Shown: positions 1-64,000 of the stretch, piece after piece
Layout: every line of letters starts with the position of its first letter
Position numbering within the stretch: the first letter of the stretch is position 1
DNA from: Acidobacteriota bacterium
GTDB lineage: Bacteria; Acidobacteriota; Vicinamibacteria; Vicinamibacterales; SCN-69-37
Assembly (NCBI GenBank): GCA_020853395.1
Contig: JADYYY010000001.1
Coordinates: 1 to 64,000 of the forward strand
Direction of reading: 5' to 3'
DNA: 64,000 nucleotides
Program-made: the position numbers and the translations under genes
Notes under the pieces: model-generated
What the model saw: the letters and a program-made list of their open reading frames with translations, nothing else
What the model was told of the DNA's origin: nothing
The model's database searches: none

Positions 1-666
1 GTCGATGTTCGGCGTGATGTGCGTCGTGCCGTTGCCGCCTTCCTCGCCGACCGGCACGCCGTCAATCGTCGTGTTCTTGTTCAGCGAGTTGCCGCCGTTG
101 ATGCTCAGGTAGCGGCCGGAGTCCCACGCTGCGTAGTCGCGGCTCGCCTTGGAGTCGATGACGCCCGGCAGGATCTTCATCATGCCGAAGATGTCGCGCC
201 CCTTGACCTGCACCGAGACGAGCGTGTCGCCCGTGATGTTCTTGGTGAGCTGGCTCGTCGCCGTCTGCACCGGCGTCACTTCCGCCGTGATGGTCACCGA
301 TTCCGAGACGCCGCCGGCCGACATGGCCAGCTTGCCGAGGTCGCGGATTTCGTTCGCGAGCAGGTTGAACTCCGCGATCGTCAGCGGGCGGAATCCATCC
401 ATCTCCACCTTCACCGTGTAGCGGCCAGGCGGCAGGGCGGGAATACGGAACACGCCCTGGTCGTTCGTCACACCCGTGCGGACCACGTTGGTCTGCGCTT
501 GGGTGGCAGTCACGGTTGCACCCGGGACGACGCCGACGTTGTCGGCGACCGTGCCGGTCAGTGTGGCACTCCCGGTCTGCGCGGACGCGATGCCCGTGCC
601 GACGACGAGGAGCAATGCGGAAACGCAGGCCCAGACCCGCGCTCCCATCCTCAACCTTCCATCCAT
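1..666 (-). CDS. TonB-dependent receptor with carboxypeptidase-regulatory-like N-terminus (5' part only)
   Basis: An outer-membrane receptor of the type that imports large substrates such as glycans or peptides using TonB energy. The gene runs leftward out of the window, so only about 222 N-terminal residues are present. They show a hydrophobic signal peptide ending in SAQ near residue 30, a carboxypeptidase-regulatory (Ig-like) domain at about 34-105 (VPGATVTATQ, RYTVKVEMDGF), and the start of the plug domain (GRDIFGMMKILPGV, NTTIDGVPVG). The ATG at 666 was chosen because AAGGAG lies about 6 nt upstream; an in-frame ATG at 648 would give a shorter signal peptide. This architecture is very common in Acidobacteriota. 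The beta-barrel and the substrate cannot be judged from this fragment. Confidence 0.9.
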   Translation of the reverse strand, partial: MDGRLRMGARVWACVSALLLVVGTGIASAQTGSATLTGTVADNVGVVPGATVTATQAQTNVVRTGVTNDQGVFRIPALPPGRYTVKVEMDGFRPLTIAEFNLLANEIRDLGKLAMSAGGVSESVTITAEVTPVQTATSQLTKNITGDTLVSVQVKGRDIFGMMKILPGVIDSKASRDYAAWDSGRYLSINGGNSLNKNTTIDGVPVGEEGGNGTTHITPNID

Positions 667-1157
667 TTGCGGCTCCTTCTCCGGTGGTTTCCCACCGCAG
701 AGTGAAACGATCAGCCCCCAGCTAATCCGGTACTGGCCTTAGATTGGCGACAGATCGCGGCCACTCTAGCACCGAAACGCCAGTATGCAAAGGCCACAGA
801 AGACAGTAGGACATCTTGAGATGCTCGGGGGCATCAGCCGGGGGCCTCGACGGTAGCGCCAGGCAGCAGATCACGGGCACGGTTGGCCAGAATTGCCGCA
901 GAAAACCGGCGGGCCGCGTGCGGATTGACAGCCAGGTGCACGCGCGGCTATGGTCGACCCGAACCGCGGGCAGTCCGGACCGCCGCCGCTCCCCCAACGG
1001 CAGGCGCCCGTGACGGCGCGCGAGGAGCCGTCCGAGCCTCACGAATTCCGGCTCGAGCGGGTCCGCGTCGCGCTACACTGTTCTGGGTTCGCTTTCCTCA
1101 CCCTCTGGATTCATTGGTTCGAGGTGGACGCCGCCGCGTCTGCCGGGAGTCTGGTCC
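667..1157. other. Intergenic region between divergent genes, no gene seen
   Basis: About 490 nt separate the leftward TonB receptor from the rightward VWFA gene. Open frames here are short and Arg/Pro-rich, and look like frame shadows in GC-rich DNA. The region holds the candidate TonB-receptor promoter and a TACACT hexamer at 1074-1079. That hexamer could be a -10 for the VWFA gene, but I see no convincing -35 in front of it. Confidence 0.5.
763..791 (-). promoter_or_regulatory. Candidate promoter for the TonB receptor gene
   Basis: On the minus strand a TTTGCA-like -35 (786-791) and a TAGAGT -10 (763-768) are 17 nt apart. Each matches the sigma-70 consensus at 4 of 6 positions. The start codon lies about 97 nt downstream. 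This is a weak sequence-only call. Confidence 0.35.
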
Positions 1158-2504
1158 ATGCCCGTCATGGTGCCGCCACGCGTCTCTACATCGCGCCGGG
1201 TTGCCGCCCGGCATCTCGTTCCGTTTCTGACGATCGCGCTCGGCTTGGTGGCCGTGGCCGCGCCGCAGGACACCGTCTTCCGGTCGGCCGTCGATCTCAT
1301 CGCGGTGGACGTGCAGGTCGTCGATCGCGACGGCATCCCCGTGGGAGAGATCGGCCCGGAGTCGTTCACCGTCTCGATCAACGGCGCGCCCAGGCGCGTC
1401 ATCTCCGCGCAATTCGTCCGCCAGGCGGAGTCGAGCACCGTCGGCCTGAAGGGCGCGAAGGCTATGCCGCGCGCGGCGGTCGACGTGGCGCCCGTCTCGG
1501 AAACGGGCCGCACCTTCATCCTCGCGGTGGACAACAGCAGCTTCGCACCGGGCACCACGGGGCCGGCGATGGAAGCCGCACAGCACTTCATCGACGCGCT
1601 GGATCCGCACGACAAGATCGGGCTCTACGTCTATCCCTCCGGGCCGCGGCTCGAGCCGACGACCGAGCGCGCCAGGATCCGCTCGGACCTGGCCCGGGTG
1701 ACGGGCGAGAAGTGGATGCCGCACAGCCGGTTCAACCTCGCGCCCTCCGAGGTCATCGACATGACGGCGGCGCTCGGGATGGGGATCCAGACCCGCCAGA
1801 ACGTCATTGCGCTCGACGGCACCATCCCGGGTGCACCGGGGTCGGGTCAGCAGAGCACGCTCATCCCGCCGGACTGGGACACCGTCGTCCGCGTCATGCG
1901 CCGGGAATGCCCCGGCCAGGCCGACTGCGCGTCGAACATCCTCAACGACGTGGCGTCGCTCGCGCCGCACCTCGAGAACCAGGCGGCGACGAGCCTCAAC
2001 GGCCTGGGCGCGCTCTTGCGCGGCCTTGCCGAGATGCCAGGACGCAAGGCGGTGGTGCTCGTGAGCGCCGGCGTGCTCGTCAGCGACCGCAAGGATGGTC
2101 GTCCTGACGTCGGCGACATGTCGCGCGTGCTGGGGCAGATCGCCGCCATGGCCAACGCGACCGTGTATTCCGTCCAGGTGGAGAGCGCGAGCTCGATGTC
2201 GATCGCGTCGACGCGCCTGGCGACGTCGGCCAACAACCGCGACCGGTTGCTCTACGGCAACTGGCTCGACGAGTTCTCGGCCGCGGCGGGCGGCACGCGA
2301 ATCTACGTCCCGGTCGGCGCGGGCGGGTTCGCGTTCGACCGCGTGCTCCGCGAGACGTCCGCCCACTACCTCTTGGGCGTCCAGCCCGAGGAATCCGACC
2401 GCGACGGCCGCCCCCGCCAGTTGAAGGTGAAGGTCGCGCGTCCCGGCGTGAACGTCCAGAGCCGGCAGTGGGTGGTGATCCCGGCGAAGAACCGGGCCGA
2501 CTGA
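1158..2504 (+). CDS. VWFA-related secreted protein (Acidobacteria-type)
   Basis: A 448-residue protein with a hydrophobic N-terminal segment (about 20-36), probably a signal peptide or anchor. A conserved first domain follows (VDVQVVDRDGIPV, FTVSINGAPRRV), then a von Willebrand A fold whose metal-site-like strand is FILAVDNSSF near residue 120. Later strands include LLRGLAEMPGRKAVVLVSAG and the C-terminal ETSAHYLLGVQPEE. The order and motifs resemble the VWFA-related domain described mainly from Acidobacteria. Its role is unknown; VWA domains usually mediate protein binding outside the cell or at the surface. GGGAG about 9 nt before the ATG supports the start. It stands alone between a divergent receptor gene and a two-component system. 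Confidence 0.85.
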   Translation: MPVMVPPRVSTSRRVAARHLVPFLTIALGLVAVAAPQDTVFRSAVDLIAVDVQVVDRDGIPVGEIGPESFTVSINGAPRRVISAQFVRQAESSTVGLKGAKAMPRAAVDVAPVSETGRTFILAVDNSSFAPGTTGPAMEAAQHFIDALDPHDKIGLYVYPSGPRLEPTTERARIRSDLARVTGEKWMPHSRFNLAPSEVIDMTAALGMGIQTRQNVIALDGTIPGAPGSGQQSTLIPPDWDTVVRVMRRECPGQADCASNILNDVASLAPHLENQAATSLNGLGALLRGLAEMPGRKAVVLVSAGVLVSDRKDGRPDVGDMSRVLGQIAAMANATVYSVQVESASSMSIASTRLATSANNRDRLLYGNWLDEFSAAAGGTRIYVPVGAGGFAFDRVLRETSAHYLLGVQPEESDRDGRPRQLKVKVARPGVNVQSRQWVVIPAKNRAD

Positions 2505-2638
2505 CCGCAGCGCCGCTCAGGGGCCGGCCGTCCGGCCGCTCCTGGTATCCCCCGCGACGGCAAGACGGTAAGGGCTGAAGAAGGGGACTCCCACTCCGAT
2601 GTCGTATGGAGTAGGATTCACGCCACCGGATCACCCCG

Positions 2639-4081
2639 ATGACCGTTGTTGGCGGCCCGTCCACTGCTGCCCGAGACGCGGGCACACCTCTCTGGCGACG
2701 ACGCCCGACCATCCTGTCGGTGCTCGTCGTTGCCATGATGTTGACGCTGGGCGGCTGGCTCTTCACCGGCTACTCGTTCCTCCAGCGGGTCCGTTTCCTC
2801 GAAGGCGAAGCCGAGGCCGTCACCGCCAGGTACGCGGCGGCAGAGGCCCTGCTGACCGACGTCCGGCATGATCTCGACCGCGCCGCCATCACGCTTCGCG
2901 ACGCGCTGATCGATACGCGCCCGGGCCTTCAGCACTACCGCACCCAGGTCGATGCCGCGCTCGAGACGGCCGACGGGCGGCTCGCGGCGTACGAGCCGGT
3001 CCTTGGCTCGAACGCCGAGCGCGAGCACATCGGCCGGCTGCGCACCGGCATCCAGCAACTGCGGCGCGCCAACCATGACTTCCTGGCGATCGACGCCGGA
3101 CAGTGGGGCTCGACGACGGCCGCCGAGCTGCTCGATCGGGTGACGCCGAAGCGCGACGCCGCGATCCGCGTCTCCAACGATCTCCAGCGCCTCAATCGCG
3201 ACGCCTATCTCGCGCACCAGGCCGAGATGGCGCGTCTGCACGGCGCGATGCAGCAGCGCTCCTGGCAGGCGCTCGTGTTCGGCGCGCTCGTCGGCATCGT
3301 CATCGGCCTCGTCGCGACGGTGCGCGTCGGCCGCCTCGAGCGCCAGCTCCGCGCGCGGCAGCAGCAGGACGCGGCGACCGCCGCCGCGCTCCAGGATCTG
3401 TCGGCGCGGCTCGTCAACGCGCAGGAAGAGGAGCGCCAGCACATCGCCCGCGAGCTTCACGACGGCGTCGGTCAACTGCTGACCGCGCTGAAGCTCGAGT
3501 TGGGGCAGGCGGAGCGCCGCGGCGCGGGTGCCGTCTCGCTCGGCGACGCGCGCGCCCTCGCTGAGGAGGCGCTCACCGCGGTCCGCGACGTGTCGCACCT
3601 GCTCCATCCGCCGGAGCTCGACCAGCTCGGCCTGATCGACGCCATTCGCGCGTACGTACAGGCGATCGCGCGGCGCCAGGAGATCGCGATCGAGTTCACC
3701 TCTCTGCCCTTGGGACAGCGGCTTCTGCCGCCGACCGAGCTGGCGGTCTATCGCATCGTGCAGGAAGCCGTGACGAACGTCCTGCGTCACGCGTCCGCCA
3801 CTCGCTGCGGCGTGTCGCTCTCGCCATCGGGAGAGAACGCCGTGCTCACGGTCTCCGACGATGGCGTGGGGTTCCAGCCGGATGCTGGTCCGGACGGCCC
3901 GCGCTCGGGTCTCGGCCTCACGGGCATCCGCGAGCGCGTAATCCAGGCGGGCGGCGTGTTCACCGTCAAGAGCGCTCCCGGCTGCGGCACGATGTTGATC
4001 GCGGAGCTCCCGCTTCCCGGCGCTCAGCCCGACGCTACGGTCGGGAGCGCGCCCGTGCTCGCTCCCGTTCAGACCGGCTAG
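2639..4081 (+). CDS. NarL-family sensor histidine kinase (HisKA_3)
   Basis: A membrane sensor kinase of 480 residues. One transmembrane helix (about 25-45) and a second (about 208-225, LVFGALVGIVIGLVATVRVG) enclose a helical periplasmic sensor region of unknown ligand. The HisKA_3 dimerisation domain follows, with the phospho-acceptor His in RELHDGVGQLL near residue 277. The C-terminal ATPase has an N-box (QEAVTNVLRHA), G1 (DDGVGF) and G2 (GLGLTGIRERV). It ends 4 nt before the response regulator and is almost certainly co-transcribed with it. The start is the first ATG in frame before the first membrane helix. Confidence 0.93.
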   Translation: MTVVGGPSTAARDAGTPLWRRRPTILSVLVVAMMLTLGGWLFTGYSFLQRVRFLEGEAEAVTARYAAAEALLTDVRHDLDRAAITLRDALIDTRPGLQHYRTQVDAALETADGRLAAYEPVLGSNAEREHIGRLRTGIQQLRRANHDFLAIDAGQWGSTTAAELLDRVTPKRDAAIRVSNDLQRLNRDAYLAHQAEMARLHGAMQQRSWQALVFGALVGIVIGLVATVRVGRLERQLRARQQQDAATAAALQDLSARLVNAQEEERQHIARELHDGVGQLLTALKLELGQAERRGAGAVSLGDARALAEEALTAVRDVSHLLHPPELDQLGLIDAIRAYVQAIARRQEIAIEFTSLPLGQRLLPPTELAVYRIVQEAVTNVLRHASATRCGVSLSPSGENAVLTVSDDGVGFQPDAGPDGPRSGLGLTGIRERVIQAGGVFTVKSAPGCGTMLIAELPLPGAQPDATVGSAPVLAPVQTG

Positions 4082-4085
4082 CCGT

Positions 4086-4739
4086 ATGTCGAAGAAGCTC
4101 AAGATCCTCATTGGCGACGATCACACGCTGGTGCGCCAGGGCATCAGGAAGATCCTCGAGGAACGACAGGAGTGGTCGGTCGTTGGAGAAGCGCGCGACG
4201 GGCGCGAGGCCGTGCGGATGGCCGTCGACCTGCAGCCGGACGTGGCCATCGTCGACGTCTCGATGCCCGAGATGAACGGCATCGACGCGGCCGCGCAGAT
4301 CACCCGCAAGGCTCCCGGCACGAACGTGCTGATGCTCAGCATGCACGCCGACGAAGGGTCGATCATCCGCGCGCTCCGCGCGGGCGCGCGCGGCTACCTC
4401 GTGAAGGACTCCGCCGACACCGATCTCATCCGGGCCGTGCTGGCCGTGTCGGCCGGCGAGTCGTTCTTCAGCCCCGCGGTGGCGAGCATCATGCTCGACG
4501 ACTACGTGCGGCACCTCGCCGAGAAGGGGGCCGGTGACCGCTACGAGGCGCTGTCGGAGCGTGAGCGCGAGATCTTCCAGCTCGTGGCCGAAGGCAAGAG
4601 CAACAAACGCATCGCGGAGCTGCTCTGCATCAGCCCGACCACGGTCGAGACCCATCGCTCGCACATCCTGCAGAAGCTCGATCTCCACAGCACGGCGGAG
4701 CTGGTGTTGTACGCCGTGCGGCGAGGCGTGATCTCCTGA
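4086..4739 (+). CDS. NarL/LuxR-type response regulator
   Basis: A 217-residue response regulator. The receiver domain (5-120) has the acidic pair DD at 11-12, the phosphorylatable Asp in VAIVDVSMPEMNG, and the conserved Lys in GYLVKDS. The C-terminal LuxR helix-turn-helix (about 150-212) contains LSEREREIFQLVAEGKSNK and ISPTTVETHRSHILQKL. It is the partner of the kinase 4 nt upstream and probably activates transcription when phosphorylated. Target genes cannot be read from the sequence. Confidence 0.95.
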   Translation: MSKKLKILIGDDHTLVRQGIRKILEERQEWSVVGEARDGREAVRMAVDLQPDVAIVDVSMPEMNGIDAAAQITRKAPGTNVLMLSMHADEGSIIRALRAGARGYLVKDSADTDLIRAVLAVSAGESFFSPAVASIMLDDYVRHLAEKGAGDRYEALSEREREIFQLVAEGKSNKRIAELLCISPTTVETHRSHILQKLDLHSTAELVLYAVRRGVIS

Positions 4740-4839
4740 TCGCGCCGCGTCGCCGGGCCCACGGCTGGCCGGCCGCCGCAGCCGGCCGAGGCTCAGGCGG
4801 GCTATAGTTTCCAGCAGCCGTGCGACAGCACGCGAGGAG

Positions 4840-4874
4840 GGGCCGGCGGCTCACCGTGGAGCCGGCCCGCTTTT
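4840..4874 (+). terminator. Candidate hairpin with short T-run
   Basis: A GC-rich hairpin: left arm 4840-4852, right arm 4859-4868, ten pairs with a 3-nt bulge. TTTT follows at 4871-4874. It lies between the response regulator and the SDR gene, and just after a TATAGT hexamer (4803-4808). It could terminate the two-component transcript, or act as a leader structure in front of the SDR. Confidence 0.35.
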
Positions 4875-4889
4875 GACGCAGGAGGGGTC

Positions 4890-5645
4890 GTGAAACTCAA
4901 GGGCAAAGTGGCGCTGGTGACAGGAGCCAGCCGCGGGATCGGCCGTGGCATCGCCGAGGTGTTCGCCGAGGAAGGCGCCGACGTGGCAGTGAACTACTTC
5001 GCGACGCCGGGCGGCGCGGAGGACGTCGCCAGTTACGTCCGGAGCAAGGGGCGTCGCGCGATGACGGTCAAGGCCGACGTCGCCAATCGCCAGCAGGCCG
5101 AAGCGATGTTCGAGGCCGTGACGAAGGAGTTCGGCCACATCGACATCCTCGTCAACAACGCGGGCATCGAGACGATCACGCCGTTCCTCGAGCTGACCGA
5201 CGATCAGTGGACGCGGCTCGTGGACATCAACCTCCGCGCGTGCTGGCTGAACGCCCAGATCTTCTGCCGCCGCAACATCGCGGCGGGCCGGCCCGGCAAC
5301 ATCGTCCACATCGGATCGGTGCAGGCGCACAAGTCGCTGCCCGGGCGGACGCACTACGCGCCCACGAAGCTCGGCCTCGAGGCGCTCACGCGCAACATGT
5401 CCCTCGAGGTGGCGGCGCACGGGATCCGGGTGAACTGCGTGCATCCGGGGTTGATCGAGACCGACATGACCGACTGGGTGATGAAGTCGGCCGAGATCCT
5501 GCCGCAGGTGCTCGCGCAGATCTCGCTCGCCCGCGCCGGCCAGCCCCGCGAAGTGGCGACGGTCGTGGCCTTCTTCGCCTCCGACGAGTCTCAGTACGTC
5601 ACCGGCCAGTCGCTGCTGGTGGACGGCGGCTTCGCCGGCAAGTAG
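4890..5645 (+). CDS. Short-chain dehydrogenase/reductase
   Basis: A classical SDR of 251 residues. The NAD(P)-binding motif is TGASRGIGRGI (about 11-21), NNAG is near 90, and the catalytic Ser and Tyr-Lys are in IGSVQAHKS and HYAPTKLGLEAL. The C-terminal signature YVTGQSLLVDGGF is typical of glucose 1-dehydrogenase and 3-oxoacyl-reductase-like members. The GTG start at 4890 has GGAGG at 4881-4885. The substrate cannot be assigned. It appears monocistronic, and the next gene is convergent. Confidence 0.92.
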   Translation: MKLKGKVALVTGASRGIGRGIAEVFAEEGADVAVNYFATPGGAEDVASYVRSKGRRAMTVKADVANRQQAEAMFEAVTKEFGHIDILVNNAGIETITPFLELTDDQWTRLVDINLRACWLNAQIFCRRNIAAGRPGNIVHIGSVQAHKSLPGRTHYAPTKLGLEALTRNMSLEVAAHGIRVNCVHPGLIETDMTDWVMKSAEILPQVLAQISLARAGQPREVATVVAFFASDESQYVTGQSLLVDGGFAGK

Positions 5646-5705
5646 CCCCTCGGCGGCCTGCGGCGCCGGGCCCTCGCACGACGTGCGGGCGGTTCGGCGC
5701 CGCGG

Positions 5706-7004
5706 CTACCTCGCGTGCATGCCGAGGTAATCGAGCGCCAGGCTGGCCATCGCGCGGACGCCGGTCGGCAGCGCGCCCTCGTCCACGAAGAAGAGCGGCG
5801 AGTGATTCTCGGCGACGCTGGCCGCAGCGGCGCCCGGCCGGTTCACACCCAGGTAGAAGAACAAGCCCGGCACCTTCTGCTGGAACTTCGCGAAGTCCTC
5901 GGCGAGCGTCCGCGGCTTGGCCGTGAAGAAGCGGTTGCCCGAGACGCGGCGGAGCGTGGGTGTCATCAGATCCGTGAGCGCCGCGTCGTTGTAGAGCACC
6001 GGCGCGGTGTTGATCTCGAGCTCGACCTCGGCGCGGGCGCCCGCGCTCTCCGCGACCAGTTCGGCGGTGCGCTTGACTCGTGCGTGGATGTCGCGCTGCA
6101 CGTTCGGATCGAGCGCGCGGATGGTGCCTTCCATCTCGACGGTGTCGGGGATGATGTTGAACCGCACGCCGCCCGTGATCCTGCCGATCGTCACGACGGC
6201 CGGCGCCTCCGTGAGATCGATCTGCCGGCTCACGATCGTCTGCAGCGCCGTGACGATCTGCGCGCTGACGGTGATCGGATCGACGCCGCCCCACGGCGCC
6301 GCGCCGTGCGTCTGCTTGCCGTGGACGACGATGCGCACGCGGTCGGAGCTGGCCATCAGGCCGCCGGCTCGCGACCAGAGCGTGCCCTGTTCCAGCGGCA
6401 TCACGTGCAGGCCGAAGATCGCATCGACCGGCGGCTCGTCGAGCACGCCCTCGGCGACCATGTCGCCCGCGCCGCCGGTCTCCCCGGCGGGCGGCCCTTC
6501 CTCCGCCGGCTGGAAGATGAACTTCACCGTGCCGGGCAGCCGATCTTTCATCGACGTGAGCACTTCGGCGACGCCCATCAGCATCGCCACGTGCGCGTCA
6601 TGACCGCACGCGTGCATCACGCCGACGGTCTGTCCGTTGTACGTCGCCGTCTCGACGGACTTGAACGGCAGGTCGCCGACTTCGGCGACCGGCAGCGCGT
6701 CCATGTCGGCGCGCAGCGCGACCACCTTGCCCGGCCGCCCGCCCCGGAGAATCCCGACGACGCCCGTCTTCGCCACGCCCGTGCGAACGTCCAGGCCCAG
6801 CGCGCGCAGGTGAGCGGCCACGAGGCCGGCCGTCCTCACCTCGCGGTTCGACAGCTCCGGATGCTGATGGATGTCGCGACGCCACGCGATCACCTTGGGC
6901 ATCACCGCCTGGATTCTGGCGTCGATCTCCGCGGACTGCTCCTGCGCCGGCGTGCTGCCGGACGCGACGACGACCAGGGCGAGCACTACGCCACTCCATC
7001 TCAT
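5706..7004 (-). CDS. Secreted M20D-family amidohydrolase
   Basis: A metal-dependent amidohydrolase or carboxypeptidase of 432 residues with an N-terminal signal peptide ending near residue 20 (STPAQEQ), so probably periplasmic. It has the M20D hallmarks DIHQHPELSN, ALRADMDALPV, MHACGHDAHVAMLMG (metal ligands), the catalytic Glu pair in FQPAEEGP, and ETGGAGDMVAEG. Relatives hydrolyse N-acyl amino acids such as hippurate or indole-acetyl conjugates; the substrate here is not determined. It is on the minus strand and divergent from the small membrane protein at 7125. Confidence 0.92.
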   Translation of the reverse strand: MRWSGVVLALVVVASGSTPAQEQSAEIDARIQAVMPKVIAWRRDIHQHPELSNREVRTAGLVAAHLRALGLDVRTGVAKTGVVGILRGGRPGKVVALRADMDALPVAEVGDLPFKSVETATYNGQTVGVMHACGHDAHVAMLMGVAEVLTSMKDRLPGTVKFIFQPAEEGPPAGETGGAGDMVAEGVLDEPPVDAIFGLHVMPLEQGTLWSRAGGLMASSDRVRIVVHGKQTHGAAPWGGVDPITVSAQIVTALQTIVSRQIDLTEAPAVVTIGRITGGVRFNIIPDTVEMEGTIRALDPNVQRDIHARVKRTAELVAESAGARAEVELEINTAPVLYNDAALTDLMTPTLRRVSGNRFFTAKPRTLAEDFAKFQQKVPGLFFYLGVNRPGAAAASVAENHSPLFFVDEGALPTGVRAMASLALDYLGMHAR

Positions 7005-7124
7005 GTCGAACCTCGCTGTCGTGGGACGCTCACACGGCGGTCCCGCTGCGTCGCACCGTGCTCAGTGTAGTATTCGTCTGCCGAACGGGTGCCTGCCGCC
7101 CATTGTTGGCCCAAGGAGTCGACG

Positions 7125-7562
7125 ATGAAATTGCAGTTCTACGCAATGACGCTGTTTCTGGGAGTGGTGTTGACGGTGCATCTGGCCATGAACGGCATGG
7201 TCGGCGCCGCTATCGGCAATCCGCGAGTCGCGAACGCGTTGTTCTGGTGCATCGGCGCGGTCACCGCGGTCGTCGTCGGGATCACGGGCTGGAAGCCCGG
7301 AGCGTTGAGCGGTCTCGGCCAGGTCAACCCGCTCCTCTTGACGGCCGGCGTGGCGGGCGCGCTGCTCGTCTTCGCAATCGCCAAGACCGTGCCGGAAGTC
7401 GGCGCCGGTCCGTTCTTCGTGCTGCTGCTCGCCGGCCAGGTGCTGTCGGCGATGGTCATCTCCCACTTCGGCTGGTTCGGATCGCCCGTGCAGACCATCT
7501 CGCCGATGCACGCCGTCGGCGCCGTCGTGATGGTGGTCGGCGTGTACCTCACCACGAAATAG
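7125..7562 (+). CDS. DMT-type small membrane protein (YdcZ/DUF606-like)
   Basis: A 145-residue, very hydrophobic protein with about five predicted membrane helices, for example residues 3-22, 33-50, 64-82, 92-112 and 124-142. The conserved motifs are AMNGMVGAAIGNPRVANALFW near the N-terminus and HFGWFG. The pattern fits the DUF606/YdcZ family in the drug/metabolite transporter superfamily. Members often work as pairs of short subunits, but only one is present here. The ATG at 7125 has AAGGAG at 7113-7118; a longer upstream frame starting at 7089 lacks this support. Confidence 0.8.
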   Translation: MKLQFYAMTLFLGVVLTVHLAMNGMVGAAIGNPRVANALFWCIGAVTAVVVGITGWKPGALSGLGQVNPLLLTAGVAGALLVFAIAKTVPEVGAGPFFVLLLAGQVLSAMVISHFGWFGSPVQTISPMHAVGAVVMVVGVYLTTK

Positions 7563-7566
7563 GATC

Positions 7567-7609
7567 GCGCTGAGAATCTGCAGTCGTCCTGGCTGCAGAT
7601 TCTCAGCGC
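7567..7609. terminator. Perfect 17-bp hairpin between convergent genes
   Basis: The two 17-nt arms (7567-7583 and 7593-7609) are exact reverse complements around a 9-nt loop. The structure sits between the rightward membrane protein and the leftward methylase, and the TGA stop of the methylase (7605-7603) lies inside its right arm. There is no T-run on either strand, so it may act as a bidirectional or Rho-assisted terminator, or as a transcript-end stabiliser. Confidence 0.6.
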
Positions 7610-10600
7610 CGGTCGTCCGCGTCGAACAGCACGGCCGCGCGGTGCCGATCCTCGACCGGCACCAGCGGAAACCCTTCCAGCACCACCGCGAATTCCTCCC
7701 TCGCCACGCCGTACATCCGGGCCACCTGCGCCTGAATCGCCGCGTTCAGCCGCGGATCGCTGGTCCTCCGCCGCCGGCGGGCGAGCCGCGCGATCCGCCG
7801 GTACCGCCGATCTCGGCCATCCGGCACCGGCAGATGTTCGACGAGTGACGTCGTCAGATGGCTGCCCATCAGCATCCGAACAATCGCGTTGATGACGTAC
7901 GAGTTGAACACGGCGCAGAGGAAGTGCAGCGCTTCGTCCGAGAGCGCCGTGCGAAGACAGAAGAGCGTGTGCGTGGTGACGACGTCGGCGGGCACGATCG
8001 CGGCGATGAGCGACTGGCGGTTGCCGTGTCCGGAGACGTCGCGGTACGCGAGCCGCTGCCGCTCGAACCGGCCGTCCGGCATCAGCGTCAGGGCCGCGTC
8101 GCGGCCGATGCGCGTCGTGGACTCCGTCTCGCGCGTGCGGAACGGCTCGATGTGCTTGCCCTCGATCACGGGCAGGCCGGCCGGGCCGAATGCCTGACGG
8201 TCCTCGGTGGCGTTCAGCTCCCGGCCGAAGCGGCCGTTCCAGGCACCACCGCCGAACGGCGGGAACTGCGCGGCGAGCCGATCCGCCATCGCGAGCTCGG
8301 CGCGCCGCTGCACGAACGGAATCCGGAGGGAAGCGCCGCCGACGCGCGCCACCTGCACCGCGGACAGCCGCACGTCGTCGTCGCGTGACGGCTCGCCGGA
8401 TCGGTCGCGGGCGAGGAGCTGATCGATCTGTCCGGGCGTGCGGAGGCCGAAGCTCGCGCGGACGTCGGTGGTGGCGCCGCCGACGCTCGCGGTCAGGGCG
8501 AGGAAGCGCACGCCTCGATGGATCGGGAACAGCCCTTGTCCGTTGTCGAATCCGACGAGCGTCCGGATTCGGCAATTGCGGAACAGGCGCTGACGCAGCC
8601 GCGCAGAGCCGTCGTCCACCGCGACGCCCCACGGAAGGATCAGGCCGACGTGGCCACCCGGCCGGCAGAGCCCGAGCGCGCGCTCCAGGAACGGCTGGTA
8701 CAGGTTGAGGTGCCCGCCCGCGCTGTCTGCGTAGATGCCGGAATCGCGGATGAACCGCAGGAGATGGCGCGTGTGTTCGTGCGTTCGGCGCTCGCGGTCC
8801 TCTGCCGGATCACGGCGCAGCATTTCCCATGGCGGATTGCCGAGCACGGCATCGAACCCCGCACCGGCACGCGCGGCGCCGGGCTGGTCCGAAAAGACGT
8901 CGCTGAACTCGAGCGGCCAATGAAAGAACGCGTGCATCTTCGCGGCCGCGGAGGCCTGGGCGAGACGGCGCGCGACACGTTCCTGCGGCAGCGTTCGATC
9001 GCCGTTGAGCGCAGCGGCGAGGACCGCGCGAACTTCGGCGGGCGACGGCACACCGTCGCCGTCGTCGGGCCAGAACCACTGCGCGCACCAGAGATCGGCC
9101 GCGCGACGCCATGGATGCAGCGACGAGCACTCGCCGTTGAGCGCTGTCCAGAGCCGCTCCTTCGCGCGAACGTCGGCGACGCCGTCGTCGGACCGCGTCC
9201 GGAGCACGGCGAGCGTGGCGAGCGCGTCCCGCGTGGCCAGATCGAAGTCGTGCTGGTCGAAGAGCGGCAGGACGGGTGCCGCCGAGCGGCGCCGGTTGGG
9301 GAACCTGGAGAGGTCGCCGGGCGACGCGCCGACCAGGCTGTTGCCGACCCGCAGCCGGTGATCGAGGAAGCCGAGCGGCTTGCCGCGCGTGAGCGTGGTC
9401 AGCCACAGCGACAGGCGCGCGAGCTGCACGGCGACCGGGTTGACGTCCACGCCCGCGAGGCAGCGTTCCGCGACCAGACGCCGGATGCCGGCGCGCTCGT
9501 CTTCGTCGAGATCGACGGGCGAGGCCCGCCCCTCGTCGAGCAGGGCACGCTCGTACGCGGCGGCGAGGTACCGGCACGCACAGACCAGGAAGGCCCCGCT
9601 GCCCATGGCCGGATCGACGATCCGCAGTGTGAGGATCTCGTCGGCGCGGCGGCCGGCGACGAGCGGTGCCAGCGTGCGCGCGACGAGGAATTCCGTGAGG
9701 GCCTGCGGCGTGTAGAACGTGCCGGTCCGTTTGCGCGCATCGCTGTGCCGCCGAGCCGCGCGCTCGCGGCGCGCCGTCGAGGACGGTCGGCCATCAGCCA
9801 GCTCATCGGGCGCGAAGTCGAGCACGCGTTCGTACACCGAGCCGAGCTCTTCGACCCCGAGATCGCCGAAGCTGAGCTCCTCCCTCCCGTTCGCCGTCTG
9901 GCGCGTCCCGAGCGACAGCAGCGCAGCGCGGATCGCGGCATCTCGCCGCGCGGAGGCCGCATTCGGACGAGCCGGATGCCGGCGTTCGAGCGCCGGTGCG
10001 GACGATCGCCGGAACAGCTCGCCGTTGAACGGCGGAAGGATCAGGCTCGCGGTTCGACAGCCTCGACGCGAAAGCCGCGTCGCCGCCGCGAGCCCGTCCC
10101 ACAGGCCACGGGCATCCTCGCGCAGCGCCTCGCGGCAGAGTCCCGTCATCGAGTAGCTCTGCGCGTACAGCGGGTGGTCCACCGGCACGAGGTCGCGGGA
10201 CTCGACGAACTTCAGGAAGAGCACACGATAAACGAGCGTGAGGGCCTGCGCGACGCGCTCGTCGGCGCGCCGGCCTTCGAGGACGCCGCCCATCGCCTGC
10301 AGCGCGCGGACGACGCCTCGCCGCAGATCGCCGCGGACGCGGTCCTGTCGCCGCATCGCCTCGGCGAGCAAGCCGTCGATTGGCGCGGGCGCCTGGCCAT
10401 CCGGTGCGTCGAAGCTGGCCGCTCCGGCCAGCAGCCGGAACACCGGGGCTGCACTGCCCGGCAGCGCTTCAGAAAGGTCGAACTCGACGCTGCGGCGCAC
10501 GACGTGGCCGCGCGTATCGACGAGCGAGAGGAACGGCGGCGCCAGCACGAAGCACCAGCGCGAGCCGGCGGCTTCCGCTGTCAGCCAGACGTCCCGCCAG

Positions 10601-10935
10601 GCCGTCGACGGCCGGGTCGCCCACGGCAGCACCATCAACCCGACGGTACGGCCGCCGCGGGTGCGCAGCATCGCCTGCGCGCGGTGGCGTTCGAACCGCG
10701 CATCGTGCGCGCTGAAGCCGAGAATGCCGAAGAGCGGCATCGCGGCGACGTCGAACAGCAGGCGGAGTGCCGACGCCGGGCTACACCTGGCGGTGACTCG
10801 CGGCCACCATCGTCGCAAGTGGGCGCCAGCGGCATCAGCGGGACGATTCGACTGGAGCGCGCACGCACGCGCCGCGACGTCACGCAGGAACCATTCAGGG
10901 AAGAGCGTGCTGGAGATGCCCGGAAGCGACGTCAC
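7603..10935 (-). CDS. Eco57I-type N6-adenine DNA methylase, helicase-coupled
   Basis: A 1110-residue class I methyltransferase with the layout of type IIG/Eco57I enzymes. The N-terminal 1-200 is of unknown fold (WCFVLAPPFLSLVDTRG). A helical region follows, then SAM-binding motif I VDPAMGSGAFL (about 440-450), a conserved GVDVNPVAVQLARLSLWL, and catalytic motif IV NPPW (about 700-703). The C-terminal TaqI-like target-recognition region includes VIEGKHIEPF and FNSYVINAIVRMLMGSHL. I see no PD-(D/E)xK or other nuclease motif. The GTG start at 10935 overlaps the helicase TGA by 4 nt. The 386 codons open upstream in the same frame are Arg/Ala/Pro-rich and antisense-like, so they were excluded. It probably modifies host DNA in a defence module, with the helicase acting on unmodified DNA. 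Confidence 0.88.
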   Translation of the reverse strand: MTSLPGISSTLFPEWFLRDVAARACALQSNRPADAAGAHLRRWWPRVTARCSPASALRLLFDVAAMPLFGILGFSAHDARFERHRAQAMLRTRGGRTVGLMVLPWATRPSTAWRDVWLTAEAAGSRWCFVLAPPFLSLVDTRGHVVRRSVEFDLSEALPGSAAPVFRLLAGAASFDAPDGQAPAPIDGLLAEAMRRQDRVRGDLRRGVVRALQAMGGVLEGRRADERVAQALTLVYRVLFLKFVESRDLVPVDHPLYAQSYSMTGLCREALREDARGLWDGLAAATRLSRRGCRTASLILPPFNGELFRRSSAPALERRHPARPNAASARRDAAIRAALLSLGTRQTANGREELSFGDLGVEELGSVYERVLDFAPDELADGRPSSTARRERAARRHSDARKRTGTFYTPQALTEFLVARTLAPLVAGRRADEILTLRIVDPAMGSGAFLVCACRYLAAAYERALLDEGRASPVDLDEDERAGIRRLVAERCLAGVDVNPVAVQLARLSLWLTTLTRGKPLGFLDHRLRVGNSLVGASPGDLSRFPNRRRSAAPVLPLFDQHDFDLATRDALATLAVLRTRSDDGVADVRAKERLWTALNGECSSLHPWRRAADLWCAQWFWPDDGDGVPSPAEVRAVLAAALNGDRTLPQERVARRLAQASAAAKMHAFFHWPLEFSDVFSDQPGAARAGAGFDAVLGNPPWEMLRRDPAEDRERRTHEHTRHLLRFIRDSGIYADSAGGHLNLYQPFLERALGLCRPGGHVGLILPWGVAVDDGSARLRQRLFRNCRIRTLVGFDNGQGLFPIHRGVRFLALTASVGGATTDVRASFGLRTPGQIDQLLARDRSGEPSRDDDVRLSAVQVARVGGASLRIPFVQRRAELAMADRLAAQFPPFGGGAWNGRFGRELNATEDRQAFGPAGLPVIEGKHIEPFRTRETESTTRIGRDAALTLMPDGRFERQRLAYRDVSGHGNRQSLIAAIVPADVVTTHTLFCLRTALSDEALHFLCAVFNSYVINAIVRMLMGSHLTTSLVEHLPVPDGRDRRYRRIARLARRRRRTSDPRLNAAIQAQVARMYGVAREEFAVVLEGFPLVPVEDRHRAAVLFDADDRR

Positions 10936-13385
10936 CGGATCGGTCTCAGCACGAGCTCGATCCGTGCCGCCGCCACGCCGAGAGCAAGGGCCCGCCGCAG
11001 CAGATCCAGACGTGCGGCGACGTCGGCCTGCTGCGCGTGCTGCCGGCGGCGGTCGTCCTCGAATGCGCGTTCGCCGGCGCGATCGAAGAGGCTCAGCGCG
11101 AAGGGCGCGTGCGTGCGCGCCCGGGCGGACTCGGCGGCGATCGCGAGCTCGGTGCCCACCTCGCGTGCGGCGACTTCGCGCGTGAGGCGCTCGAGCCTTC
11201 GTATTCGCGCCCGCACGCGGCGTGCGTACAGGGGCATCAGATCGACACCCGACCGGAGCAGAAGATCCGGGGGGGTCGAGTTGTCGCCGTCGAACCTCAA
11301 CGGCACGAGCAGTTGTTCGACCTCCGCGCCGGTATCGTCGAGGAGCGAGACCGACACGAGAAGCAGCGCGTTCCGGTGATCCGACGGACGCGAGGCGATC
11401 CACGGCCTGCCGATGATCGGCTGCGGCGCGCGCCAGTGCGCCATCAGCACGCGGCGCCGCGAGAGCACGCGGCTCACCGCGCGCGCCGCTCGCATCCACC
11501 GGAGGCCGCTGTCGCGAAGGGCGTCCGGCGGCGACGGGTGGAGCGGCTCGCCTGCGATCAGGGCGGCGGCCACGGCCGCTTCGCTGGGCGGGATCGCACG
11601 CGCCAGCGCCTGGTCGCCCAGCGACCGGCGTGCCGTCAGAACCCGCCGGAGCACGTGCGAGAGCAGCCGTTCCTCCGCGGGATGGCGTGCGAGCAGCAGC
11701 GTCAGATGTACGCGTCGCCGCTGGCCGATCCGTTCGACGCGGCCGATGCGCTGCTCGAGCTTCAGCGGATTCCACGGCAGGTCGACGCTCACGACCCAGC
11801 GCGCCGCGTGCTGCAGGTTGAGGCCTTGCCCGGCGACGTCGGTCGCGAGCAGCACCGTGGCTCGGCCCGAGACGAAGCGGGCGAGCGCCTCGGCGTGTTC
11901 CGCGGGAGATTGGCCGCCGTGCATTGCCGCGAGGACGCGGCATCCGGAGAGCTGCCTCTCCAGCGCTTCGAGCGAATGACGGAACTCGGTGAAGATGACG
12001 ACCGGCTCGCGCGTTCGCGAGAGCAACCGCCGTACGTGCGACACCCGGCTGTCGACGGCGACGAGCGCGAGCCGTCGCAGCCGCTCGAGCCACCGACGCT
12101 CGTGGTCTCGCGGCAGCCCGCTGTCGGCCTCGAGCGCGTGCTCGTCCTCGCCGACGTCATCGGCTGAAAACGGCAGCGGCGCCTGGCGCCAGGGGTCGAG
12201 CGCGTCAGTGCCCGCGCGGTCGAGGATCGCCAGGCGGCGCGCGAGCGTCGCTGCCAGCGCGCTCATCGTCGACAACGCGCGCTTCCGAAACACCGACAGC
12301 AGGAGAATCGCGGCGTGGCCCGATGGCTCGGCGCGGCGCAGCACCTGGGCTTCGAACGCCAGCAACGCGTCGAGCACGCGCCTGTGCGTCGGCGTGAGCG
12401 CCAACCGCCGCCAGCACGTCCGCCGGCCGAGGTCGAGGCCGGCGTCCTGCTGTGTGCGCCGGAATACGAGCAGATCGTCCTTCTCGGACGGCAATCGGCC
12501 CAGGCACGTCAGCCGATCGAAGCGCGCCTCGTCGCCCGAGTGTGGCGTGGCGGTGAGGAGCACGAGCCGGCGGGCGCGCCGGCCCATGGCGTCGCACGCC
12601 TCGTGGCGATCCGTATCGCCGCAGACGTCGTGCGCTTCGTCGACCACGACGAGGTCCCATGGCCGCTCGGGAATCGTGGCCAGCACGTGCGCCTGCTTGA
12701 GGTAGTCGATCGAGACGAGCCAGATGCCCGGCCGCATCCACGGCGACTCCCGGAGGGCGCCCGCTCGCGCGTGCCCGGCGAGCGACTGGCGATCGATGCT
12801 GGCCGTGCCGAGGCGGAATCGACGGCCGAGCTCGTCCGCCCATTGGGCCTGGAGCGTCTTCGGCACGACGAGCAGCACGCGGGCGCCGCCGTCACGTCGC
12901 ACCAGTTCCGCGACCAGCATCGCCGCCTGGATGGTCTTGCCCAGACCGACATCGTCGGCGACGAGCAGTCGTCGCCAGCCGGCCAGCGACGCCAGCGCCG
13001 GAGCGATCTGATACGGAAGCAGGCCGATCCTCGCGTCGAGCAGCGCGACCGGCAGGCGGAAGGACGATCGGCGCGCGACGAGCCAGGCGCAGCGGGCACA
13101 CGCGCGTCGGAGGCGCACGCGTTTCGCCCGCCGGCGCGGGTCGGGCGCCTGTGCCCGGTCGAATGGCAGGAGAAACGCGCGGCGTTCATGACGGCCGGCC
13201 ACGTCGACGCGGATGATGCCGCGTTCGAGGCTGATCTGCTCGACGATCCATCGTTGCTGACGGATCCACAGGATGGCACCAGGGCGAAGCCCGGGGCCCG
13301 CCAGGCAGGATTCGCGATCCGGATCGCCGGCCGGCGCTGCAGAATCTGCGACGTCGGGCTGAGAAGTCTCTCGAGAATCGAGCAC
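10932..13385 (-). CDS. SNF2/RapA-like superfamily 2 helicase (DrmD-like)
   Basis: An 817-residue SF2 ATPase. It has motif I ADDVGLGKTIQ (143-153), motif II VVVDEAHD (247-254), motif III LLTATPHSG (276-284), motif V LLATDVAGQGLNL (513-525) and motif VI EQRIGRVERIGQ (544-555). The spacing between the RecA-like lobes and the DVGLGKT box fit SNF2/HepA-like translocases such as DISARM DrmD. The C-terminal 200 residues show no motif I recognise. A GTG at 13385 is the first start in the frame but has no clear ribosome-binding site, so the true start could lie a little downstream. It is translationally coupled to the methylase by GTGA. Together they resemble the DrmD/DrmMI part of class 1 DISARM; drmA, drmB and drmC homologues are absent from the window. 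Confidence 0.88.
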   Translation of the reverse strand: MLDSRETSQPDVADSAAPAGDPDRESCLAGPGLRPGAILWIRQQRWIVEQISLERGIIRVDVAGRHERRAFLLPFDRAQAPDPRRRAKRVRLRRACARCAWLVARRSSFRLPVALLDARIGLLPYQIAPALASLAGWRRLLVADDVGLGKTIQAAMLVAELVRRDGGARVLLVVPKTLQAQWADELGRRFRLGTASIDRQSLAGHARAGALRESPWMRPGIWLVSIDYLKQAHVLATIPERPWDLVVVDEAHDVCGDTDRHEACDAMGRRARRLVLLTATPHSGDEARFDRLTCLGRLPSEKDDLLVFRRTQQDAGLDLGRRTCWRRLALTPTHRRVLDALLAFEAQVLRRAEPSGHAAILLLSVFRKRALSTMSALAATLARRLAILDRAGTDALDPWRQAPLPFSADDVGEDEHALEADSGLPRDHERRWLERLRRLALVAVDSRVSHVRRLLSRTREPVVIFTEFRHSLEALERQLSGCRVLAAMHGGQSPAEHAEALARFVSGRATVLLATDVAGQGLNLQHAARWVVSVDLPWNPLKLEQRIGRVERIGQRRRVHLTLLLARHPAEERLLSHVLRRVLTARRSLGDQALARAIPPSEAAVAAALIAGEPLHPSPPDALRDSGLRWMRAARAVSRVLSRRRVLMAHWRAPQPIIGRPWIASRPSDHRNALLLVSVSLLDDTGAEVEQLLVPLRFDGDNSTPPDLLLRSGVDLMPLYARRVRARIRRLERLTREVAAREVGTELAIAAESARARTHAPFALSLFDRAGERAFEDDRRRQHAQQADVAARLDLLRRALALGVAAARIELVLRPIR

Positions 13386-13441
13386 GGGGCAACGCGGAGC
13401 AAGCGGGATGCCACGCGGCCGGCAGACAGCGGGAATTCAGA

Positions 13442-13717
13442 TCATTTGGCGGCCGGTTCGATCAGCCGGGCGATGGTCGCGCCGAGATGAGAGTGCCTGT
13501 CGTCCTCGAACTCGGCTACGAGCGGATGGCGCTCGAGCGCGGCCTGCACGATGCCGCGCTGGATGCCGCGCCCTCTCCCGTGGACCAGCCTCACCTCGCG
13601 AAGGCCTGCCTCGTGCGCCTGCGTCAGGTACGCGTCGACCGCGTCCGGGATGTCGCGCGGCGCGAAGGCGTGGAGGTCCAGCTCCGGCTCGAGCGGCACG
13701 ATGTGGACGTCGTCCAC
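13442..13717 (-). CDS. Stand-alone Smr-domain protein
   Basis: A 91-residue protein consisting of little more than an Smr (MutS2 C-terminal) domain. DLHAF is near residue 14 and the conserved VRLVHGRGRGIQRG is near 42-55. Smr domains bind or nick branched DNA, and some cleave RNA on stalled ribosomes; HGRG is the conserved loop. It starts 15 nt after queF and ends 56 nt before the helicase gene, so it sits in the same leftward run. It may be housekeeping rather than part of the defence pair. Confidence 0.85.
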   Translation of the reverse strand: MDDVHIVPLEPELDLHAFAPRDIPDAVDAYLTQAHEAGLREVRLVHGRGRGIQRGIVQAALERHPLVAEFEDDRHSHLGATIARLIEPAAK

Positions 13718-13732
13718 GATGCCGAGGCGGGC

Positions 13733-14095
13733 TCAGGACGGATGGGCGGCGTCGAACGTCGCCACGACCGTCGTCGTGATGCCGCCGCGAGCGGTGAAGG
13801 CGCCCGTCACGCGCATCCGCCGCGGCCGGCAGGCGGCGACCAGATCGTCCAGGATGCGATTGGTGGCCGCTTCGTAGAAAATGCCCTGATTCCGGTAGGC
13901 GAGCAGGTAGTACTTGAGCGACTTCAGCTCGATACACGCCGAGTCCGGCACGTAGACGATGGCGATCTCGCCGAAATCCGGGAGCCCGGTCTTCGGACAC
14001 ATCGAGGTGAATTCCGGACAGCGGATCTGGATCTCGTAGTCCCGTTCGGGCCTCGGATTGGGAAACGTCTCGAGCGTCGCCGCCATCGCTGTCAT
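13733..14095 (-). CDS. queF: NADPH-dependent 7-cyano-7-deazaguanine reductase (QueF)
   Basis: Reduces preQ0 to preQ1 in queuosine tRNA-modification biosynthesis. It is the short, unimodular YkvM type. Signatures are [13 protein letters not shown] at the start, the catalytic Cys in [35 protein letters not shown] (NADPH/substrate motif, read in two parts) and NRILDDLV. The start at 14095 was chosen to match the usual family N-terminus. In-frame starts at 14131, 14125 and 14113 and a GTG at 14143 remain possible, and none has a strong ribosome-binding site. It is the first gene of a leftward run continuing into the Smr, helicase and methylase genes. No other queuosine gene is in the window. Confidence 0.92.
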
Positions 14096-14124
14096 TCTAG
14101 TCTTCGATTCCATCGGATCTTTCA

Positions 14125-14154
14125 TTGACATCGTTTCCGGCACAGGGCTACGAT
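14125..14154 (+). promoter_or_regulatory. Sigma-70-like promoter for the HU gene
   Basis: A perfect TTGACA -35 (14125-14130) and a TACGAT -10 (14149-14154) are 18 nt apart, on the plus strand. The start codon of the HU gene is about 90 nt beyond the expected transcription start. The -35 lies within the possible 5' extensions of queF on the other strand. Confidence 0.55.
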
Positions 14155-14250
14155 GACCCCCGATTTTATTGGGTTTGCTGTCGGACCGTTGCGCGCGCGG
14201 TTCTGAAGACAGTCTCCTGAAACGCGCGCCCTAGCCAGGGAGAAGAAGGC

Positions 14251-14550
14251 ATGGCAGACGCCCGGCGCATGGGCAAGATGGAACTGTTCGCGCACTTCGC
14301 GGACAAGTTCGAGATGAAGCGAACGCAAGTCCGTGATCTGTTCGACGAACTGAACCGGTTGTCCGAAAAGGAACTGAAGCGTTCCGGCGAGTTCGTTCTT
14401 CCGGGGATCGCCAAGCTGGTCGTCCAGAAGCGCAAGGCTCGTGAAGGCCGCAACCCGGCCACCGGCGAGCCGATCAAGATTCCGGCCAAGACCGTGGTCA
14501 AGGCGCGGATCGCGAAGCAGCTCAAGGACGCCGTTCTTCCCCGCAAGTAG
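14251..14550 (+). CDS. HU/IHF-family DNA-binding protein
   Basis: A 99-residue nucleoid protein close to the usual 90-100 residues of HU. It has the N-terminal dimerising helices (KMELFAHFADKFEMKRTQVRDL), the central FVLPGIAKLVV strand, and the DNA-binding arm REGRNPATGEPIKIPAKTVV with the intercalating-Pro motif RNP. The C-terminal strand and helix VKARIAKQLKDAV replaces the more usual VPFFKAGKELK. GGGAGAAG lies 5-12 nt before the ATG. It bends and compacts DNA. It is transcribed alone from the TTGACA promoter and ends in a 12-bp hairpin. Confidence 0.92.
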   Translation: MADARRMGKMELFAHFADKFEMKRTQVRDLFDELNRLSEKELKRSGEFVLPGIAKLVVQKRKAREGRNPATGEPIKIPAKTVVKARIAKQLKDAVLPRK

Positions 14551-14557
14551 CGTTGGA

Positions 14558-14586
14558 GCAGGCGGCGGGTCGAGCCCGCCGCCTGC
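14558..14586 (+). terminator. 12-bp hairpin after the HU gene
   Basis: Perfectly complementary 12-nt arms (14558-14569 and 14575-14586) with a 5-nt loop begin 8 nt after the stop codon. There is no U-tract, so this may be an intrinsic terminator of the GC-rich, T-poor kind. Confidence 0.6.
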
Positions 14587-14646
14587 GTCGGTCCGTCCCC
14601 TCACGCCGTTCCCACCCTTGCTCGCAGTACACTGAACGCCGCCCGC

Positions 14647-16119
14647 ATGCCGGCGCGCGACGTCGTGACGCCCGCCATGCGTGCCGGGAGTGCTTCGGTG
14701 GCCGAAGGCTACGATCTCGTCGTCATCGGGTCTGGTACGGGTGGCTACGTCACGGCCATTCGTGCGGCCCAGCTCGGGTTGAAGACTGCGCTCGTCGAAC
14801 GTCAGCCGGCGCTCGGCGGCACGTGCCTGAACCTGGGCTGCATTCCGACCAAGGCGCTCGTGGAGCACGCGCACGCGTTCACGCGGGCTCGGCATGCCGC
14901 CGATTGGGGGATCCGCTTCGGCGGCGGCACGGGCGAGCCGTCGATCGACCTCGGCCGCGTGCACGAGCGGAAGAACGCGATCGTCGCCGGGCTGACGAAG
15001 GGCGTCGAGTACCTGTGCCGCAAGCACAGGATCGACGTCGTGCGCGGAACCGGCCGGTTCGCGGCGCCGGGTCTGATCGAAGTCGCCGGCGACGCGCCGC
15101 GCGAGCTGTCGGCGCGCGAGGTCGTCATCGCCACGGGATCGGCCCCGCGGCCGCTTCCCGGCATCGAGATCGATCGCCGGATCGTCATTACGAGCGACGA
15201 GGCCATTCATCTCTCGGCGGTGCCGTCGTCTGTGGCGATCGTCGGCAGCGGCGCCGTGGGCGTGGAGTTCGCGTCGATCTTCCGTCAGCTCGGCAGCGAC
15301 GTGACGCTCATCGAGCTGCAGCCGCGCCTCGTGCCGGGAGAGGACGAGGCGGTGTCGGCGCTGTTGGAGCGCGCGTTCAGAAAGCGCGGCATCGGGGTGC
15401 GCACGTCCACCACGATCGAGTCGGCGCGGGTGGAGGCCGATCGCGCGCATCTCCAGTTGAAGGACGCCGCGGGCGCGATCGTCACGCTCACCGTGGAGAC
15501 GCTCCTCGTCGCGGCCGGGCGCCGGCCGGTCACCGACGGGTTGGGCGCTGAAGCGGTCGGGATCGCCCTGGAGGACGGGTTCATTCCCGTCGACGAGTGG
15601 TATCGCACCGCCGTGCCTGGCGTCTCGGCGATCGGCGACGTGATCGCGATTCGCGGCCGGCGGCACCCGCAGCTCGCGCACGTGGCCTCGGCCGAGGGGA
15701 TTCTCGTCGCGGAACGCCTCGCCGGGCGCGAGCCGCAGCCGCTCGACTACGATCAGGTGCCGGTGACCACCTACTGCGATCCGGAAATCGGCAGTGTCGG
15801 TCTCTCCGAAGCCGAAGCGGCCGCGCGCGGCCGCGAAGTCAGGGTGGGGACCTTCCCCTTCTCCGCCCTCGGCCGGGCGAAGCTCGCCGGCGAGACGGAC
15901 GGCTTCGTGAAGATCGTCGCCGACGCGGAGTACGATCAGGTCCTTGGCGTGCACATCGTCGGTCCCCGCGCGACGGAGCTGATTGGCGAGGCGGTTGTCG
16001 CCATCCGCCTCGAGTCCACCGCCGAGGAGCTCACCCGGGTCGTGCACGCGCATCCGACGATGTCGGAGGCCATCGGCGAAGCCGCGTACGCGCTGCACGG
16101 CGGCGCCATTCACCTGTGA
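14647..16119 (+). CDS. lpdA: Dihydrolipoamide dehydrogenase (E3)
   Basis: The FAD/NAD disulfide oxidoreductase that reoxidises dihydrolipoyl groups in 2-oxoacid dehydrogenase complexes. Over 490 residues it shows the FAD motif VIGSGTGGYVTAIRAAQLG (about 26-44), the redox disulfide GGTCLNLGCIPTKAL (about 57-71), the NAD motif VGSGAVGVEFASIF, the second FAD motif AIGDV, and the C-terminal active-site HAHPTMSEAIGEAA with its His-Pro. The ATG at 14647 gives about 20 residues before the FAD strand; a GTG at 14698 is an alternative. It is the first gene of an E3-E2-LipB run, with E2 starting 8 nt after it. Confidence 0.95.
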   Translation: MPARDVVTPAMRAGSASVAEGYDLVVIGSGTGGYVTAIRAAQLGLKTALVERQPALGGTCLNLGCIPTKALVEHAHAFTRARHAADWGIRFGGGTGEPSIDLGRVHERKNAIVAGLTKGVEYLCRKHRIDVVRGTGRFAAPGLIEVAGDAPRELSAREVVIATGSAPRPLPGIEIDRRIVITSDEAIHLSAVPSSVAIVGSGAVGVEFASIFRQLGSDVTLIELQPRLVPGEDEAVSALLERAFRKRGIGVRTSTTIESARVEADRAHLQLKDAAGAIVTLTVETLLVAAGRRPVTDGLGAEAVGIALEDGFIPVDEWYRTAVPGVSAIGDVIAIRGRRHPQLAHVASAEGILVAERLAGREPQPLDYDQVPVTTYCDPEIGSVGLSEAEAAARGREVRVGTFPFSALGRAKLAGETDGFVKIVADAEYDQVLGVHIVGPRATELIGEAVVAIRLESTAEELTRVVHAHPTMSEAIGEAAYALHGGAIHL

Positions 16120-16127
16120 GGCCGCAC

Positions 16128-17396
16128 GTGCCCGGAGCCGCGAACGTCCTGATGCCGCAGATGGGCGAATCGGTCGCCGAAGGAACGATCGTCCGCTGGA
16201 TCAAGCGGGTCGGCGATGCCGTCGAGAAGGACGAACCGCTCTTCGAGATCTCGACCGACAAGGTGGATGCCGAGATCCCCTCGCCCGACGCCGGCGTCGT
16301 CCTGGAAATCCGCGTGGCGGAGGGCGAGACGGTGCCGGTCCACTCCGTCGTCGCCGTGATCGGGACGGAGGGGCAACGCGTGCCGCCCGCGATGAGCACG
16401 GCGCCGGGTGCGCGCTCTGCGCCAGTGCCGCCGCCGGCCGAGACGTCCGGCGCGGGGGCCGGAGCGCCTGGCGCGACGGTCTCGCTGCTCACGGCAGCGC
16501 CGCTCCGAGCCGTCTCTGCCGATGACCGGCTCCGAACCCGATCGTCGCCCGTCGTCCGGAAGATTGCGCAGGCGCGCGGGATCGACATCGGTCAGCTCAC
16601 CGGGACCGGCATCAGGGGACGCGTGACCCGGCGCGACATCGAGGCGTACATCGAGCGCGGTCGCACCCGAGCCCGTCCGTCGCTGCCGCCGGCCTACCAG
16701 CCTGGCGACAACGTCCGGCTGGAGAAGATGTCGGTGATGCGGCGGAAGATCGCCGAGCACATGCTGGCGAGCGTGCAGACGGCTCCTCATGTGTACTCGG
16801 CGTTCGAGGTCGATTTCAGCCGGGTCGACGCGCTTCGCGCGGCGCGCCGGGCCGAGTACGAGTCGGCGGGCACGCGGCTGACCTACACGGCCTTCATCGC
16901 GCGCGCGACCGTCGAGGCGCTTCGCGAGTGCCCGTGGGCGAACGCGTCGGTGGACGGCGAGACCATCGTCTACAAGCACGACATCCATCTCGGCATCGCC
17001 GTCGCGCTCGAACAGGGGCTGATCGTGCCGGTCATCCGGCACGCGGATCGGCTGTCGATGATGGAACTGTGCCGGGCGATCCAGGATCTGGCCGCCCGCG
17101 CCCGCGCGAAGCAGCTCAAGGTGGACGACGTGCAGAATGGCACGTTCACGATCACCAATCCCGGCGTGTTCGGCGCGGTGTTCGGTCTGCCGATCATCAA
17201 CCAGCCGCAAGTCGCGATCCTCGGCGTCGGCACCGTCGACAAGCGCGCCGTCGTCGTGGACGATGCCGTGGCCGTGCGGCCGATGTGCTATCTCACGCTC
17301 GGCCACGACCACCGGCTCATCGACGGCGCGGAGGGCGCCAGGTTCCTTCAGACGATCAAGAGCCGGATCGAAGGCTTCGACGCGTCACAGCTCTAA
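16128..17396 (+). CDS. Dihydrolipoamide acyltransferase (E2) of a 2-oxoacid dehydrogenase
   Basis: E2 core enzyme that carries acyl groups on lipoyl-lysine to CoA. The 422 residues contain one lipoyl domain (about 5-80; MPQMGESVAEGTIV, lipoyl-Lys in EISTDKVDAEI), an Ala/Pro linker, a peripheral-subunit-binding domain (about 135-170; SSPVVRKIAQARGID, GTGIRGRVTRRDI), and the catalytic domain ending in HDHRLIDGAEGARFL with the His and Asp of the active site. The sequence fits the branched-chain or 2-oxoglutarate E2 group; which one cannot be settled because no E1 gene is in view. GTG at 16128 was chosen as the first start after lpdA; an ATG at 16152 is possible. Confidence 0.92.
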   Translation: MPGAANVLMPQMGESVAEGTIVRWIKRVGDAVEKDEPLFEISTDKVDAEIPSPDAGVVLEIRVAEGETVPVHSVVAVIGTEGQRVPPAMSTAPGARSAPVPPPAETSGAGAGAPGATVSLLTAAPLRAVSADDRLRTRSSPVVRKIAQARGIDIGQLTGTGIRGRVTRRDIEAYIERGRTRARPSLPPAYQPGDNVRLEKMSVMRRKIAEHMLASVQTAPHVYSAFEVDFSRVDALRAARRAEYESAGTRLTYTAFIARATVEALRECPWANASVDGETIVYKHDIHLGIAVALEQGLIVPVIRHADRLSMMELCRAIQDLAARARAKQLKVDDVQNGTFTITNPGVFGAVFGLPIINQPQVAILGVGTVDKRAVVVDDAVAVRPMCYLTLGHDHRLIDGAEGARFLQTIKSRIEGFDASQL

Positions 17397-17402
17397 CGCG
17401 GC

Positions 17403-18062
17403 GTGGAAGAGCACCGCTCGCTCGACGTTCGCCGGCTGGGCCTCCTGCCTTACGACGAAGCGCTCGTCCTCCAGCGCCAGCTCGTGGAGGCACGGCGGTC
17501 GGGCACGATCGGCGACACGCTGCTGCTCGTCGAGCACCCTCCGGTGATCACCCTGGGCGCCAGGAACCGGACGGGCCCCCAACACATCACGGCGTCGCCC
17601 GAGCGGCTGGCCGAGCTCGGCGTCGTGGTCGCCGACGCAGGCCGGGGCGGGGACGTCACCTACCACGGGCCCGGGCAGCTCGTCGGATATCCGATTCTCG
17701 ATCTCCGGCCGGATCGCTGCGACGTCCATCGCTATGTGCGCGATCTCGAAGAAGCGCTGATCATCGCGCTGGGTGCATTCGCCGTGGCGGGCGGGCGCGT
17801 TCAGGGGCGAAGCGGCGTGTGGGTCGGACCGGCGGGACAGGAAGCCAAGATCGCGGCCATCGGCGTGCGGATCAGCCGCTGGATCACCTCGCACGGCTTC
17901 GCGCTCAACGTCGCCACCGACCTGCAGCACTTCGACCTGATCGTGCCGTGCGGCATCACGGATCGGGGCGTGACGTCGCTCGAGCGCGTGCTCGGCCGTC
18001 AGGTGGAGATGGCCGACGTCGAGCGCGCGATCGTGGACGGCATGCAGCGCGTGTTCACGTAG
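17403..18062 (+). CDS. lipB: Octanoyltransferase LipB
   Basis: Transfers octanoate from acyl-carrier protein to lipoyl-domain lysines, the first step of lipoate synthesis. The 219-residue sequence has the family signatures RGGDVTYHGPGQLVGYPI, KIAAIGVRISRWITSHGFALNV with its catalytic Lys, and the catalytic Cys in LIVPCGI. It starts (GTG) 6 nt after E2, so the lipoyl-bearing E2, its recycling E3 and the lipoylation enzyme are co-expressed. LipA is not in the window. The 3' end overlaps the convergent decarboxylase gene by 8 nt. Confidence 0.95.
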   Translation: MEEHRSLDVRRLGLLPYDEALVLQRQLVEARRSGTIGDTLLLVEHPPVITLGARNRTGPQHITASPERLAELGVVVADAGRGGDVTYHGPGQLVGYPILDLRPDRCDVHRYVRDLEEALIIALGAFAVAGGRVQGRSGVWVGPAGQEAKIAAIGVRISRWITSHGFALNVATDLQHFDLIVPCGITDRGVTSLERVLGRQVEMADVERAIVDGMQRVFT

Positions 18063-19575
18063 CCTGCTCGCGCCGGAGCGCGGCGGGTCTCAGCGCTCCG
18101 TCAATCGATGCGCCGGCCGCCGTGACGATCCCCGGCAGCGCCAGGACGTCGTCGTGCCCGGTGTGGAAATTGACGATGCAGGCGCGCAGCACGTAGCGGT
18201 CTCCGATGACGGCGTTCGAAACGAACGCCCGCCCCGAGCGCTGCAGATCGTCGAGCAGGGCTTCATTGAGCTGGTTGAGGTACTCCGCGACCGCCCGTTC
18301 GCCGCGCCTGGCCCCCAGGTCCGGTGGGATGAACCGGAAGGTCGTGATGCTGAGCGACTGCGTGACGAGCTCCAGGCTTTCGTCCGCGGCCACGGCGTCG
18401 GCGAGCGTACGCGAGAGGCTGATGTCGTCGCTGATCATGCGACGGTAGCCGTCGGCGCCCGCGTGTTGCAGAGCGAGCCACACTTTGAGGGCGCGGAACC
18501 CGCGCGAGTTCTGCGGCCCGTAGTCGACGTAGTTCGTGACGTGCTCGTCGAAGTGGTAGTACGGCGGGTGATACGAGAAGGCGCGCCGGAGATCGTCCGG
18601 GTCGCGGACGAGTGCGCAGCCGGCTTCGAGCGGCGCGTACAGCCACTTGTGCGGGTCGACGGCGACCGAGTCCGCCGAGGCGAGCGCGCGAAGGTCCGGA
18701 GGCGCATCGACGGCGGCTGCCGCGAAGCCGCCGTACGCGCCGTCCACGTGAAACCACAGTTGTTCGTCGTGGCACAGTTGCGCCAATTCCCGGAGCGGAT
18801 CGATCGCGCCGGTGCTCACCGACCCCGCGGTGCCGACGACCAGGAACGGGATGTCGCCGGCGGCCCGATCGCGGGCGAGCACTGCCGTCAGCGCGGCGAG
18901 ATCCATTCGCAGATCGGCGCCGGTGGGCACCCACCGAATCGCATCGGTGCCGAGGCCCGAGAGATCCGCTGCCTTCTGAATCCAGGTGTGCGTCTCACGG
19001 GAGGCGTACACGCGAAGCGGTCGCCGGCCCGTGCCCTGCGCGCGGACGTCCCACGGCGCGCGGGCTGCGCGCGCGGCGAAGAACCCGACGAAGTTCGCCA
19101 TGTTGCCGCCGCTGACGAGCAAGCCTCCGCTCGCCGGGCTCGCACCGATGAGCTCCGCGATCCACCGGACCGTCTGGGCCTCGACTTCGCTCGCCGCCGG
19201 AGACAGGCGCCAGCTCCCGACGTTCGGATTGAGGGCCGACGCCAGGAAATCGCCCAGAATGCCGATGGGCGCCGGTGGCGCCGTGATGTACCCGAAGAAC
19301 CTCGGGTGTGCGTTGAACAGCGAGTGCTCGAAGAGTGCCGGCGTGACCCGCGCGAGCAGCTCCGCTGCGTCCGTGCCCTGACGCGGCAGCGCACGGTCGA
19401 GATCCAGCGCCTCTCGCACCGACGATGGGCGCTCGTCGTGCGTGACGGGACGTCCGGGGATCCTGGCCAACTCGTCGGCCAGCAGGTCGACGAGCCGATG
19501 CGCCGCGGCGCGGAACTCGTCCGCGCTCATCGCGAGCGGCGCGCGACGTGCCCCGCGGCCCTCGCCGCCGTTCAT
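18055..19575 (-). CDS. PLP-dependent group II amino-acid decarboxylase
   Basis: A 506-residue fold-type I PLP enzyme. The cofactor lysine is in SVAVDPHKWLYAPLEAGC, a conserved glycine/serine block is SGGNMANFVGFFAARAAR, and HVDGAYGGFAAA carries the PLP-binding Asp. FFGYITAPPAPIGILGDF near the N-terminus is typical of aromatic-L-amino-acid and related decarboxylases. The exact amino acid cannot be read from the motifs. Its ATG overlaps the stop of the preceding LmbE gene (ATGA), so the two are translationally coupled. The 3' end meets lipB tail to tail. Confidence 0.9.
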   Translation of the reverse strand: MNGGEGRGARRAPLAMSADEFRAAAHRLVDLLADELARIPGRPVTHDERPSSVREALDLDRALPRQGTDAAELLARVTPALFEHSLFNAHPRFFGYITAPPAPIGILGDFLASALNPNVGSWRLSPAASEVEAQTVRWIAELIGASPASGGLLVSGGNMANFVGFFAARAARAPWDVRAQGTGRRPLRVYASRETHTWIQKAADLSGLGTDAIRWVPTGADLRMDLAALTAVLARDRAAGDIPFLVVGTAGSVSTGAIDPLRELAQLCHDEQLWFHVDGAYGGFAAAAVDAPPDLRALASADSVAVDPHKWLYAPLEAGCALVRDPDDLRRAFSYHPPYYHFDEHVTNYVDYGPQNSRGFRALKVWLALQHAGADGYRRMISDDISLSRTLADAVAADESLELVTQSLSITTFRFIPPDLGARRGERAVAEYLNQLNEALLDDLQRSGRAFVSNAVIGDRYVLRACIVNFHTGHDDVLALPGIVTAAGASIDGALRPAALRREQAT

Positions 19576-20387
19576 CGCACGCCCTCGAAGAGATCGTGTT
19601 CCACCGCGCGTCCTCCGTTGACGAAGCTGAACACACGATAGAAGGACTGCGAGCCCCAGAGCGCCTCATGACGCTCAGGCGAGAGACGCTGCAGGCCTTC
19701 GTACGCCGTGACTTGCGATTCGTGACAGGCCACCGCCTGCCTCACGCGCTGCCAGTGGGCGCGCGTGTCGATGGCCGTGGTCAACTGCCAGTCGGGCCAC
19801 GGGATCGCCTGGCGGGCGACGCCGTCGACCGTGGAGACGAGGCGCCGGAAGGCTTCCTCGTAGACGTCCCAGGTCGACTGCGGCCAAGCGATGTAGTACA
19901 GCTTGTCCACCCGGTGCGGAGCGACGGCGCTGCCGGCATCGAACGCGTGGTCTGCCGCGCCGACGACGGCCGCCGATGCGAGCTGCGAGATCGCGATGTG
20001 ATCGGGATGGCCGTACGCGCCGTCCGGCGGAAACGTGACCACGACGTGCGGGCGAGCTCGCCGCAGCTCGGCGGCGATTCGCGCGATGGCCTCGCGCGGA
20101 TCCGCTCGGTCAAGTTCTTGATCCTGATAGTCGAGCACGGTGACGTCGCGGATCCCCAGGATCGAGGCGGCAGCACGTAACTCGGCTTCGCGGATGCGGC
20201 CGAGCGCGTCCGGGCCGGGATGCTCCGGAGGGTCGCGATGGCCGCGGTAACGCCCTCGCTGGCCGCGCGTGGCCACGACAATCGCCGTTTCGACGCCCTC
20301 GGCGGAGTACTTGGCCAGCGTCCCTCCCATCCCGAGCGTCTCATCGTCGGGATGAGCCAGCACGGCCATCAGGCGGAGCGGCGGCAC
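19572..20387 (-). CDS. LmbE/PIG-L family zinc deacetylase
   Basis: An N-acetylglucosamine-type deacetylase of about 271 residues. It has the zinc motif AHPDDETLGMGGTLA (about 11-25), the second motif PDGAYGHPDHIAIS, and the conserved WPQSTWDVYEEAF. Family members deacetylate GlcNAc-linked small molecules in mycothiol, bacillithiol or antibiotic pathways; no such pathway gene lies beside it, so the substrate is open. The GTG at 20387 gives the family-like start MPPLRLMAVLAHPDDE; an ATG at 20369 is an alternative. It lies 26 nt after the dehydrogenase-like gene and overlaps the decarboxylase start by 4 nt. Confidence 0.9.
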   Translation of the reverse strand: MPPLRLMAVLAHPDDETLGMGGTLAKYSAEGVETAIVVATRGQRGRYRGHRDPPEHPGPDALGRIREAELRAAASILGIRDVTVLDYQDQELDRADPREAIARIAAELRRARPHVVVTFPPDGAYGHPDHIAISQLASAAVVGAADHAFDAGSAVAPHRVDKLYYIAWPQSTWDVYEEAFRRLVSTVDGVARQAIPWPDWQLTTAIDTRAHWQRVRQAVACHESQVTAYEGLQRLSPERHEALWGSQSFYRVFSFVNGGRAVEHDLFEGVR

Positions 20388-20413
20388 AGCCGGATTGTAG
20401 ACCGCGGACGTCG

Positions 20414-21256
20414 TCAGCCGGCGACGCCCAGACCGTTGACGAGCTGCGTGCGCTCTTGCGGGCTGAGCGAAGGCGGGAGCCGGCTGAGCACACGAAGACG
20501 TCCAAGCTCGAGCGGCAGGAGGACGCCCGCTCCGCGCGCCTCGACGCCGTCGTCGATGATGGCCGTTCCCGGAATCGGGACGCGGCTCCCCGATATCAGC
20601 CCTTCGACGATGCGCGCCGTCGCAGATGCGATCGCGTAGGGGCCTGCGGGCCAGAGCCTCGCTACCGACCGGCCGATCGCCGCCAGGCGATGCGGCGGGA
20701 TGCGATCGGTCAGCAAGGATCCTCCGACGCACGCGCTCGACCAGCCGATCACGAACTCCGGCGGCCGGCCCACGACGGCCACCTGCACGCCGGCGGCGTT
20801 CAGTTCGAGTCCAGCAAGGGCCTGGACGGCGCCGACGATGGCTGCCGGAGCGCTGCCGACCAGCCGCGCCGCCGGAACGGACAGATCGCGATGGACGGCT
20901 TCCATCAACGGCGTCTGCTGCGGCCCTGCGAAGACGAAGGCGGCCGACGTGCCCGCGCGCACGAGGCGTCGAATCAGCGTCAATCCCCGGTCGCCGGTCC
21001 ACTCGCCGTCCTTGATGTCGTCGGCCATCACGACGACCGAAGCGCCGCACGCGGCGAGCACGTCCGGCGTGGCGGTGACCGGCGTGTCGGATCCTTCGAT
21101 GGGGCCCGCCTGGCGGATGTCGAGCGCCTTGCCGGCCGCGATCGCATCGGCGGCGTCGATGAGCACGATGGTGGGCGATGGCTGCGGCCGCTGCGTCAAT
21201 CGATGCGCGATCGCCGCGCCGATCGGGCCCGCGCCGACAATGGCGACGAACGACAT
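20414..21256 (-). CDS. Malate/lactate dehydrogenase-like protein without catalytic residues
   Basis: A 280-residue protein whose N-terminus is a clear NAD-binding Rossmann fold of the LDH/MDH type: IVGAGPIGAAIAHRLTQR (4-21), VLIDAADAIAAGKALDIRQ, and VVVMADDIKDG. In true enzymes the segment after the cofactor domain carries LDxxR and then a GEHGD-type catalytic His, followed by VWSSA. Here the aligned stretches read SAPAAIVGAVQALAG and VVGRPPEFVIGWSSA, so the Asp, Arg and His are all missing while the framework is kept. It is the first gene of a run with the LmbE and decarboxylase genes, 29 nt from a divergent SDR. It may bind a nucleotide rather than oxidise malate. Confidence 0.75.
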   Translation of the reverse strand: MSFVAIVGAGPIGAAIAHRLTQRPQPSPTIVLIDAADAIAAGKALDIRQAGPIEGSDTPVTATPDVLAACGASVVVMADDIKDGEWTGDRGLTLIRRLVRAGTSAAFVFAGPQQTPLMEAVHRDLSVPAARLVGSAPAAIVGAVQALAGLELNAAGVQVAVVGRPPEFVIGWSSACVGGSLLTDRIPPHRLAAIGRSVARLWPAGPYAIASATARIVEGLISGSRVPIPGTAIIDDGVEARGAGVLLPLELGRLRVLSRLPPSLSPQERTQLVNGLGVAG

Positions 21257-21285
21257 GGCGGTATTCTAAAGGGGCCGGAGGTGCG

Positions 21286-22002
21286 ATGCGTCGAGCGATT
21301 GCCACGGGTGGAACGCGCGGGATCGGACGATCGATTGCGAGGGCGATCCTCGCGTCCGGCGGGCGGGTGATGATCACGGGCGTCGATACCGGCCGGATCG
21401 AACAGGCCGTGCGCGTGCTGGGCGAAGACAGCGGCCGGCCCGACGACGTCGCGGGCGCGCTCGCGGACGTCCGCGATCCGGTCGCGGTCGACCGCGCCGT
21501 GCAGGAGGCCGTCAGCCGGTTCGGCGCAATCGACACGCTCGTCAACAACGCGGGCATCGGCGTGTTCAGCGAAGTGGCCGCGATGACCGATGCCGACTGG
21601 CACCGCGTGATGAACACGAACCTGACCGGCGCGTTCTATTGCACGCGCGCGGTGATTCCGGCGATGCGGCGCGCCGGCGGCGGCTGGATCGTGAACATCG
21701 CGAGCCTGGCCGGCCGCAACCCGTTCGCCGGCGGCGCCGCGTACTGCGCGTCCAAGGCGGCGGTCATTGCGTTCAGCGAAGCGCTGATGCAGGAAGTCCG
21801 CTACGACGGCATCCGTGTGACGGTGGTCATGCCGGGTTCGGTCGCGACCGAGTTCTCGGGGCGGATGGTCACGCCGGAGGACGCCTGGAAGCTGTCGCCA
21901 GACGACGTCGCCGAGGCCGTGATGGACCTCTTCCGCCATCCCGGCCGGAGCCTGCCGAGCAGGATCGAGATCCGGCCCGCGCAGCCGAAGAGCCGGTCGT
22001 GA
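21286..22002 (+). CDS. Short-chain dehydrogenase/reductase
   Basis: A 238-residue classical SDR. It has TGGTRGIGRSIARAI (7-21), NNAG near residue 89, the catalytic Ser in NIASLAGRNPF, and YCASKAAVIAF with the Tyr and Lys. The late motif VVMPGSVATEF resembles 3-ketoacyl-reductase-like members of unknown substrate. The ATG at 21286 has GGAG at 21277-21280, which decides against the longer frame starting at 21178. The gene is divergent from the dehydrogenase-like gene and followed closely by an MBL hydrolase. Confidence 0.92.
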   Translation: MRRAIATGGTRGIGRSIARAILASGGRVMITGVDTGRIEQAVRVLGEDSGRPDDVAGALADVRDPVAVDRAVQEAVSRFGAIDTLVNNAGIGVFSEVAAMTDADWHRVMNTNLTGAFYCTRAVIPAMRRAGGGWIVNIASLAGRNPFAGGAAYCASKAAVIAFSEALMQEVRYDGIRVTVVMPGSVATEFSGRMVTPEDAWKLSPDDVAEAVMDLFRHPGRSLPSRIEIRPAQPKSRS

Positions 22003-22036
22003 GCGCGCGGGTGCCCGCGTGGCGCGGCGCCGCCAG

Positions 22037-22684
22037 ATGATCGTCACGACCGCAGCGGTGCCGCCGTTCTTCAAGAACGGCTATCTCGTCGCGTGCGAGG
22101 AAACGCGGGAAGGCGTGCTCGTCGATCCCGGCGACGAAGTCGACGAGCTGCTGGCCGCAGCCCGCTCCTCCAGGACGACCGTCAGGCACATCCTGCTGAC
22201 GCACGCGCACCTCGACCACATCACGGGCGTCGCGCGCGCCAAGACGGCGTTGGGCGTGGACGTCTGGCTCCATCGGGACGATCTGTTCCTGTACGATGCG
22301 CTCGTCCAGCAGGGCGTGATGTTCGGCCTCGTGCTGCCGCCCGCGCCGCCCGTGGACGCCTTCTACGACGTTCGCGTCGCGCTCACGTTCGGACGCTACG
22401 TCGTGGAGATCCTGCACACGCCCGGGCATTGTCCAGGAGGCGTGTGCCTGGCGATCGGACGTGCCGGAACCACCGCGCGCGAGCTCTTCGTCGGCGACAC
22501 GCTCTTCGCGGGCTCGATCGGCCGCACCGATCTGCCCGGCGGCGACCACGAGACGCTGATTCGATCGATCCGCGACGTCCTGTTCGCCTTTCCGGACGAC
22601 ACGGTCGTGCACTCCGGGCACGGCCCTGTCACCACGGTCGGCGTCGAACGCCGGACGAACCCGTTTCTGACGGCAGGGCGCTAG
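22037..22684 (+). CDS. MBL-fold (glyoxalase II-like) metallo-hydrolase
   Basis: A 215-residue metallo-beta-lactamase-fold hydrolase. It has the metal motif LLTHAHLDHITG (HxHxDH), a third His in LHTPGHCPGGVCL, the bridging Asp in ELFVGDTLFAGSIGRTDL, and a final His in VHSGHGPVTTVG. GSIGRTDLPGGD is typical of the glyoxalase II and related hydroxyacyl-thioester hydrolase group. The ATG at 22037 was chosen; a GTG at 22019 is in frame, and neither has an obvious ribosome-binding site. It lies 34 nt after the SDR gene and may be co-transcribed with it. Confidence 0.9.
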   Translation: MIVTTAAVPPFFKNGYLVACEETREGVLVDPGDEVDELLAAARSSRTTVRHILLTHAHLDHITGVARAKTALGVDVWLHRDDLFLYDALVQQGVMFGLVLPPAPPVDAFYDVRVALTFGRYVVEILHTPGHCPGGVCLAIGRAGTTARELFVGDTLFAGSIGRTDLPGGDHETLIRSIRDVLFAFPDDTVVHSGHGPVTTVGVERRTNPFLTAGR

Positions 22685-22694
22685 CGCCTGGGTG

Positions 22695-22873
22695 GGCTGT
22701 GCTTCCACTTCGATGCGGCCGATCGTTCCGGTCGCCCGCCGCGGCGCGCGCGCCGCGGCGGCCGTTCGTGCTCTCCAAGCTCTCGACGACTCGCGGGTCG
22801 AATCGATCGGCGATGGGGCGGCCGAACGTGATCGGCGTGTCGGAACTCTGGAGAATCACGCCGGCTGCGGGCT
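22695..22873 (-). pseudogene. Decayed copy of the FHA gene at 29352-29645
   Basis: Read on the minus strand, this stretch matches the intact FHA gene in three blocks. VILQSSDTPITF corresponds to WILQSLDPPITF, DRFDPRVVESLESTNG to DRSDQLVVEDLGSTNG, and GDR followed by TIGRIEVEAQP to GDRLTIGRIEFQVQP. About 90 nt between the first two blocks are gone, including the phosphopeptide-binding Arg and the SRxH motif. A further short deletion follows STNG, and a 2-nt deletion after GDR shifts the frame. Identity is also obvious at DNA level (gaacgtgatcgg, atcgatcggcg, cgatgcggccgatcg). It lies in the short gap between the MBL gene and the radical-SAM gene. Confidence 0.75.
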
Positions 22874-22902
22874 GTCCCGTTCCGCGTTCGCCGGCGCACG
22901 TG

Positions 22903-24438
22903 CTATCCCGACAAGCTGCGCGACCGGTTCCATTTCCGCCGCAGGTACCAGATCTCGCTGAAGAACCGCATGTACCGCGCGTTCTCGATCCCCTCGTGGA
23001 AGTACTGCCAGAAGTTCCTGGCCACCCGCCCCGGACGCATGACGAACGAGATGACGTAGAAGTTCGTGTACATCCAGATCATCCTGAGGTACAGCTCGCG
23101 CGGCGAGACGTTCGGCGTGTACGACTTGCCGCGGCTCGAGTAGAAGTCGACGACGCTCTCGAGCTCGTCGGCCGCCGCGTCCAGCTCCTTACCGGGAAAG
23201 AGCTGTCTGAAATAGGCCGTACCTGGATAGGGTGTGAACTTGGCCACGGTCACATCGTGCACGCCCATTACGGCCAGCTTCCGGATGAGCTGCAGGGTGC
23301 GGCGCATGCCCGAGCGCGTGTCTTCCGGGAAGCCGATGACGAAGAAGCACGCCACGGTCATCCTCGTACGAAGGACGACGCGCACCGCCTCGAGCAGGCG
23401 AGGCAGGCTCACCTGCTTCTTCACCGCTTTCAGCGTCCGCTCGTCGCCCGACTCCGGCGCGAACGCAAAGTTCCTCAAGCCCGATCGGTCGAGCGCCACG
23501 GCCAGCTCCGCGTCGAACGCCTCGCACCGCGTGCCGGCCGGGAGTTGATAGTGGATGCCGAGATTCCGGCGGAAGAGCTCGTTCGCGAAGTCCAGCGTCT
23601 TCTTGCGGTTGACGACGAAAGTGGAATCCATGAAGGTGAAGCCGGTGACGTTGTACCGGGCCTGCATGTGGGCCATCTCGTCGACCAGCCGCACGGGATC
23701 GCGCATCACGTAGCGCTGCGTCCACATGTCGGGGTTCGAGCAGAACGTGCACTCGAACGGGCACCCTCGGCTGCCGAGGATCGGCATCGATCGTCCGAGG
23801 TTGACGCCGGTCACCTGGTGCGCGGCGATGTACGCCTCGATGCTCCATGCATCCCAATCGGGATACGGCAGGTCGTCGATCTCCGTGATGCGCCGCCGCG
23901 CCGGCGTCGAGAGAACGGAGCCGTCAGGCGCCGAATAGGCGATTCCGGCGACGTCGCGCCACGAGCGGCCGGCGTCGACGCGCTCGACCAGCTCTCGAAA
24001 GGTCTCTTCGCCCTCGCCGAGGACCGCGACGTCGAACAGCCGTGAGGCCAGGACGCTCTCTGGCAGAGCGGTGGGATGCTCGCCGCCCGCGACGAACAGG
24101 GCGCCGGGAAACCGCGGACGCAGCGCGCGCGCGAGATCCACCACGAGCGGCCAGCAATGGCTGAACAGGCACGTGAACCCAAAGACCCGCGTGCTCATCG
24201 GGACGCGCGCCACGACCTCGTCGACCGTCAGTCCCTGGATCAGGATCGGTTCGCTGCGGATGTTCCGATACGGGCGGATCCGATCCAGCGCCTCACCGCA
24301 GGCGTCGATGGCGGTGTACGTGTAGCCGTGCCTCTTGAGGAACGCGCCGATGTACGCGAGACCGAGCGACGGCGACGGCGTCTGAATCTGCAGGCCGCTC
24401 GCGGTCTTGAGACCCTGATGATTGATGAGCGTGATCAC
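22903..24438 (-). CDS. B12-binding-domain radical SAM protein
   Basis: A 511-residue radical SAM enzyme. Residues 1-150 form a cobalamin-binding-like Rossmann domain (PSLGLAYIGAFLKRHGY, VFGFTCLFSHCWPLVVDL, VAGGEHPTALPE, VLGEGEETF). The usual DxHxxG His is not obvious. The radical SAM core follows, with the cluster cysteines in GSRGCPFECTFCSNPD (C226, C230, C233). The C-terminal region is Tyr/Trp/Phe-rich. Such proteins methylate or rearrange unactivated carbons, often on lipids, hopanoids or antibiotics. It is the last gene of the four-gene glycosylation run, 27 nt after the GT2 gene, which suggests a lipid or glycan substrate. Relation to hopanoid HpnJ-type enzymes is possible but not shown. 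Confidence 0.9.
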   Translation of the reverse strand: MITLINHQGLKTASGLQIQTPSPSLGLAYIGAFLKRHGYTYTAIDACGEALDRIRPYRNIRSEPILIQGLTVDEVVARVPMSTRVFGFTCLFSHCWPLVVDLARALRPRFPGALFVAGGEHPTALPESVLASRLFDVAVLGEGEETFRELVERVDAGRSWRDVAGIAYSAPDGSVLSTPARRRITEIDDLPYPDWDAWSIEAYIAAHQVTGVNLGRSMPILGSRGCPFECTFCSNPDMWTQRYVMRDPVRLVDEMAHMQARYNVTGFTFMDSTFVVNRKKTLDFANELFRRNLGIHYQLPAGTRCEAFDAELAVALDRSGLRNFAFAPESGDERTLKAVKKQVSLPRLLEAVRVVLRTRMTVACFFVIGFPEDTRSGMRRTLQLIRKLAVMGVHDVTVAKFTPYPGTAYFRQLFPGKELDAAADELESVVDFYSSRGKSYTPNVSPRELYLRMIWMYTNFYVISFVMRPGRVARNFWQYFHEGIENARYMRFFSEIWYLRRKWNRSRSLSG

Positions 24439-24465
24439 GGTCAGGCCACCGATCTCTCGTGTCCA

Positions 24466-25155
24466 TCAGGGATTGACGACGAGCTCCCGCAGGACCGATG
24501 CGCCCGTTCGCCACGCCAAGGTGAACGTCGCAGCCGTCCTCTTGTGGGCCCCGCCCAGCCGCCGCAGCTCGTGGGTCGGAAACTCCTTCACCCGCATCCC
24601 GAGCTTCGCCGCGCGAATGGTGCTCTGGATCTCGATCTCATGAAGCGGCGCATCCAGCCGCATGCGCTTCATGGACTCCAGCTTGTAGCCCCGGAACCCG
24701 TTGCAGGCATCATACACACCAGTCCGCCAGACCAACCGCGCGATCGCGCTGTAGGTCATGCTGCCGTAGCGCCGGATCAAGAACCGGTCGTCGCTGTTGT
24801 CACTGCACGACCCCGGGAGCACGAAGCGGCCGGCGATGACCATGTCGTAGTCTTGATCGAGAAATGCGAGGATTTTCGGCAGATCGTTCGGATCCTCGTT
24901 CCCGTCGGTGCTGAAGAAGACGAGCCGCTCGGTGTCGCAGAGACTCTGGGCGTGGAGAAAGGCGTTGCCCCGGCCTTTGTTCGGCTGGATGACGCAGGGG
25001 ATGCCGGCGTCCTTGTAGAGCTCGAGCGTGCCGTCGGACGATCCCGGATCGATCGCGACCACGCGATCGAACAGGGACAGCGGGATGAGCGGCATCAGCT
25101 TCTCGAGCGCCTCTCGCTCGTTGTAGGACAACAAGTACAGGGTGGTCGACTTCAC
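24466..25155 (-). CDS. Family 2 (GT-A) glycosyltransferase
   Basis: A 229-residue nucleotide-sugar or dolichol-phosphate-mannose-synthase-like transferase. It has YLLSYNEREALEKLM, the nucleotide-binding VVAIDPGSSDGTLELY (about 32-47), the donor/metal region FFSTDGNEDPNDLPKIL, and GRFVLPGSC. There is no membrane helix. The GTG at 25155 lies 2 nt after the stop of the epimerase gene, so the two are coupled. It probably makes a lipid-phosphate sugar or adds a sugar used by the STT3-like enzyme of the same cluster. Confidence 0.88.
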   Translation of the reverse strand: MKSTTLYLLSYNEREALEKLMPLIPLSLFDRVVAIDPGSSDGTLELYKDAGIPCVIQPNKGRGNAFLHAQSLCDTERLVFFSTDGNEDPNDLPKILAFLDQDYDMVIAGRFVLPGSCSDNSDDRFLIRRYGSMTYSAIARLVWRTGVYDACNGFRGYKLESMKRMRLDAPLHEIEIQSTIRAAKLGMRVKEFPTHELRRLGGAHKRTAATFTLAWRTGASVLRELVVNP

Positions 25156-25157
25156 GG

Positions 25158-26186
25158 CTATCTGATCGAGCGATGGGCGGGGCCCGCACCAGCGCGGATT
25201 GCACCGGCAGGCCCGCGCGACACGAGTTGGTCGTGGATCCAGCGAAACGTCCACGCCATTCCCTCGCGGAGCGGCGTCGACGGCTGCCATCCGAGCAGCG
25301 TCTGAATCCGGCTGTTGTCGCTGTTGCGGCCGAAGACGCCGTGCGGCGCGGTCCGGTCGTATCGGCGGAGAAGCCTGACGTCCGCCATGTCTTCGACGAG
25401 GTCCACCAGCTCGTTGATGGTCACCGACTCGGAGCTTCCGATGTTCAACGGTTCGGCGACGTCGCTCTCCATGAGCAGGCGCGTGCCGTGGATGCAGTCG
25501 TCGATGTAGGTGAAGCTCCGAGTCTGCCGACCGTCGCCCCAGATCTCGATCGAGTCCTCGCCGACGAGCTTCGCCGTGATGACTTTGCGGCACACGGCCG
25601 CCGGCGCCTTTTCGCGCCCGCCCTCGTACGTCCCGTGCGGGCCGTAGATGTTGTGATACCGCGCCACACGCGTCTCCAGGCCGAAGTCCTCGCGGAAATG
25701 GCGGCACATCCGCTCGCTGAACAGCTTCTCCCAGCCGTACCCATCCTCCGGCATGGCCGGGTAGGCGTCGCTCTCTCTCAGCGGCGGCCCGTTCGGTGTG
25801 CTCTGGCGCGTCGCGTTGTACACGCAGGCCGACGAGGCGAAGAAGTACCGCCGCACGCCGAGCTCGGCGGAGGCCATCAACAGGTGGGTGTTGATGAGCA
25901 CGTTCAGCATGCAGAGCGCCCGGTTGTGCTCGATGAAGCCCATGCCGCCCATGTCGCAGGCGAGGTTGTACACGTCAGCCACGCCACGTACCGCCTCATC
26001 GCAGGCCTCTCTCGATCGCAGGTCGAGCCGGCGGTTGTCCGCAGCCGGGTGACGCTGGTGCCACTCCTGGAACGGTTTGAGATCCACCGCTCGAACCGCG
26101 CGAGACTCCTGCTCGAGCAGGTGACGCACGAGGTGTCCGCCGATGAATCCGCCCGCCCCACAGACGAGCACTGGTGCATCAGCCAT
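25158..26186 (-). CDS. GDP-mannose 3,5-epimerase-like NAD-dependent epimerase
   Basis: A 342-residue extended SDR. It has the NAD motif GAGGFIGG (10-17), the catalytic SSACVYN (118-124) and YGWEK (150-154). CDMGGMGFIEHN, ARYHNIYGPHGTYEGGREK and ESDAYPAMPEDGYGWEK closely match GDP-mannose 3,5-epimerases, which make GDP-L-galactose and GDP-L-gulose. The substrate is inferred from these motifs; a UDP-sugar epimerase is less likely. The ATG at 26186 was chosen because it precedes the Rossmann strand. It overlaps the stop of the STT3-like gene by 8 nt. It would supply an unusual activated hexose to the glycosyltransferases around it. Confidence 0.88.
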   Translation of the reverse strand: MADAPVLVCGAGGFIGGHLVRHLLEQESRAVRAVDLKPFQEWHQRHPAADNRRLDLRSREACDEAVRGVADVYNLACDMGGMGFIEHNRALCMLNVLINTHLLMASAELGVRRYFFASSACVYNATRQSTPNGPPLRESDAYPAMPEDGYGWEKLFSERMCRHFREDFGLETRVARYHNIYGPHGTYEGGREKAPAAVCRKVITAKLVGEDSIEIWGDGRQTRSFTYIDDCIHGTRLLMESDVAEPLNIGSSESVTINELVDLVEDMADVRLLRRYDRTAPHGVFGRNSDNSRIQTLLGWQPSTPLREGMAWTFRWIHDQLVSRGPAGAIRAGAGPAHRSIR

Positions 26187-28878
26187 GGTCGACCAGCACC
26201 TCGGCTTCCGGGGGCAGCAGGCTGAACGCCCATCGGTGAACGAGGGCATATTCCGTGGCGAGATCCAGCCGCCGCATCAACCCGAGGAGATTGATGATCG
26301 AGCCGGGCAGGAGGCGCCGGATGCTCTGCTCATCTGCATGCCGCAGCGCGGCCCTGAGTTGCTCTCGCGCGTAGGCCGGGTCATTCGCCAACGCCATCAC
26401 CATCGCGAGCGCCACGGCATCGTCGAGATGCATCCGGCCGGCGCTCGCGGGATTGGCGCGAATGTGCGCCACCGTCTGCGCGAACTCCTCGATCTCGCCG
26501 CGGGCATACTGCGCGCGGGCCTGAGAGACGAGCGCGGGCAGGTAGCTGGGCGTGCGCGTGAGGAGCGGCTGCAATTGCCGCGACGCGGCTTCCGGCTTGT
26601 CCGTCGCCAGGAAGTACTCCGCGAGACGAACGATGGCCTCCTCCTGACTTTGATCGGGTACGACCTCGAACAGCCGGACATACTGCGTTGCGAGCTCCAT
26701 GTCGGACGGGATGGCGTACGGAATGGGCCGGAGCCAGTTCGGGAGGCTCCCCGTCTGCAGGAGCCGCGCGATGAACGCATCTGGCGGGGCATCCTCCGAG
26801 CGGCTCAACCCGTGCCAGAGCTTCGGGTACTCCTGCGCGAAGGCATCCCACGAGAAGATGGCGATGTGCGTGACGCCGTGTCGCTTGCACAGCTCGAGCG
26901 CCGTCTCGGGCGAAGGCGCGCTGTAGATCTCGGCGACGGCCTTCAGCCCGTCCAGGTTGTCCGAATACAGGGTGCCGAGGCCTTTGAAGCCGCCGAAGTA
27001 CGTCATCCATGTGGTCGTGCTCGGCCCGCTGAGGATCACGCCCGGCTCGCTTCCCAGCCGTTGCCGGAGACGATACGAGGCGTCGCGCGTGATGATCTGC
27101 GTCAGATCGGCCTGCGTCAGCGGCGCTTTCAGTCCGGTCTGACGCCACTGTGCAATGGCAGAGGCCGGAAACGGCACGAGCAGCAGCCCAACGAAAGCGG
27201 CTGACGCCATCCGGACGCCTCGGCCATGCACGCCGACCGAGGAATAGAGCAAGGCCATCACGACGAGCAACGCGAGCCAGACGGCGCAGCTTGTCGCCAG
27301 CCACCGCGACTGGTGGATCGCAAGAGCCAGCAACACGAGCGACGGCGACAGGACGACGCCGAGCAGGCCCTTCCAAGGCGTGGGAAGCTGCGGCACGCCT
27401 CCAGCGGAAGAACGACGAAACAGAAGCACGACCGCGAACAGGAGCAGCACCGGCAGAAGAAGCACCGCGCTCATTTGCCCCAGCAGCCGTGCCGGATCCA
27501 TTCCGGCGAGCCGAGCGAGCAGCGGTTGGTTCTCGACGATGTAGTCCCGGCAGAGTTGCCACAGGAAGGGATCGACGGTGACGAAGGTGGTTCGCGCCGT
27601 GAACGCGACCGTGACTGGCAGCGCCGCCAGCATCAGCAGGTCGGCGACCATCAGGAGCGCGGTGCGCTGCCGGCTGACCTCGTGCGGAGCGACGCCGCCG
27701 CGCAGCCTCCACTCGCAGATGCGGCACATCAGGTCGCCGCCCCCGAGCCACGCCAGCGCGTACAAGGGGTGATTCACCTGGAGGTTCCATCCGAAGTGGC
27801 TGGGGAAGTACTCGAGCAGGTAGAAGGCGAGACTCGTCGCGGCGCCGACGAGCCCCCATGTCCGCCAGAGCGTCGGGTCGAATCGCCACGGTGAGTCGAC
27901 CGTGGGCCGGGGAGCCAGCGCCACCGTGCCGATCGTGATGCCGAGCCCCAACGCGACCAGCACAGGCGCTTGCGACGAGGCGCTCTCCCAGAGGCCGGTT
28001 CCTCCAGCCATCGCCGACGCCACGAACCAGCGCTGCGCCTGCCGGCGCGGCGGCAGCCAGTGCCACAACCGTCCTTCAGCCGGCGTGAGGCGCGAGAGGT
28101 CCGCGTGGTTCGAGCGCAGCCACCCGCCGCCGCCCGCGATGAGGAACAGGATGGTGAAGAGAACCCACGTCGCCGCCAGACCGTGATGGTCGAGGTAGCC
28201 GACGCTGAACGACTCGTACAGCGGATGAACGGCCACGAAGCCCAGTGCCATCAGCGACGCGGGCATCGAGCCGAATCGCCAGGCGATGAGCGGCACGCTG
28301 GCCGCGATCACCAAGACGAGCGTGACCGTGTTGGTCCACGGCGCGACACGCTCGATCGCGAGATTGATGGGCAGCCCGGTCGGGCGGTAGGGGCCGAACA
28401 TGAAGTCGCGAGCGCGGCCCACCCTGCTCTGCGCAGGCAACTCGATCGTCGTCAGGTGGGTGGCCAGCCATGCCATCGCGGCGACCTCCCAGTGGAGGAA
28501 GCCTCCCCACTCCACACCGCGTCCATCCGGCGGGTGATCGTAGTCGACGTGCCTCACCCGCCAATCTTCCGTCCCCGCAACCATGCGCTCGGTCTGCATG
28601 ATCCAGTGATAGCCATCCACGCCGACCGAAGGGACAACGAGGCGGTGCTGGTTGGCGACGTAGCCGCTGAGGGAGGAGCGGTCTTCCTGCAACCTCGGCG
28701 AACCGAATATCCGCACATCCGTCGCCTCCCACACGGCTCGCAAGCGCGCCGTGCTGTCGAGAACGCAGAACGTCACGCCCACCAGGAGCGCGACAATCCA
28801 CAGGTATCGGACCAGCTCACCGCGGCGTTCCACGGCAGCGTCGCGATTGTGGCGAACCCGTGGAAACGGCTTCTTCAT
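26179..28878 (-). CDS. Large multispanning GT-C glycosyltransferase, STT3-like
   Basis: An 899-residue integral membrane protein. A first helix (about 25-40) is followed by a large extracytoplasmic loop with an acidic motif HVDYDHPPDGRGVEWGG (D112, D114). Many membrane helices follow up to about residue 610. YLDHHGLAATWVLF (DHH at about 230-232) matches the second acidic motif of oligosaccharyltransferase STT3/AglB proteins. The C-terminal 300 residues are soluble, with a helical-repeat character (EIEEFAQTVAHI). No canonical WWDYG was found, so an ArnT/PMT-type GT-C enzyme is also possible. The start at 28878 is the Met before the first helix; 24 codons upstream look non-coding. It is the first gene of the glycosylation run. 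Confidence 0.75.
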   Translation of the reverse strand: MKKPFPRVRHNRDAAVERRGELVRYLWIVALLVGVTFCVLDSTARLRAVWEATDVRIFGSPRLQEDRSSLSGYVANQHRLVVPSVGVDGYHWIMQTERMVAGTEDWRVRHVDYDHPPDGRGVEWGGFLHWEVAAMAWLATHLTTIELPAQSRVGRARDFMFGPYRPTGLPINLAIERVAPWTNTVTLVLVIAASVPLIAWRFGSMPASLMALGFVAVHPLYESFSVGYLDHHGLAATWVLFTILFLIAGGGGWLRSNHADLSRLTPAEGRLWHWLPPRRQAQRWFVASAMAGGTGLWESASSQAPVLVALGLGITIGTVALAPRPTVDSPWRFDPTLWRTWGLVGAATSLAFYLLEYFPSHFGWNLQVNHPLYALAWLGGGDLMCRICEWRLRGGVAPHEVSRQRTALLMVADLLMLAALPVTVAFTARTTFVTVDPFLWQLCRDYIVENQPLLARLAGMDPARLLGQMSAVLLLPVLLLFAVVLLFRRSSAGGVPQLPTPWKGLLGVVLSPSLVLLALAIHQSRWLATSCAVWLALLVVMALLYSSVGVHGRGVRMASAAFVGLLLVPFPASAIAQWRQTGLKAPLTQADLTQIITRDASYRLRQRLGSEPGVILSGPSTTTWMTYFGGFKGLGTLYSDNLDGLKAVAEIYSAPSPETALELCKRHGVTHIAIFSWDAFAQEYPKLWHGLSRSEDAPPDAFIARLLQTGSLPNWLRPIPYAIPSDMELATQYVRLFEVVPDQSQEEAIVRLAEYFLATDKPEAASRQLQPLLTRTPSYLPALVSQARAQYARGEIEEFAQTVAHIRANPASAGRMHLDDAVALAMVMALANDPAYAREQLRAALRHADEQSIRRLLPGSIINLLGLMRRLDLATEYALVHRWAFSLLPPEAEVLVDHG

Positions 28879-29351
28879 CCGGCGAAGATCTTCCAGGTGA
28901 CCAGAACGTCCGGCGGATGCCGACCGTCGACGCGATGGAGCACGCTCCACGGGAAGGCGGCCGAAAGCCGGGGACGCGGCACGGCCGTCGGCTCACCCGG
29001 AGGGCAGTGTCCAACAGAGCGGCTTGGACACTTCAGCACATCATCTGAACAGGGCTGAGGCCGTCCCGGTGAAATTGGCGGAAAGCTCCTGACAACATCT
29101 GACAGGACCTCCACTGAGCCTTTCCAAGCACCATTTGCCTTACGGCGGAGAGGATCTGGAGGTCACTCGCGCAGCCTTGGGCAGGCTGCCGCGGTCAAGT
29201 CGCCGGGTGGGCGCCAGGGGTCGCCGGGAGCCGGACAGGCTCGACGGTTTCGCGAGATGGATGACGGTGGAACGGTCGCCGAGATCGCCTGGCACCCATC
29301 ACGAGGACGAGGGGTCGGAGGCGTCCTGGTCTGCTCGAGTGGCGGGGTCGG
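28879..29351. other. Intergenic region upstream of the glycosylation cluster
   Basis: About 470 nt with no convincing gene. It holds a 9-bp perfect inverted repeat, agtgtccaa (29006-29014) and ttggacact (29024-29032), with a 9-nt spacer. A direct repeat ctgaca-acat-ctgaca lies at 29089-29104. Either could be an operator or a remnant of mobile DNA; a minus-strand promoter for the cluster must lie here or within the FHA/pntA transcript. Confidence 0.4.
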
Positions 29352-29645
29352 TCAGTCCGAGGGCTGCACCTGGAACTCGATGCGGCCGATCGTCAGCCGG
29401 TCGCCTGCCCGCAGCATGACGCGCTCCACGCGGGCACCGTTGACGAGGGTGCCGTTCGTGCTCCCCAGATCCTCGACGACGAGTTGGTCGGATCGATCGG
29501 CGGTGAGCCGGCAGTGGATGCGCGAGATCAGCGCCGCGTCCACGATGAAGTCCGCACGGGCGGTGCGGCCGACCGTCCGGACGCTGCCGGGCGGCAGGCG
29601 GAACGTGATCGGAGGGTCGAGGCTTTGGAGGATCCAGCCGGCCAC
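29352..29645 (-). CDS. Small single-domain FHA protein
   Basis: A 97-residue forkhead-associated domain. It has VRTVGRTARADFIVD (the Arg of the phosphothreonine pocket), ISRIHCRL (SRxH), and LGSTNGTLVNG, all at the positions expected for a functional pThr-binding fold. There is nothing else in the protein, so it is probably an adaptor for Ser/Thr-kinase signalling; a kinase gene is at 48985. The GTG start is 3 nt after the pntA stop. A decayed copy lies at 22695-22873 on the far side of the glycosylation cluster. Confidence 0.9.
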   Translation of the reverse strand: MAGWILQSLDPPITFRLPPGSVRTVGRTARADFIVDAALISRIHCRLTADRSDQLVVEDLGSTNGTLVNGARVERVMLRAGDRLTIGRIEFQVQPSD

Positions 29646-29648
29646 GAG

Positions 29649-30827
29649 CTATCCGACCCCGACCGGCTGCCGCAGCCGCGGATGCACGATTTGGCCGTCG
29701 CGAGTGACCAGGAACTCGCGGGTAATCTCGTCGTTGACGTCGACTGCGAGCGCGGGCGCGCCCGTCGCCTTGCCGTCCGCGCCCTTGTCCCGCCGCACGA
29801 GGTGCTGGACGAGCGTGACCACGTTGCGCGCGTACAGCTGGCTCGCGTGGTAGGGCACGTCGGACACGAGATTCGTCGGTCCGAGGATCGTCACGCCGTG
29901 CCGGTTGACGACCTCGTCGCGCACCGTCAGCTCGCAGTTGCCGCCCCGCTCGGCCGCCAGGTCGACGATGACCGATCCCGGTGCCATGCCGGCCACCATA
30001 TCGCCGGTGATCAGCACGGGAGCCGTGCGGCCGGGGATGGCCGCGGTCGTGATGACGACATCGCTCGCCGCCACGGTCTTGCTCATCATCTCTCGCTGCC
30101 GGCGGTAGAACGCCTCGTTCTGCGCGGTGGCATAGCCGCCCGAGTCCTGGGCTCCCGCGGCGTCGATCGGGAGCTCGACGAAGCGCGCGCCGAGGCTCTG
30201 CACCTGCTCCTTGACGGCCGGCCGGACGTCGTACGCTTCGACTCTGGCACCGAGCCGGCGCGCCGTTGCGATCGCCTGCAGGCCCGCGACGCCCGCGCCG
30301 ACGACGAACACCCTGGCCGCCGCCACCGTGCCGGCGGCCGTGTTCAACATCGGAAACATCCGCGGGAGAACGTCAGCCGCGATCAGCACTGCCTTGTAGC
30401 CCGCGATCGTCGCCATCGACGAGAGCGCATCCATGCTCTGCGCTCGCGTGATGCGCGGGACCAGCTCCATCGCGAACAGCAGCGCTCCCCGCGCCGCGAT
30501 GGCCTGCATAGCGGCGTGAGCGGTCAGCGGCTCCGCGAAGCCGATGAGCACCTGCCCCTGCCGCAGCAGGTCGACGTCGGGCGCGCCGGCCGACGGATTC
30601 GCGCCAGGCGTGCGGACCATCGTCACGACGTCGGCCTGGAACACGTCGGCGCGGGATCCGAGCGTCGCGACCGCCTCATAGTCGGCGTCGGGAAAGCCGG
30701 CCGCCACGCCGGCGCCGCGCTCGACCACGATCTCGATCCCGAGCTTCTTCAGCGGCGCGGCGGCCGCGGGCACGAGCGCCACGCGCCGCTCGCCCGGGAA
30801 CGTTTCCTTCGGGACGCCGAGCTTCAT
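29649..30827 (-). CDS. pntA: NAD(P) transhydrogenase alpha subunit (PntAA-type)
   Basis: The NAD-binding soluble domain I of proton-translocating transhydrogenase, 392 residues. It has VPKETFPGERRVALVPA at the start, the RGAG block, VFVVGAGVAGLQAIATARRLG (Rossmann), YDVRPAVKEQVQSLGA, and DLAAERGGNCELT. Length and content fit the split three-subunit form, in which PntAB and PntB supply the membrane and NADP domains. Those genes do not follow here: the next gene, 3 nt on, is the FHA protein. Start ATG 30827. It is probably co-transcribed with the alpha/beta hydrolase 19 nt upstream. Confidence 0.9.
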   Translation of the reverse strand: MKLGVPKETFPGERRVALVPAAAAPLKKLGIEIVVERGAGVAAGFPDADYEAVATLGSRADVFQADVVTMVRTPGANPSAGAPDVDLLRQGQVLIGFAEPLTAHAAMQAIAARGALLFAMELVPRITRAQSMDALSSMATIAGYKAVLIAADVLPRMFPMLNTAAGTVAAARVFVVGAGVAGLQAIATARRLGARVEAYDVRPAVKEQVQSLGARFVELPIDAAGAQDSGGYATAQNEAFYRRQREMMSKTVAASDVVITTAAIPGRTAPVLITGDMVAGMAPGSVIVDLAAERGGNCELTVRDEVVNRHGVTILGPTNLVSDVPYHASQLYARNVVTLVQHLVRRDKGADGKATGAPALAVDVNDEITREFLVTRDGQIVHPRLRQPVGVG

Positions 30828-30846
30828 CGCAGGAAGTGTAGTCGAA

Positions 30847-32505
30847 TCAGCGTTTGACGCCGATGCCGCCCAGCCAGCGCACGAGGACGCGCGCGACGTC
30901 CGGCGAGACCTCGCGTGAGGCGAGCGTGACGTACTCGTCGATCTCACCCGTCTCGGCGGGCACGAGGAGATGGTTGACCCCGGGGAGCACGGCCTTCTGC
31001 GTCAGCGCGGCCGGGGCCTTCCGCGCGGAGCTCAGCGACTCCAGCAGGTCGGCGTGAGCGCTCGGCAACTCCCGATCGAGCGCGCCGTGCACGATGAGCA
31101 GCGGCCGGTCGATCTTCTTGATCGCGTTGGCGGGCGAGAACTCGATCCAGCTCCGGAACCATGGCGAGTCGAACTCGGCTCGCAGATCGCGCGGAAGTGC
31201 GTCCCAACCTCGGCCGGTCAGCACGGCATCGACGACGCGCGTCTGCAGGTCGATCTTCTCGCGGCGCGCAGCGTCGGAGATCGCCAGGCTCTCGAGCAGG
31301 CGCTCTTGTTGTTCGAGCGTGACGGCGCGGCCATCGCGCCCTGGCGCGGCCAGCAGCGCGACGCCCCGAATGTTCTTGTCGCGCGCGGCCGCCGTGAGCG
31401 CGATCGGCCCGCCGTCTCCGTACCCGACCGCGACCACGCGGTTCGCGTCCACGTCCTGGCGTTTGCGCAGCCAGGAGACGACCGCGATCGCATCCTCCGC
31501 GTACTCTGCCATCGCAGCGCTCTCCGTGCGTCCGCCCGTCTGGCCCACGCCGCGGGCGTCGTAGCGCACGATGGTGTATCCGGCCGCCGCGAGCCGCCCG
31601 GCAATCTGGCCGAAGATCGGAATGCCGTACGACATGTGCTCCCGGCCCTGCGGACCGGGGCTGGCGACGAGCACGACGGCGCCAGTCCTGCCGGCCGAGC
31701 CGACCGGCCGCGTGAGCGTCGCGGCGAGGCTGAAGCCATTGGCCGGGATGTAGACGCTTTCGTCGCCGGGATTCCTGACCGGTTCCTCGCGGCTCATCAC
31801 CGAGGCGAGGTCATCGCGCAACACGACGATCGACACGGCAGGCAGGACGACGCGCGCGAGACGCGAGCGGCTGTCCACCCACACTTCCAGCGGCACCGGA
31901 CCAGCAGGCCCGGCCAGCGTGAGGGCGTAGTCCTGTACCTCGACCGTGCCGTCAGGCGTGAGAATCCGGCGCGGCGTCACGCGGTTCACCGTCGCCTGGA
32001 CCTCGGTGTCCGGCGCGCCGAACACCGGCAGCACCGTGCCGGATGTCGCACCCTGCAGACGCACAGCCAGGGCCTCGTAGGCTCCGAAGAAACTGTTCGG
32101 CAGCACGACCGTGCCGGGCGAGATCCGCACCGTGCGCGACGCCGTCTCCTGGCCTTGCTGGATCGCGCTCGTCGCCATCCCCTCGCCGAACGTCGTCGTG
32201 AGCGAGAACGCTTCGCCGCGAACGCGCGCTTCGATCGCGAGCCGGCGCGGACGCCAGTCCGCGTCGTAGGCGACCTCGAACTTCGTTGTCGCGAGATCGA
32301 CCGGCGGATCGAGACGCCCGACGGCCGAGATCAGCCACTCGCCGCCCGGCCTCGTCACCTCGACGTTCTGGGAGCCGATACGGGCGCCGCGGAGAAAGAC
32401 CGTGAACGATGCCGAGCTGCTGCCCGCGGATTGGGCGGGGGCGTGCGACGCGACGATTGTGAGCGCCAGAACGGCGAGACTAAGATGGCGGAAGATCGCC
32501 CGCAT
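30847..32505 (-). CDS. Secreted alpha/beta-hydrolase-fold protein lacking the nucleophile Ser
   Basis: A 552-residue protein with a signal peptide (about 1-25, ending in APAQS), an N-terminal beta-rich domain of about 250 residues (LRGARIGSQNVEV), and a C-terminal alpha/beta-hydrolase domain. The latter has YDARGVGQTGG, the elbow VAVGYGDGGPIALTA, LLIVHGALDRELP (acid) and PGVNHLLVP (His). Family elbows read GHSxGG; here the Ser is Gly, so hydrolase activity is doubtful unless another residue replaces it. The ATG at 32505 overlaps the divergent ygfZ ATG by two bases. Confidence 0.82.
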   Translation of the reverse strand: MRAIFRHLSLAVLALTIVASHAPAQSAGSSSASFTVFLRGARIGSQNVEVTRPGGEWLISAVGRLDPPVDLATTKFEVAYDADWRPRRLAIEARVRGEAFSLTTTFGEGMATSAIQQGQETASRTVRISPGTVVLPNSFFGAYEALAVRLQGATSGTVLPVFGAPDTEVQATVNRVTPRRILTPDGTVEVQDYALTLAGPAGPVPLEVWVDSRSRLARVVLPAVSIVVLRDDLASVMSREEPVRNPGDESVYIPANGFSLAATLTRPVGSAGRTGAVVLVASPGPQGREHMSYGIPIFGQIAGRLAAAGYTIVRYDARGVGQTGGRTESAAMAEYAEDAIAVVSWLRKRQDVDANRVVAVGYGDGGPIALTAAARDKNIRGVALLAAPGRDGRAVTLEQQERLLESLAISDAARREKIDLQTRVVDAVLTGRGWDALPRDLRAEFDSPWFRSWIEFSPANAIKKIDRPLLIVHGALDRELPSAHADLLESLSSARKAPAALTQKAVLPGVNHLLVPAETGEIDEYVTLASREVSPDVARVLVRWLGGIGVKR

Positions 32506-33484
32506 GTCGTTTCTCACAGACGAGTATCGCACCATCCTTTCCGGCGCCGGCTGGGCCGAACGGCGGCATCTGGGGCACATCCGCTTCAGAGGCCGCGACG
32601 TCCTCACGTTCTTGCAGAGTCTCGTGACGAACGACGTCGCACGGCTCGCGCCGGGTCAGGGCGCGTACGCCGCGTATCTCACGCCGCAGGGGCGGATGGT
32701 CGCCGATCTGGTGCTCCATCGCCGTGACGACGAGGTCGTCGCGACCGTCGCGGCGGGCCTCGCCGCGTCGCTCGCCTCGCGATTCGATCAACTGGTGTTC
32801 TCGGAGGACGTCGAGGTGGCGGACGTGTCCGCCGAGCGGAGCGAATGGCTGGTCGTCGGACACGGTGCGGCAGCCGCCCTCGCGGCCGCATTCGAGCTGG
32901 AGGAGGCGCGGCTGTCGGCGCTCCAGGAACTGTCGCACGTGAACTGGTCGCATGGCTTCATCGCGCGCGCCGGCGAGGCGCTGCTGCCGTCGTTCGCGAT
33001 CGTCGCGCCGATCGATGCTCGGGCCGAGGTCAGCGATCGTCTGGAGCGATCGGCGATGGTGCGCGTGTCCGACGGGCTGGTGGACGCGCTGCGGATTGAA
33101 GCAGGACGGCCCAGGTTCGGCGTGGACATGAACGAGGACACGATTCCGCTCGAGGCCGGACTGCTCGAGCGGGCAATCAGCACGACGAAGGGCTGCTACG
33201 TCGGGCAGGAGATCGTCATTCGGATCCTGCACCGAGGCGGCGGCCGCGTGGCTCGACGTCTGCTGACCTTCAGCATCGAGGCACAGGATGTGCCGGCTGT
33301 CGGCGCCGAGCTCGTCAGCGATGGGAAGACCGTAGGCGTGCTGACGAGCGTCGCCGGCGCGCCTTCGGGAAATGGGCTGATCGCGCTCGGGTACGTTCAC
33401 CGAGATGTCGCGGAAACGGGGAAGGTGTTTGCGATCGCCGGTTCGCCTGGCGCGAACGTGGTCGCGACCGGCTTTGCGCGATAG
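32504..33484 (+). CDS. ygfZ: YgfZ/GcvT-like folate-binding protein
   Basis: A 326-residue tetrahydrofolate-binding protein of the GcvT fold that helps maintain Fe-S enzymes. It has the N-terminal RGRDVLTFLQSLVTNDVA and the YgfZ signature KGCYVGQEIVIRILHRGG with its conserved Cys. It ends with a small barrel (GLIALGYVHRDVA). The ATG at 32504 has GGAAGA 9 nt upstream. The start codon overlaps that of the divergent hydrolase gene (sequence CATG), so each 5' end lies in the other gene's regulatory region. Confidence 0.92.
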   Translation: MSFLTDEYRTILSGAGWAERRHLGHIRFRGRDVLTFLQSLVTNDVARLAPGQGAYAAYLTPQGRMVADLVLHRRDDEVVATVAAGLAASLASRFDQLVFSEDVEVADVSAERSEWLVVGHGAAAALAAAFELEEARLSALQELSHVNWSHGFIARAGEALLPSFAIVAPIDARAEVSDRLERSAMVRVSDGLVDALRIEAGRPRFGVDMNEDTIPLEAGLLERAISTTKGCYVGQEIVIRILHRGGGRVARRLLTFSIEAQDVPAVGAELVSDGKTVGVLTSVAGAPSGNGLIALGYVHRDVAETGKVFAIAGSPGANVVATGFAR

Positions 33485-33493
33485 ACGGCCTGC

Positions 33494-33892
33494 TCACGAG
33501 GTCAGCAGATCGATCAGATCCCGGTCCGCGGCGGGGAAGGTCAGCGTCCGCAACAGGTCGCGAGCGACCCAGCGAAGTTCCTGGCCGAGCACAGGCCGCG
33601 GTTCCCCTTCGATCGTGCACCGCCGGAAGTGCAGGCGAACCGTGCGTTCCGGGTAGGCGTGCTGCGTGACGAGGATCTCGTCTCCCACGCGCGATGCGAC
33701 GCCGAGCTCCTCGACGAGCTCGCGTGCGAGGCACGCGTCGTGCGCTTCGCCCGGCAGGCACTTGCCACCTGGAAACTCCCACAGGCCCTCGAGGTGCGTG
33801 CCCCGCAGGCGCCGCGCGACCAGGAACGCGCCGTCGCGTTCGACCACTGCCGCGAGCACGACGATCGGTGCGGCGGAGGGGTCAGCGTGCAT
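33494..33892 (-). CDS. MutT-like Nudix hydrolase
   Basis: A 132-residue Nudix protein with a complete Nudix box, GKCLPGEAHDACLARELVEELG (43-64, read as G-x5-E-x7-REL-x2-EELG). It has WEFPGG before the box and HAYPERTVRLHFRRC after it, as in MutT/8-oxo-dGTPase-like enzymes. It begins inside the 3' end of mutY (11 nt shared) and is the downstream partner of that gene. It probably removes oxidised nucleotides while MutY corrects A:8-oxoG pairs; it may instead take over the 8-oxoG-recognition role of the C-terminal domain that this MutY lacks. Confidence 0.88.
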   Translation of the reverse strand: MHADPSAAPIVVLAAVVERDGAFLVARRLRGTHLEGLWEFPGGKCLPGEAHDACLARELVEELGVASRVGDEILVTQHAYPERTVRLHFRRCTIEGEPRPVLGQELRWVARDLLRTLTFPAADRDLIDLLTS

Positions 33893-34565
33893 GTCCCGCG
33901 GTCCTGTACGTCAGGCAGCCCCGGCGCATCGGGCACTGCCGGCAGGCCGGTTTTCGCGCGGAGCAGACGAGCGCTCCGAGGTCCATGATCGCCTGGTTGA
34001 AGTCGAACACGGCCCGCCGCGGCAGCACCGCCCAGGAGAGCGTCCACAGTTGAGTCGCGGGTGGCGTCCGGCGACTCGGGCCGACGAAGACGCGGGTGAG
34101 GACGCGGGCGACGTTCGTGTCGAGAATCGCCGCGCGCTTGCCGAAAGCGAAGCTCATCACCGCGCCCGCGGTGTAGGGTCCGATCCCGGTGAAACCGAGC
34201 AGCGCGTCCTCGTCGCTCGGGAGCTCACCGCCGTACCGTCCGACGGCTTCGCGGGCGATTGCCTGCAAGCGCCGCGGCCGGATGTTGTAACCGAGCGGAT
34301 ACCAGGAACGGACGACCTCGTCCGTGTCGGCGGTGGCGAGCGCCTCGAGCGTCGGATATCGGTCGAGCCATTCCTCGTACTTCGGCCGCACGCGGTCGAC
34401 CTGCGTCTGCTGCAGCATGACCTCCGACACGAGGATGCGATAGGGGTCGCGCGTCTCCCGCCACGGCAAACGCCGCCCATGCCGCCCGTACCAGTCGAGC
34501 AGCCGCCGGCGGAACCAACGGCGGCGAGACGACGAGGGGAGGCGCAGCCGGGCGCGTCGTGGCAC
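33882..34565 (-). CDS. mutY: Short A/G-specific adenine glycosylase (MutY)
   Basis: A base-excision repair glycosylase of 227 residues. It has the catalytic Glu in VSEVMLQQTQVDRV, the helix-hairpin-helix FTGIGPYTAGAVMSFAFG with the catalytic Asp in AILDTNVARVL, and a 4Fe-4S loop C-x6-C-x2-C-x5-C (CSARKPACRQCPMRRGC). Most MutY proteins have about 350 residues, with a MutT-like C-terminal domain that reads 8-oxoG. Here the protein stops right after the iron-sulfur loop, and a separate Nudix gene overlaps its end. GTG at 34565 is the most likely start, 20 nt from the divergent cobalamin adenosyltransferase. Confidence 0.88.
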   Translation of the reverse strand: MPRRARLRLPSSSRRRWFRRRLLDWYGRHGRRLPWRETRDPYRILVSEVMLQQTQVDRVRPKYEEWLDRYPTLEALATADTDEVVRSWYPLGYNIRPRRLQAIAREAVGRYGGELPSDEDALLGFTGIGPYTAGAVMSFAFGKRAAILDTNVARVLTRVFVGPSRRTPPATQLWTLSWAVLPRRAVFDFNQAIMDLGALVCSARKPACRQCPMRRGCLTYRTAGHAR

Positions 34566-34585
34566 GGTGCCATAATAGGTGACTC

Positions 34586-35128
34586 GTGTCCCGCATCTAC
34601 ACGCGCACGGGCGACAGCGGCGAGACGGCACTGTTCGACGGCACTCGTGTCTCGAAGGCCGATCCCCGCGTCGAGGCGTGCGGCGACGTCGACGAGCTGG
34701 GATCATGGCTCGGCCTGGTCCGCCGCTCGATCGATGCGGCCGATCTCGCGGAGATCCTCGACGCCGCGCAACGCGATCTCTTCGCCCTGGGTGCGCTTCT
34801 CGCGGACCCTCAGCACCGCATTTCGCCGCGGATCGAGAAGGCGGCGATCGGTCCAGATGCCGTCGTGCGTCTCGAGGGCTGGATCGATCGGCTCGATGCG
34901 GAGCTGCCGCCGTTGCGCCGGTTCATCCTGTCCGGCGGATCGGAGGTCGGCGCCTCGTTGCACATTGCACGTGCCGTGTGCCGCCGGGCTGAACGGCGGA
35001 TCGTGAGCGTCGAGCCTGACGCGGTCCGCGATCTGGCCGTGACGTACACCAACCGCCTGTCCGACCTGCTCTTCACGATGGCCCGTGCGGCGAATCATCG
35101 CGCGGGCGTGCCCGAAACCGAGTGGTAG
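34586..35128 (+). CDS. ATP:cob(I)alamin adenosyltransferase (PduO-type)
   Basis: Makes adenosylcobalamin from cob(I)alamin and ATP. In 180 residues it has the ATP-binding start IYTRTGDSGETALFDG (4-19), VEACGDVDELGSWLGL, and the C-terminal RRAERRIVSVE and TYTNRLSDLLFTMARAAN, all typical of the PduO family. The start is GTG. It is the first gene of a tightly packed run; its last 7 nt overlap hpnC. B12-using proteins are present nearby (the radical-SAM protein at 22903), but that does not identify the client. Confidence 0.95.
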   Translation: MSRIYTRTGDSGETALFDGTRVSKADPRVEACGDVDELGSWLGLVRRSIDAADLAEILDAAQRDLFALGALLADPQHRISPRIEKAAIGPDAVVRLEGWIDRLDAELPPLRRFILSGGSEVGASLHIARAVCRRAERRIVSVEPDAVRDLAVTYTNRLSDLLFTMARAANHRAGVPETEW

Positions 35129-35988
35129 ATCGCGTCGCCTACGCCGCCTGTCTCCGTCTGGCGCGACAGCACTACGAGAACTTCCCGGTGGCGTCGTGGC
35201 TGCTGCCCGCAGCCAGCCGGCCGCACATCGCGGCGATCTACGCCTTCGCTCGCACCGCGGACGATCTCGCCGACGAGGGAGCTCTGGCGGCAGACCGCCG
35301 GCTCGCGCTGCTCGATTCCTGGCGCGCGCAGCTCCACGGTGCCGTGCAGGGCCGCACTCCCGCCGACCCGGCATCGGACGACGGGTTGATCCTCCGGGCG
35401 CTGGCCGAGACGATTCGGACGTGCCGGCTGGACGTCGGGCTGTTCGATGACCTGCTCAGCGCGTTCCGGCAGGACGTGACGACCCATCGGTACGAGAGCT
35501 GGGACGACGTGCTCGACTACTGCCGTCGATCCGCGAATCCGATCGGCCGGCTGGTTCTCAGGGTCGCCGGACATCGCGAGACGGTGCTCGACGCCCACGC
35601 GGACGCCATCTGCACGGCGCTGCAGTTGACGAACTTCTGGCAGGACCTGGCCCGCGACTGGACGATGGGGCGGCTGTACGTTCCGCTCTCGCTCGTCCGA
35701 TGCGCTGGCGCGGACGAGTCGGATCTTGGGCGCGGGCAGATCTCGGCGGCGTGGCGTCGCGTGCTCTTGGACGTGAGCGGCCGCACGCGAGCGTTCTTCG
35801 CGGCCGGCCGTCCGCTGGCCCGCCTGGTCGGCGGCCGCCTCGGATGGGAGCTCCGTGCGACGTGGGCCGGTGGCGTGCGTGTGCTCGATCGCCTCGAGGC
35901 GGTCGGCTTCGACGTGTTCCGGGCCCGCCCTATGCTCGGCTGGGGCGACGTCGTGCCGATTGGCCGGACGATGCTCCGCGGGTTCTGA
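35122..35988 (+). CDS. hpnC: Squalene synthase subunit HpnC
   Basis: First of three enzymes that make squalene from farnesyl diphosphate by the HpnCDE route. It is 288 residues with both prenyl-synthase Asp clusters, FARTADDLADE (about 43-53) and LTNFWQDLARDW, and the FPVASWLLPAASRPH start typical of HpnC. It converts the HpnD product presqualene diphosphate to hydroxysqualene. It overlaps the adenosyltransferase stop and is followed after 2 nt by hpnD. No squalene-hopene cyclase gene is in the window. Confidence 0.93.
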   Translation: MVDRVAYAACLRLARQHYENFPVASWLLPAASRPHIAAIYAFARTADDLADEGALAADRRLALLDSWRAQLHGAVQGRTPADPASDDGLILRALAETIRTCRLDVGLFDDLLSAFRQDVTTHRYESWDDVLDYCRRSANPIGRLVLRVAGHRETVLDAHADAICTALQLTNFWQDLARDWTMGRLYVPLSLVRCAGADESDLGRGQISAAWRRVLLDVSGRTRAFFAAGRPLARLVGGRLGWELRATWAGGVRVLDRLEAVGFDVFRARPMLGWGDVVPIGRTMLRGF

Positions 35989-35990
35989 CC

Positions 35991-36836
35991 GTGGCGCGCA
36001 AGTCCAGCTTCTACTACGCGTTCCTCGTCCTGCCGGCTGCTCGGCGCCGCGCGATCCTGGCGGTCTTCGACTTCTGCCGCGCGGTTGACGACAGCGTCGA
36101 CTTCGCCACCGACTCGGCGACCGCCGCGGCGGCGGTGGCGCAGTGGCGGCGTGAGGTCGCCCTCGTCTTCCAGCGGGGACAGCCCGAGACCGCCGAAGGT
36201 CGTGGGTTGCAGGCTTGCGTCGTCCAGTTCGGTCTCGAGCGCGAGCACTTCGACGCGCTCGTCGACGGCGTAGAGATGGACCTCGCGCCCCGCGAGTACC
36301 GGACGTTCGCGGACCTCGAGCAGTACTGCCATCGCGTGGCCTCGGCCGTGGGCTTGATGTCGATTCCCATCTTCGGCTGTACGAGCCCGGCCGCGCGTGA
36401 GTACGCGCGCGATCTCGGCGTCGCGCTTCAGCTCACCAACATCCTGCGGGACGTTGCCGTCGATTACCGTCGAGGGCGCGTGTACCTGCCGGTAGAGGAT
36501 CTGGAGCGGTTCGGGTGCTCGGTCGAGCACATAGATCGGGAGGTCGCCGCGCCGGGCGCCGGCGTACGGAGCGAGCCGTTGCGCCGCGTCCTGGAGCACC
36601 AGGCGGCGCGCGCGCGCATCTTCTTCGCTCGCGCGGCCCGCGCCCTGCCGCGCGACGAAGCCCGCGGGTTGTTGCCGGCCGAGATCATGCGCGCGATCTA
36701 CTGGAACCTGCTCGAGCGGATCGAGGACGCGCAGTGTGACGTGTTCGGCCGGGTCATCCGCGTGCCGAAGCCGGTGCAAGCCCGCATGGCGATTTCCACG
36801 TGGTGGGCTCTTCGAGCTCGCGCGTCGCGGCCGTGA
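35991..36836 (+). CDS. hpnD: Presqualene diphosphate synthase HpnD
   Basis: Condenses two farnesyl diphosphates to presqualene diphosphate. It is 281 residues with the Asp-rich motifs FCRAVDDSVDFA and LTNILRDVAVDYRRGR, plus SSFYYAFLVLPAARR at the N-terminus. The GTG at 35991 is 2 nt after the hpnC stop, and the earlier open frame is a shadow of hpnC. The stop overlaps the GTG of hpnE (GTGA), so the three enzymes are translationally coupled. Confidence 0.93.
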   Translation: MARKSSFYYAFLVLPAARRRAILAVFDFCRAVDDSVDFATDSATAAAAVAQWRREVALVFQRGQPETAEGRGLQACVVQFGLEREHFDALVDGVEMDLAPREYRTFADLEQYCHRVASAVGLMSIPIFGCTSPAAREYARDLGVALQLTNILRDVAVDYRRGRVYLPVEDLERFGCSVEHIDREVAAPGAGVRSEPLRRVLEHQAARARIFFARAARALPRDEARGLLPAEIMRAIYWNLLERIEDAQCDVFGRVIRVPKPVQARMAISTWWALRARASRP

Positions 36837-38206
36837 CCGCTGACGTTGCAGTCATCGGCGCCGGGTTCGCCGGGCTGAGCGCGGCCGTTCGGCTGGCCAC
36901 GACCGGCTATCGCGTGCTGGTCGTCGAGGAAAAGCCCAGGCTCGGCGGACGGGCCACGGCATTCACCGATCGAGAGACGGGCGAGCGCGTCGACAACGGC
37001 CAGCACGCGCTCTTCGGCTGCTACCGCGAGACGTTCGCCTTCCTCGAGGCAATCGGCACCGCGGATCTGGTGCAATTGCAGCCGCGGCTCAGCCTGCTCA
37101 TGGCGAGCGCGGGCCGCGCCTATCGGCTCGCGTGCCCGCCGCTGCCGCCGCCTTGGCATCTGCTGGCCGGCGTCCTGCGGTGGCGCGCGCTGTCGGGCTC
37201 TGACCGATGGGCCGTCCTGAGGATGCGCAACGTTCTGCGGGACGCCAGGCGACATGGCGCGGCCGCCGCGGCGGCGCGCGTCAGCCCCGATCTCACCGTC
37301 ACGGCGTGGCTTCGCCAGGAGCGCCAGCCGCCGCACCTGTGCCGCTGGCTGTGGGAGCCGCTCGCGATTGCGGCGCTGAACCAGGCGCCAGACGAGGCAG
37401 CCGCCCAGCCGTTCGTCCGTGTGCTCGCGGAGCTGTTCGGCCCACGCGCGGCCGACTCCACAATCGGGTTGCCCAGCGTCCCCCTCGACGAGTTGTACGC
37501 CGGTCCATCACAGCGAAGGATCGAGGCACTTGGTGGGCGGGTGGTGCAGCGGGCGCGCGCGCGGCTGCGGATTGGCACCGACGAGCGACTCGAGCTGTCG
37601 ATCGACGGCGAGCACCAACCGGTCGCGGCAATCATCAGCGCCGTGCCGTGGCACGACCTCGCCAGGCTCTGGGCTGCTGACGTGCCTGGCACCCTCCATG
37701 GGCTCGTCGAGCGCGCGAACGCGATGGTGAGCTGTCCGATCGTGACGGCCAACCTGTGGTTCGATGCGCCGATCACCACGAGCGCGTTCGTCGGGTTGGT
37801 CGACGGGCCGATGCACTGGGCATTCGACAAGGCCGTGCTGTACGGTCGCGAGCGCCCGGCACATCTGGCTGTCGTGGCGAGCGGAGCCCGCGAGCTGGCG
37901 GCGCTGGACAACGCGGAGGTCGCGCGCCGCGCCGTCGGCCAGCTCGCCGACGCTCTTCCGAACGTCCGCGCCCGCCGGCTCGTTCGATCGGTCGTGGTGC
38001 GCGAGCACCGGGCGACGTTCTCGGTCGCGCCCGGCGCTCCGCGGCGGCCCGGTACCGTGACCGCCGTGCCCGGTTTCTTCCTCGCCGGCGACTGGATCGA
38101 CACCGGCCTGCCCGGCACGATCGAGAGCGCCGTGATCAGCGGGCATCGCGCGGCCGCAGCGGCCGCCGCCTATCTGCGCGAGCGCCCCACGGCGCCCGGA
38201 GCATAA
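36833..38206 (+). CDS. hpnE: Hydroxysqualene dehydroxylase HpnE
   Basis: FAD-dependent reductase that turns hydroxysqualene into squalene. In 457 residues it has the FAD motif VAVIGAGFAGLSAAVRLA (about 4-21), VVEEKPRLGGRATAF, VDNGQHALFGCYRETF, and the C-terminal FFLAGDWIDTGLPGTIESAV typical of phytoene-desaturase-like HpnE proteins. GTG at 36833 overlaps the hpnD stop; a longer frame beginning at 36800 is not needed. Confidence 0.93.
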   Translation: MTADVAVIGAGFAGLSAAVRLATTGYRVLVVEEKPRLGGRATAFTDRETGERVDNGQHALFGCYRETFAFLEAIGTADLVQLQPRLSLLMASAGRAYRLACPPLPPPWHLLAGVLRWRALSGSDRWAVLRMRNVLRDARRHGAAAAAARVSPDLTVTAWLRQERQPPHLCRWLWEPLAIAALNQAPDEAAAQPFVRVLAELFGPRAADSTIGLPSVPLDELYAGPSQRRIEALGGRVVQRARARLRIGTDERLELSIDGEHQPVAAIISAVPWHDLARLWAADVPGTLHGLVERANAMVSCPIVTANLWFDAPITTSAFVGLVDGPMHWAFDKAVLYGRERPAHLAVVASGARELAALDNAEVARRAVGQLADALPNVRARRLVRSVVVREHRATFSVAPGAPRRPGTVTAVPGFFLAGDWIDTGLPGTIESAVISGHRAAAAAAAYLRERPTAPGA

Positions 38207-38214
38207 TCAGGCGA

Positions 38215-39417
38215 ATGTCCGCCGTCGTCGTTCACTATGCGGAGCTCGCGCTCAAGGGGCGCAACCGCCCGTGGTTCGTTCATGCGCTCGTGCGAGCGAT
38301 CCGAGGTGCGTTGCGCGGGCTCGACGTGCGGACCGTGCACACGCTGCTCGGCCGAATCATCGTCGAGTTGGGGGCGGCCGCGTCGTGGGAAGAGGTACGT
38401 GACCGGCTGGCGACGGTGCCCGGGATCGGCAACTTCGCGCACGCCGACCAGGTGCCGCTCGACGTCGAGTCGATAACGGAGGCGGTACGTGCCGGGATTC
38501 GTGGCCGGACCGTGCCGAGTTTCCGCGTCACCGTGCGCCGAGCCGACAAGCGGTTCCCGATGTCCTCTCCTGAGCTCGAGCGCCTGCTCGGGCGCCGCGT
38601 GCAGGAGTGGACGAGCTGGCCCGTGGATCTGTCGCATCCGGCGCTGGTCATCAGGGTCGAGACGCTGGCCGAGACGGCGCTGGTGTCGTTCGAGAAGCTG
38701 AAAGGCGTTGGCGGGCTGCCGGTGGGCACCGGCGGCAGAGTGATGGCGCTTCTGTCCGGAGGCATCGATTCGCCAGTCGCCGCATGGCGTCTCATACGGC
38801 GAGGGTGCCGCGCAGACTTCGTGCACTTCCACAGCTATCCGATCCTCTCGCGCACGTCTCAGGAGAAAGCCAGGGCGCTCGTCGAGCGGCTCACGCGGTA
38901 TCAGCTCAGATCGCGGCTCCACCTCGTGCCGTTTGGCGCACTGCAACAGCAGGTCGTGCTCGCGGTGCCGCCGCCGGTTCGCACGGTGGTCTATCGCCGC
39001 CTGATGCTTCGCATCGCTGAACGGCTCGCGTTGCAGGCCGGGGCGCAGGCGCTCGTCACGGGCGATGCCGTCGGCCAGGTCGCATCGCAGACGCTCGAGA
39101 ACCTCGCTGCGGTCGGTTCGGTCGTCTCGATGCCGGTGTTGCGGCCGCTCGTCGGCATGGACAAGGAGGAGATCACGGCAGACGCGCAACGCATCGGCAC
39201 TTACGAGATCTCGATCGTGGAGGACGAGGACTGTTGCACGCTGTTCACTCCGCGGTTCCCCGCGACGCGCGCGTCCGCCGAGCGCGTGGACGTGGCCGAG
39301 CGGACGCTGGATGTCGCCGACCTCGTGGAGCGCGCGCTCGCCGGCGTCGTGCTGGAGAAATTCAGTTTTCCGATGCTACAATCCGGATCTTTTGTGAGGA
39401 AAGAGGGACAAGAGTGA
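38215..39417 (+). CDS. thiI: tRNA 4-thiouridine synthase ThiI
   Basis: Adenylates and sulfurates U8 of tRNA, and in many species delivers sulfur for thiamin. It is 400 residues with an N-terminal ferredoxin-like domain, a THUMP domain (about 60-165) and the PP-loop ALLSGGIDSPVAAWRL (about 178-193). There is no C-terminal rhodanese domain, so an outside sulfurtransferase or persulfide donor is needed. ATG 38215 lies 8 nt after hpnE, and the stop overlaps the aldolase GTG. Confidence 0.93.
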   Translation: MSAVVVHYAELALKGRNRPWFVHALVRAIRGALRGLDVRTVHTLLGRIIVELGAAASWEEVRDRLATVPGIGNFAHADQVPLDVESITEAVRAGIRGRTVPSFRVTVRRADKRFPMSSPELERLLGRRVQEWTSWPVDLSHPALVIRVETLAETALVSFEKLKGVGGLPVGTGGRVMALLSGGIDSPVAAWRLIRRGCRADFVHFHSYPILSRTSQEKARALVERLTRYQLRSRLHLVPFGALQQQVVLAVPPPVRTVVYRRLMLRIAERLALQAGAQALVTGDAVGQVASQTLENLAAVGSVVSMPVLRPLVGMDKEEITADAQRIGTYEISIVEDEDCCTLFTPRFPATRASAERVDVAERTLDVADLVERALAGVVLEKFSFPMLQSGSFVRKEGQE

Positions 39418-40406
39418 CGCTGACACCCGGAAAACTGGCAGGCATCAAGGCGGTATCGAACGCGCGGGGCGTGATTGCGGCTGCCGCGATGGATCAGCGC
39501 GGCTCGCTGCGCAAGGCGCTGGCGAAGGAGCGCGGCGCGGAAGTCTCCGACGCCATGCTCGAGGAGTTCAAGGTTCTGGTCGCCGCGGTGCTGACACAGC
39601 ACGCGAGCGCGATCCTGCTCGACCCTGAATGGGGCCTGCCGGCTGCTCGCAGCCGCGCCAAGGGGGCGGGGCTGCTGCTCGCGTACGAGAAGACGGGCTA
39701 CGACGCGGCCACGCCGGGACGTTTGCCGGATCTGCTCGACGACTGGTCCGTCCGGCGGCTGAAGGAGGCCGGCGCGGACTGCATCAAGATTCTCCTGTAC
39801 TACACGCCGACGGACCCGGAATCGATCAACCGCCGGAAGCACGCCTGGGTCGATCGCATCGGCGACGAGTGCGCCGCGAACGACATCCCGTTCTTCCTGG
39901 AGCTCATCGGGTACGAGGAAGGGCTCGACGAGAAGGGCATCGAGTTCGCGCGAAAGAAGCCGCAGATCGTGGCTGAGAGCATGCGTGAGTTCTCGAAGAG
40001 CCGCTACGGCGTCGACGTGCTCAAGGTCGAGGTGCCGGTGAACATGAAGTTCGTCGAAGGGGCGAGCGTTTGCAAGGGGCCGGCGGCCTACTCGAGAGAC
40101 GAAGCCAAGAAGCTCTTCCTGCAGGCGGCCACGGCGACGAACAAGCCGTTCATCTACCTCTCGGCCGGCGTGAGCAACGAGGAGTTCACCGAGACGCTGG
40201 CGCTCGCCGCGGAATCCGGCGTGAAGTACTCGGGCGTGTTGTGCGGCCGAGCGACGTGGAAAGACGGCATTCCCGTCTATGCGAAGGAGGGCGCGGCCGC
40301 GTTTCGGCGCTGGCTCGAGACGACCGGTGTGCAGAACATCGAGAACGTCAACGCCGCGCTCGAGGCGGCAACGCCCTGGTATCCGATCTACGGCGTGAAG
40401 GGCTGA
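39414..40406 (+). CDS. LacD-like class I aldolase (tagatose-1,6-bisphosphate type)
   Basis: A 330-residue TIM-barrel aldolase. It has AAAMDQRGSLRKAL near residue 20, a probable Schiff-base Lys in GADCIKILLYYTP, and later GVDVLKVEVPVNM, YLSAGVSNEEF and VLCGRATWKDGI. These are the signatures of tagatose-1,6-bisphosphate aldolase (LacD) and related deoxy-ketohexose-phosphate aldolases; the physiological sugar is not certain. The GTG overlaps the thiI stop by 4 nt. It is the last gene of the run that begins at 34586, followed by a 10-bp hairpin. Confidence 0.85.
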   Translation: MTLTPGKLAGIKAVSNARGVIAAAAMDQRGSLRKALAKERGAEVSDAMLEEFKVLVAAVLTQHASAILLDPEWGLPAARSRAKGAGLLLAYEKTGYDAATPGRLPDLLDDWSVRRLKEAGADCIKILLYYTPTDPESINRRKHAWVDRIGDECAANDIPFFLELIGYEEGLDEKGIEFARKKPQIVAESMREFSKSRYGVDVLKVEVPVNMKFVEGASVCKGPAAYSRDEAKKLFLQAATATNKPFIYLSAGVSNEEFTETLALAAESGVKYSGVLCGRATWKDGIPVYAKEGAAAFRRWLETTGVQNIENVNAALEAATPWYPIYGVKG

Positions 40407-40416
40407 GGACACGACG

Positions 40417-40448
40417 TCCGCCCCGCATCGGTCCTTCTGCGGGGCGGA
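40417..40448. terminator. 10-bp hairpin between convergent genes
   Basis: Arms 40417-40426 and 40439-40448 are exact complements around a 12-nt loop, just after the aldolase stop and before the convergent lipoprotein stop. There is no T-run on either strand, so this is likely a bidirectional terminator of the T-poor type. Confidence 0.55.
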
Positions 40449-40458
40449 AGCGCGCGCG

Positions 40459-40902
40459 CTACGACTTGACGAGCACTTCGGTGCCGGATATCGGCCCCTG
40501 GCAGCTGTCGCCCGTGTAGGTCAGCGTCAACTGGTTCTCGGCGATCGTGCCTGTACCCGCGAGCGTGATGACGCACGCGCCGTTCGCGCTGGCGCTTGCC
40601 GTCCAGGTGATCGTCGAGCCCGCGATCGTCGCCTGGACGGTTCCCGTCACCTGGAACACTTGAAAGCAGGTCGCCGAGAAGTTGCCGGCGAGCACCGTCG
40701 CGGTCTTCTGCGTGGCCTGCCACTGGAAACCGGCGCAACTGTTGAGCAGTGCGCCGCTGTCCGGCGTCTGCGACCTCCAGGTGCCGCCGAACATCGTGAT
40801 CGTCGGGTTCGGATTCGTGATGGCGCGATCGACGAACTCGAAACAGCCCGTGACCCCGAGCGAAGCAGCGAAAACGAGCGCAAGAGCAAGTCGTCGTGGC
40901 AC
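40459..40902 (-). CDS. Small predicted lipoprotein of unknown function
   Basis: A 147-residue protein with a signal sequence and lipobox LGVTGC near residue 18, so it is probably anchored to a membrane after export. The rest is Thr/Ser/Gly/Ala-rich with beta-strand character and further Cys residues (NSCAGFQW, SATCFQVF, NGACVITL, DSCQGPISG) that could form disulfides. The GTG at 40902 is preceded by AGGAG about 11 nt upstream. I do not recognise the family. Confidence 0.75.
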   Translation of the reverse strand: MPRRLALALVFAASLGVTGCFEFVDRAITNPNPTITMFGGTWRSQTPDSGALLNSCAGFQWQATQKTATVLAGNFSATCFQVFQVTGTVQATIAGSTITWTASASANGACVITLAGTGTIAENQLTLTYTGDSCQGPISGTEVLVKS

Positions 40903-40976
40903 GGCGTCGGTACTCCTGAGCGGAGTATCGGATCGTCCTGCTGTGACGATGAGAGGGTTGTTGTCATAATCCGCGT

Positions 40977-41528
40977 ATGGCGATCCTGAAGGTGGCGCGC
41001 CTGGGGCATCCGGTGCTGCGCGCAAAGGCAGCACCAGTCGCCCCGGCGGACATCAAGTCCTCGCGTATCCAGCAGCTCATCGATGACATGTTCGAAACGA
41101 TGGGTGAATACTCGGGGATCGGCCTCGCCGCACCGCAGGTGCACGAAGGGCTTCGCATCTTCGTGGCCGGAGTGCGCCGCGCCGACGTCGTCACCCCGAT
41201 GACCGACGAGGTGGACATGCCGCTCATCGCGGTGATCAATCCTGAAATCCAGCCGCTCGGTACCGACACGGAATCGGGCTGGGAGGGATGTCTCAGCATC
41301 CCGGACATTCGCGGCAAGGTGTCCCGCGCCCGGACGGTCCGGGTGCGAGCGTACGATCGGACCGGGCGCCGGATCGAGTTCGTCGCCGACGGTCTGCCGG
41401 CGCGCGTCGTCCAGCACGAGACGGATCACCTGGACGGGGTCGTGTTCTTCGATCGCATGCCGTCGTTCGAGACGCTCAGCTTCATGGACGAGTTCCGGCG
41501 CTACTGGGCCAAGGACGACGAGGCATGA
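40977..41528 (+). CDS. def: Peptide deformylase
   Basis: Removes the N-formyl group from nascent proteins. It is 183 residues with all three family motifs: GIGLAAPQV, EGCLSIPD (metal Cys), and QHETDHLDG (HExxH metal site and catalytic Glu). Its TGA stop overlaps the ATG of the ThyX-like gene (ATGA). In many bacteria def is followed by fmt; here it is not. Confidence 0.95.
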   Translation: MAILKVARLGHPVLRAKAAPVAPADIKSSRIQQLIDDMFETMGEYSGIGLAAPQVHEGLRIFVAGVRRADVVTPMTDEVDMPLIAVINPEIQPLGTDTESGWEGCLSIPDIRGKVSRARTVRVRAYDRTGRRIEFVADGLPARVVQHETDHLDGVVFFDRMPSFETLSFMDEFRRYWAKDDEA

Positions 41529-43126
41529 GCGCTGGGGCGTCGGGCGAGTTCACGGCGGAAGAGGCCGCTGCGCTCGCGCCGTTCTTCACCAACGTCGATC
41601 GGCCGATCTTCGCGCTCACGAACCTGCCCGAGACGGTCAAAGGGGCGCTGTTCGCGCGCTACTCGCGATCGGCGAAATCCCTCAGGCGCCTGTTCCTGGA
41701 CGAGTTCTACGCTGACGTCGATGCGGCGCCGGTGGCCTCCGACGTCGGCGTCGCGCGCGCCGAACGGCTGTACGCCAAGGTGTTCAGCGACTACGGCGAC
41801 GACTCCGTCGCGCAGCTGGGCGGCGCGCATCTCGCCGTCGAGGGCGCGTCCAACATCCTCACCAAGGTCCTCGAACGCGGCCGCTTGATGGCCTACCTCG
41901 AGCAGTCCACACGCTATGTGCCGTACACCGAACGGCGCGACGAGCGCTGGCGGTACCTTGTTCCGGCCGAGCTCGACGGCCATCCCCTGCGGGCGCAGTA
42001 CGTCGAGACGCTCGACCGTGCGTTTGCGACCTATGCGCGGTGGATCGAGCCGATGCGCGCCTGGTTCGAGCGGAGATACCCGCGCGCCGACCGTGACTCG
42101 GAGGCCGTGTATCGTGCGGCGATCCGGGCGAAGGCGCTCGATACGCTGCGCGGCCTGCTGCCGGCAGCGACGCAGTCGAACGTCGGGATCTACGGCACCG
42201 GGCAGGCGTATGAAGCGCTGTTGCTGCGCATGCGCGCGAATCCGCTCGCTGAAGTGCAGGCCTGCGCCGGCGCCATGCTGGACGAGCTCCGAAAGGTGAT
42301 TCCCGCGTTCCTCACGCGCGTGGACCAGCCGGAGCGGGGCGGCGTGTGGGCGCGATATCTGGCCGAGACCCGCGAGCGCACCGCGGCGATCGCCGCGGCG
42401 CTGGAACAACAGGGCGGACCGGCCGACCGGACGCCGGAAGTGACCCTGGCGGACTTCGATCCGGAGGGCGAGATCAAGGTCGTGGCCGCGGCGCTCTATG
42501 CCAACTCGATGCGATCGGACCGCGAGCTGGTCGAGCTCGTGCGTGGCATGACGCCAGAGGAATGCGCCGGCGTGCTCGCCGCGTACGTGGGCGCGCGTGG
42601 TAACCGCCGCCACAGGCCAGGGCGGGCGTTCGAGCGGACGAGCTACCGGTTCGACGTGCTCACGGACTACGGCGCGTTCCGCGACCTGCAGCGGCATCGC
42701 CTGCTCACGATCGACTGGCAGCCGCTGACCGCGCTCCACGGGTACGCGGAGCCCGACGCGATGATCGAGGCCGGCGGCTCGAGCGACTGGCGGGAGGTGA
42801 TGGATCGATCGGCGGACGTGGCCGCGGCGCTCGACGCGGCGGGGTTGCCGGCGGTCGCGTCCTACGCGGTGTGCATGGCGTATCGCGTGCGCTTCGTGAT
42901 GGACATGAACGCGCGTGAGGCGATGCACGTCATCGAGCTTCGGACGGCGCCAGCCGGCCATCCCGCCTATCGGCGCGTCTGCCAGCAGATGCATCGATGC
43001 ATCGCCGACGTCGCCGGGCACCGCGCCATCGCGGCCGCGATGACGTTCGTCGATCACTCGACCGTCGAGCTCGAACGGCTGCAGGAGGAGCGCCGAATCG
43101 AGGCAAAACGCAAGATCCCGCGGTGA
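41525..43126 (+). CDS. Double-length ThyX-like protein (tandem domains)
   Basis: A 533-residue protein, more than twice the usual 220-250 residues of flavin-dependent thymidylate synthase ThyX. Both halves show ThyX signatures. Half 1 (about 20-270) has ERGRLMAYLEQSTRYVPY, where RHR is degraded to RGR (118-120) but the EQSTRY dUMP-binding part (126-131) is intact. It also has LPAATQSNVGIYGTGQAYEALLLRM. Half 2 (about 315-530) has LQRHRLLTIDWQPL, with RHR intact (390-392) and EQS lost, and AVCMAYRVRFVMDMNAREAMHVIELR. Each half thus keeps the part the other lost. It may be a thymidylate synthase working as a pseudo-dimer, or may have another role. It is coupled to def. Confidence 0.8.
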   Translation: MSAGASGEFTAEEAAALAPFFTNVDRPIFALTNLPETVKGALFARYSRSAKSLRRLFLDEFYADVDAAPVASDVGVARAERLYAKVFSDYGDDSVAQLGGAHLAVEGASNILTKVLERGRLMAYLEQSTRYVPYTERRDERWRYLVPAELDGHPLRAQYVETLDRAFATYARWIEPMRAWFERRYPRADRDSEAVYRAAIRAKALDTLRGLLPAATQSNVGIYGTGQAYEALLLRMRANPLAEVQACAGAMLDELRKVIPAFLTRVDQPERGGVWARYLAETRERTAAIAAALEQQGGPADRTPEVTLADFDPEGEIKVVAAALYANSMRSDRELVELVRGMTPEECAGVLAAYVGARGNRRHRPGRAFERTSYRFDVLTDYGAFRDLQRHRLLTIDWQPLTALHGYAEPDAMIEAGGSSDWREVMDRSADVAAALDAAGLPAVASYAVCMAYRVRFVMDMNAREAMHVIELRTAPAGHPAYRRVCQQMHRCIADVAGHRAIAAAMTFVDHSTVELERLQEERRIEAKRKIPR

Positions 43127-43139
43127 GCCGACGCCGCGG

Positions 43140-43168
43140 TTGACACTTTGTGAAACATTTCACATAAT
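43140..43168 (+). promoter_or_regulatory. Strong sigma-70-like promoter
   Basis: TTGACA (43140-43145, perfect -35) and CATAAT (43163-43168, 5/6 -10) are 17 nt apart. It begins 14 nt after the ThyX stop and would transcribe the acyl-CoA synthetase, permease and sulfurtransferase run with a leader of about 240 nt. Its spacer is occupied by the palindrome listed next. Confidence 0.65.
43148..43165. promoter_or_regulatory. CRP/Rex-like operator palindrome in the promoter spacer
   Basis: The sequence reads TTGTGAAACATTTCACAT. It contains a perfect TGTGA-N6-TCACA (the classical CRP/FNR-family half-sites) and differs from the Rex consensus TTGTGAAATATTTCACAA at only two positions. It is centred about 18 nt before the expected transcription start, between -35 and -10, where a bound protein would block RNA polymerase. 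Confidence 0.6.
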
Positions 43169-43176
43169 TGGCACGG

Positions 43177-43311
43177 TCGTTCCCGGCCCCACTTCCCGTG
43201 GTAGACGACCCTCACGGCCCTCTGTTCCCAGGTGCCGTTCTGTCACCGCAAGTCTTGCTCTCCTTTCCATCTTCCTCGTAGCTCTCTTCCTGAATTCGGG
43301 GCCGGGAACGA
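43177..43311 (+). other. Long-range stem in the 5' leader
   Basis: A 14-nt arm (43177-43190) is the exact reverse complement of 43298-43311, enclosing 107 nt rich in pyrimidines. Both arms lie downstream of the promoter, so the leader RNA could fold into a large closed loop. No riboswitch class was recognised. The rest of the 43127-43412 interval has no convincing gene. Confidence 0.4.
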
Positions 43312-43412
43312 GCTACGTCCTCGCTTTCTCACACGCCCCGAGCGTCCGCACGCGGATACGCGCGCCCGCGCGTGCGTTGCCACGCGCCCGGTCGCGCGGT
43401 AGGCTGCGGCCC

Positions 43413-44930
43413 GTGCACCTGTGGGATCTGTTCGATCTGTCGCTCGTCGGCGCCGAAGAGGCGGTCGGGCTCGAGTTCGAGAGTGCCGACCATCACGTGT
43501 CGGCGTGGACCTTCGGAGAGCTCCGGCGGCGGGCGCTCCGCATGGCGCAGGCGCTGAAGGCCCGCGGCGTTCGACCGGGCGATCGCGTCGCCGCGTACCT
43601 GCCGAACGGTATCGAGTTCATCGACGTGTTCCTCGGCACGCTCCGGTGCGGGGCCGTGTTCACGCCGATCAACGTGCTCTATCGGGAACGCGAGCTGTCG
43701 CACATCGTCGCCGATGCCGACCCTGCGCTGACCGTTGCGGGGCCGGGCGCGCTCGACATGTTCAGCGGGATGACCGACGTGGTGCCGGTCGATCGCCTGG
43801 CGGCGGAGGCCGAAGCGGCCGCAGTGGAGTCCGCGCCGATCGCGCTCGACGGCGACGCGCCGGCGATCATCATCTACACGTCCGGCACGACCGGTCGATC
43901 CAAGGGCGCCGTGCTCAGCCACAACAACGTGCTGACCAATGCGGCGAACATCGTCACCGCCTGGCGCGTCACGTCAGCCGATCGCTATCTGGCCGTGCTT
44001 CCGCTGTTCCACGTGCACGGGCTCGCCAACGGCGTCTGCAGTTGGCTGGCGAGCGGCTGCCGGATGCGCCTGGTCGAGCGCTTCGACCGTCATCACGCCG
44101 CCGGCCTCTTCGAGGCCTTCAGGCCGACGCTCTTCTTCGGAGTGCCGACCGTGTTCATCCGGCTACTGGCGCTCGATGCGGAGGTCGCCCGTCGGATCGG
44201 TCAGCACATGCGCCTCTTCGTCTCGGGATCGGCGCCGCTTCCGCCGCAAGTCTTCGCCGATTTTCGTGAGCGGTTCGGGCACGCCATTCTCGAACGTTAC
44301 GGGATGAGCGAAACGCTGATGCTCGTGTCGAACCCGTACGCCGGCGAGCGAAGGCCAGGGACGGTCGGCTCGGCGTTACCGGGCGTCTCGATCCGCATCG
44401 TGGGTGAGGACGGCCGCGACGTCGCTGTCGGTCAGCCGGGTCAGATCCTCGTGCGCGGCTCCAACGTGTTCCAGGGATACTGGCGGAACGACGCCGCGAC
44501 CTCGGCGGCCTTCGACGGCTCGTGGTTCAGGACCGGCGATATCGGCGAGAAGTCCGCCGACGGCTACATCACGCTGCGCGGGCGCGCGACCGAGCTCATC
44601 ATTTCCGGTGGCTTCAACGTGTATCCTCGCGAGATCGAGGACGTGCTGCTCGAGGCTCCTGGGATCCGGGATGCGGCAGTGCTCGGCCGGCCCGATCCGG
44701 TTCGCGGGGAGGTGCCGGTCGCCTACGTCGTGACCGACGATCTGTTCGAGGAGGAGGCTGCCAGGGCACACTGCTCCCGCGTCCTCGCTTCCTTCAAGGT
44801 GCCACGGACGTTCGTCAGGGTCGACGGCCTGCCGCGCAACGCGCTCGGAAAGATCCAGAAGCACCTTCTGCCGAGCGACGGACGAGAGGCTGAGAAGCAC
44901 GTGGCTTCGCGACCCGGTGATACCGTCTAG
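43413..44930 (+). CDS. Acyl-CoA synthetase, malonyl-CoA synthetase-like
   Basis: An adenylate-forming enzyme of 505 residues. It has the AMP-binding loop IIYTSGTTGRSKGAVLSHNN, the LPLFHVHGL motif, ERYGMSETLMLVSNPY, and the C-terminal hinge GDIGEKSADGYITLRGR with the catalytic Lys in GKIQKHLL. Compact length and HVHGLANG resemble malonyl-CoA synthetase (MatB), but a short- or medium-chain acid is also possible. The GTG at 43413 gives the family-like start HLWDLFD; codons upstream in the same frame are Arg/Pro-rich and fall in the leader. It is followed after 6 nt by the permease gene. Confidence 0.88.
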   Translation: MHLWDLFDLSLVGAEEAVGLEFESADHHVSAWTFGELRRRALRMAQALKARGVRPGDRVAAYLPNGIEFIDVFLGTLRCGAVFTPINVLYRERELSHIVADADPALTVAGPGALDMFSGMTDVVPVDRLAAEAEAAAVESAPIALDGDAPAIIIYTSGTTGRSKGAVLSHNNVLTNAANIVTAWRVTSADRYLAVLPLFHVHGLANGVCSWLASGCRMRLVERFDRHHAAGLFEAFRPTLFFGVPTVFIRLLALDAEVARRIGQHMRLFVSGSAPLPPQVFADFRERFGHAILERYGMSETLMLVSNPYAGERRPGTVGSALPGVSIRIVGEDGRDVAVGQPGQILVRGSNVFQGYWRNDAATSAAFDGSWFRTGDIGEKSADGYITLRGRATELIISGGFNVYPREIEDVLLEAPGIRDAAVLGRPDPVRGEVPVAYVVTDDLFEEEAARAHCSRVLASFKVPRTFVRVDGLPRNALGKIQKHLLPSDGREAEKHVASRPGDTV

Positions 44931-44936
44931 GCGGAC

Positions 44937-46298
44937 ATGGATGGCGGGGTGAGCCCGACGGAGCCGCCGGCGCTCAGCATGCTCGACCGGTTCTTCCGCC
45001 TGTCGTCGTCGGGGACCACGGTCAGGACGGAGTTGCTCGCGGGAGTGACGACGTTCTTGACGATGGCGTACATCATCTTCGTCCAGCCGGCAGTGCTGTC
45101 TGCTGCCGGGATGGATGCTGGCGCCGTCCTCACGGCCACCTGTCTCTCATCCGCAGCGGCAACGTTGATCATGGCGTTCGCGGCGAACTACCCGATCGCC
45201 GTCGCGCCGGCAATGGGGCACAACTTCTTCTTTGCCTTCACGGTCGTGCTGTCGCGCGGCGTGCCCTGGCGCGTGGCGCTCGGCGCCGTGGCGATTGCGG
45301 GAATGATCTTCGTCGCGACGGCGGGGTTCGGTTTGCGCGAGCGCGTCATCCGTGCCGTTCCCGAGCCGCTCACTCACGCGATCGGCGTCGGAATCGGCCT
45401 GCTCATCGCGCTGATCGGGCTCGAATGGGGCGGCATCGTCGTCGATTCGCCGGCGACGCTCGTGTCGCTCGGGACCTTCACGTCGAGACCGGTGCTCCTG
45501 GCCGTCGGTACGCTCGTGTTGATGGGGGTGCTGATGGCGCGGCGCGTCAGTGGGGCCATGCCGATCGCGATGACGATCTCCACGCTCGTCGCCTGGGTGC
45601 TCGGTCTCGCGACGTTCGACGGCGTCGTGTCCGCCCCGCCATCGCTCGCGCCGACGTTCCTGCAGCTCGACATCGCGGGCGCCCTGCACCCGGCGCTCTT
45701 CGACGCCGTCATCGTGTTCTTCTTTCTCGCGTTGTTCGACTCGATCGGCACGCTGATCGGCCTGGCCGGCCGGATCGGGCTGATCGAGGACGGCAGGCTG
45801 CCGCGCGCCCGTCCCGCGCTGCTGGCCGATGCGATCGGCACCGTGATGGGCGCCTGCCTCGGAACCTCGACGCTCACCGCGTACGTCGAAAGCTCCGCCG
45901 GTGTGGCGGCGGGAGGACGGACCGGGCTGACCAGCGTGGCGACCGCTCTGCTGTTCCTCGTGGCGCTCTTCTTCTTTCCGCTGATCAAAGTGATCGGCGG
46001 CGGATACACGACGCCGACCGGCTCGACGCTCCACCCGAACCTCGCGCCGGCGCTGATCCTCGTCGGCGCGATGATGATGCAGGGCGTCGGCAGGATCCGC
46101 TGGGACGATTTCACCGATGCCGTCCCGGCGTTCCTGGCGATCGTCGTGATGCCGCTGTCGTTCAGCATCACGGACGGGCTCGCCTTCGGTTTCATCGCGC
46201 ACGTCGTGCTCAAGACGGCCGTGGGCCGGCGCCGCGACGTGCACTGGCTGACGTACGTCATCGCTGCGCTGTTCGTGTGCCGGTACGCGTGGCTGTAG
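44937..46298 (+). CDS. AzgA-type (NCS2) purine permease
   Basis: A 453-residue, about 12-helix transporter. It starts with TTVRTELLAGVTTFLTMAYIIFVQP, with AVAPAMGHNFFFAFTVV in the core, and TLTAYVESSAGVAAGGRTG in the substrate region. These match the AzgA/GhxP branch of NCS2 permeases, which import adenine, hypoxanthine or guanine with protons. It lies 6 nt after the acyl-CoA synthetase and is probably co-transcribed from the 43140 promoter. The pairing with a CoA ligase is unusual. Confidence 0.92.
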   Translation: MDGGVSPTEPPALSMLDRFFRLSSSGTTVRTELLAGVTTFLTMAYIIFVQPAVLSAAGMDAGAVLTATCLSSAAATLIMAFAANYPIAVAPAMGHNFFFAFTVVLSRGVPWRVALGAVAIAGMIFVATAGFGLRERVIRAVPEPLTHAIGVGIGLLIALIGLEWGGIVVDSPATLVSLGTFTSRPVLLAVGTLVLMGVLMARRVSGAMPIAMTISTLVAWVLGLATFDGVVSAPPSLAPTFLQLDIAGALHPALFDAVIVFFFLALFDSIGTLIGLAGRIGLIEDGRLPRARPALLADAIGTVMGACLGTSTLTAYVESSAGVAAGGRTGLTSVATALLFLVALFFFPLIKVIGGGYTTPTGSTLHPNLAPALILVGAMMMQGVGRIRWDDFTDAVPAFLAIVVMPLSFSITDGLAFGFIAHVVLKTAVGRRRDVHWLTYVIAALFVCRYAWL

Positions 46299-46335
46299 CG
46301 GCCGTTGCCGCCGATCCGCGCATAGGGAACGCATC

Positions 46336-47167
46336 ATGGCTCACACGTCCGATCTGCTCATCACGCCGCAGGCGCTCGCCGAGGAAATGGCGGGGCAGCG
46401 CCCGCCGCTCGTGATCGACGGCCGCGCCGCCGATCAGTTCGCCCGCGGCCAGATCCAGGGAGCGGTGCACCTGGATGTGTGGGGAATCAGCCTCATCGAC
46501 ACGAGCGACGCGCCGCTGCGCGCCTTCATGTGGATGATCGGCCATCTCTTCTCGCTGAGAGGCGTGACGCCGGAACGGCCCGTCGTCGTCTACGAGCAGG
46601 ACTCCGGGCTGCGGGCCGCGCGGCTGTTCTGGCTGCTCGAGTACCTCGGCCACGATCACGTGCGCGTGCTCGATGGCGGCATTCGCCGCTGGACGGCCGA
46701 GGGTCATGCCGTCGTGCTCGATCCCGTGGCGCGGGTGGCACGGAGAGGGTCGTCGGGAGCGGCTGGCCACGTGGCAGGACGTGCAGGCGCGGCTCGGCTC
46801 GCGCGAGACGACGATCGTCGACACGCGCAGCGAGGACGAGTATCGCGGCCGGCTCGTGCGGGCCCGTCGCGGCGGCGCGATCCCCGGCGCCGTTCACCTC
46901 GAGTGGACGCAGAACCTCACGCCAGAAGGCGAATTCAAGGCGCCGGAGGATCTGCGGGCGCTGTACGCCCGCCACGGGATCACGCCCGACCGCGAAGCGG
47001 TGACGTACTGTCAGGGCGGGTATCGCGCCGCGCACACCTACCTCGCGCTGCGGCTGCTCGGGTTTCCGCGAGTGCGCAACTACACCGGTTCGTGGAAGGA
47101 ATGGGGCGATCGCGACGATCTGCCGATCGTGCATGCGTCGACCGGCGATGCCGAGACGCTGCGTTGA
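46336..47167 (+). pseudogene. Two-domain rhodanese (sulfurtransferase) with a frameshift
   Basis: The first rhodanese half is read from the ATG at 46336 (LLITPQALAEEMAGQRPPLV, YEQDSGLRAARLFWLL, RVLDGGIRRWTAEGH). The second half is in the +1 frame, from about 46757 to the stop at 47167 (ERLATWQDVQARLG, TIVDTRSEDEYRG, and the catalytic Cys in VTYCQGGYRAAHTYLAL). The reading frame changes somewhere in 46725-46757, so one base is added or two are missing. Both halves are otherwise well preserved, so this could be an assembly error or a very recent mutation. If intact it would be a thiosulfate or 3-mercaptopyruvate sulfurtransferase, 37 nt after the permease gene. Confidence 0.8.
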
Positions 47168-47192
47168 CAAGCCGCGGCATCGCCCCTAGACT
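47164..47192 (+). promoter_or_regulatory. Sigma-70-like promoter for the FHA-GAF-cyclase gene
   Basis: A perfect TTGACA -35 (47164-47169) and a TAGACT -10 (47187-47192) are 17 nt apart. The -35 overlaps the stop codon of the sulfurtransferase. The gene begins about 185 nt later; a second possible -10, TAGAAT, lies just before its start. The same -10 followed by GCG recurs before the kinase gene at 48958. Confidence 0.55.
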
Positions 47193-47384
47193 GCGATTTT
47201 CGCCCGTCGCGGGCCGCGTTGAGGCAGTCATCGAGACCACGAGCCGCCCGCGTCGCTACCTCGTCCAGATCGTTCCGGCTTGCTGCGCTGAACGCCCTGC
47301 GCCGCGGCAGGCCGCGGTCAGGCCCTGCCGACGCCGGACGCGCTCGCGCTCGGCCTCACGAGGAACTTCGTAGAATCGACGGAC

Positions 47385-48902
47385 ATGCTTCGACTCCGCT
47401 ACGAAGAACAGGGCGTGCAAAAGCACTACACCTTGAAGCCGGGCGTCACGACCGTCGGGCGCCTGCCCACCTCGGACCTCGTGCTCTACGACACCAGCGT
47501 CTCGCGCCAGCACGCGTCGCTGCGCGTCGACGGGGCGGCGGAGTGCTTCGTCAAGGATGCCGGCAGCCGGTTTGGCACCTTCCTCAACGGCGAGATGGTC
47601 CGTGAGGAAGCGCGCGTTGCGCCCGGCGATTCGATCAAGCTCGGCGAAGTCACGCTCGCGCTGGAGCAGCACGTCGCCGAGCAGGATCTGCTCAGCGAGA
47701 ACCACGAGATCTCCGAGGGGCCCGGGACGATTCTCCGGCCCATCGCGGCGCTCCAGCCGACGAGCGGCGACAACCATCTGATCCGGCTCCTCTCGGACGT
47801 CAACCGCACCCTGCTGTCGTCGCAATCGCTCGCCGACGTGTTGAACAAAGTGGTGGATTTGGCGTTCACCGCCGTGCCGGCGGAACGGGCGTTCCTGCTC
47901 CTGCGCGAGTCGGCGGAAGAGGCGCTGACCGCACGCGTGCTGCGCCACCGGGACGGCTCCGTGCCGGCCAATCCGACGCTCAGCCGGATGGTCGTCCGCC
48001 GCGTGATGCGCGAGCGCGTCGCGATCCTGGCGATCGACGCCACGACGGATCCCGGACTGGCGACCGACAGCATCCTGCGCTTCAACATCCGCTCGTTCAT
48101 GTGTGCGCCGCTCTGGAGCCGCGAGGAGGTCATCGGCGTGCTGTACGTCGACAGCTCCCGGACCGCGCAGTTCACGTCCAAGGATCTCGACGCGTTCACG
48201 GCGCTCGCCAACGCGGCAGCCGTCGCCATCGAGCATGCGCGCCTCTCGTCCCAGCTCCTCGAAGAGACGAAGCGACGCGAGCGGCTGCAGCGCTATCACT
48301 CGCCTGCCGTGGTCAGCCGCATCATCCATGGCGCCGAGGAGTCCGGGCCCATCGCGCAGGAACGCGACGTGACCGTCATGTTCTGCGACCTCGTCGGATT
48401 CACGACGATGTGCGAGAAGATTCCGCCGGCGCAGGCGGCGGCGACGTTGAACGCGTTTCTCACGCGGATGACCGATGTCGTCTTCGAGCACGAGGGGACG
48501 CTCGACAAGTTCCTCGGCGACGCGCTGCTGGCCATCTTCGGCGCGCCGTTCGACCAGCCGGAGCATCCGTGGAAGGCGGTCCAGGCGGCGCTCGCCATGC
48601 GCCGCGCGCTGGCCGACATGAACCGGCAGGAAGGCCCCAAGCTGAACATGCGGATCGCCATCAATTCGGGCGTGGCGATCACGGGCGATATCGGGTCGCC
48701 GAAACGGCGCGAGTTCACCGTGCTCGGGGACGTGGTCAACACCGCGGCGCGTATCGAGAGCGAAGTGGCCGGGCCCGGCGAGATCGTGATCTCCGGGTCG
48801 ACCTATGCGCGCGTCCGCGATCGGGTGATGGTGCGATCGCTCGGAGCGCGCGTCCTCCGCGGCCGCGAGACGGCGCTGGATCTGTACGCGGTGGAGCGCT
48901 GA
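47385..48902 (+). CDS. FHA-GAF-class III adenylate cyclase
   Basis: A three-domain soluble signalling protein of 505 residues. The N-terminal FHA domain (about 20-95) has TVGRLPTSD, SVSRQHASL and SRFGTFLNG. The GAF sensor domain (about 145-285) has ERAFLLLRE and MCAPLWSREEVIGVLYVD. The class III catalytic domain (about 325-500) has metal Asps D335 (FCDLVGFT) and D379, adenine-specifying K375 and D449, and transition-state N452 and R456. The residues predict cAMP rather than cGMP synthesis. The FHA domain suggests control by a phosphothreonine partner, and a Ser/Thr kinase gene lies directly downstream with its own promoter. Confidence 0.93.
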   Translation: MLRLRYEEQGVQKHYTLKPGVTTVGRLPTSDLVLYDTSVSRQHASLRVDGAAECFVKDAGSRFGTFLNGEMVREEARVAPGDSIKLGEVTLALEQHVAEQDLLSENHEISEGPGTILRPIAALQPTSGDNHLIRLLSDVNRTLLSSQSLADVLNKVVDLAFTAVPAERAFLLLRESAEEALTARVLRHRDGSVPANPTLSRMVVRRVMRERVAILAIDATTDPGLATDSILRFNIRSFMCAPLWSREEVIGVLYVDSSRTAQFTSKDLDAFTALANAAAVAIEHARLSSQLLEETKRRERLQRYHSPAVVSRIIHGAEESGPIAQERDVTVMFCDLVGFTTMCEKIPPAQAAATLNAFLTRMTDVVFEHEGTLDKFLGDALLAIFGAPFDQPEHPWKAVQAALAMRRALADMNRQEGPKLNMRIAINSGVAITGDIGSPKRREFTVLGDVVNTAARIESEVAGPGEIVISGSTYARVRDRVMVRSLGARVLRGRETALDLYAVER

Positions 48903-48933
48903 TGCGAGCGGCCGCTGTGGCACTGACGGTCGA

Positions 48934-48963
48934 TTGACAACGTCGTGGAGCGGAGCCTAGACT
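48934..48963 (+). promoter_or_regulatory. Sigma-70-like promoter for the Ser/Thr kinase gene
   Basis: A perfect TTGACA -35 (48934-48939) and a TAGACT -10 (48958-48963) are 18 nt apart. The expected transcript start is only about 15 nt before the ATG at 48985, giving a very short leader. The -10 and its flank (CTAGACTGCG) are identical to the promoter at 47164-47192. Confidence 0.55.
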
Positions 48964-48984
48964 GCGGGGTTTTCGGGCGCAGGC

Positions 48985-50964
48985 ATGGTAGGGCAGAACA
49001 TCGGCAAGTACCGCGTGTTGGACCGCATCGGCCGCGGTGGGATGGGCACCGTGTACCGCGCCGTCGACGAGACGCTGCACCGTGACGTCGCCATCAAAGT
49101 CCTGAACGCGGAGCTCAACGATCCGGAGATCGCGAAGCGGTTCCGCGCCGAAGCGATTACGGTCGCGCGCCTCAGCCATCCGGGCATCGCGACGATCTAC
49201 GAATTGTTCCAGCACGAAGGCCAGTGGCTCATGGTCATGGAGTTCGTGCGCGGCGAGACGCTCGAGCGTCTCGTCGAACGCTCGGGGCCGCTCGCCCCTG
49301 AGCGCGCCGCCGAGCTCTGCATGCAGGCGCTCGCGGCGCTTGCGCACGCCCACAGCATGGGCGTCGTCCATCGCGACCTGAAGCCGGCCAACATGATGGT
49401 CACCGAGGCTGGCGCCATCAAGGTGATGGACTTCGGCATCGCGCGCGTCGCCGGAACCGAGCACCTCACGAGCGCGGGGTTCATGATGGGCACGCCGGCC
49501 TACATGGCGCCCGAGCAGGTGATGGGCAAGGAGATCGACGCTCGCGCGGATCTCTATGCGATCGGCGTCGTCTTCTATCGGCTGACCGCTGGCAAGCTGC
49601 CGTTCAAGGGCGATACGCCGTTCGCCATGGCGCAATCGCAGGTGAACGACCTGCCCGCGCCGATCGGCGAGATCCGGAGCGACCTGCCGGCATGGGTCGA
49701 ACAGGTTCTCGCCCGCGCCCTTGCCAAGAACGCGGACGAGCGATTCCAGTCGGCCGTCGAATTCCATGAGGCGTTCGCCAGGTGTCTCGACGGGCTGCCA
49801 ATGCCGCCGCCGTACAGCTCGTCGGCGCCCACCGAGATGCTTCGCACGCCGTCGCGGGCCATGCCCACCGGCAACATCGTCCGGTCGACGGCGTCGTCGT
49901 TGCCGCCGCTGACCGGCCGGACGCCCGATCCGACGCCCCTCGTGGGCGCGGCGCAGGCGCCTGCTGAGCTCGAGCCCACGGTGCTCGCTTCGAAACCCGC
50001 CGCTGCGAGTGCCCCGACATTCGCGGCGCCGGCAATGCAGACGCCCGCCACGGGCATGACGCCGCCAGAAGCCTCGCGCGCCGTCCCGGTCCCGTCGCCG
50101 GTGATGGGCGGCACCTCCCAGGTCAGCACTCCGGAGGCACAGGCCCCACCGATCCTGCCGTCGAAGCCACCTGTCGCGGCCGCGCCTCCGGCGACGGCCC
50201 GAAAGCCGCCGGTGCTCGCGATCGCAGGCGCGGCGATCTTGGTTGTCGGCGTCATCGGCTGGTTCGTGATGCGAAGTCCGTCATCGGACGCGCCGCCGCC
50301 TGCCCCGCCCCTGGCCGCGGAGAACGTGACACCGCCGCCTGCTGTCGCGCCTCCGCCGCCGCCAGCGACGAGCCCCGAGGCGCCGCCGACAGCGCCGCCG
50401 GCGTCCGAGGCATCCAGTTCGACTACGCCGGCTGCCCCCGCCGTGCCGCAGCCGTCAGCGTCGTCCTCATCGCCAACGGCCTCGACCACCGCGCTTCCGA
50501 AGCCGGCGGCGAGGGCATCGCGCGGCGCTCCGCCCGCCGGACGTGCGGCAACGGCCGTCGTTCCGGAAGAGGCGCTCAGCATTCCTGACGTCAAGCTGTT
50601 CGTGGTCACCGACCGGAACAAGACCAACGATCAGGATGTCACTTTGAACTTCGCGGATGGCACGCTCGCGGCCGTGGCGAAGCGCGGCGGGGCGGTGCTC
50701 GCATCGATCCCCTACTCCGCCGTCGTTCGCGCGACCTACGTCAAGGCGCGGGATCCCAAGTGGGACACGACCGTGCCCGGCCCGCCAACGAACATCGACG
50801 TCGGCGGCATGCTGCGGACGGCCAAACACTGGATCGTCCTGCAAGGCGTCGATCGCTACCTGGTCCTCCGTTTCGAGGATTCGAACTGGCGCCGCGCGTT
50901 CGACACCATCCGCACCCGAACGGGGCTGACGATCGACCTGCCGGCCAGCAACGACAAGTCCTGA
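48985..50964 (+). CDS. Transmembrane Ser/Thr protein kinase (PknB-like)
   Basis: A 659-residue eukaryotic-like kinase. The catalytic domain (about 8-270) has GRGGMGTVY, VAIKVL (Lys), HRDLKPANMM, KVMDFGIA and GTPAYMAPEQ. A long Ala/Pro-rich linker (about 275-405) leads to one membrane helix (about 409-430). A second Pro-rich stretch and a C-terminal extracytoplasmic domain of about 140 residues of unknown fold follow (PDVKLFVVTDRNKTNDQDV). There are no PASTA repeats. It probably reports extracellular or envelope cues and phosphorylates Thr on FHA proteins such as the neighbouring cyclase or the small FHA protein at 29352. It has its own promoter. Confidence 0.93.
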   Translation: MVGQNIGKYRVLDRIGRGGMGTVYRAVDETLHRDVAIKVLNAELNDPEIAKRFRAEAITVARLSHPGIATIYELFQHEGQWLMVMEFVRGETLERLVERSGPLAPERAAELCMQALAALAHAHSMGVVHRDLKPANMMVTEAGAIKVMDFGIARVAGTEHLTSAGFMMGTPAYMAPEQVMGKEIDARADLYAIGVVFYRLTAGKLPFKGDTPFAMAQSQVNDLPAPIGEIRSDLPAWVEQVLARALAKNADERFQSAVEFHEAFARCLDGLPMPPPYSSSAPTEMLRTPSRAMPTGNIVRSTASSLPPLTGRTPDPTPLVGAAQAPAELEPTVLASKPAAASAPTFAAPAMQTPATGMTPPEASRAVPVPSPVMGGTSQVSTPEAQAPPILPSKPPVAAAPPATARKPPVLAIAGAAILVVGVIGWFVMRSPSSDAPPPAPPLAAENVTPPPAVAPPPPPATSPEAPPTAPPASEASSSTTPAAPAVPQPSASSSSPTASTTALPKPAARASRGAPPAGRAATAVVPEEALSIPDVKLFVVTDRNKTNDQDVTLNFADGTLAAVAKRGGAVLASIPYSAVVRATYVKARDPKWDTTVPGPPTNIDVGGMLRTAKHWIVLQGVDRYLVLRFEDSNWRRAFDTIRTRTGLTIDLPASNDKS

Positions 50965-51004
50965 CGTCGCCAGGCGACGCCGACCGCTGGTGTATCCTGC
51001 GGCG

Positions 51005-52384
51005 ATGCTGCAGGTCATCGATCACATCCAGGCCAATCGCGATCGCTACGTCTCGGAACTGAAGACTTACCTGGCGATTCCGTCGGTGAGCGCGCTCCCG
51101 CAGCATCAGGCGGACGTGCGGCGCTGCGCGGAGTGGACCGCCGGCGAGATGCGCCGGATCGGTCTCGAGAACGTCCGGCTGATCGAGACCGGCGGCAACC
51201 CGATCGTCTACGGCGACTGGCTCCACGCCGCCGGCGCACCGACGATGCTGTTCTACGGACACTACGACGTTCAGCCGGTCGATCCGCTGAGCGAATGGCA
51301 GAGCCCGCCGTTCGACGCCACGGTGCGCGATGGCGAGATCTACGCCCGCGGCGCGGCCGACGACAAGGGCCAGGTGTTCATGCACCTGAAGGCCCTCGAA
51401 GCGCATCTCGCGATCGCCCGCCGCCTGCCGCTGAACGTCAAGCTCATCATCGAAGGCGAGGAAGAGGTGGGCTCCACCCATCTCGACGACGTCATCCGCG
51501 GAGAGAGAGCCGCGCTGGCGGCCGACGCGGTCGTCATCTCGGATTCGGCGATGTTCGATCGTGGCGTGCCGTCGATCTGCTACGCCCTGCGTGGGCTCGT
51601 GTACTTCCAGCTCGACGTGCGTGGTACCGCGACGGATCTACACTCCGGCGTGTTCGGCGGCGCCGTTGCGAACCCGGCGATGGTCCTCGCCCAGGTCCTC
51701 GCGCAGATGCGCGATCGCAGCGGCCGCGTGAAGATTCCCGGCTTCTACGACGACGTGCGCCCGCTGCAGGACGAGGAACGGGCCGCATGGCGTGCGCTGC
51801 CCTTCAACGAGCGGAAGTACCGGAAGGATCTTGGCGCCCCGAAGCTCTTCGGTGAATCGGGCTACAGCGTCCTCGAGCGCGTCTGGGCGCGGCCCACGTT
51901 CGAAGTCAACGGCTTGCTGAGCGGGTTCACGGGCGACGGCGCGAAGACCGTCATCCCGGCCGTGGCGATGGCGAAGGTCAGCATGCGTCTCGTGCCCGAT
52001 CAGGATCCGGACGTCATCGCGTCGCGCTTCGAGGCGTACGTCAGGAAGCTCACGCCGAAGACCGTGGAGCTGACCGTCACCCGCATGCACGGCGGCCGGC
52101 CGTGGATCGCGTCGTACGACAATGCCTTCGTGCGCGCGGCCGCGCGTGCCATCGAGCAGGGCTTTGGCACCGCGCCGGTGTTCTGCCGCGAAGGCGGATC
52201 GATTCCGGTCGTGTCGACCTTCCAGCAGGAATTGGGTGCGCCGGTCGTGCTGTTCGGTGTCGGCCTGCCCGATGAGAATGCGCACGCGCCCAACGAGCAT
52301 CTGGACCTTTCAAATTTCCACAACGGCATCATCGCCGCGGCTGTCCTGTACGACGAGATCGCGCGATTGCACACCGTCGCCTGA
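51005..52384 (+). CDS. M20 family metallo-dipeptidase
   Basis: A 459-residue zinc peptidase of the CNDP/carnosinase-like M20 branch. It has LFYGHYDVQPVDP (metal His and Asp), YARGAADDKGQVFMHLKAL, the catalytic EGEEEVGS, and LHSGVFGGAVANPA. C-terminal motifs are REGGSIPVV and PDENAHAPNEHL, where the last His binds metal. There is no signal peptide, so it is cytoplasmic. ATG 51005 was chosen; a GTG at 50990 is in frame. It lies 40 nt after the kinase gene with no functional link evident. Confidence 0.93.
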   Translation: MLQVIDHIQANRDRYVSELKTYLAIPSVSALPQHQADVRRCAEWTAGEMRRIGLENVRLIETGGNPIVYGDWLHAAGAPTMLFYGHYDVQPVDPLSEWQSPPFDATVRDGEIYARGAADDKGQVFMHLKALEAHLAIARRLPLNVKLIIEGEEEVGSTHLDDVIRGERAALAADAVVISDSAMFDRGVPSICYALRGLVYFQLDVRGTATDLHSGVFGGAVANPAMVLAQVLAQMRDRSGRVKIPGFYDDVRPLQDEERAAWRALPFNERKYRKDLGAPKLFGESGYSVLERVWARPTFEVNGLLSGFTGDGAKTVIPAVAMAKVSMRLVPDQDPDVIASRFEAYVRKLTPKTVELTVTRMHGGRPWIASYDNAFVRAAARAIEQGFGTAPVFCREGGSIPVVSTFQQELGAPVVLFGVGLPDENAHAPNEHLDLSNFHNGIIAAAVLYDEIARLHTVA

Positions 52385-52514
52385 TCACGATTACAAAGAC
52401 GCACATCGTCCGACATTTCTGAAAGCGGCGCGCGCGCCGACGTCGCGACGCGGCGCTCGGTGTTCCACCGGGGGCGTCGGGCGGCGAGTTTCGTCCGGGG
52501 GCGCGGCCGGTGGT

Positions 52515-53987
52515 ATGAGACATGCACCCTCGGCCCGCGAGATGTGGCGCGATTACGTCGAGGCGCTTCGCGGGCGGTTCACCCGAGAGCAGACCCTGCT
52601 GGTCTCCACCGCCATCGCATACATCGTCACGGGCGAGGTCGGCTTGAGGCTGGCGTACGGCTATCCGACGGCGAGCCTGGTCTGGCCGCCGTCGGGCATC
52701 GCGCTCGGCGCGATGCTGCTCGCCGGCTACCGCATCTGGCCGGTCGTGTTCGCCTCCGCGACGGCGTTGTACGCGTACGAGATCGGCGTGGCCGCCGCGG
52801 TGACGGGCCGGGCGGCGGGAGACACGCTGCAGGCGCTGCTCGCGGCGTACCTGGTCAATCGCTACGCGGGCGGGCGGCACGCCCTGCAGACGCCTCGCAA
52901 CAGCCTGCGGTTCGCCGGCGTCGTGATGCTCGCGAACACCACGATCGGCGCCATGATCAACACGCTCGTGCTGGTCATGACGGGCCTCGTTCCGTGGGCG
53001 GAGTACGGCGTGCTCTGGAGCACGCTCGCGCTGGGCAGCCTCGTGGGCATGCTGCTCGTCACCCCGCAAGTCCTGCTCTGGGGGAAGCTCTCGCTCGCGC
53101 GCGTGCAGGTCGCGCAACTGGCGGAAGCGGCGGCAGCGACGTTCGCGATCGGGGCCGTGGCGGCGCTCGTGTTCTTTCCGGTGCCGCTCGAGCTCCGCGG
53201 ATTCCCGATCGAGTTGCTGTGCCTGCCGTTGCTGCTGTGGGTCGCGTTCCGCCTCGGGCGACGCGCCGCCGCCGCGGCGCTGGTCGTCATCGCCGTGTTC
53301 GCGATCTACGGCACGCTGAACGGCAACGGCCCGTTCGTCCGATCCACGCCGTTCGTCTCGCTGGCGGTGGTGCAACTGTTCGTCGGCGTCAACGCCGTCA
53401 TCGCGCTGTCGCTCGCCGCGCTGGCCTCCGAGTACGAGGTCGCCGAGCGTCAGCTCCGTGAGCTCGTCGTGACCGATCCGCTGACCGGCTTGCCGAACTA
53501 CCGCCGGCTCGTGGAAGTCATGACCGACGAGATCGCCAAGGCGGATGAACAGAAGCGCGAGCTCGCGGTGGTGTTCTTCGACATGGACGGGCTCAAGGAG
53601 ATCAACGACGGGTTCGGCCATCTCGTCGGGAGCCGAGCGGTCTGCCGCGTGGCCGAGACGCTGAAGGCCGGATGTCGCATCAGCGATACCGCCGCCAGGT
53701 ACGGCGGAGACGAGTTCGTCGCCGTGCTGCCGGACACCGACGAGCGAGGCGCCTGGGCGGTCGTTCAGCGCATCATGGATCGGCTGCGCGAGGATCGGGA
53801 TCAGCCCGCGATCTCGGTGAGCGCCGGGGTGGCCGTGTACCCGCGCGACGGCCGGACGCCGACGACGCTGCTCAGCGCCGCGGATCGCAAGCTGTACGCA
53901 GCGAAGGCCGATAGGCCAGCCAGCCGTGTGAAGGTCGTCGGCATCCGCGACAGGACGCCTGCTGCTTCGATGCCGTTCAGCCGCTAA
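52515..53987 (+). CDS. MASE1-GGDEF diguanylate cyclase
   Basis: A 490-residue membrane protein. The N-terminal 310 residues are a MASE1-type sensor of about eight helices (YPTASLVWPPSGIALGAMLL, LVVTPQVLLWG-like segments). The C-terminal GGDEF domain (about 325-475) has DPLTGLPNYRRL, FFDMDGLKEINDGFGH, RYGGDEFVAVLPDT and, five residues before GGDEF, an intact RxxD inhibitory site (RISD). It should make cyclic di-GMP in response to an unknown cue and be product-inhibited. The start is the first ATG before the membrane segments; 52542 is an alternative. Confidence 0.9.
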   Translation: MRHAPSAREMWRDYVEALRGRFTREQTLLVSTAIAYIVTGEVGLRLAYGYPTASLVWPPSGIALGAMLLAGYRIWPVVFASATALYAYEIGVAAAVTGRAAGDTLQALLAAYLVNRYAGGRHALQTPRNSLRFAGVVMLANTTIGAMINTLVLVMTGLVPWAEYGVLWSTLALGSLVGMLLVTPQVLLWGKLSLARVQVAQLAEAAAATFAIGAVAALVFFPVPLELRGFPIELLCLPLLLWVAFRLGRRAAAAALVVIAVFAIYGTLNGNGPFVRSTPFVSLAVVQLFVGVNAVIALSLAALASEYEVAERQLRELVVTDPLTGLPNYRRLVEVMTDEIAKADEQKRELAVVFFDMDGLKEINDGFGHLVGSRAVCRVAETLKAGCRISDTAARYGGDEFVAVLPDTDERGAWAVVQRIMDRLREDRDQPAISVSAGVAVYPRDGRTPTTLLSAADRKLYAAKADRPASRVKVVGIRDRTPAASMPFSR

Positions 53988-53996
53988 CATAGCGGC

Positions 53997-55505
53997 ATGT
54001 CGACTCCGCTCCCCCTGGCCCGTACGCACGACGGCCGTGACCTCGCGCTGCTCGCGGGGCTCGCGAACCGGCACGGTCTCATCACCGGCGCGACCGGCAC
54101 CGGCAAGACGGTGACGCTCCAGGTGCTCGCCGAGCGCTTTTCGTCGATCGGCGTGCCGACGTTCATGGCCGACGTCAAAGGCGATCTCGCCGGCCTCGCC
54201 GCCGCCGGCACGTTGTCTCCCAAGCTGGAACAGCGGCTCGCGAGCCTGAAGATCGACGCGCCACAGTGGGCGGCGAGTCCGGTGACCTTCTGGGACGTGT
54301 TCGCCGAAGCGGGCCACCCGGCGCGCACCACGATCTCCGACATGGGGCCGCTCGTGCTCGGCCGGCTCTTGAACCTGAACGAGACGCAGCACGGCGTGCT
54401 GGCGCTCGTGTTCAGGATTGCCGACGACAACGGCCTGCTGCTGCTCGACGTGAAGGATCTTCGCGCGATGCTCCAGTTCGTGGGCGACAATGCGAAGCGG
54501 TTCACCACGGAGTACGGCAACGTCTCGGCGGCGTCGATCGGCGCCATCCAGCGGTCGCTGCTCGCCCTCGAACAGCAGGGCGCCGACCGGCTGTTCGGCG
54601 AGCCCATGCTCGACATCGACGACCTGCTGCAGACGGTCGACGGCCGGGGCATCGTCAACATCCTGGCCGCCGAGCGGTTGATGACGGCGCCGAAGGTGTA
54701 CGCGAGCTTCCTGTTGTGGCTGCTCTCGGAGCTGTTCGAGCGCCTTCCCGAAGTTGGCGATCCCGACAAGCCGCGCGTCGTGTTCTTCTTCGACGAGGCG
54801 CACCTGCTCTTCGACGACGCCCCGGCCGCGTTCGTGGAGAAGATCGAGCAGGTCGTCCGGCTGATCCGGTCCAAAGGGGTTGGCGTGTACTTCGTGACGC
54901 AGAATCCGCTGGACGTGCCCGACGCGGTCCTGGCGCAGCTCGGCAACCGCGTGCAGCACGCGCTGCGCGCCTTCACGCCGCGCGATCAGAAAGCGGTACG
55001 GACCGCGGCCAGCACGCTGCGTCCGAACCCGTCGCTCGACGCCGAGCGCGTCATCACCGAGCTCGCCGTCGGCGAAGCGCTGGTGTCCCTCCTGGACGAG
55101 AAGGGCACGCCGTCGGTGGTCGAACGCGCCTGGATTCTGCCGCCGGGTTCGCGGATCGGACCACTCAGTGCGGACGAGCGCAAAGCCGTGCTCCGGAGCT
55201 CGGTCGTGCGCGGTCACTACGAGCAGACCGTCGATCGCGAGTCGGCGTTCGAGAAGCTGAAGACCGCAGCGGCGACCGCTCCGGCGGACGTGCCGTCCGG
55301 CGCACCGCCGCCGGCAACCGCTGGCGCGGGATCCCAGGGGGGCAGCCTCACGGATCTCATCTTCGGGAAGACGGGACCGCGCGGCGGACGCCACGAAGGG
55401 ATCCTCGAATCGGCGGCCAGGAGCGCGGCGCGCAGCATGGGCTCCGGCCTCGGCCGCCAATTGCTGCGCGGCGTGCTCGGCTCGCTGCTCGGCAGCCGCC
55501 GTTGA
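53997..55505 (+). CDS. HerA-like ATPase (DUF853/YjgR family)
   Basis: A 502-residue P-loop ATPase. It has Walker [12 protein letters not shown] (about 30-40), [15 protein letters not shown] (a family signature), Walker [14 protein letters not shown] (about 260-272), the sensor stretch [12 protein letters not shown], and an Arg-rich end. DUF853 proteins are HerA/FtsK-related with no agreed function; a nucleic-acid or protein-translocating role is possible. It starts 9 nt after the GGDEF gene and is followed after 9 nt by the glycosyltransferase. Confidence 0.88.
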
Positions 55506-55514
55506 TCCAGCCGC

Positions 55515-56792
55515 ATGGCACGCGTCGTCCTCGCGTGCTGGGGGTCCTATGGTGATCTGTTTCCGTACCTGGCCATAGCCAGGAGGCTGCGAGCGCTCGG
55601 CCACGAGCCGGTGCTCGCCGCTCCGGAGTACTACCGCAGCAAGGCGGAGTGCGAGGGCGTCGAGCTCACCGCGCTACGCCCGGATGTCGACCCGACGGAT
55701 ACGGCGACGATCCGCCGCCTGATGGATCCCGCCCGTGGGACCGAGGCGGTCATCCGGGAGCTGATCGTTCCCGTTGTCCGTGGCGCGTTCGACGATCTCG
55801 CCTCCGTCGTCGCCGGCGCCGATTTGGTCGTGTCTCACCCGGTGACGTTCGCGGCGCCGCTGGCCGCGGAAGCGGCCGGCGTGCCATGGATATCCAGCGC
55901 GCTCGCGCCGGCGTCCTTCTTCTCGTCGTACGACTTTCCCGTGCTGCCTCCCCATCCGCGTGTTCTTCGCGTCGTGCGGCGATCGCGCTGGCTCGCGCGC
56001 CTGTTCCTCGGGCTCGCGCATCGCATCACGGGGCCGTGGACGGCGCCGGTTCGCCGCTTCCGGCGCGAGTTGGGCTTGCCGCCGGCAGGCGATCCGCTCT
56101 ACGAAGGCCAGTTCTCGCGGCGGGGCACGCTCGCGCTCTTCTCGCCGGTGTTCGGTCCTCCGCAGCCTGACTGGCCCGCCGCGACGGTCGCGACCGGGTT
56201 CGTGTTCCACCGCAGCGACGCCGACGTGCTCCCGCCCGATCTGGCGGCCTTTCTCGACGACGGCCCGCCGCCGATCGTCTTCACGCTCGGAAGTTCCGCC
56301 GTCGGAGCGGCAGGCCGCTTCTACGAGGAGAGCGTCGCGGCCGTTCGGATGCTGCACGAACGTGCCGTATTGCTCGTCGGGTCCGACCCGAGGAATCGCT
56401 CGGCCTTGCCGTCGGTGCCTGACCTGCACGTCGCCGAGTACGTGCCGCACTGGCTGCTGTTTCCCCGCGCGGCAGCGATCGTTCATCACGGCGGTATCGG
56501 CACGACAGCGCAGGCGCTAGCGGCGGGCCGGCCGATGCTGGTCGTCCCCCATGCGCACGATCAGCCGGACAATGCCCATCGCGCCGAACGGCTCGGCGTC
56601 GCGCGCGTCGTCGACGCTGCGCGGTACGCGCGCGAACGCGTCGTTTCCAATCTTCGCGCGCTCCGTGGCGCGGAGTACGTGGTGCGTGCGCAGCATCTCG
56701 GCTGCCGCCTGGCCGCAGAGGACGGGCTCACGTCGGCGTGCCAGACGATCGAACGGACGCTCGCCGAGATGCCGACGAGTGCGCGCGCTTGA
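55515..56792 (+). CDS. GT1-type (GT-B) glycosyltransferase
   Basis: A 425-residue UDP-glycosyltransferase-like enzyme. It starts with WGSYGDLFPYLAIARRL, an acceptor-binding N-domain, and has the C-terminal nucleotide-sugar motif of macrolide- and sterol-type transferases: VAEYVPHWLLFPRAAAIVHH, GGIGTTAQALAAGRPMLVVP and HDQPDNAHRAERLGVAR. The acceptor may be a lipid or small molecule. It is followed by the methionine-salvage genes after 34 nt, with no functional link that I can see. Confidence 0.9.
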   Translation: MARVVLACWGSYGDLFPYLAIARRLRALGHEPVLAAPEYYRSKAECEGVELTALRPDVDPTDTATIRRLMDPARGTEAVIRELIVPVVRGAFDDLASVVAGADLVVSHPVTFAAPLAAEAAGVPWISSALAPASFFSSYDFPVLPPHPRVLRVVRRSRWLARLFLGLAHRITGPWTAPVRRFRRELGLPPAGDPLYEGQFSRRGTLALFSPVFGPPQPDWPAATVATGFVFHRSDADVLPPDLAAFLDDGPPPIVFTLGSSAVGAAGRFYEESVAAVRMLHERAVLLVGSDPRNRSALPSVPDLHVAEYVPHWLLFPRAAAIVHHGGIGTTAQALAAGRPMLVVPHAHDQPDNAHRAERLGVARVVDAARYARERVVSNLRALRGAEYVVRAQHLGCRLAAEDGLTSACQTIERTLAEMPTSARA

Positions 56793-56826
56793 CCTGCGGC
56801 GCCGCGGCCGGGCACCATCGCAGGCC

Positions 56827-57474
56827 ATGGTCCCGCGCGTCTTCGAGCCGCCGAGCTTCGACGAAGCGACGAGGCGGCTCGCGGAAATCGGCCGTCGGCT
56901 GGATGGCCGGAATTGGGTGCTCGGTACCAGCGGCAACTTCAGCGCCGTGCTCTCTCGCCGTCCGTTGGCGTTGGCGATCACCGCCAGCGGCACCCACAAG
57001 GGCCGCTTGACGCGACGGCAGTTCCTCACGGTGGATGCGGACGGCCGAGTCGTCGGGCGAAGCGGTGCGGGCCGGCCCTCTGCCGAGACGCTTCTTCACC
57101 TCGAGCTCGCGCGGCGCGGTGCCGGCGCTGTCTTGCACACGCATTCGGTTTGGGGCACGATCGTCTCCGATCTCCATGCGGATGCGCGTGGCCTCGCGAT
57201 TCAAGGCTACGAGATGTTGAAGGGGCTCTCCGGCGTCGTTTCTCACGACCACCGCGAGTGGCTGCCGATCGTCGAGAACGACCAGGACATGGAGCGCCTT
57301 GCCGGCGTCGTCCACGAGGCGCTCGAGGCGCATCCCGCCGCGCACGGCGTGCTCCTGCGCCAACACGGTCTCTACACGTGGGGCACGACGCTCGACGACG
57401 CGGCGCGGCATGTGGAGGTTCTCGAGTTCCTGCTCGAGACCGTCGGACGGAGGAGCGCGCCATGGCACGAGTGA
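56827..57474 (+). CDS. mtnB: Methylthioribulose-1-phosphate dehydratase
   Basis: Second step of the methionine-salvage pathway after MtnA. It is a class II aldolase-fold protein of 215 residues with [35 protein letters not shown], the zinc ligands in [15 protein letters not shown], the conserved [10 protein letters not shown], and [19 protein letters not shown]. The ATG at 56827 is the first in frame after the glycosyltransferase stop. The last 13 nt overlap mtnD. Confidence 0.93.
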
Positions 57475-58028
57475 CCATCCCCGAGTTGGAGCGCACGATC
57501 GAGGATCCCGACGAGATCCGCGAGTTTCTCGCCGCCAACGGCGTGGATTACTGGCGGGCTGCACCGGACGTTCCGGTGCCGTCAGACGCTCCGGCCGAGG
57601 CCCTGCTCGAAGCCTACAAGGCCCGGATCGACGAGCTCAGCGCGCAGGGTGGTTACGTCACCGCCGACGTGATCGACGTCTTTCCGAACACGCCCGGGCT
57701 CGACGCGATGCTCAACAAGTTCAGCGCCGAGCACTGGCACGACGAGGACGAGGTCAGGTTCATCATCGAGGGCCGCGGGGTCTTCCACGTCCATCCTCCT
57801 GGCCAGCCGGTGTTCGCGATCGAAGTCGGGCCGGGCGATCTAATCCGCGTGCCACAGGGGACGCATCACTGGTTCGATCTCTGCGCCGACCGCCGGATCC
57901 GCGCCATCCGGCTGTTCAAGGACAAGGCCGGGTGGGCGCCGCGCTACACGGAGACCGGCATCGACCAGCAGTTCCAGCCTCTCTGCTTCGGGCCAGCGTA
58001 CCTGCCGCCGTCGCTCGCGCGCTCGTGA
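57462..58028 (+). CDS. mtnD: Acireductone dioxygenase
   Basis: Converts the acireductone intermediate of methionine salvage to the 2-oxo acid precursor of methionine. It is a 188-residue cupin with the metal ligands in [13 protein letters not shown] (two His, one Glu) and GTHHWFDL (last His), and [14 protein letters not shown] near the centre. Fe or Ni identity cannot be predicted. It overlaps mtnB by 13 nt and is followed after 7 nt by mtnC. Confidence 0.95.
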
Positions 58029-58035
58029 ACCGCTC

Positions 58036-58785
58036 GTGAGCGTTGGACTCGCCGAACGCGGCGTGGCCGCGGTGCTGCTCGACATCGAGGGCACGACGAC
58101 GCCGCTCGCGTTCGTCCGCGACGTGCTGTTTCCGTTCGCGCGGGCGCATCTGACTGGCTGGATCGCTCGCCACCACGACGATCCCGAATTCCGCGACGTC
58201 GTCTCGCGGCTGGCAGCGGAGCACGCCGCCGACCGGCGTGACGACGCGTCCGTACCCGATTGGCGCGATCCGACGCCGGCCGCGCTCCACGAGTCGGTCG
58301 ACGCCTATGCCCGCTGGCTCATGGATCGCGATCGCAAGTCGCCGGGCCTGAAGCTGCTGCAGGGCCTGATCTGGGAAGAGGGGTTCAAGGCTGGCGAGCT
58401 GCGTGGGGAAGTCTTCGCCGACGTCCCGCGGGCCCTGCGGCGCTGGCGTGCTGCCGGCCTGATCGTCGCGATCTACTCGTCGGGCAGCGAGCTCGCGCAG
58501 CGTCGCTTGTTCGGATCCGCCGGAGACGGCGACCTCTCGCACTGCATCGCCGCGTACTTCGACACCGCCGTGGGATCCAAGCGCGACAGCTCCAGCTTCA
58601 CGCGCATCGCCAGGCTGCTCGGAACGACGCCCGGCGCGATGCTGTTCGTCTCGGACATTCCGGCCGAGCTCGCCGCGGCGCGTGCCGCCGGCTGCCAGGT
58701 CGTCCTGAGCGTCCGGCCCGGCAATCCTGACGACGGCGATCGCGCCGGCTACGAGCAGATCACCACGTTCGACGGCATCGCCTGA
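58036..58785 (+). CDS. mtnC: Enolase-phosphatase (MtnC)
   Basis: HAD-family bifunctional enolase and phosphatase acting between MtnB and MtnD. It is 249 residues with the nucleophile Asp in LLDIEGTTTPLAFVRD, VAIYSSGSELAQRR, and the metal site LFVSDIPAELAAARAAG. The start is GTG. It completes a compact mtnB-mtnD-mtnC block. mtnA and an MTA phosphorylase are not in the window. Confidence 0.93.
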   Translation: MSVGLAERGVAAVLLDIEGTTTPLAFVRDVLFPFARAHLTGWIARHHDDPEFRDVVSRLAAEHAADRRDDASVPDWRDPTPAALHESVDAYARWLMDRDRKSPGLKLLQGLIWEEGFKAGELRGEVFADVPRALRRWRAAGLIVAIYSSGSELAQRRLFGSAGDGDLSHCIAAYFDTAVGSKRDSSSFTRIARLLGTTPGAMLFVSDIPAELAAARAAGCQVVLSVRPGNPDDGDRAGYEQITTFDGIA

Positions 58786-58801
58786 GCCGATAATCGTCGT
58801 G

Positions 58802-59740
58802 ATGATCGCGGGCCGGCTCGTCATCCTCCTTGCCCTGGCGCTCCGTGCCGCCGAGCCCGTCGGCGAAGCCAGACCGCGCGGCCTCGAACAGTCGGCACCC
58901 GAGCGGTTCACCGTCGTGTCGGACGGCCACCCGCTGGCCGTGTGGGCCAGGCGTCCGGCGTCGCCGCGTGCGGCCATGGTGCTCGTGCACGGCCGGACGT
59001 GGAGCAGCCTGCCGGACTTCGATCTCCAGGTGCCCGGGCTCCAGCGGTCCACCCTGGCCGCGCTCGCGCGGAACGGCATCGCCGCGTACGCCGTCGACCT
59101 CCGCGGCTACGGCGAGACGAAGCGCGACGCGACGGGCTGGCTGACCCCGCGGCGCTCGGCGGCCGACATCGTCAACGTGCTGAATTGGGTGGCGCAGCAG
59201 TATCCCGGATTGCCGAAGCCGGCGCTGCTCGGTTGGTCGCGAGGCGCCGTGGTCTCGATGCTGGCCGCGCAGACGGCGCCACGGAGCCTCTCGGCGCTGA
59301 TCGTGTACGGCTTCGCCTTCGACCCCGATCTGGACTTCGTCGATGCCGATCCGCCGGCCAAGCCCGCGATGATCAGGAACACGGCCAAGGACGCGGCCAG
59401 CGACTTCGTCTCACCCAAGGTCACGCCGCAGGCCGTCGTCGACGCCTTCGTGGCGCAGGCGCTTCGAAGCGATCCCGTGAGCATGGATTTGCGCAACGAC
59501 GGCGAGCTGAACGCGATCGACCCGGCGCGAATCGCCATGCCCACGCTCCTGATCTTCGGCGAGCGCGACGTCAACGTGCCGCCGATGGACGGCGCGAAGC
59601 TGTTCGCCAGGCTCGGCACGGCGGACAAGCAGATGGTGGAGCTGCCGGGCGCCGATCACGTCGCGCACCTCGAAGACACACACGACGCGTGGATGGCGGC
59701 CGTGGTCAATTTCGTCACGCGCCCGGCCGTGCGGCGCTGA
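58802..59740 (+). CDS. Secreted or anchored alpha/beta hydrolase
   Basis: A 312-residue hydrolase with a short hydrophobic N-terminus (about 5-14). It has the nucleophile elbow LLGWSRGAVVSML (Ser in GxSxG), an acid in LLIFGERDVNVPP, and the catalytic His in PGADHVAHLEDTH. VLVHGRTWSSLPDFD is the oxyanion region. The reaction is unknown. The ATG at 58802 was preferred to the overlapping GTG at 58799. It lies between mtnC and the YfcC-like permease. Confidence 0.85.
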   Translation: MIAGRLVILLALALRAAEPVGEARPRGLEQSAPERFTVVSDGHPLAVWARRPASPRAAMVLVHGRTWSSLPDFDLQVPGLQRSTLAALARNGIAAYAVDLRGYGETKRDATGWLTPRRSAADIVNVLNWVAQQYPGLPKPALLGWSRGAVVSMLAAQTAPRSLSALIVYGFAFDPDLDFVDADPPAKPAMIRNTAKDAASDFVSPKVTPQAVVDAFVAQALRSDPVSMDLRNDGELNAIDPARIAMPTLLIFGERDVNVPPMDGAKLFARLGTADKQMVELPGADHVAHLEDTHDAWMAAVVNFVTRPAVRR

Positions 59741-59752
59741 GACCGCAGCCGC

Positions 59753-61075
59753 ATGTCGCGCCTTCCGCACCCGGTGATCGTCCTCATGGCCGGTGTGGTC
59801 TTCGCGGCCGTGCTCACCTGGTGGATTCCGGCCGGCGAGTTCGAGCGGCGTGACGATCGGGTCACCGGCCGCGTCGTCGTCGTGCCGGGCACCTATCACC
59901 GCGTGGACGCGCATCCGGTTGGCGCCTTCGCCGCGCTCGTCGCCATTCCTCGCGGGTTCGTGGAAGCGGGCGACGTCGTCGCGGTGATCCTGTTCGTGGG
60001 CGGCGCCTGGGTCGTGCTCGACTCGCTCGGCGTGCTGGGCCGGCTCGTCGCCGCGTTCGCGCAGCGGTTCCGGCGCCGGACGCTCGGGGCCGTGCCGCTC
60101 GTGGCGGGCGCGTTTGCGGCGATGGGCGCGCTCGAGAACATGCAGGAAGAGATCATCCCGCTCGTGCCCGTGCTGCTCCTGCTGGGAAGGCGGCTCGGGA
60201 TCGATGCCGTGTCGGTCGTCGGGATGAGCGCGGGCGCAGCGATGATCGGCAGCGCGTTCGGTCCGACCAACCCGTTCCAGGCCGGCATCGCGCTCCAGCT
60301 CGCGGAGTTGCCGCCGCTCTCCGGCGCCGGCGTCCGGCTTGCGGCGCTCCTGGCTGCGACGTCTTTGTGGACGTGGTGGACGATGAGGTACGCGCGTCGA
60401 CGCCGGCTCGCTGCCGTCGATGACACCGGCGGCGTGGAGATGCCGGCAACGGCGCGCGATCTCTCGATGCTCGCGGTGATGCTGCTGCCGATGGCCGCAT
60501 ACGTTTACGGCGCGTCGATGCTCGGCTGGGGATTCCACGAGCTGTCGGCCGGATTCCTCGCCGGCGGCATTGCGGCCGGCCTGGTCGGCGGCCTCGGCAT
60601 CGGGGGGACGTTGAACGCCTATCTCGAGGGGATGAAGACGCTGCTGCCCGCGGCCGTGATGGTGGGCGTCGCGCGGTCGATCTCGCTCGTGCTCAGCGAC
60701 GGGCTGATCATCGACACCATGCTGGCCGGATTGAGCGCGCCGCTCGGTGCCTGGCCTCCGGCCGTCGCCGCGGCGTTGATGGTGCCCTTCCATGCGGCCC
60801 TGCACGTGCCGGTCTCGAGCGTCAGCGGTCACGCCGTCTCGAGCCTGCCGATCCTCGTGCCGCTCTCCGACCTCGTCGGTGTGTCGCGTCAGGTCACCGT
60901 GATGGCGTATCAAGTGGGCGCGGGGCTGACCGAGCTGCTGACCCCTACCAACGGATCGCTGATGGCCATCCTGCTCGCCGCCGGCGTGCCGTACTCCGCA
61001 TGGGTCCGCTTCGCGGCCGGCGGCACGTTGCTCGCGGCCGTCGTCGGTGCGGCGGCCATGGTCGCGTTGAGCTGA
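59753..61075 (+). CDS. YfcC-like (C4-dicarboxylate-type) permease
   Basis: A 440-residue transporter with about 12 membrane helices. It starts with HPVIVLMAGVVFAAVLTWWIPAG. It has AFAAMGALENMQEEIIPLVP, SAGAAMIGSAFGPTNPFQAGI and, in the C-terminal half, SSVSGHAVSSLPILVPLSD and GAGLTELLTPTNGSLMAIL. These fit the YfcC family, whose members carry amino acids or dicarboxylates; the substrate is not assigned. It is 12 nt after the hydrolase gene. Confidence 0.88.
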   Translation: MSRLPHPVIVLMAGVVFAAVLTWWIPAGEFERRDDRVTGRVVVVPGTYHRVDAHPVGAFAALVAIPRGFVEAGDVVAVILFVGGAWVVLDSLGVLGRLVAAFAQRFRRRTLGAVPLVAGAFAAMGALENMQEEIIPLVPVLLLLGRRLGIDAVSVVGMSAGAAMIGSAFGPTNPFQAGIALQLAELPPLSGAGVRLAALLAATSLWTWWTMRYARRRRLAAVDDTGGVEMPATARDLSMLAVMLLPMAAYVYGASMLGWGFHELSAGFLAGGIAAGLVGGLGIGGTLNAYLEGMKTLLPAAVMVGVARSISLVLSDGLIIDTMLAGLSAPLGAWPPAVAAALMVPFHAALHVPVSSVSGHAVSSLPILVPLSDLVGVSRQVTVMAYQVGAGLTELLTPTNGSLMAILLAAGVPYSAWVRFAAGGTLLAAVVGAAAMVALS

Positions 61076-61393
61076 ACGCGTCGCCGCGAGCGATGGATGC
61101 TCGCCACTTCCCACGCCTGCCAGACCGCCCGCGACGACGTCGCGACGAACAATCACAAGGCATCGTGCGTCTCGTTCGAGTGGATGACGTCGAGACGCGT
61201 CACGTTCCGCGCAGCGCGAGGGCGGTCGGACGACTTTTCGTGGTGGGGCCTTCGCAACGGGATGGCACGTCGTTACCCATTTTTTCCTACGTCCAACCTT
61301 CGCTCGCGATCGGTGCGAATGAACAGGCGTCAATTGATACGTTTCGTCGTATTCTGAGACTGCAGTGCTGTTCGTCCTTACTTGGAGGTTGTT
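61076..61393. other. Intergenic region before the outer-membrane protein gene
   Basis: About 320 nt without a convincing gene. It is less GC-rich near 61260-61350 than its surroundings and probably contains the promoter of the downstream gene, but no clear -35/-10 pair was found. The GGAGG at 61383-61387 is the ribosome-binding site of the next gene. Confidence 0.4.
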
Positions 61394-61951
61394 GTGCTCA
61401 TTCGGTCAGTGAAGGCATTCGTGATGGCCACGGCGCTCGTCGCAGCGTCGGCGGCGCCGGCGTTCGCGCAGGGGTCGGAGGGGATCGGCAACGTTGCCGT
61501 GGGCCTCTCGTTCCTCGGCGACGAGGGTGGCGTCGGTGTTCAGGCGGCCGTCTCGAATCGGCTCCGGTCCCTCGCCAACGACAAGATGTTGTCCTGGATT
61601 GTCGATGGAAGTTTCCACCACAACGGCGAAAGCCTGCTGGACGTCAGCTGGAACAGCCTGTTTCTGCAGGGCGGCGTTCAGGTCAGCGGGCCGCTGTCCG
61701 ACAAAGCCCAGTGGTTCGCCCACGGGATGATCGGCATCTGGCGCGTCAGCGGCGACGTTGGGGCGTTCGGCGATCTGTGCGATGCGCTCGCCGTCGACTG
61801 CGGCACGAGCGACACCAGCATCGTGTTCACGCCTGGCGCAGGCATCTCCTACGCCTTGAACGACAAAGCCAGCGCGTACGCGCAGCTCGACCTGCCCATC
61901 AGCGACGGCAACACGACCCGCTTCACGATCGGCGTCAAGTTCAGCCGGTAG
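61394..61951 (+). CDS. Small outer-membrane beta-barrel-like protein
   Basis: A 185-residue exported protein with a signal peptide ending in AFAQG near residue 25. It is followed by alternating hydrophobic and polar strands (VGLSFLGDEGG, LFLQGGVQVSG, FTPGAGISYAL, AYAQLDLPIS) that suggest an 8-strand OmpX-like barrel. A pair of Cys (DLCDALAVDCG) could form a disulfide. The family is not recognised. The GTG at 61394 has GGAGG 6-10 nt upstream. A classic terminator follows its stop. Confidence 0.78.
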   Translation: MLIRSVKAFVMATALVAASAAPAFAQGSEGIGNVAVGLSFLGDEGGVGVQAAVSNRLRSLANDKMLSWIVDGSFHHNGESLLDVSWNSLFLQGGVQVSGPLSDKAQWFAHGMIGIWRVSGDVGAFGDLCDALAVDCGTSDTSIVFTPGAGISYALNDKASAYAQLDLPISDGNTTRFTIGVKFSR

Positions 61952-61976
61952 TCCGCGCGGTTCCGTGCACTTCTGG

Positions 61977-62010
61977 GCGGGCGCGCTTTCGCGCCCGCTT
62001 TTTCTTTTTC
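61977..62010 (+). terminator. Rho-independent terminator
   Basis: A perfect 9-bp GC stem (61977-61985 with 61990-61998, 4-nt loop CTTT) is followed by T6-C-T5. It lies 26 nt after the outer-membrane protein stop. This is the clearest intrinsic terminator in the window. Confidence 0.92.
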
Positions 62011-62046
62011 GCAGCGGCGGCCGATGCTACACTTTCGGCCTTCGCC

Positions 62047-63321
62047 GTGGTACCACCCTCGCGCTCCGCTGCGGTTTTCGTCGCCATCGCGCTCGTCGTG
62101 TGCTGCCGCGCATCGTCGATCGTCGCGCCCGCACCGGCGCCGGCCGTCGACGTGCACCTGGCGCCGGATGCGACGACGTTCGAGTCCGTGGTGCCGAGAA
62201 ACGCGACGCTCGAGAGCCTGCTGCGCCAGCAGCTCCCCGAGGAACTGTCCCGCTCGATCGTGAGCGCGGTGACGTCGGTGTTCAATCCGCGCGAGCTGCG
62301 GGCCGACCGCGTCTATCAGATCACAAGGGGACTGGACGGGCTGTTCCGCGAATTCCGTTATCAGATTGATGCCGATCGGCTCCTGCGCGTCGTGTTCCGG
62401 CGCGAGGCCACCGAAGTGGCCGATACGCTCGACGTCGCCGTCGTCGAGATGCCCCGGGAGTACGTCGGTGCTGCGATCGAGGCGAGGATCTCACCGGATC
62501 ACGACTCGCTGATCAACGCGTTCGACGCCGCCGGCGAGAACATCCAACTGCCGCTCCGCGTCGCCGAGATCTTCGCCGGCGAGGTCGACTTCAACGCCGA
62601 GCTGCGCCGCGGCGACGGCGTCGAGGTTCTGTTCGACCGCGCGATGCGCGACGGAGCGTTCGTCGGATACGGCGACGTCAAGGCCGCCGTGCTCTCCGTC
62701 CGCGGACGCCGCCTGACGGCCGTTCGATTCACCGGCCCGGACGGGCGGCCCGCGTTCTACGACGAGCAGGGGCGATCGCTCCGCCGGCAGTTCCTCAAGT
62801 CGCCGCTGCCGTTCAGCCCGCGCGTCACCTCAGGCTTCTCCACGAACCGTTTCCACCCGGTGCACAAGGTGCGGCGCGCCCACCTCGGCGTGGACTACGG
62901 GGCGCCGTTCGGCACGCCCGTGAACGCGGTGGCCGCCGGCACCATCGTCGCCGCCGAGTGGGCCGGCGAGGCCGGCCGCATGGTCCGGATCCGGCACACC
63001 GGCAACCTAGAGACGGCGTACCTGCACCTGTCGTCGTTCGCCCCGGGCATCCGGCCGGGCGCTCGCGTCGAGCAGGGCGAGATGATCGGTCGAGTCGGCC
63101 AGACCGGCACGGCGACCGGACCGCACCTCGACTTCAGAGTGATGAAGAACAACGTGTACCTGAACCCCGTGACAGCCTTCAGCCGGATGCCGGCTGGCGA
63201 GCCGATCCCGTCGGAACGGCTCGACGAATTCCGTCGCGTCCGCGACGAGATCCTTCGTGAGCTGCAGCAGCAACTGTCCGGCGGCGCGCGCACGTCCAAC
63301 GCCGCGACCGCGGCCGGTTAG
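62047..63321 (+). CDS. M23 (LytM) family peptidase with HxD variant
   Basis: A 424-residue exported peptidase-like protein with a hydrophobic N-terminus (about 8-20). The N-terminal region (about 30-270) is OapA/LysM-like, followed by the LytM domain (about 275-390). It has the first metal motif AHLGVDYGAPFGTPV (HxxxD) and, in place of the usual HxH, GPHLDFRVM (HxD). The last metal His is thus an Asp, seen in some family members but possibly lowering activity. LytM proteins cut peptidoglycan cross-links or activate amidases. The GTG at 62047 is the only reasonable start, with no clear ribosome-binding site. The DUF1015 gene begins 5 nt later. Confidence 0.82.
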   Translation: MVPPSRSAAVFVAIALVVCCRASSIVAPAPAPAVDVHLAPDATTFESVVPRNATLESLLRQQLPEELSRSIVSAVTSVFNPRELRADRVYQITRGLDGLFREFRYQIDADRLLRVVFRREATEVADTLDVAVVEMPREYVGAAIEARISPDHDSLINAFDAAGENIQLPLRVAEIFAGEVDFNAELRRGDGVEVLFDRAMRDGAFVGYGDVKAAVLSVRGRRLTAVRFTGPDGRPAFYDEQGRSLRRQFLKSPLPFSPRVTSGFSTNRFHPVHKVRRAHLGVDYGAPFGTPVNAVAAGTIVAAEWAGEAGRMVRIRHTGNLETAYLHLSSFAPGIRPGARVEQGEMIGRVGQTGTATGPHLDFRVMKNNVYLNPVTAFSRMPAGEPIPSERLDEFRRVRDEILRELQQQLSGGARTSNAATAAG

Positions 63322-63326
63322 CTGCG

Positions 63327-64000
63327 ATGTCAGCGCTGTTTCCGTTCCGCGCGCTTCGGCCCGATCCCCGAGCGGCGGCCGACGTGGCCTCCGTGCCGTA
63401 CGACGTGGTCAGCACCGAGGAAGCCCGCGCGCTCGCCTCGGATCGGCCGCTGAGCTTCCTGCACGTCACGCGCTCCGAGATCGACCTGCCGGCCGGCACC
63501 AACCCGTACGACGCGCTCGTCTACGATCAGGCCGTCCGTAACTTCGAGCACCTCGAGCGCGCCGCGCCGCTCGTCCTCGACGACGAGCCGTCGCTGTACT
63601 GCTATCGGCTGCGGATGGGGCCCCATCAGCAAGTGGGCTGGGCGGGATGCTTCGCCGTCGACGAGTACGAGCGCGGGACGATCAAGAAGCACGAGAAGAC
63701 GCGCCAGGACAAGGAAGACGACCGCACGCGACACATCCTCGAGCTCCGCGCGCAGACGGGCCTGGTCTTCCTCACCCACCGCGCCACCCCAGCCATCGAC
63801 GCGATTGCGCGCCAGGCCGCGGCCGCCGCGCCGCTGTACGACCTCACCGCCGCCGACGGTGTCCAGCACACGATCTGGCGCGTAACCGGCGCGGCGTGCG
63901 ATGAGCTCGTCGCGGCGTTCGGGCGGCTCGACGCGCTCTACATCGCCGACGGCCATCATCGCGCCGCGAGCGCCGCGCGCGCCCGGCAGGCCCTGCCCGG
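63327..64000 (+). CDS. DUF1015 family protein (5' part only)
   Basis: The first 224 residues of a conserved bacterial protein; the gene runs off the right edge. It begins with LFPFRALRPDPRAAADVASVPYDVV and contains KKHEKTRQDKEDDRTRHIL and LYIADGHHRAASAA, the HHR signature of DUF1015. No function is agreed for the family. It starts 5 nt after the M23 gene, so they are probably co-transcribed. Confidence 0.9.
   Translation, partial: MSALFPFRALRPDPRAAADVASVPYDVVSTEEARALASDRPLSFLHVTRSEIDLPAGTNPYDALVYDQAVRNFEHLERAAPLVLDDEPSLYCYRLRMGPHQQVGWAGCFAVDEYERGTIKKHEKTRQDKEDDRTRHILELRAQTGLVFLTHRATPAIDAIARQAAAAAPLYDLTAADGVQHTIWRVTGAACDELVAAFGRLDALYIADGHHRAASAARARQALP

Follow-up and report, generated by a model that had tools for sequence, protein, structure and literature searches.

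Closest described systems

ARMADA is a defence system composed of a helicase (ArmA), a methylase (ArmB) and a YprA helicase (ArmC), in some cases together with ArmD (Bell et al. 2025, PMC12458937). In the single ARMADA that has been tested experimentally, deletion of any of the four genes abolished protection (PMC12458937). The best precedent for a modification-only pair is the nuclease-less DnmA of Bacillus subtilis, an orphan m6A methylase which is partly replisome-proximal and regulates genes (PMC9973331, PMC7261158); restriction of phages or plasmids by DnmA-YeeB-YeeC was not detected under the conditions tested (PMC7261158, PMC9973331). Our search of the open literature found no Luteitalea methylome and no earlier methylation work on the Vicinamibacterales, the order to which the present host belongs.

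The helicase-methylase locus

The DNA analysed here (the window) is a 64,000-nucleotide stretch of an Acidobacteriota genome. It carries a helicase-methylase gene pair in the following setting:

14251..14550, plus strand: HU-type DNA-binding gene, divergent conserved neighbour (its ortholog in locus L082 matches Pfam Bac_DNA_binding)
13733..14095, minus strand: queF, conserved upstream neighbour, which marks the site of the pair
13442..13717, minus strand: smr-domain gene, conserved upstream neighbour of the pair
10932..13385, minus strand: SNF2/RapA-type helicase (ArmA/DrmD-like), GTG start, 817 aa, intact
10932..10935, minus strand: GTGA stop/start overlap (translational coupling), in which the helicase TGA overlaps the methylase GTG
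7603..10935, minus strand: predicted Eco57I-type N6-adenine methyltransferase (ArmB/DrmMI-like), GTG start, 1110 aa, intact

The window's annotation places queF, smr and HU upstream of the pair, and a short-chain dehydrogenase and a response regulator downstream. Two plus-strand ORFs between 5715 and 7570, downstream of the methylase and convergent with it, have no Pfam match. Translational coupling of the helicase to the 1110-residue methylase, proposed in the initial annotation, is borne out by the GTGA overlap, and 4-nt overlaps are found in about 10 of 40 orthologous loci when the longest-ORF starts are used. The listed ORF starts are mechanical, and conservation backs the helicase start only from about residue 35 onward. 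A chance reading of the pair is excluded because dozens of related genomes hold orthologous pairs (methylase identity 44-56%).

The helicase

Pfam matches of the helicase are SNF2-rel_dom and Helicase_C. Its top defence profile is DrmD, with 191 bits in PADLOC and 219 bits for NCBIfam NF038317 versus a cut-off of 610, and its AlphaFold2 model (pLDDT 83) has RapA as the nearest fold. The catalytic motifs are conserved in alignments of 46 helicase and 56 methylase sequences. The helicase motifs are:

12933..12956, minus strand: Walker A, DDVGLGKT, residues 144-151 (K150 and T151 invariant)
12630..12641, minus strand: DEAH box, residues 249-252 (invariant)
11721..11753, minus strand: motif VI, QRIGRVERIGQ, residues 545-555
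11085..11099, minus strand: position of a clamp-binding-like motif, residues 763-767, ALSLF in the window's copy

The C-terminus is weakly conserved across orthologs (mean identity 0.21), apart from a short Q-x-G-L-F-D stretch.

The methylase

The methylase matches Pfam Eco57I with 69 bits, and DrmMI is its top defence profile (304 bits). Its AlphaFold2 model (pLDDT 90) is nearest to the folds of BrxX/PglX, with BrxX as the top match, and of CamA. The initial annotation was right about a DrmD-like SNF2 helicase beside an Eco57I-type methylase, which is DrmMI-like by profile, but the curated cut-offs for DrmD and PglX were missed. The following regions were recognized in the methylase:

10396..10935, minus strand: N-terminal pseudo-nuclease domain, residues ~1-180, with the alpha-beta-beta-beta-alpha-beta order of PD-(D/E)xK domains
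9595..9615, minus strand: SAM-binding motif DPAMGSG, residues 441-447
8827..8838, minus strand: catalytic motif NPPW, residues 700-703 (invariant in 56 sequences)
7816..8358, minus strand: putative target-recognition region, residues ~860-1040

At hhalign 95%, the N-terminal profile aligns to nuclease domains that look active in solitary relatives. None of the 16 orthologs checked possesses the catalytic E-x-K, the position of which falls in a gap, and ARMADA-type methylases outside the host order gave the same result (0/19). The active PD-(D/E)xK that a type IIG restriction enzyme has in its N-terminal domain is thus missing from this protein. As in orphan m6A methyltransferases, there is no cognate nuclease in the gene or operon, judged from the annotated neighbours and the N-terminal domain, and the methylase is vertically conserved. 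The putative recognition region is not hypervariable in the host order; it is conserved like most of the methylase (0.35-0.57), from which we surmise that the target motif may be similar across the order, although the base-reading loops could still vary.

Relationship to ARMADA

Genomes were scanned with the methylase alignment and the best 80 loci by similarity were kept. Outside the host order, all 19 helicase-methylase loci of this similarity-ranked sample that have enough flank include a large YprA/DruE-like helicase, as expected from the gene set of ARMADA; six further outside loci of this kind, the flanks of which are cut by contig ends, were left out of this count. No YprA-type gene is present in 40 host-order neighbourhoods or in the first 26 kb of the window. 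A methylase tree built without certified DISARM sequences unites the host order in one clade (support 100), nearest to ARMADA-type loci of the actinobacteria Nocardia and Verrucosispora. The main group of solitary methylases, which includes many with a nuclease motif that looks active, lies elsewhere on this tree.

At the window locus, a RapA/BrxHII-like SNF2 helicase (ArmA) adjoins a PglX/YeeA-like methyltransferase (ArmB), and the operon has no YprA-family helicase (ArmC). By annotation, the conserved neighbours of the pair belong to families other than ArmD (GajB-like helicase with a RelE domain). Both proteins are shorter than their ARMADA homologues, at 817 versus ~950-1000 residues for the helicase and 1110 versus ~1280-1520 for the methylase. 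A DUF1998 protein occurs in 51 of 60 relatives, away from the pair and usually as a frame of ~800-900 aa; in the window's genome the sole DUF1998/YprA-like protein is a solitary 914-aa frame on contig C11 (G000:C11:25773-26063). In genome G056, whose core pair lies on contig C2, a further DUF1998 protein is encoded at C59:36802-39373, in a 1764-aa frame beside a second, distant SNF2 helicase. This is probably a separate ARMADA-type locus and would then be an internal control.

Distribution and inheritance

A full or near-full methylase is found in 102 genomes from 12 of the 15 families seen in the host order (Vicinamibacterales), with a single full-length copy, and the helicase adjoins it in every host-order locus whose contig is long enough to show it. 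The site common to many families reads HU, queF, smr, helicase, methylase, followed by TauE or ketopantoate reductase genes; queF accompanies the pair in 23 of 41 loci and HU in 22 of 41. Across the phylum, methylase matches outside the order reach 474 bits at most, versus more than 1000 for nearly all full-length copies within it. Among plasmid and phage records, none matches the methylase over 80% of its length.

Inheritance of the pair largely matches the species tree. Most families of the order stay together on the methylase tree, and of 21 splits the methylase has 10 and the helicase 11 in common with the rpoB tree, where shuffled labels average 0.25-0.28 and give 3 at most; such partial agreement is also expected from short deep branches. 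The methylase and helicase trees have 23 of 37 splits in common. Nine changes are needed to explain presence and absence of the pair on an rpoB tree of 45 selected genomes. In close pairs, dN/dS is 0.17-0.23 in the methylase and 0.17-0.32 in the helicase. Both genes, and every region of the methylase, lie well below 1; the helicase C-terminus evolves fast (0.31-0.55). Branches of the pair are 4-5 times longer than those of rpoB. Conflict-driven evolution would also give long branches and a fast helicase C-terminus.

Four pair-less genomes have in-place scars beside queF, between it and the usual downstream genes: helicase fragments in G004 and G011, and methylase fragments in G128 and G158. 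Families f14, f3 and f9 are without the pair (in f9 queF is kept, with no trace of the pair at the site) and losses are sporadic elsewhere; the pair is therefore dispensable. In locus L054 of draft genome G013 two stops break the methylase frame, the result of either an assembly error or recent decay. Locus L096, titled Acidimicrobiia (Actinomycetota), has a methylase that is nested on the tree within this Acidobacteriota order; the record is either mislabelled or misbinned, or reflects a transfer.

A clamp-type motif in the helicase C-terminus

A QxGLF-type motif is present in 29 of 36 helicase orthologs against 0.26 in shuffles, counts that ignore relatedness. The AlphaFold2 model of the helicase places it in a loop joining two long helices. 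Outside the host order, QL[SDNGTP][LI][FL] follows motif VI in 14 of 24 related helicases against 0.4 expected (relatedness again ignored), and precedes it in none of these 24. In form, both stretches match the bacterial sliding-clamp-binding pentapeptide. The window's own copy, ALSLF, is degenerate rather than QxxLF, and Luteitalea-like members deviate too; clamp binding by the helicase, which we infer from such motifs, is least certain here.

Among ARMADA-type loci, the helicases of L100, L102, L112, L122, L126, L145, L153 and L171 show QLSLF or QLGLF at two different C-terminal places, and 10 of 14 linked methylases have a Q-containing clamp-like motif in one loop. A corresponding motif in the methylases of the host order was dropped as a candidate, with matches in only 7 of 37. 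No earlier work on clamp motifs in DISARM or ARMADA was found in the open literature. It is a tentative suggestion, and one we rate as rather improbable, that ARMADA-type systems attach both their helicase and their methylase to the sliding clamp and that the host order turned the helicase-methylase half into a replication-coupled, order-wide epigenetic machine.

Origin and possible function of the pair

The explanation that we favour, and to which we give about an even chance, is that the pair is an ARMADA-derived ArmA-ArmB module without ArmC that has been domesticated into a modification-only unit, fixed in the chromosome, passed on vertically and possibly coupled to replication. Intact ATPase and methylase motifs, a dead nuclease domain, a fixed site without YprA, descent largely in step with the species tree, purifying selection and loss scars can all be read directly from the DNA. 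The ancestry and inheritance of the pair are well supported by these comparisons, and its function, methylation and clamp binding are what we infer from them. Loss of ArmC by the pair assumes that the ancestor had it.

Under this domestication model, the methylase would methylate adenine at N6 within a single sequence motif that is similar throughout the order. The translocase would move along the DNA and load, move or clear the way for the methylase, probably acting near replication forks via the sliding-clamp-type motif where this is present. The outcome would be epigenetic marking, for gene regulation or self-marking, like that by orphan DnmA; the pair would not by itself cut phage DNA. Its likely role is to mark host DNA, not to combat viruses unaided.

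The main rival is a two-gene defence kept by vertical descent. The methylase would mark the genome and, with the translocase, stop unmarked incoming DNA from replicating, with no cleavage involved, along the lines proposed for BREX. The module descends from defence genes (PMC12458937), BrxX is the top fold match of the methylase, evolution is fast, chiefly in the helicase C-terminus, losses are patchy, and clamp binding could equally steer the pair to replicating phage DNA. We nevertheless regard this as possible rather than probable, given the single housekeeping site without defence-island context or mobility, the recognition region that is not hypervariable, and the requirement for all four genes in the tested ARMADA (PMC12458937). 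That last result also speaks against the view in the initial annotation that translocation could protect without a nuclease, which was conjecture. The annotation's expectation that the pair recurs alone was right, but it does so at a housekeeping site, from queF-smr to metabolic genes, and by vertical descent, not in defence islands. A partner encoded elsewhere, such as the solitary YprA/MrfA-like DUF1998 helicase, could complete a split defence or repair system, and this protein is indeed widespread among relatives, usually at ~800-900 aa. We think this unlikely: the gene sits elsewhere and is also present in the pair-less genomes G004, G015, G021 and G055, and its size fits the solitary repair type, not the 1600-2100 aa of ARMADA.

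The initial annotation had suggested a minimal DISARM-like defence and noted that drmA and drmB are absent nearby. The absence is confirmed in the annotated neighbourhood of the pair, and the pair as such stands; its derivation from Class 1 DISARM by loss of drmA, drmB and drmC is disfavoured, and we consider it quite improbable. DrmD and DrmMI are the top named profiles, and their families share homology with those of ArmA and ArmB, but the helicase scores far below the DrmD cut-off, and the nearest loci, on the tree lacking certified DISARM sequences, hold YprA/DruE-like proteins rather than drmABC. Least credible of all is a non-functional ARMADA relic in the course of being lost. The annotation had named a decayed remnant as the outcome that would overturn it, and the third ARMADA gene is indeed missing, the proteins are shortened and some genomes bear scars; yet the catalytic motifs are invariant, dN/dS indicates purifying selection on both genes, and almost every genome in the 12 families has intact frames.

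Defence genes are usually gained and lost readily, whereas two of the three ARMADA-type genes behave like core genes in this abundant soil lineage. With the core-like pair and its visible loss scars, the passage from defence to housekeeping epigenetics becomes directly testable, and the clamp-type motif suggests a testable way in which such helicase-methylase pairs could find DNA.

Comparison with known systems

ARMADA shares with the pair both gene families and their arrangement as well as a nuclease-dead methylase, and it supplies the nearest loci on the methylase tree; the pair described here differs in being without ArmC, in its shorter proteins, and in being vertically fixed rather than patchy, with no island context. 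Class 1 DISARM (DrmD, DrmMI, DrmA, DrmB, DrmC) has related helicase and methylase families, whereas the pair falls below the cut-off of the DrmD model and has no DrmA- or DrmB-type genes in its annotated neighbourhood; by the locus annotation, DrmC (PLD nuclease) is also not among its neighbours. The likeness to BREX (BrxX/PglX, BrxHII) lies in the fold of the methylase and in the RapA-like relatives of the helicase, but the methylase scores 20-46 bits against curated PglX cut-offs of 400-900, and other BREX genes were not seen at the locus.

CamA of Clostridioides difficile, an orphan m6A enzyme, resembles the methylase in its core fold (TM 0.66 by target length); we know of no paired helicase for CamA, nor of a pseudo-nuclease domain of this kind in it. 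DnmA (YeeA)-YeeB-YeeC likewise presents a nuclease-less m6A methylase beside a helicase as the relic of a defence operon. In B. subtilis, however, it lies with YeeC in a horizontally acquired island, whereas the pair described here, the m6A activity of which is predicted, is without YeeC and forms part of the core genome across an order.
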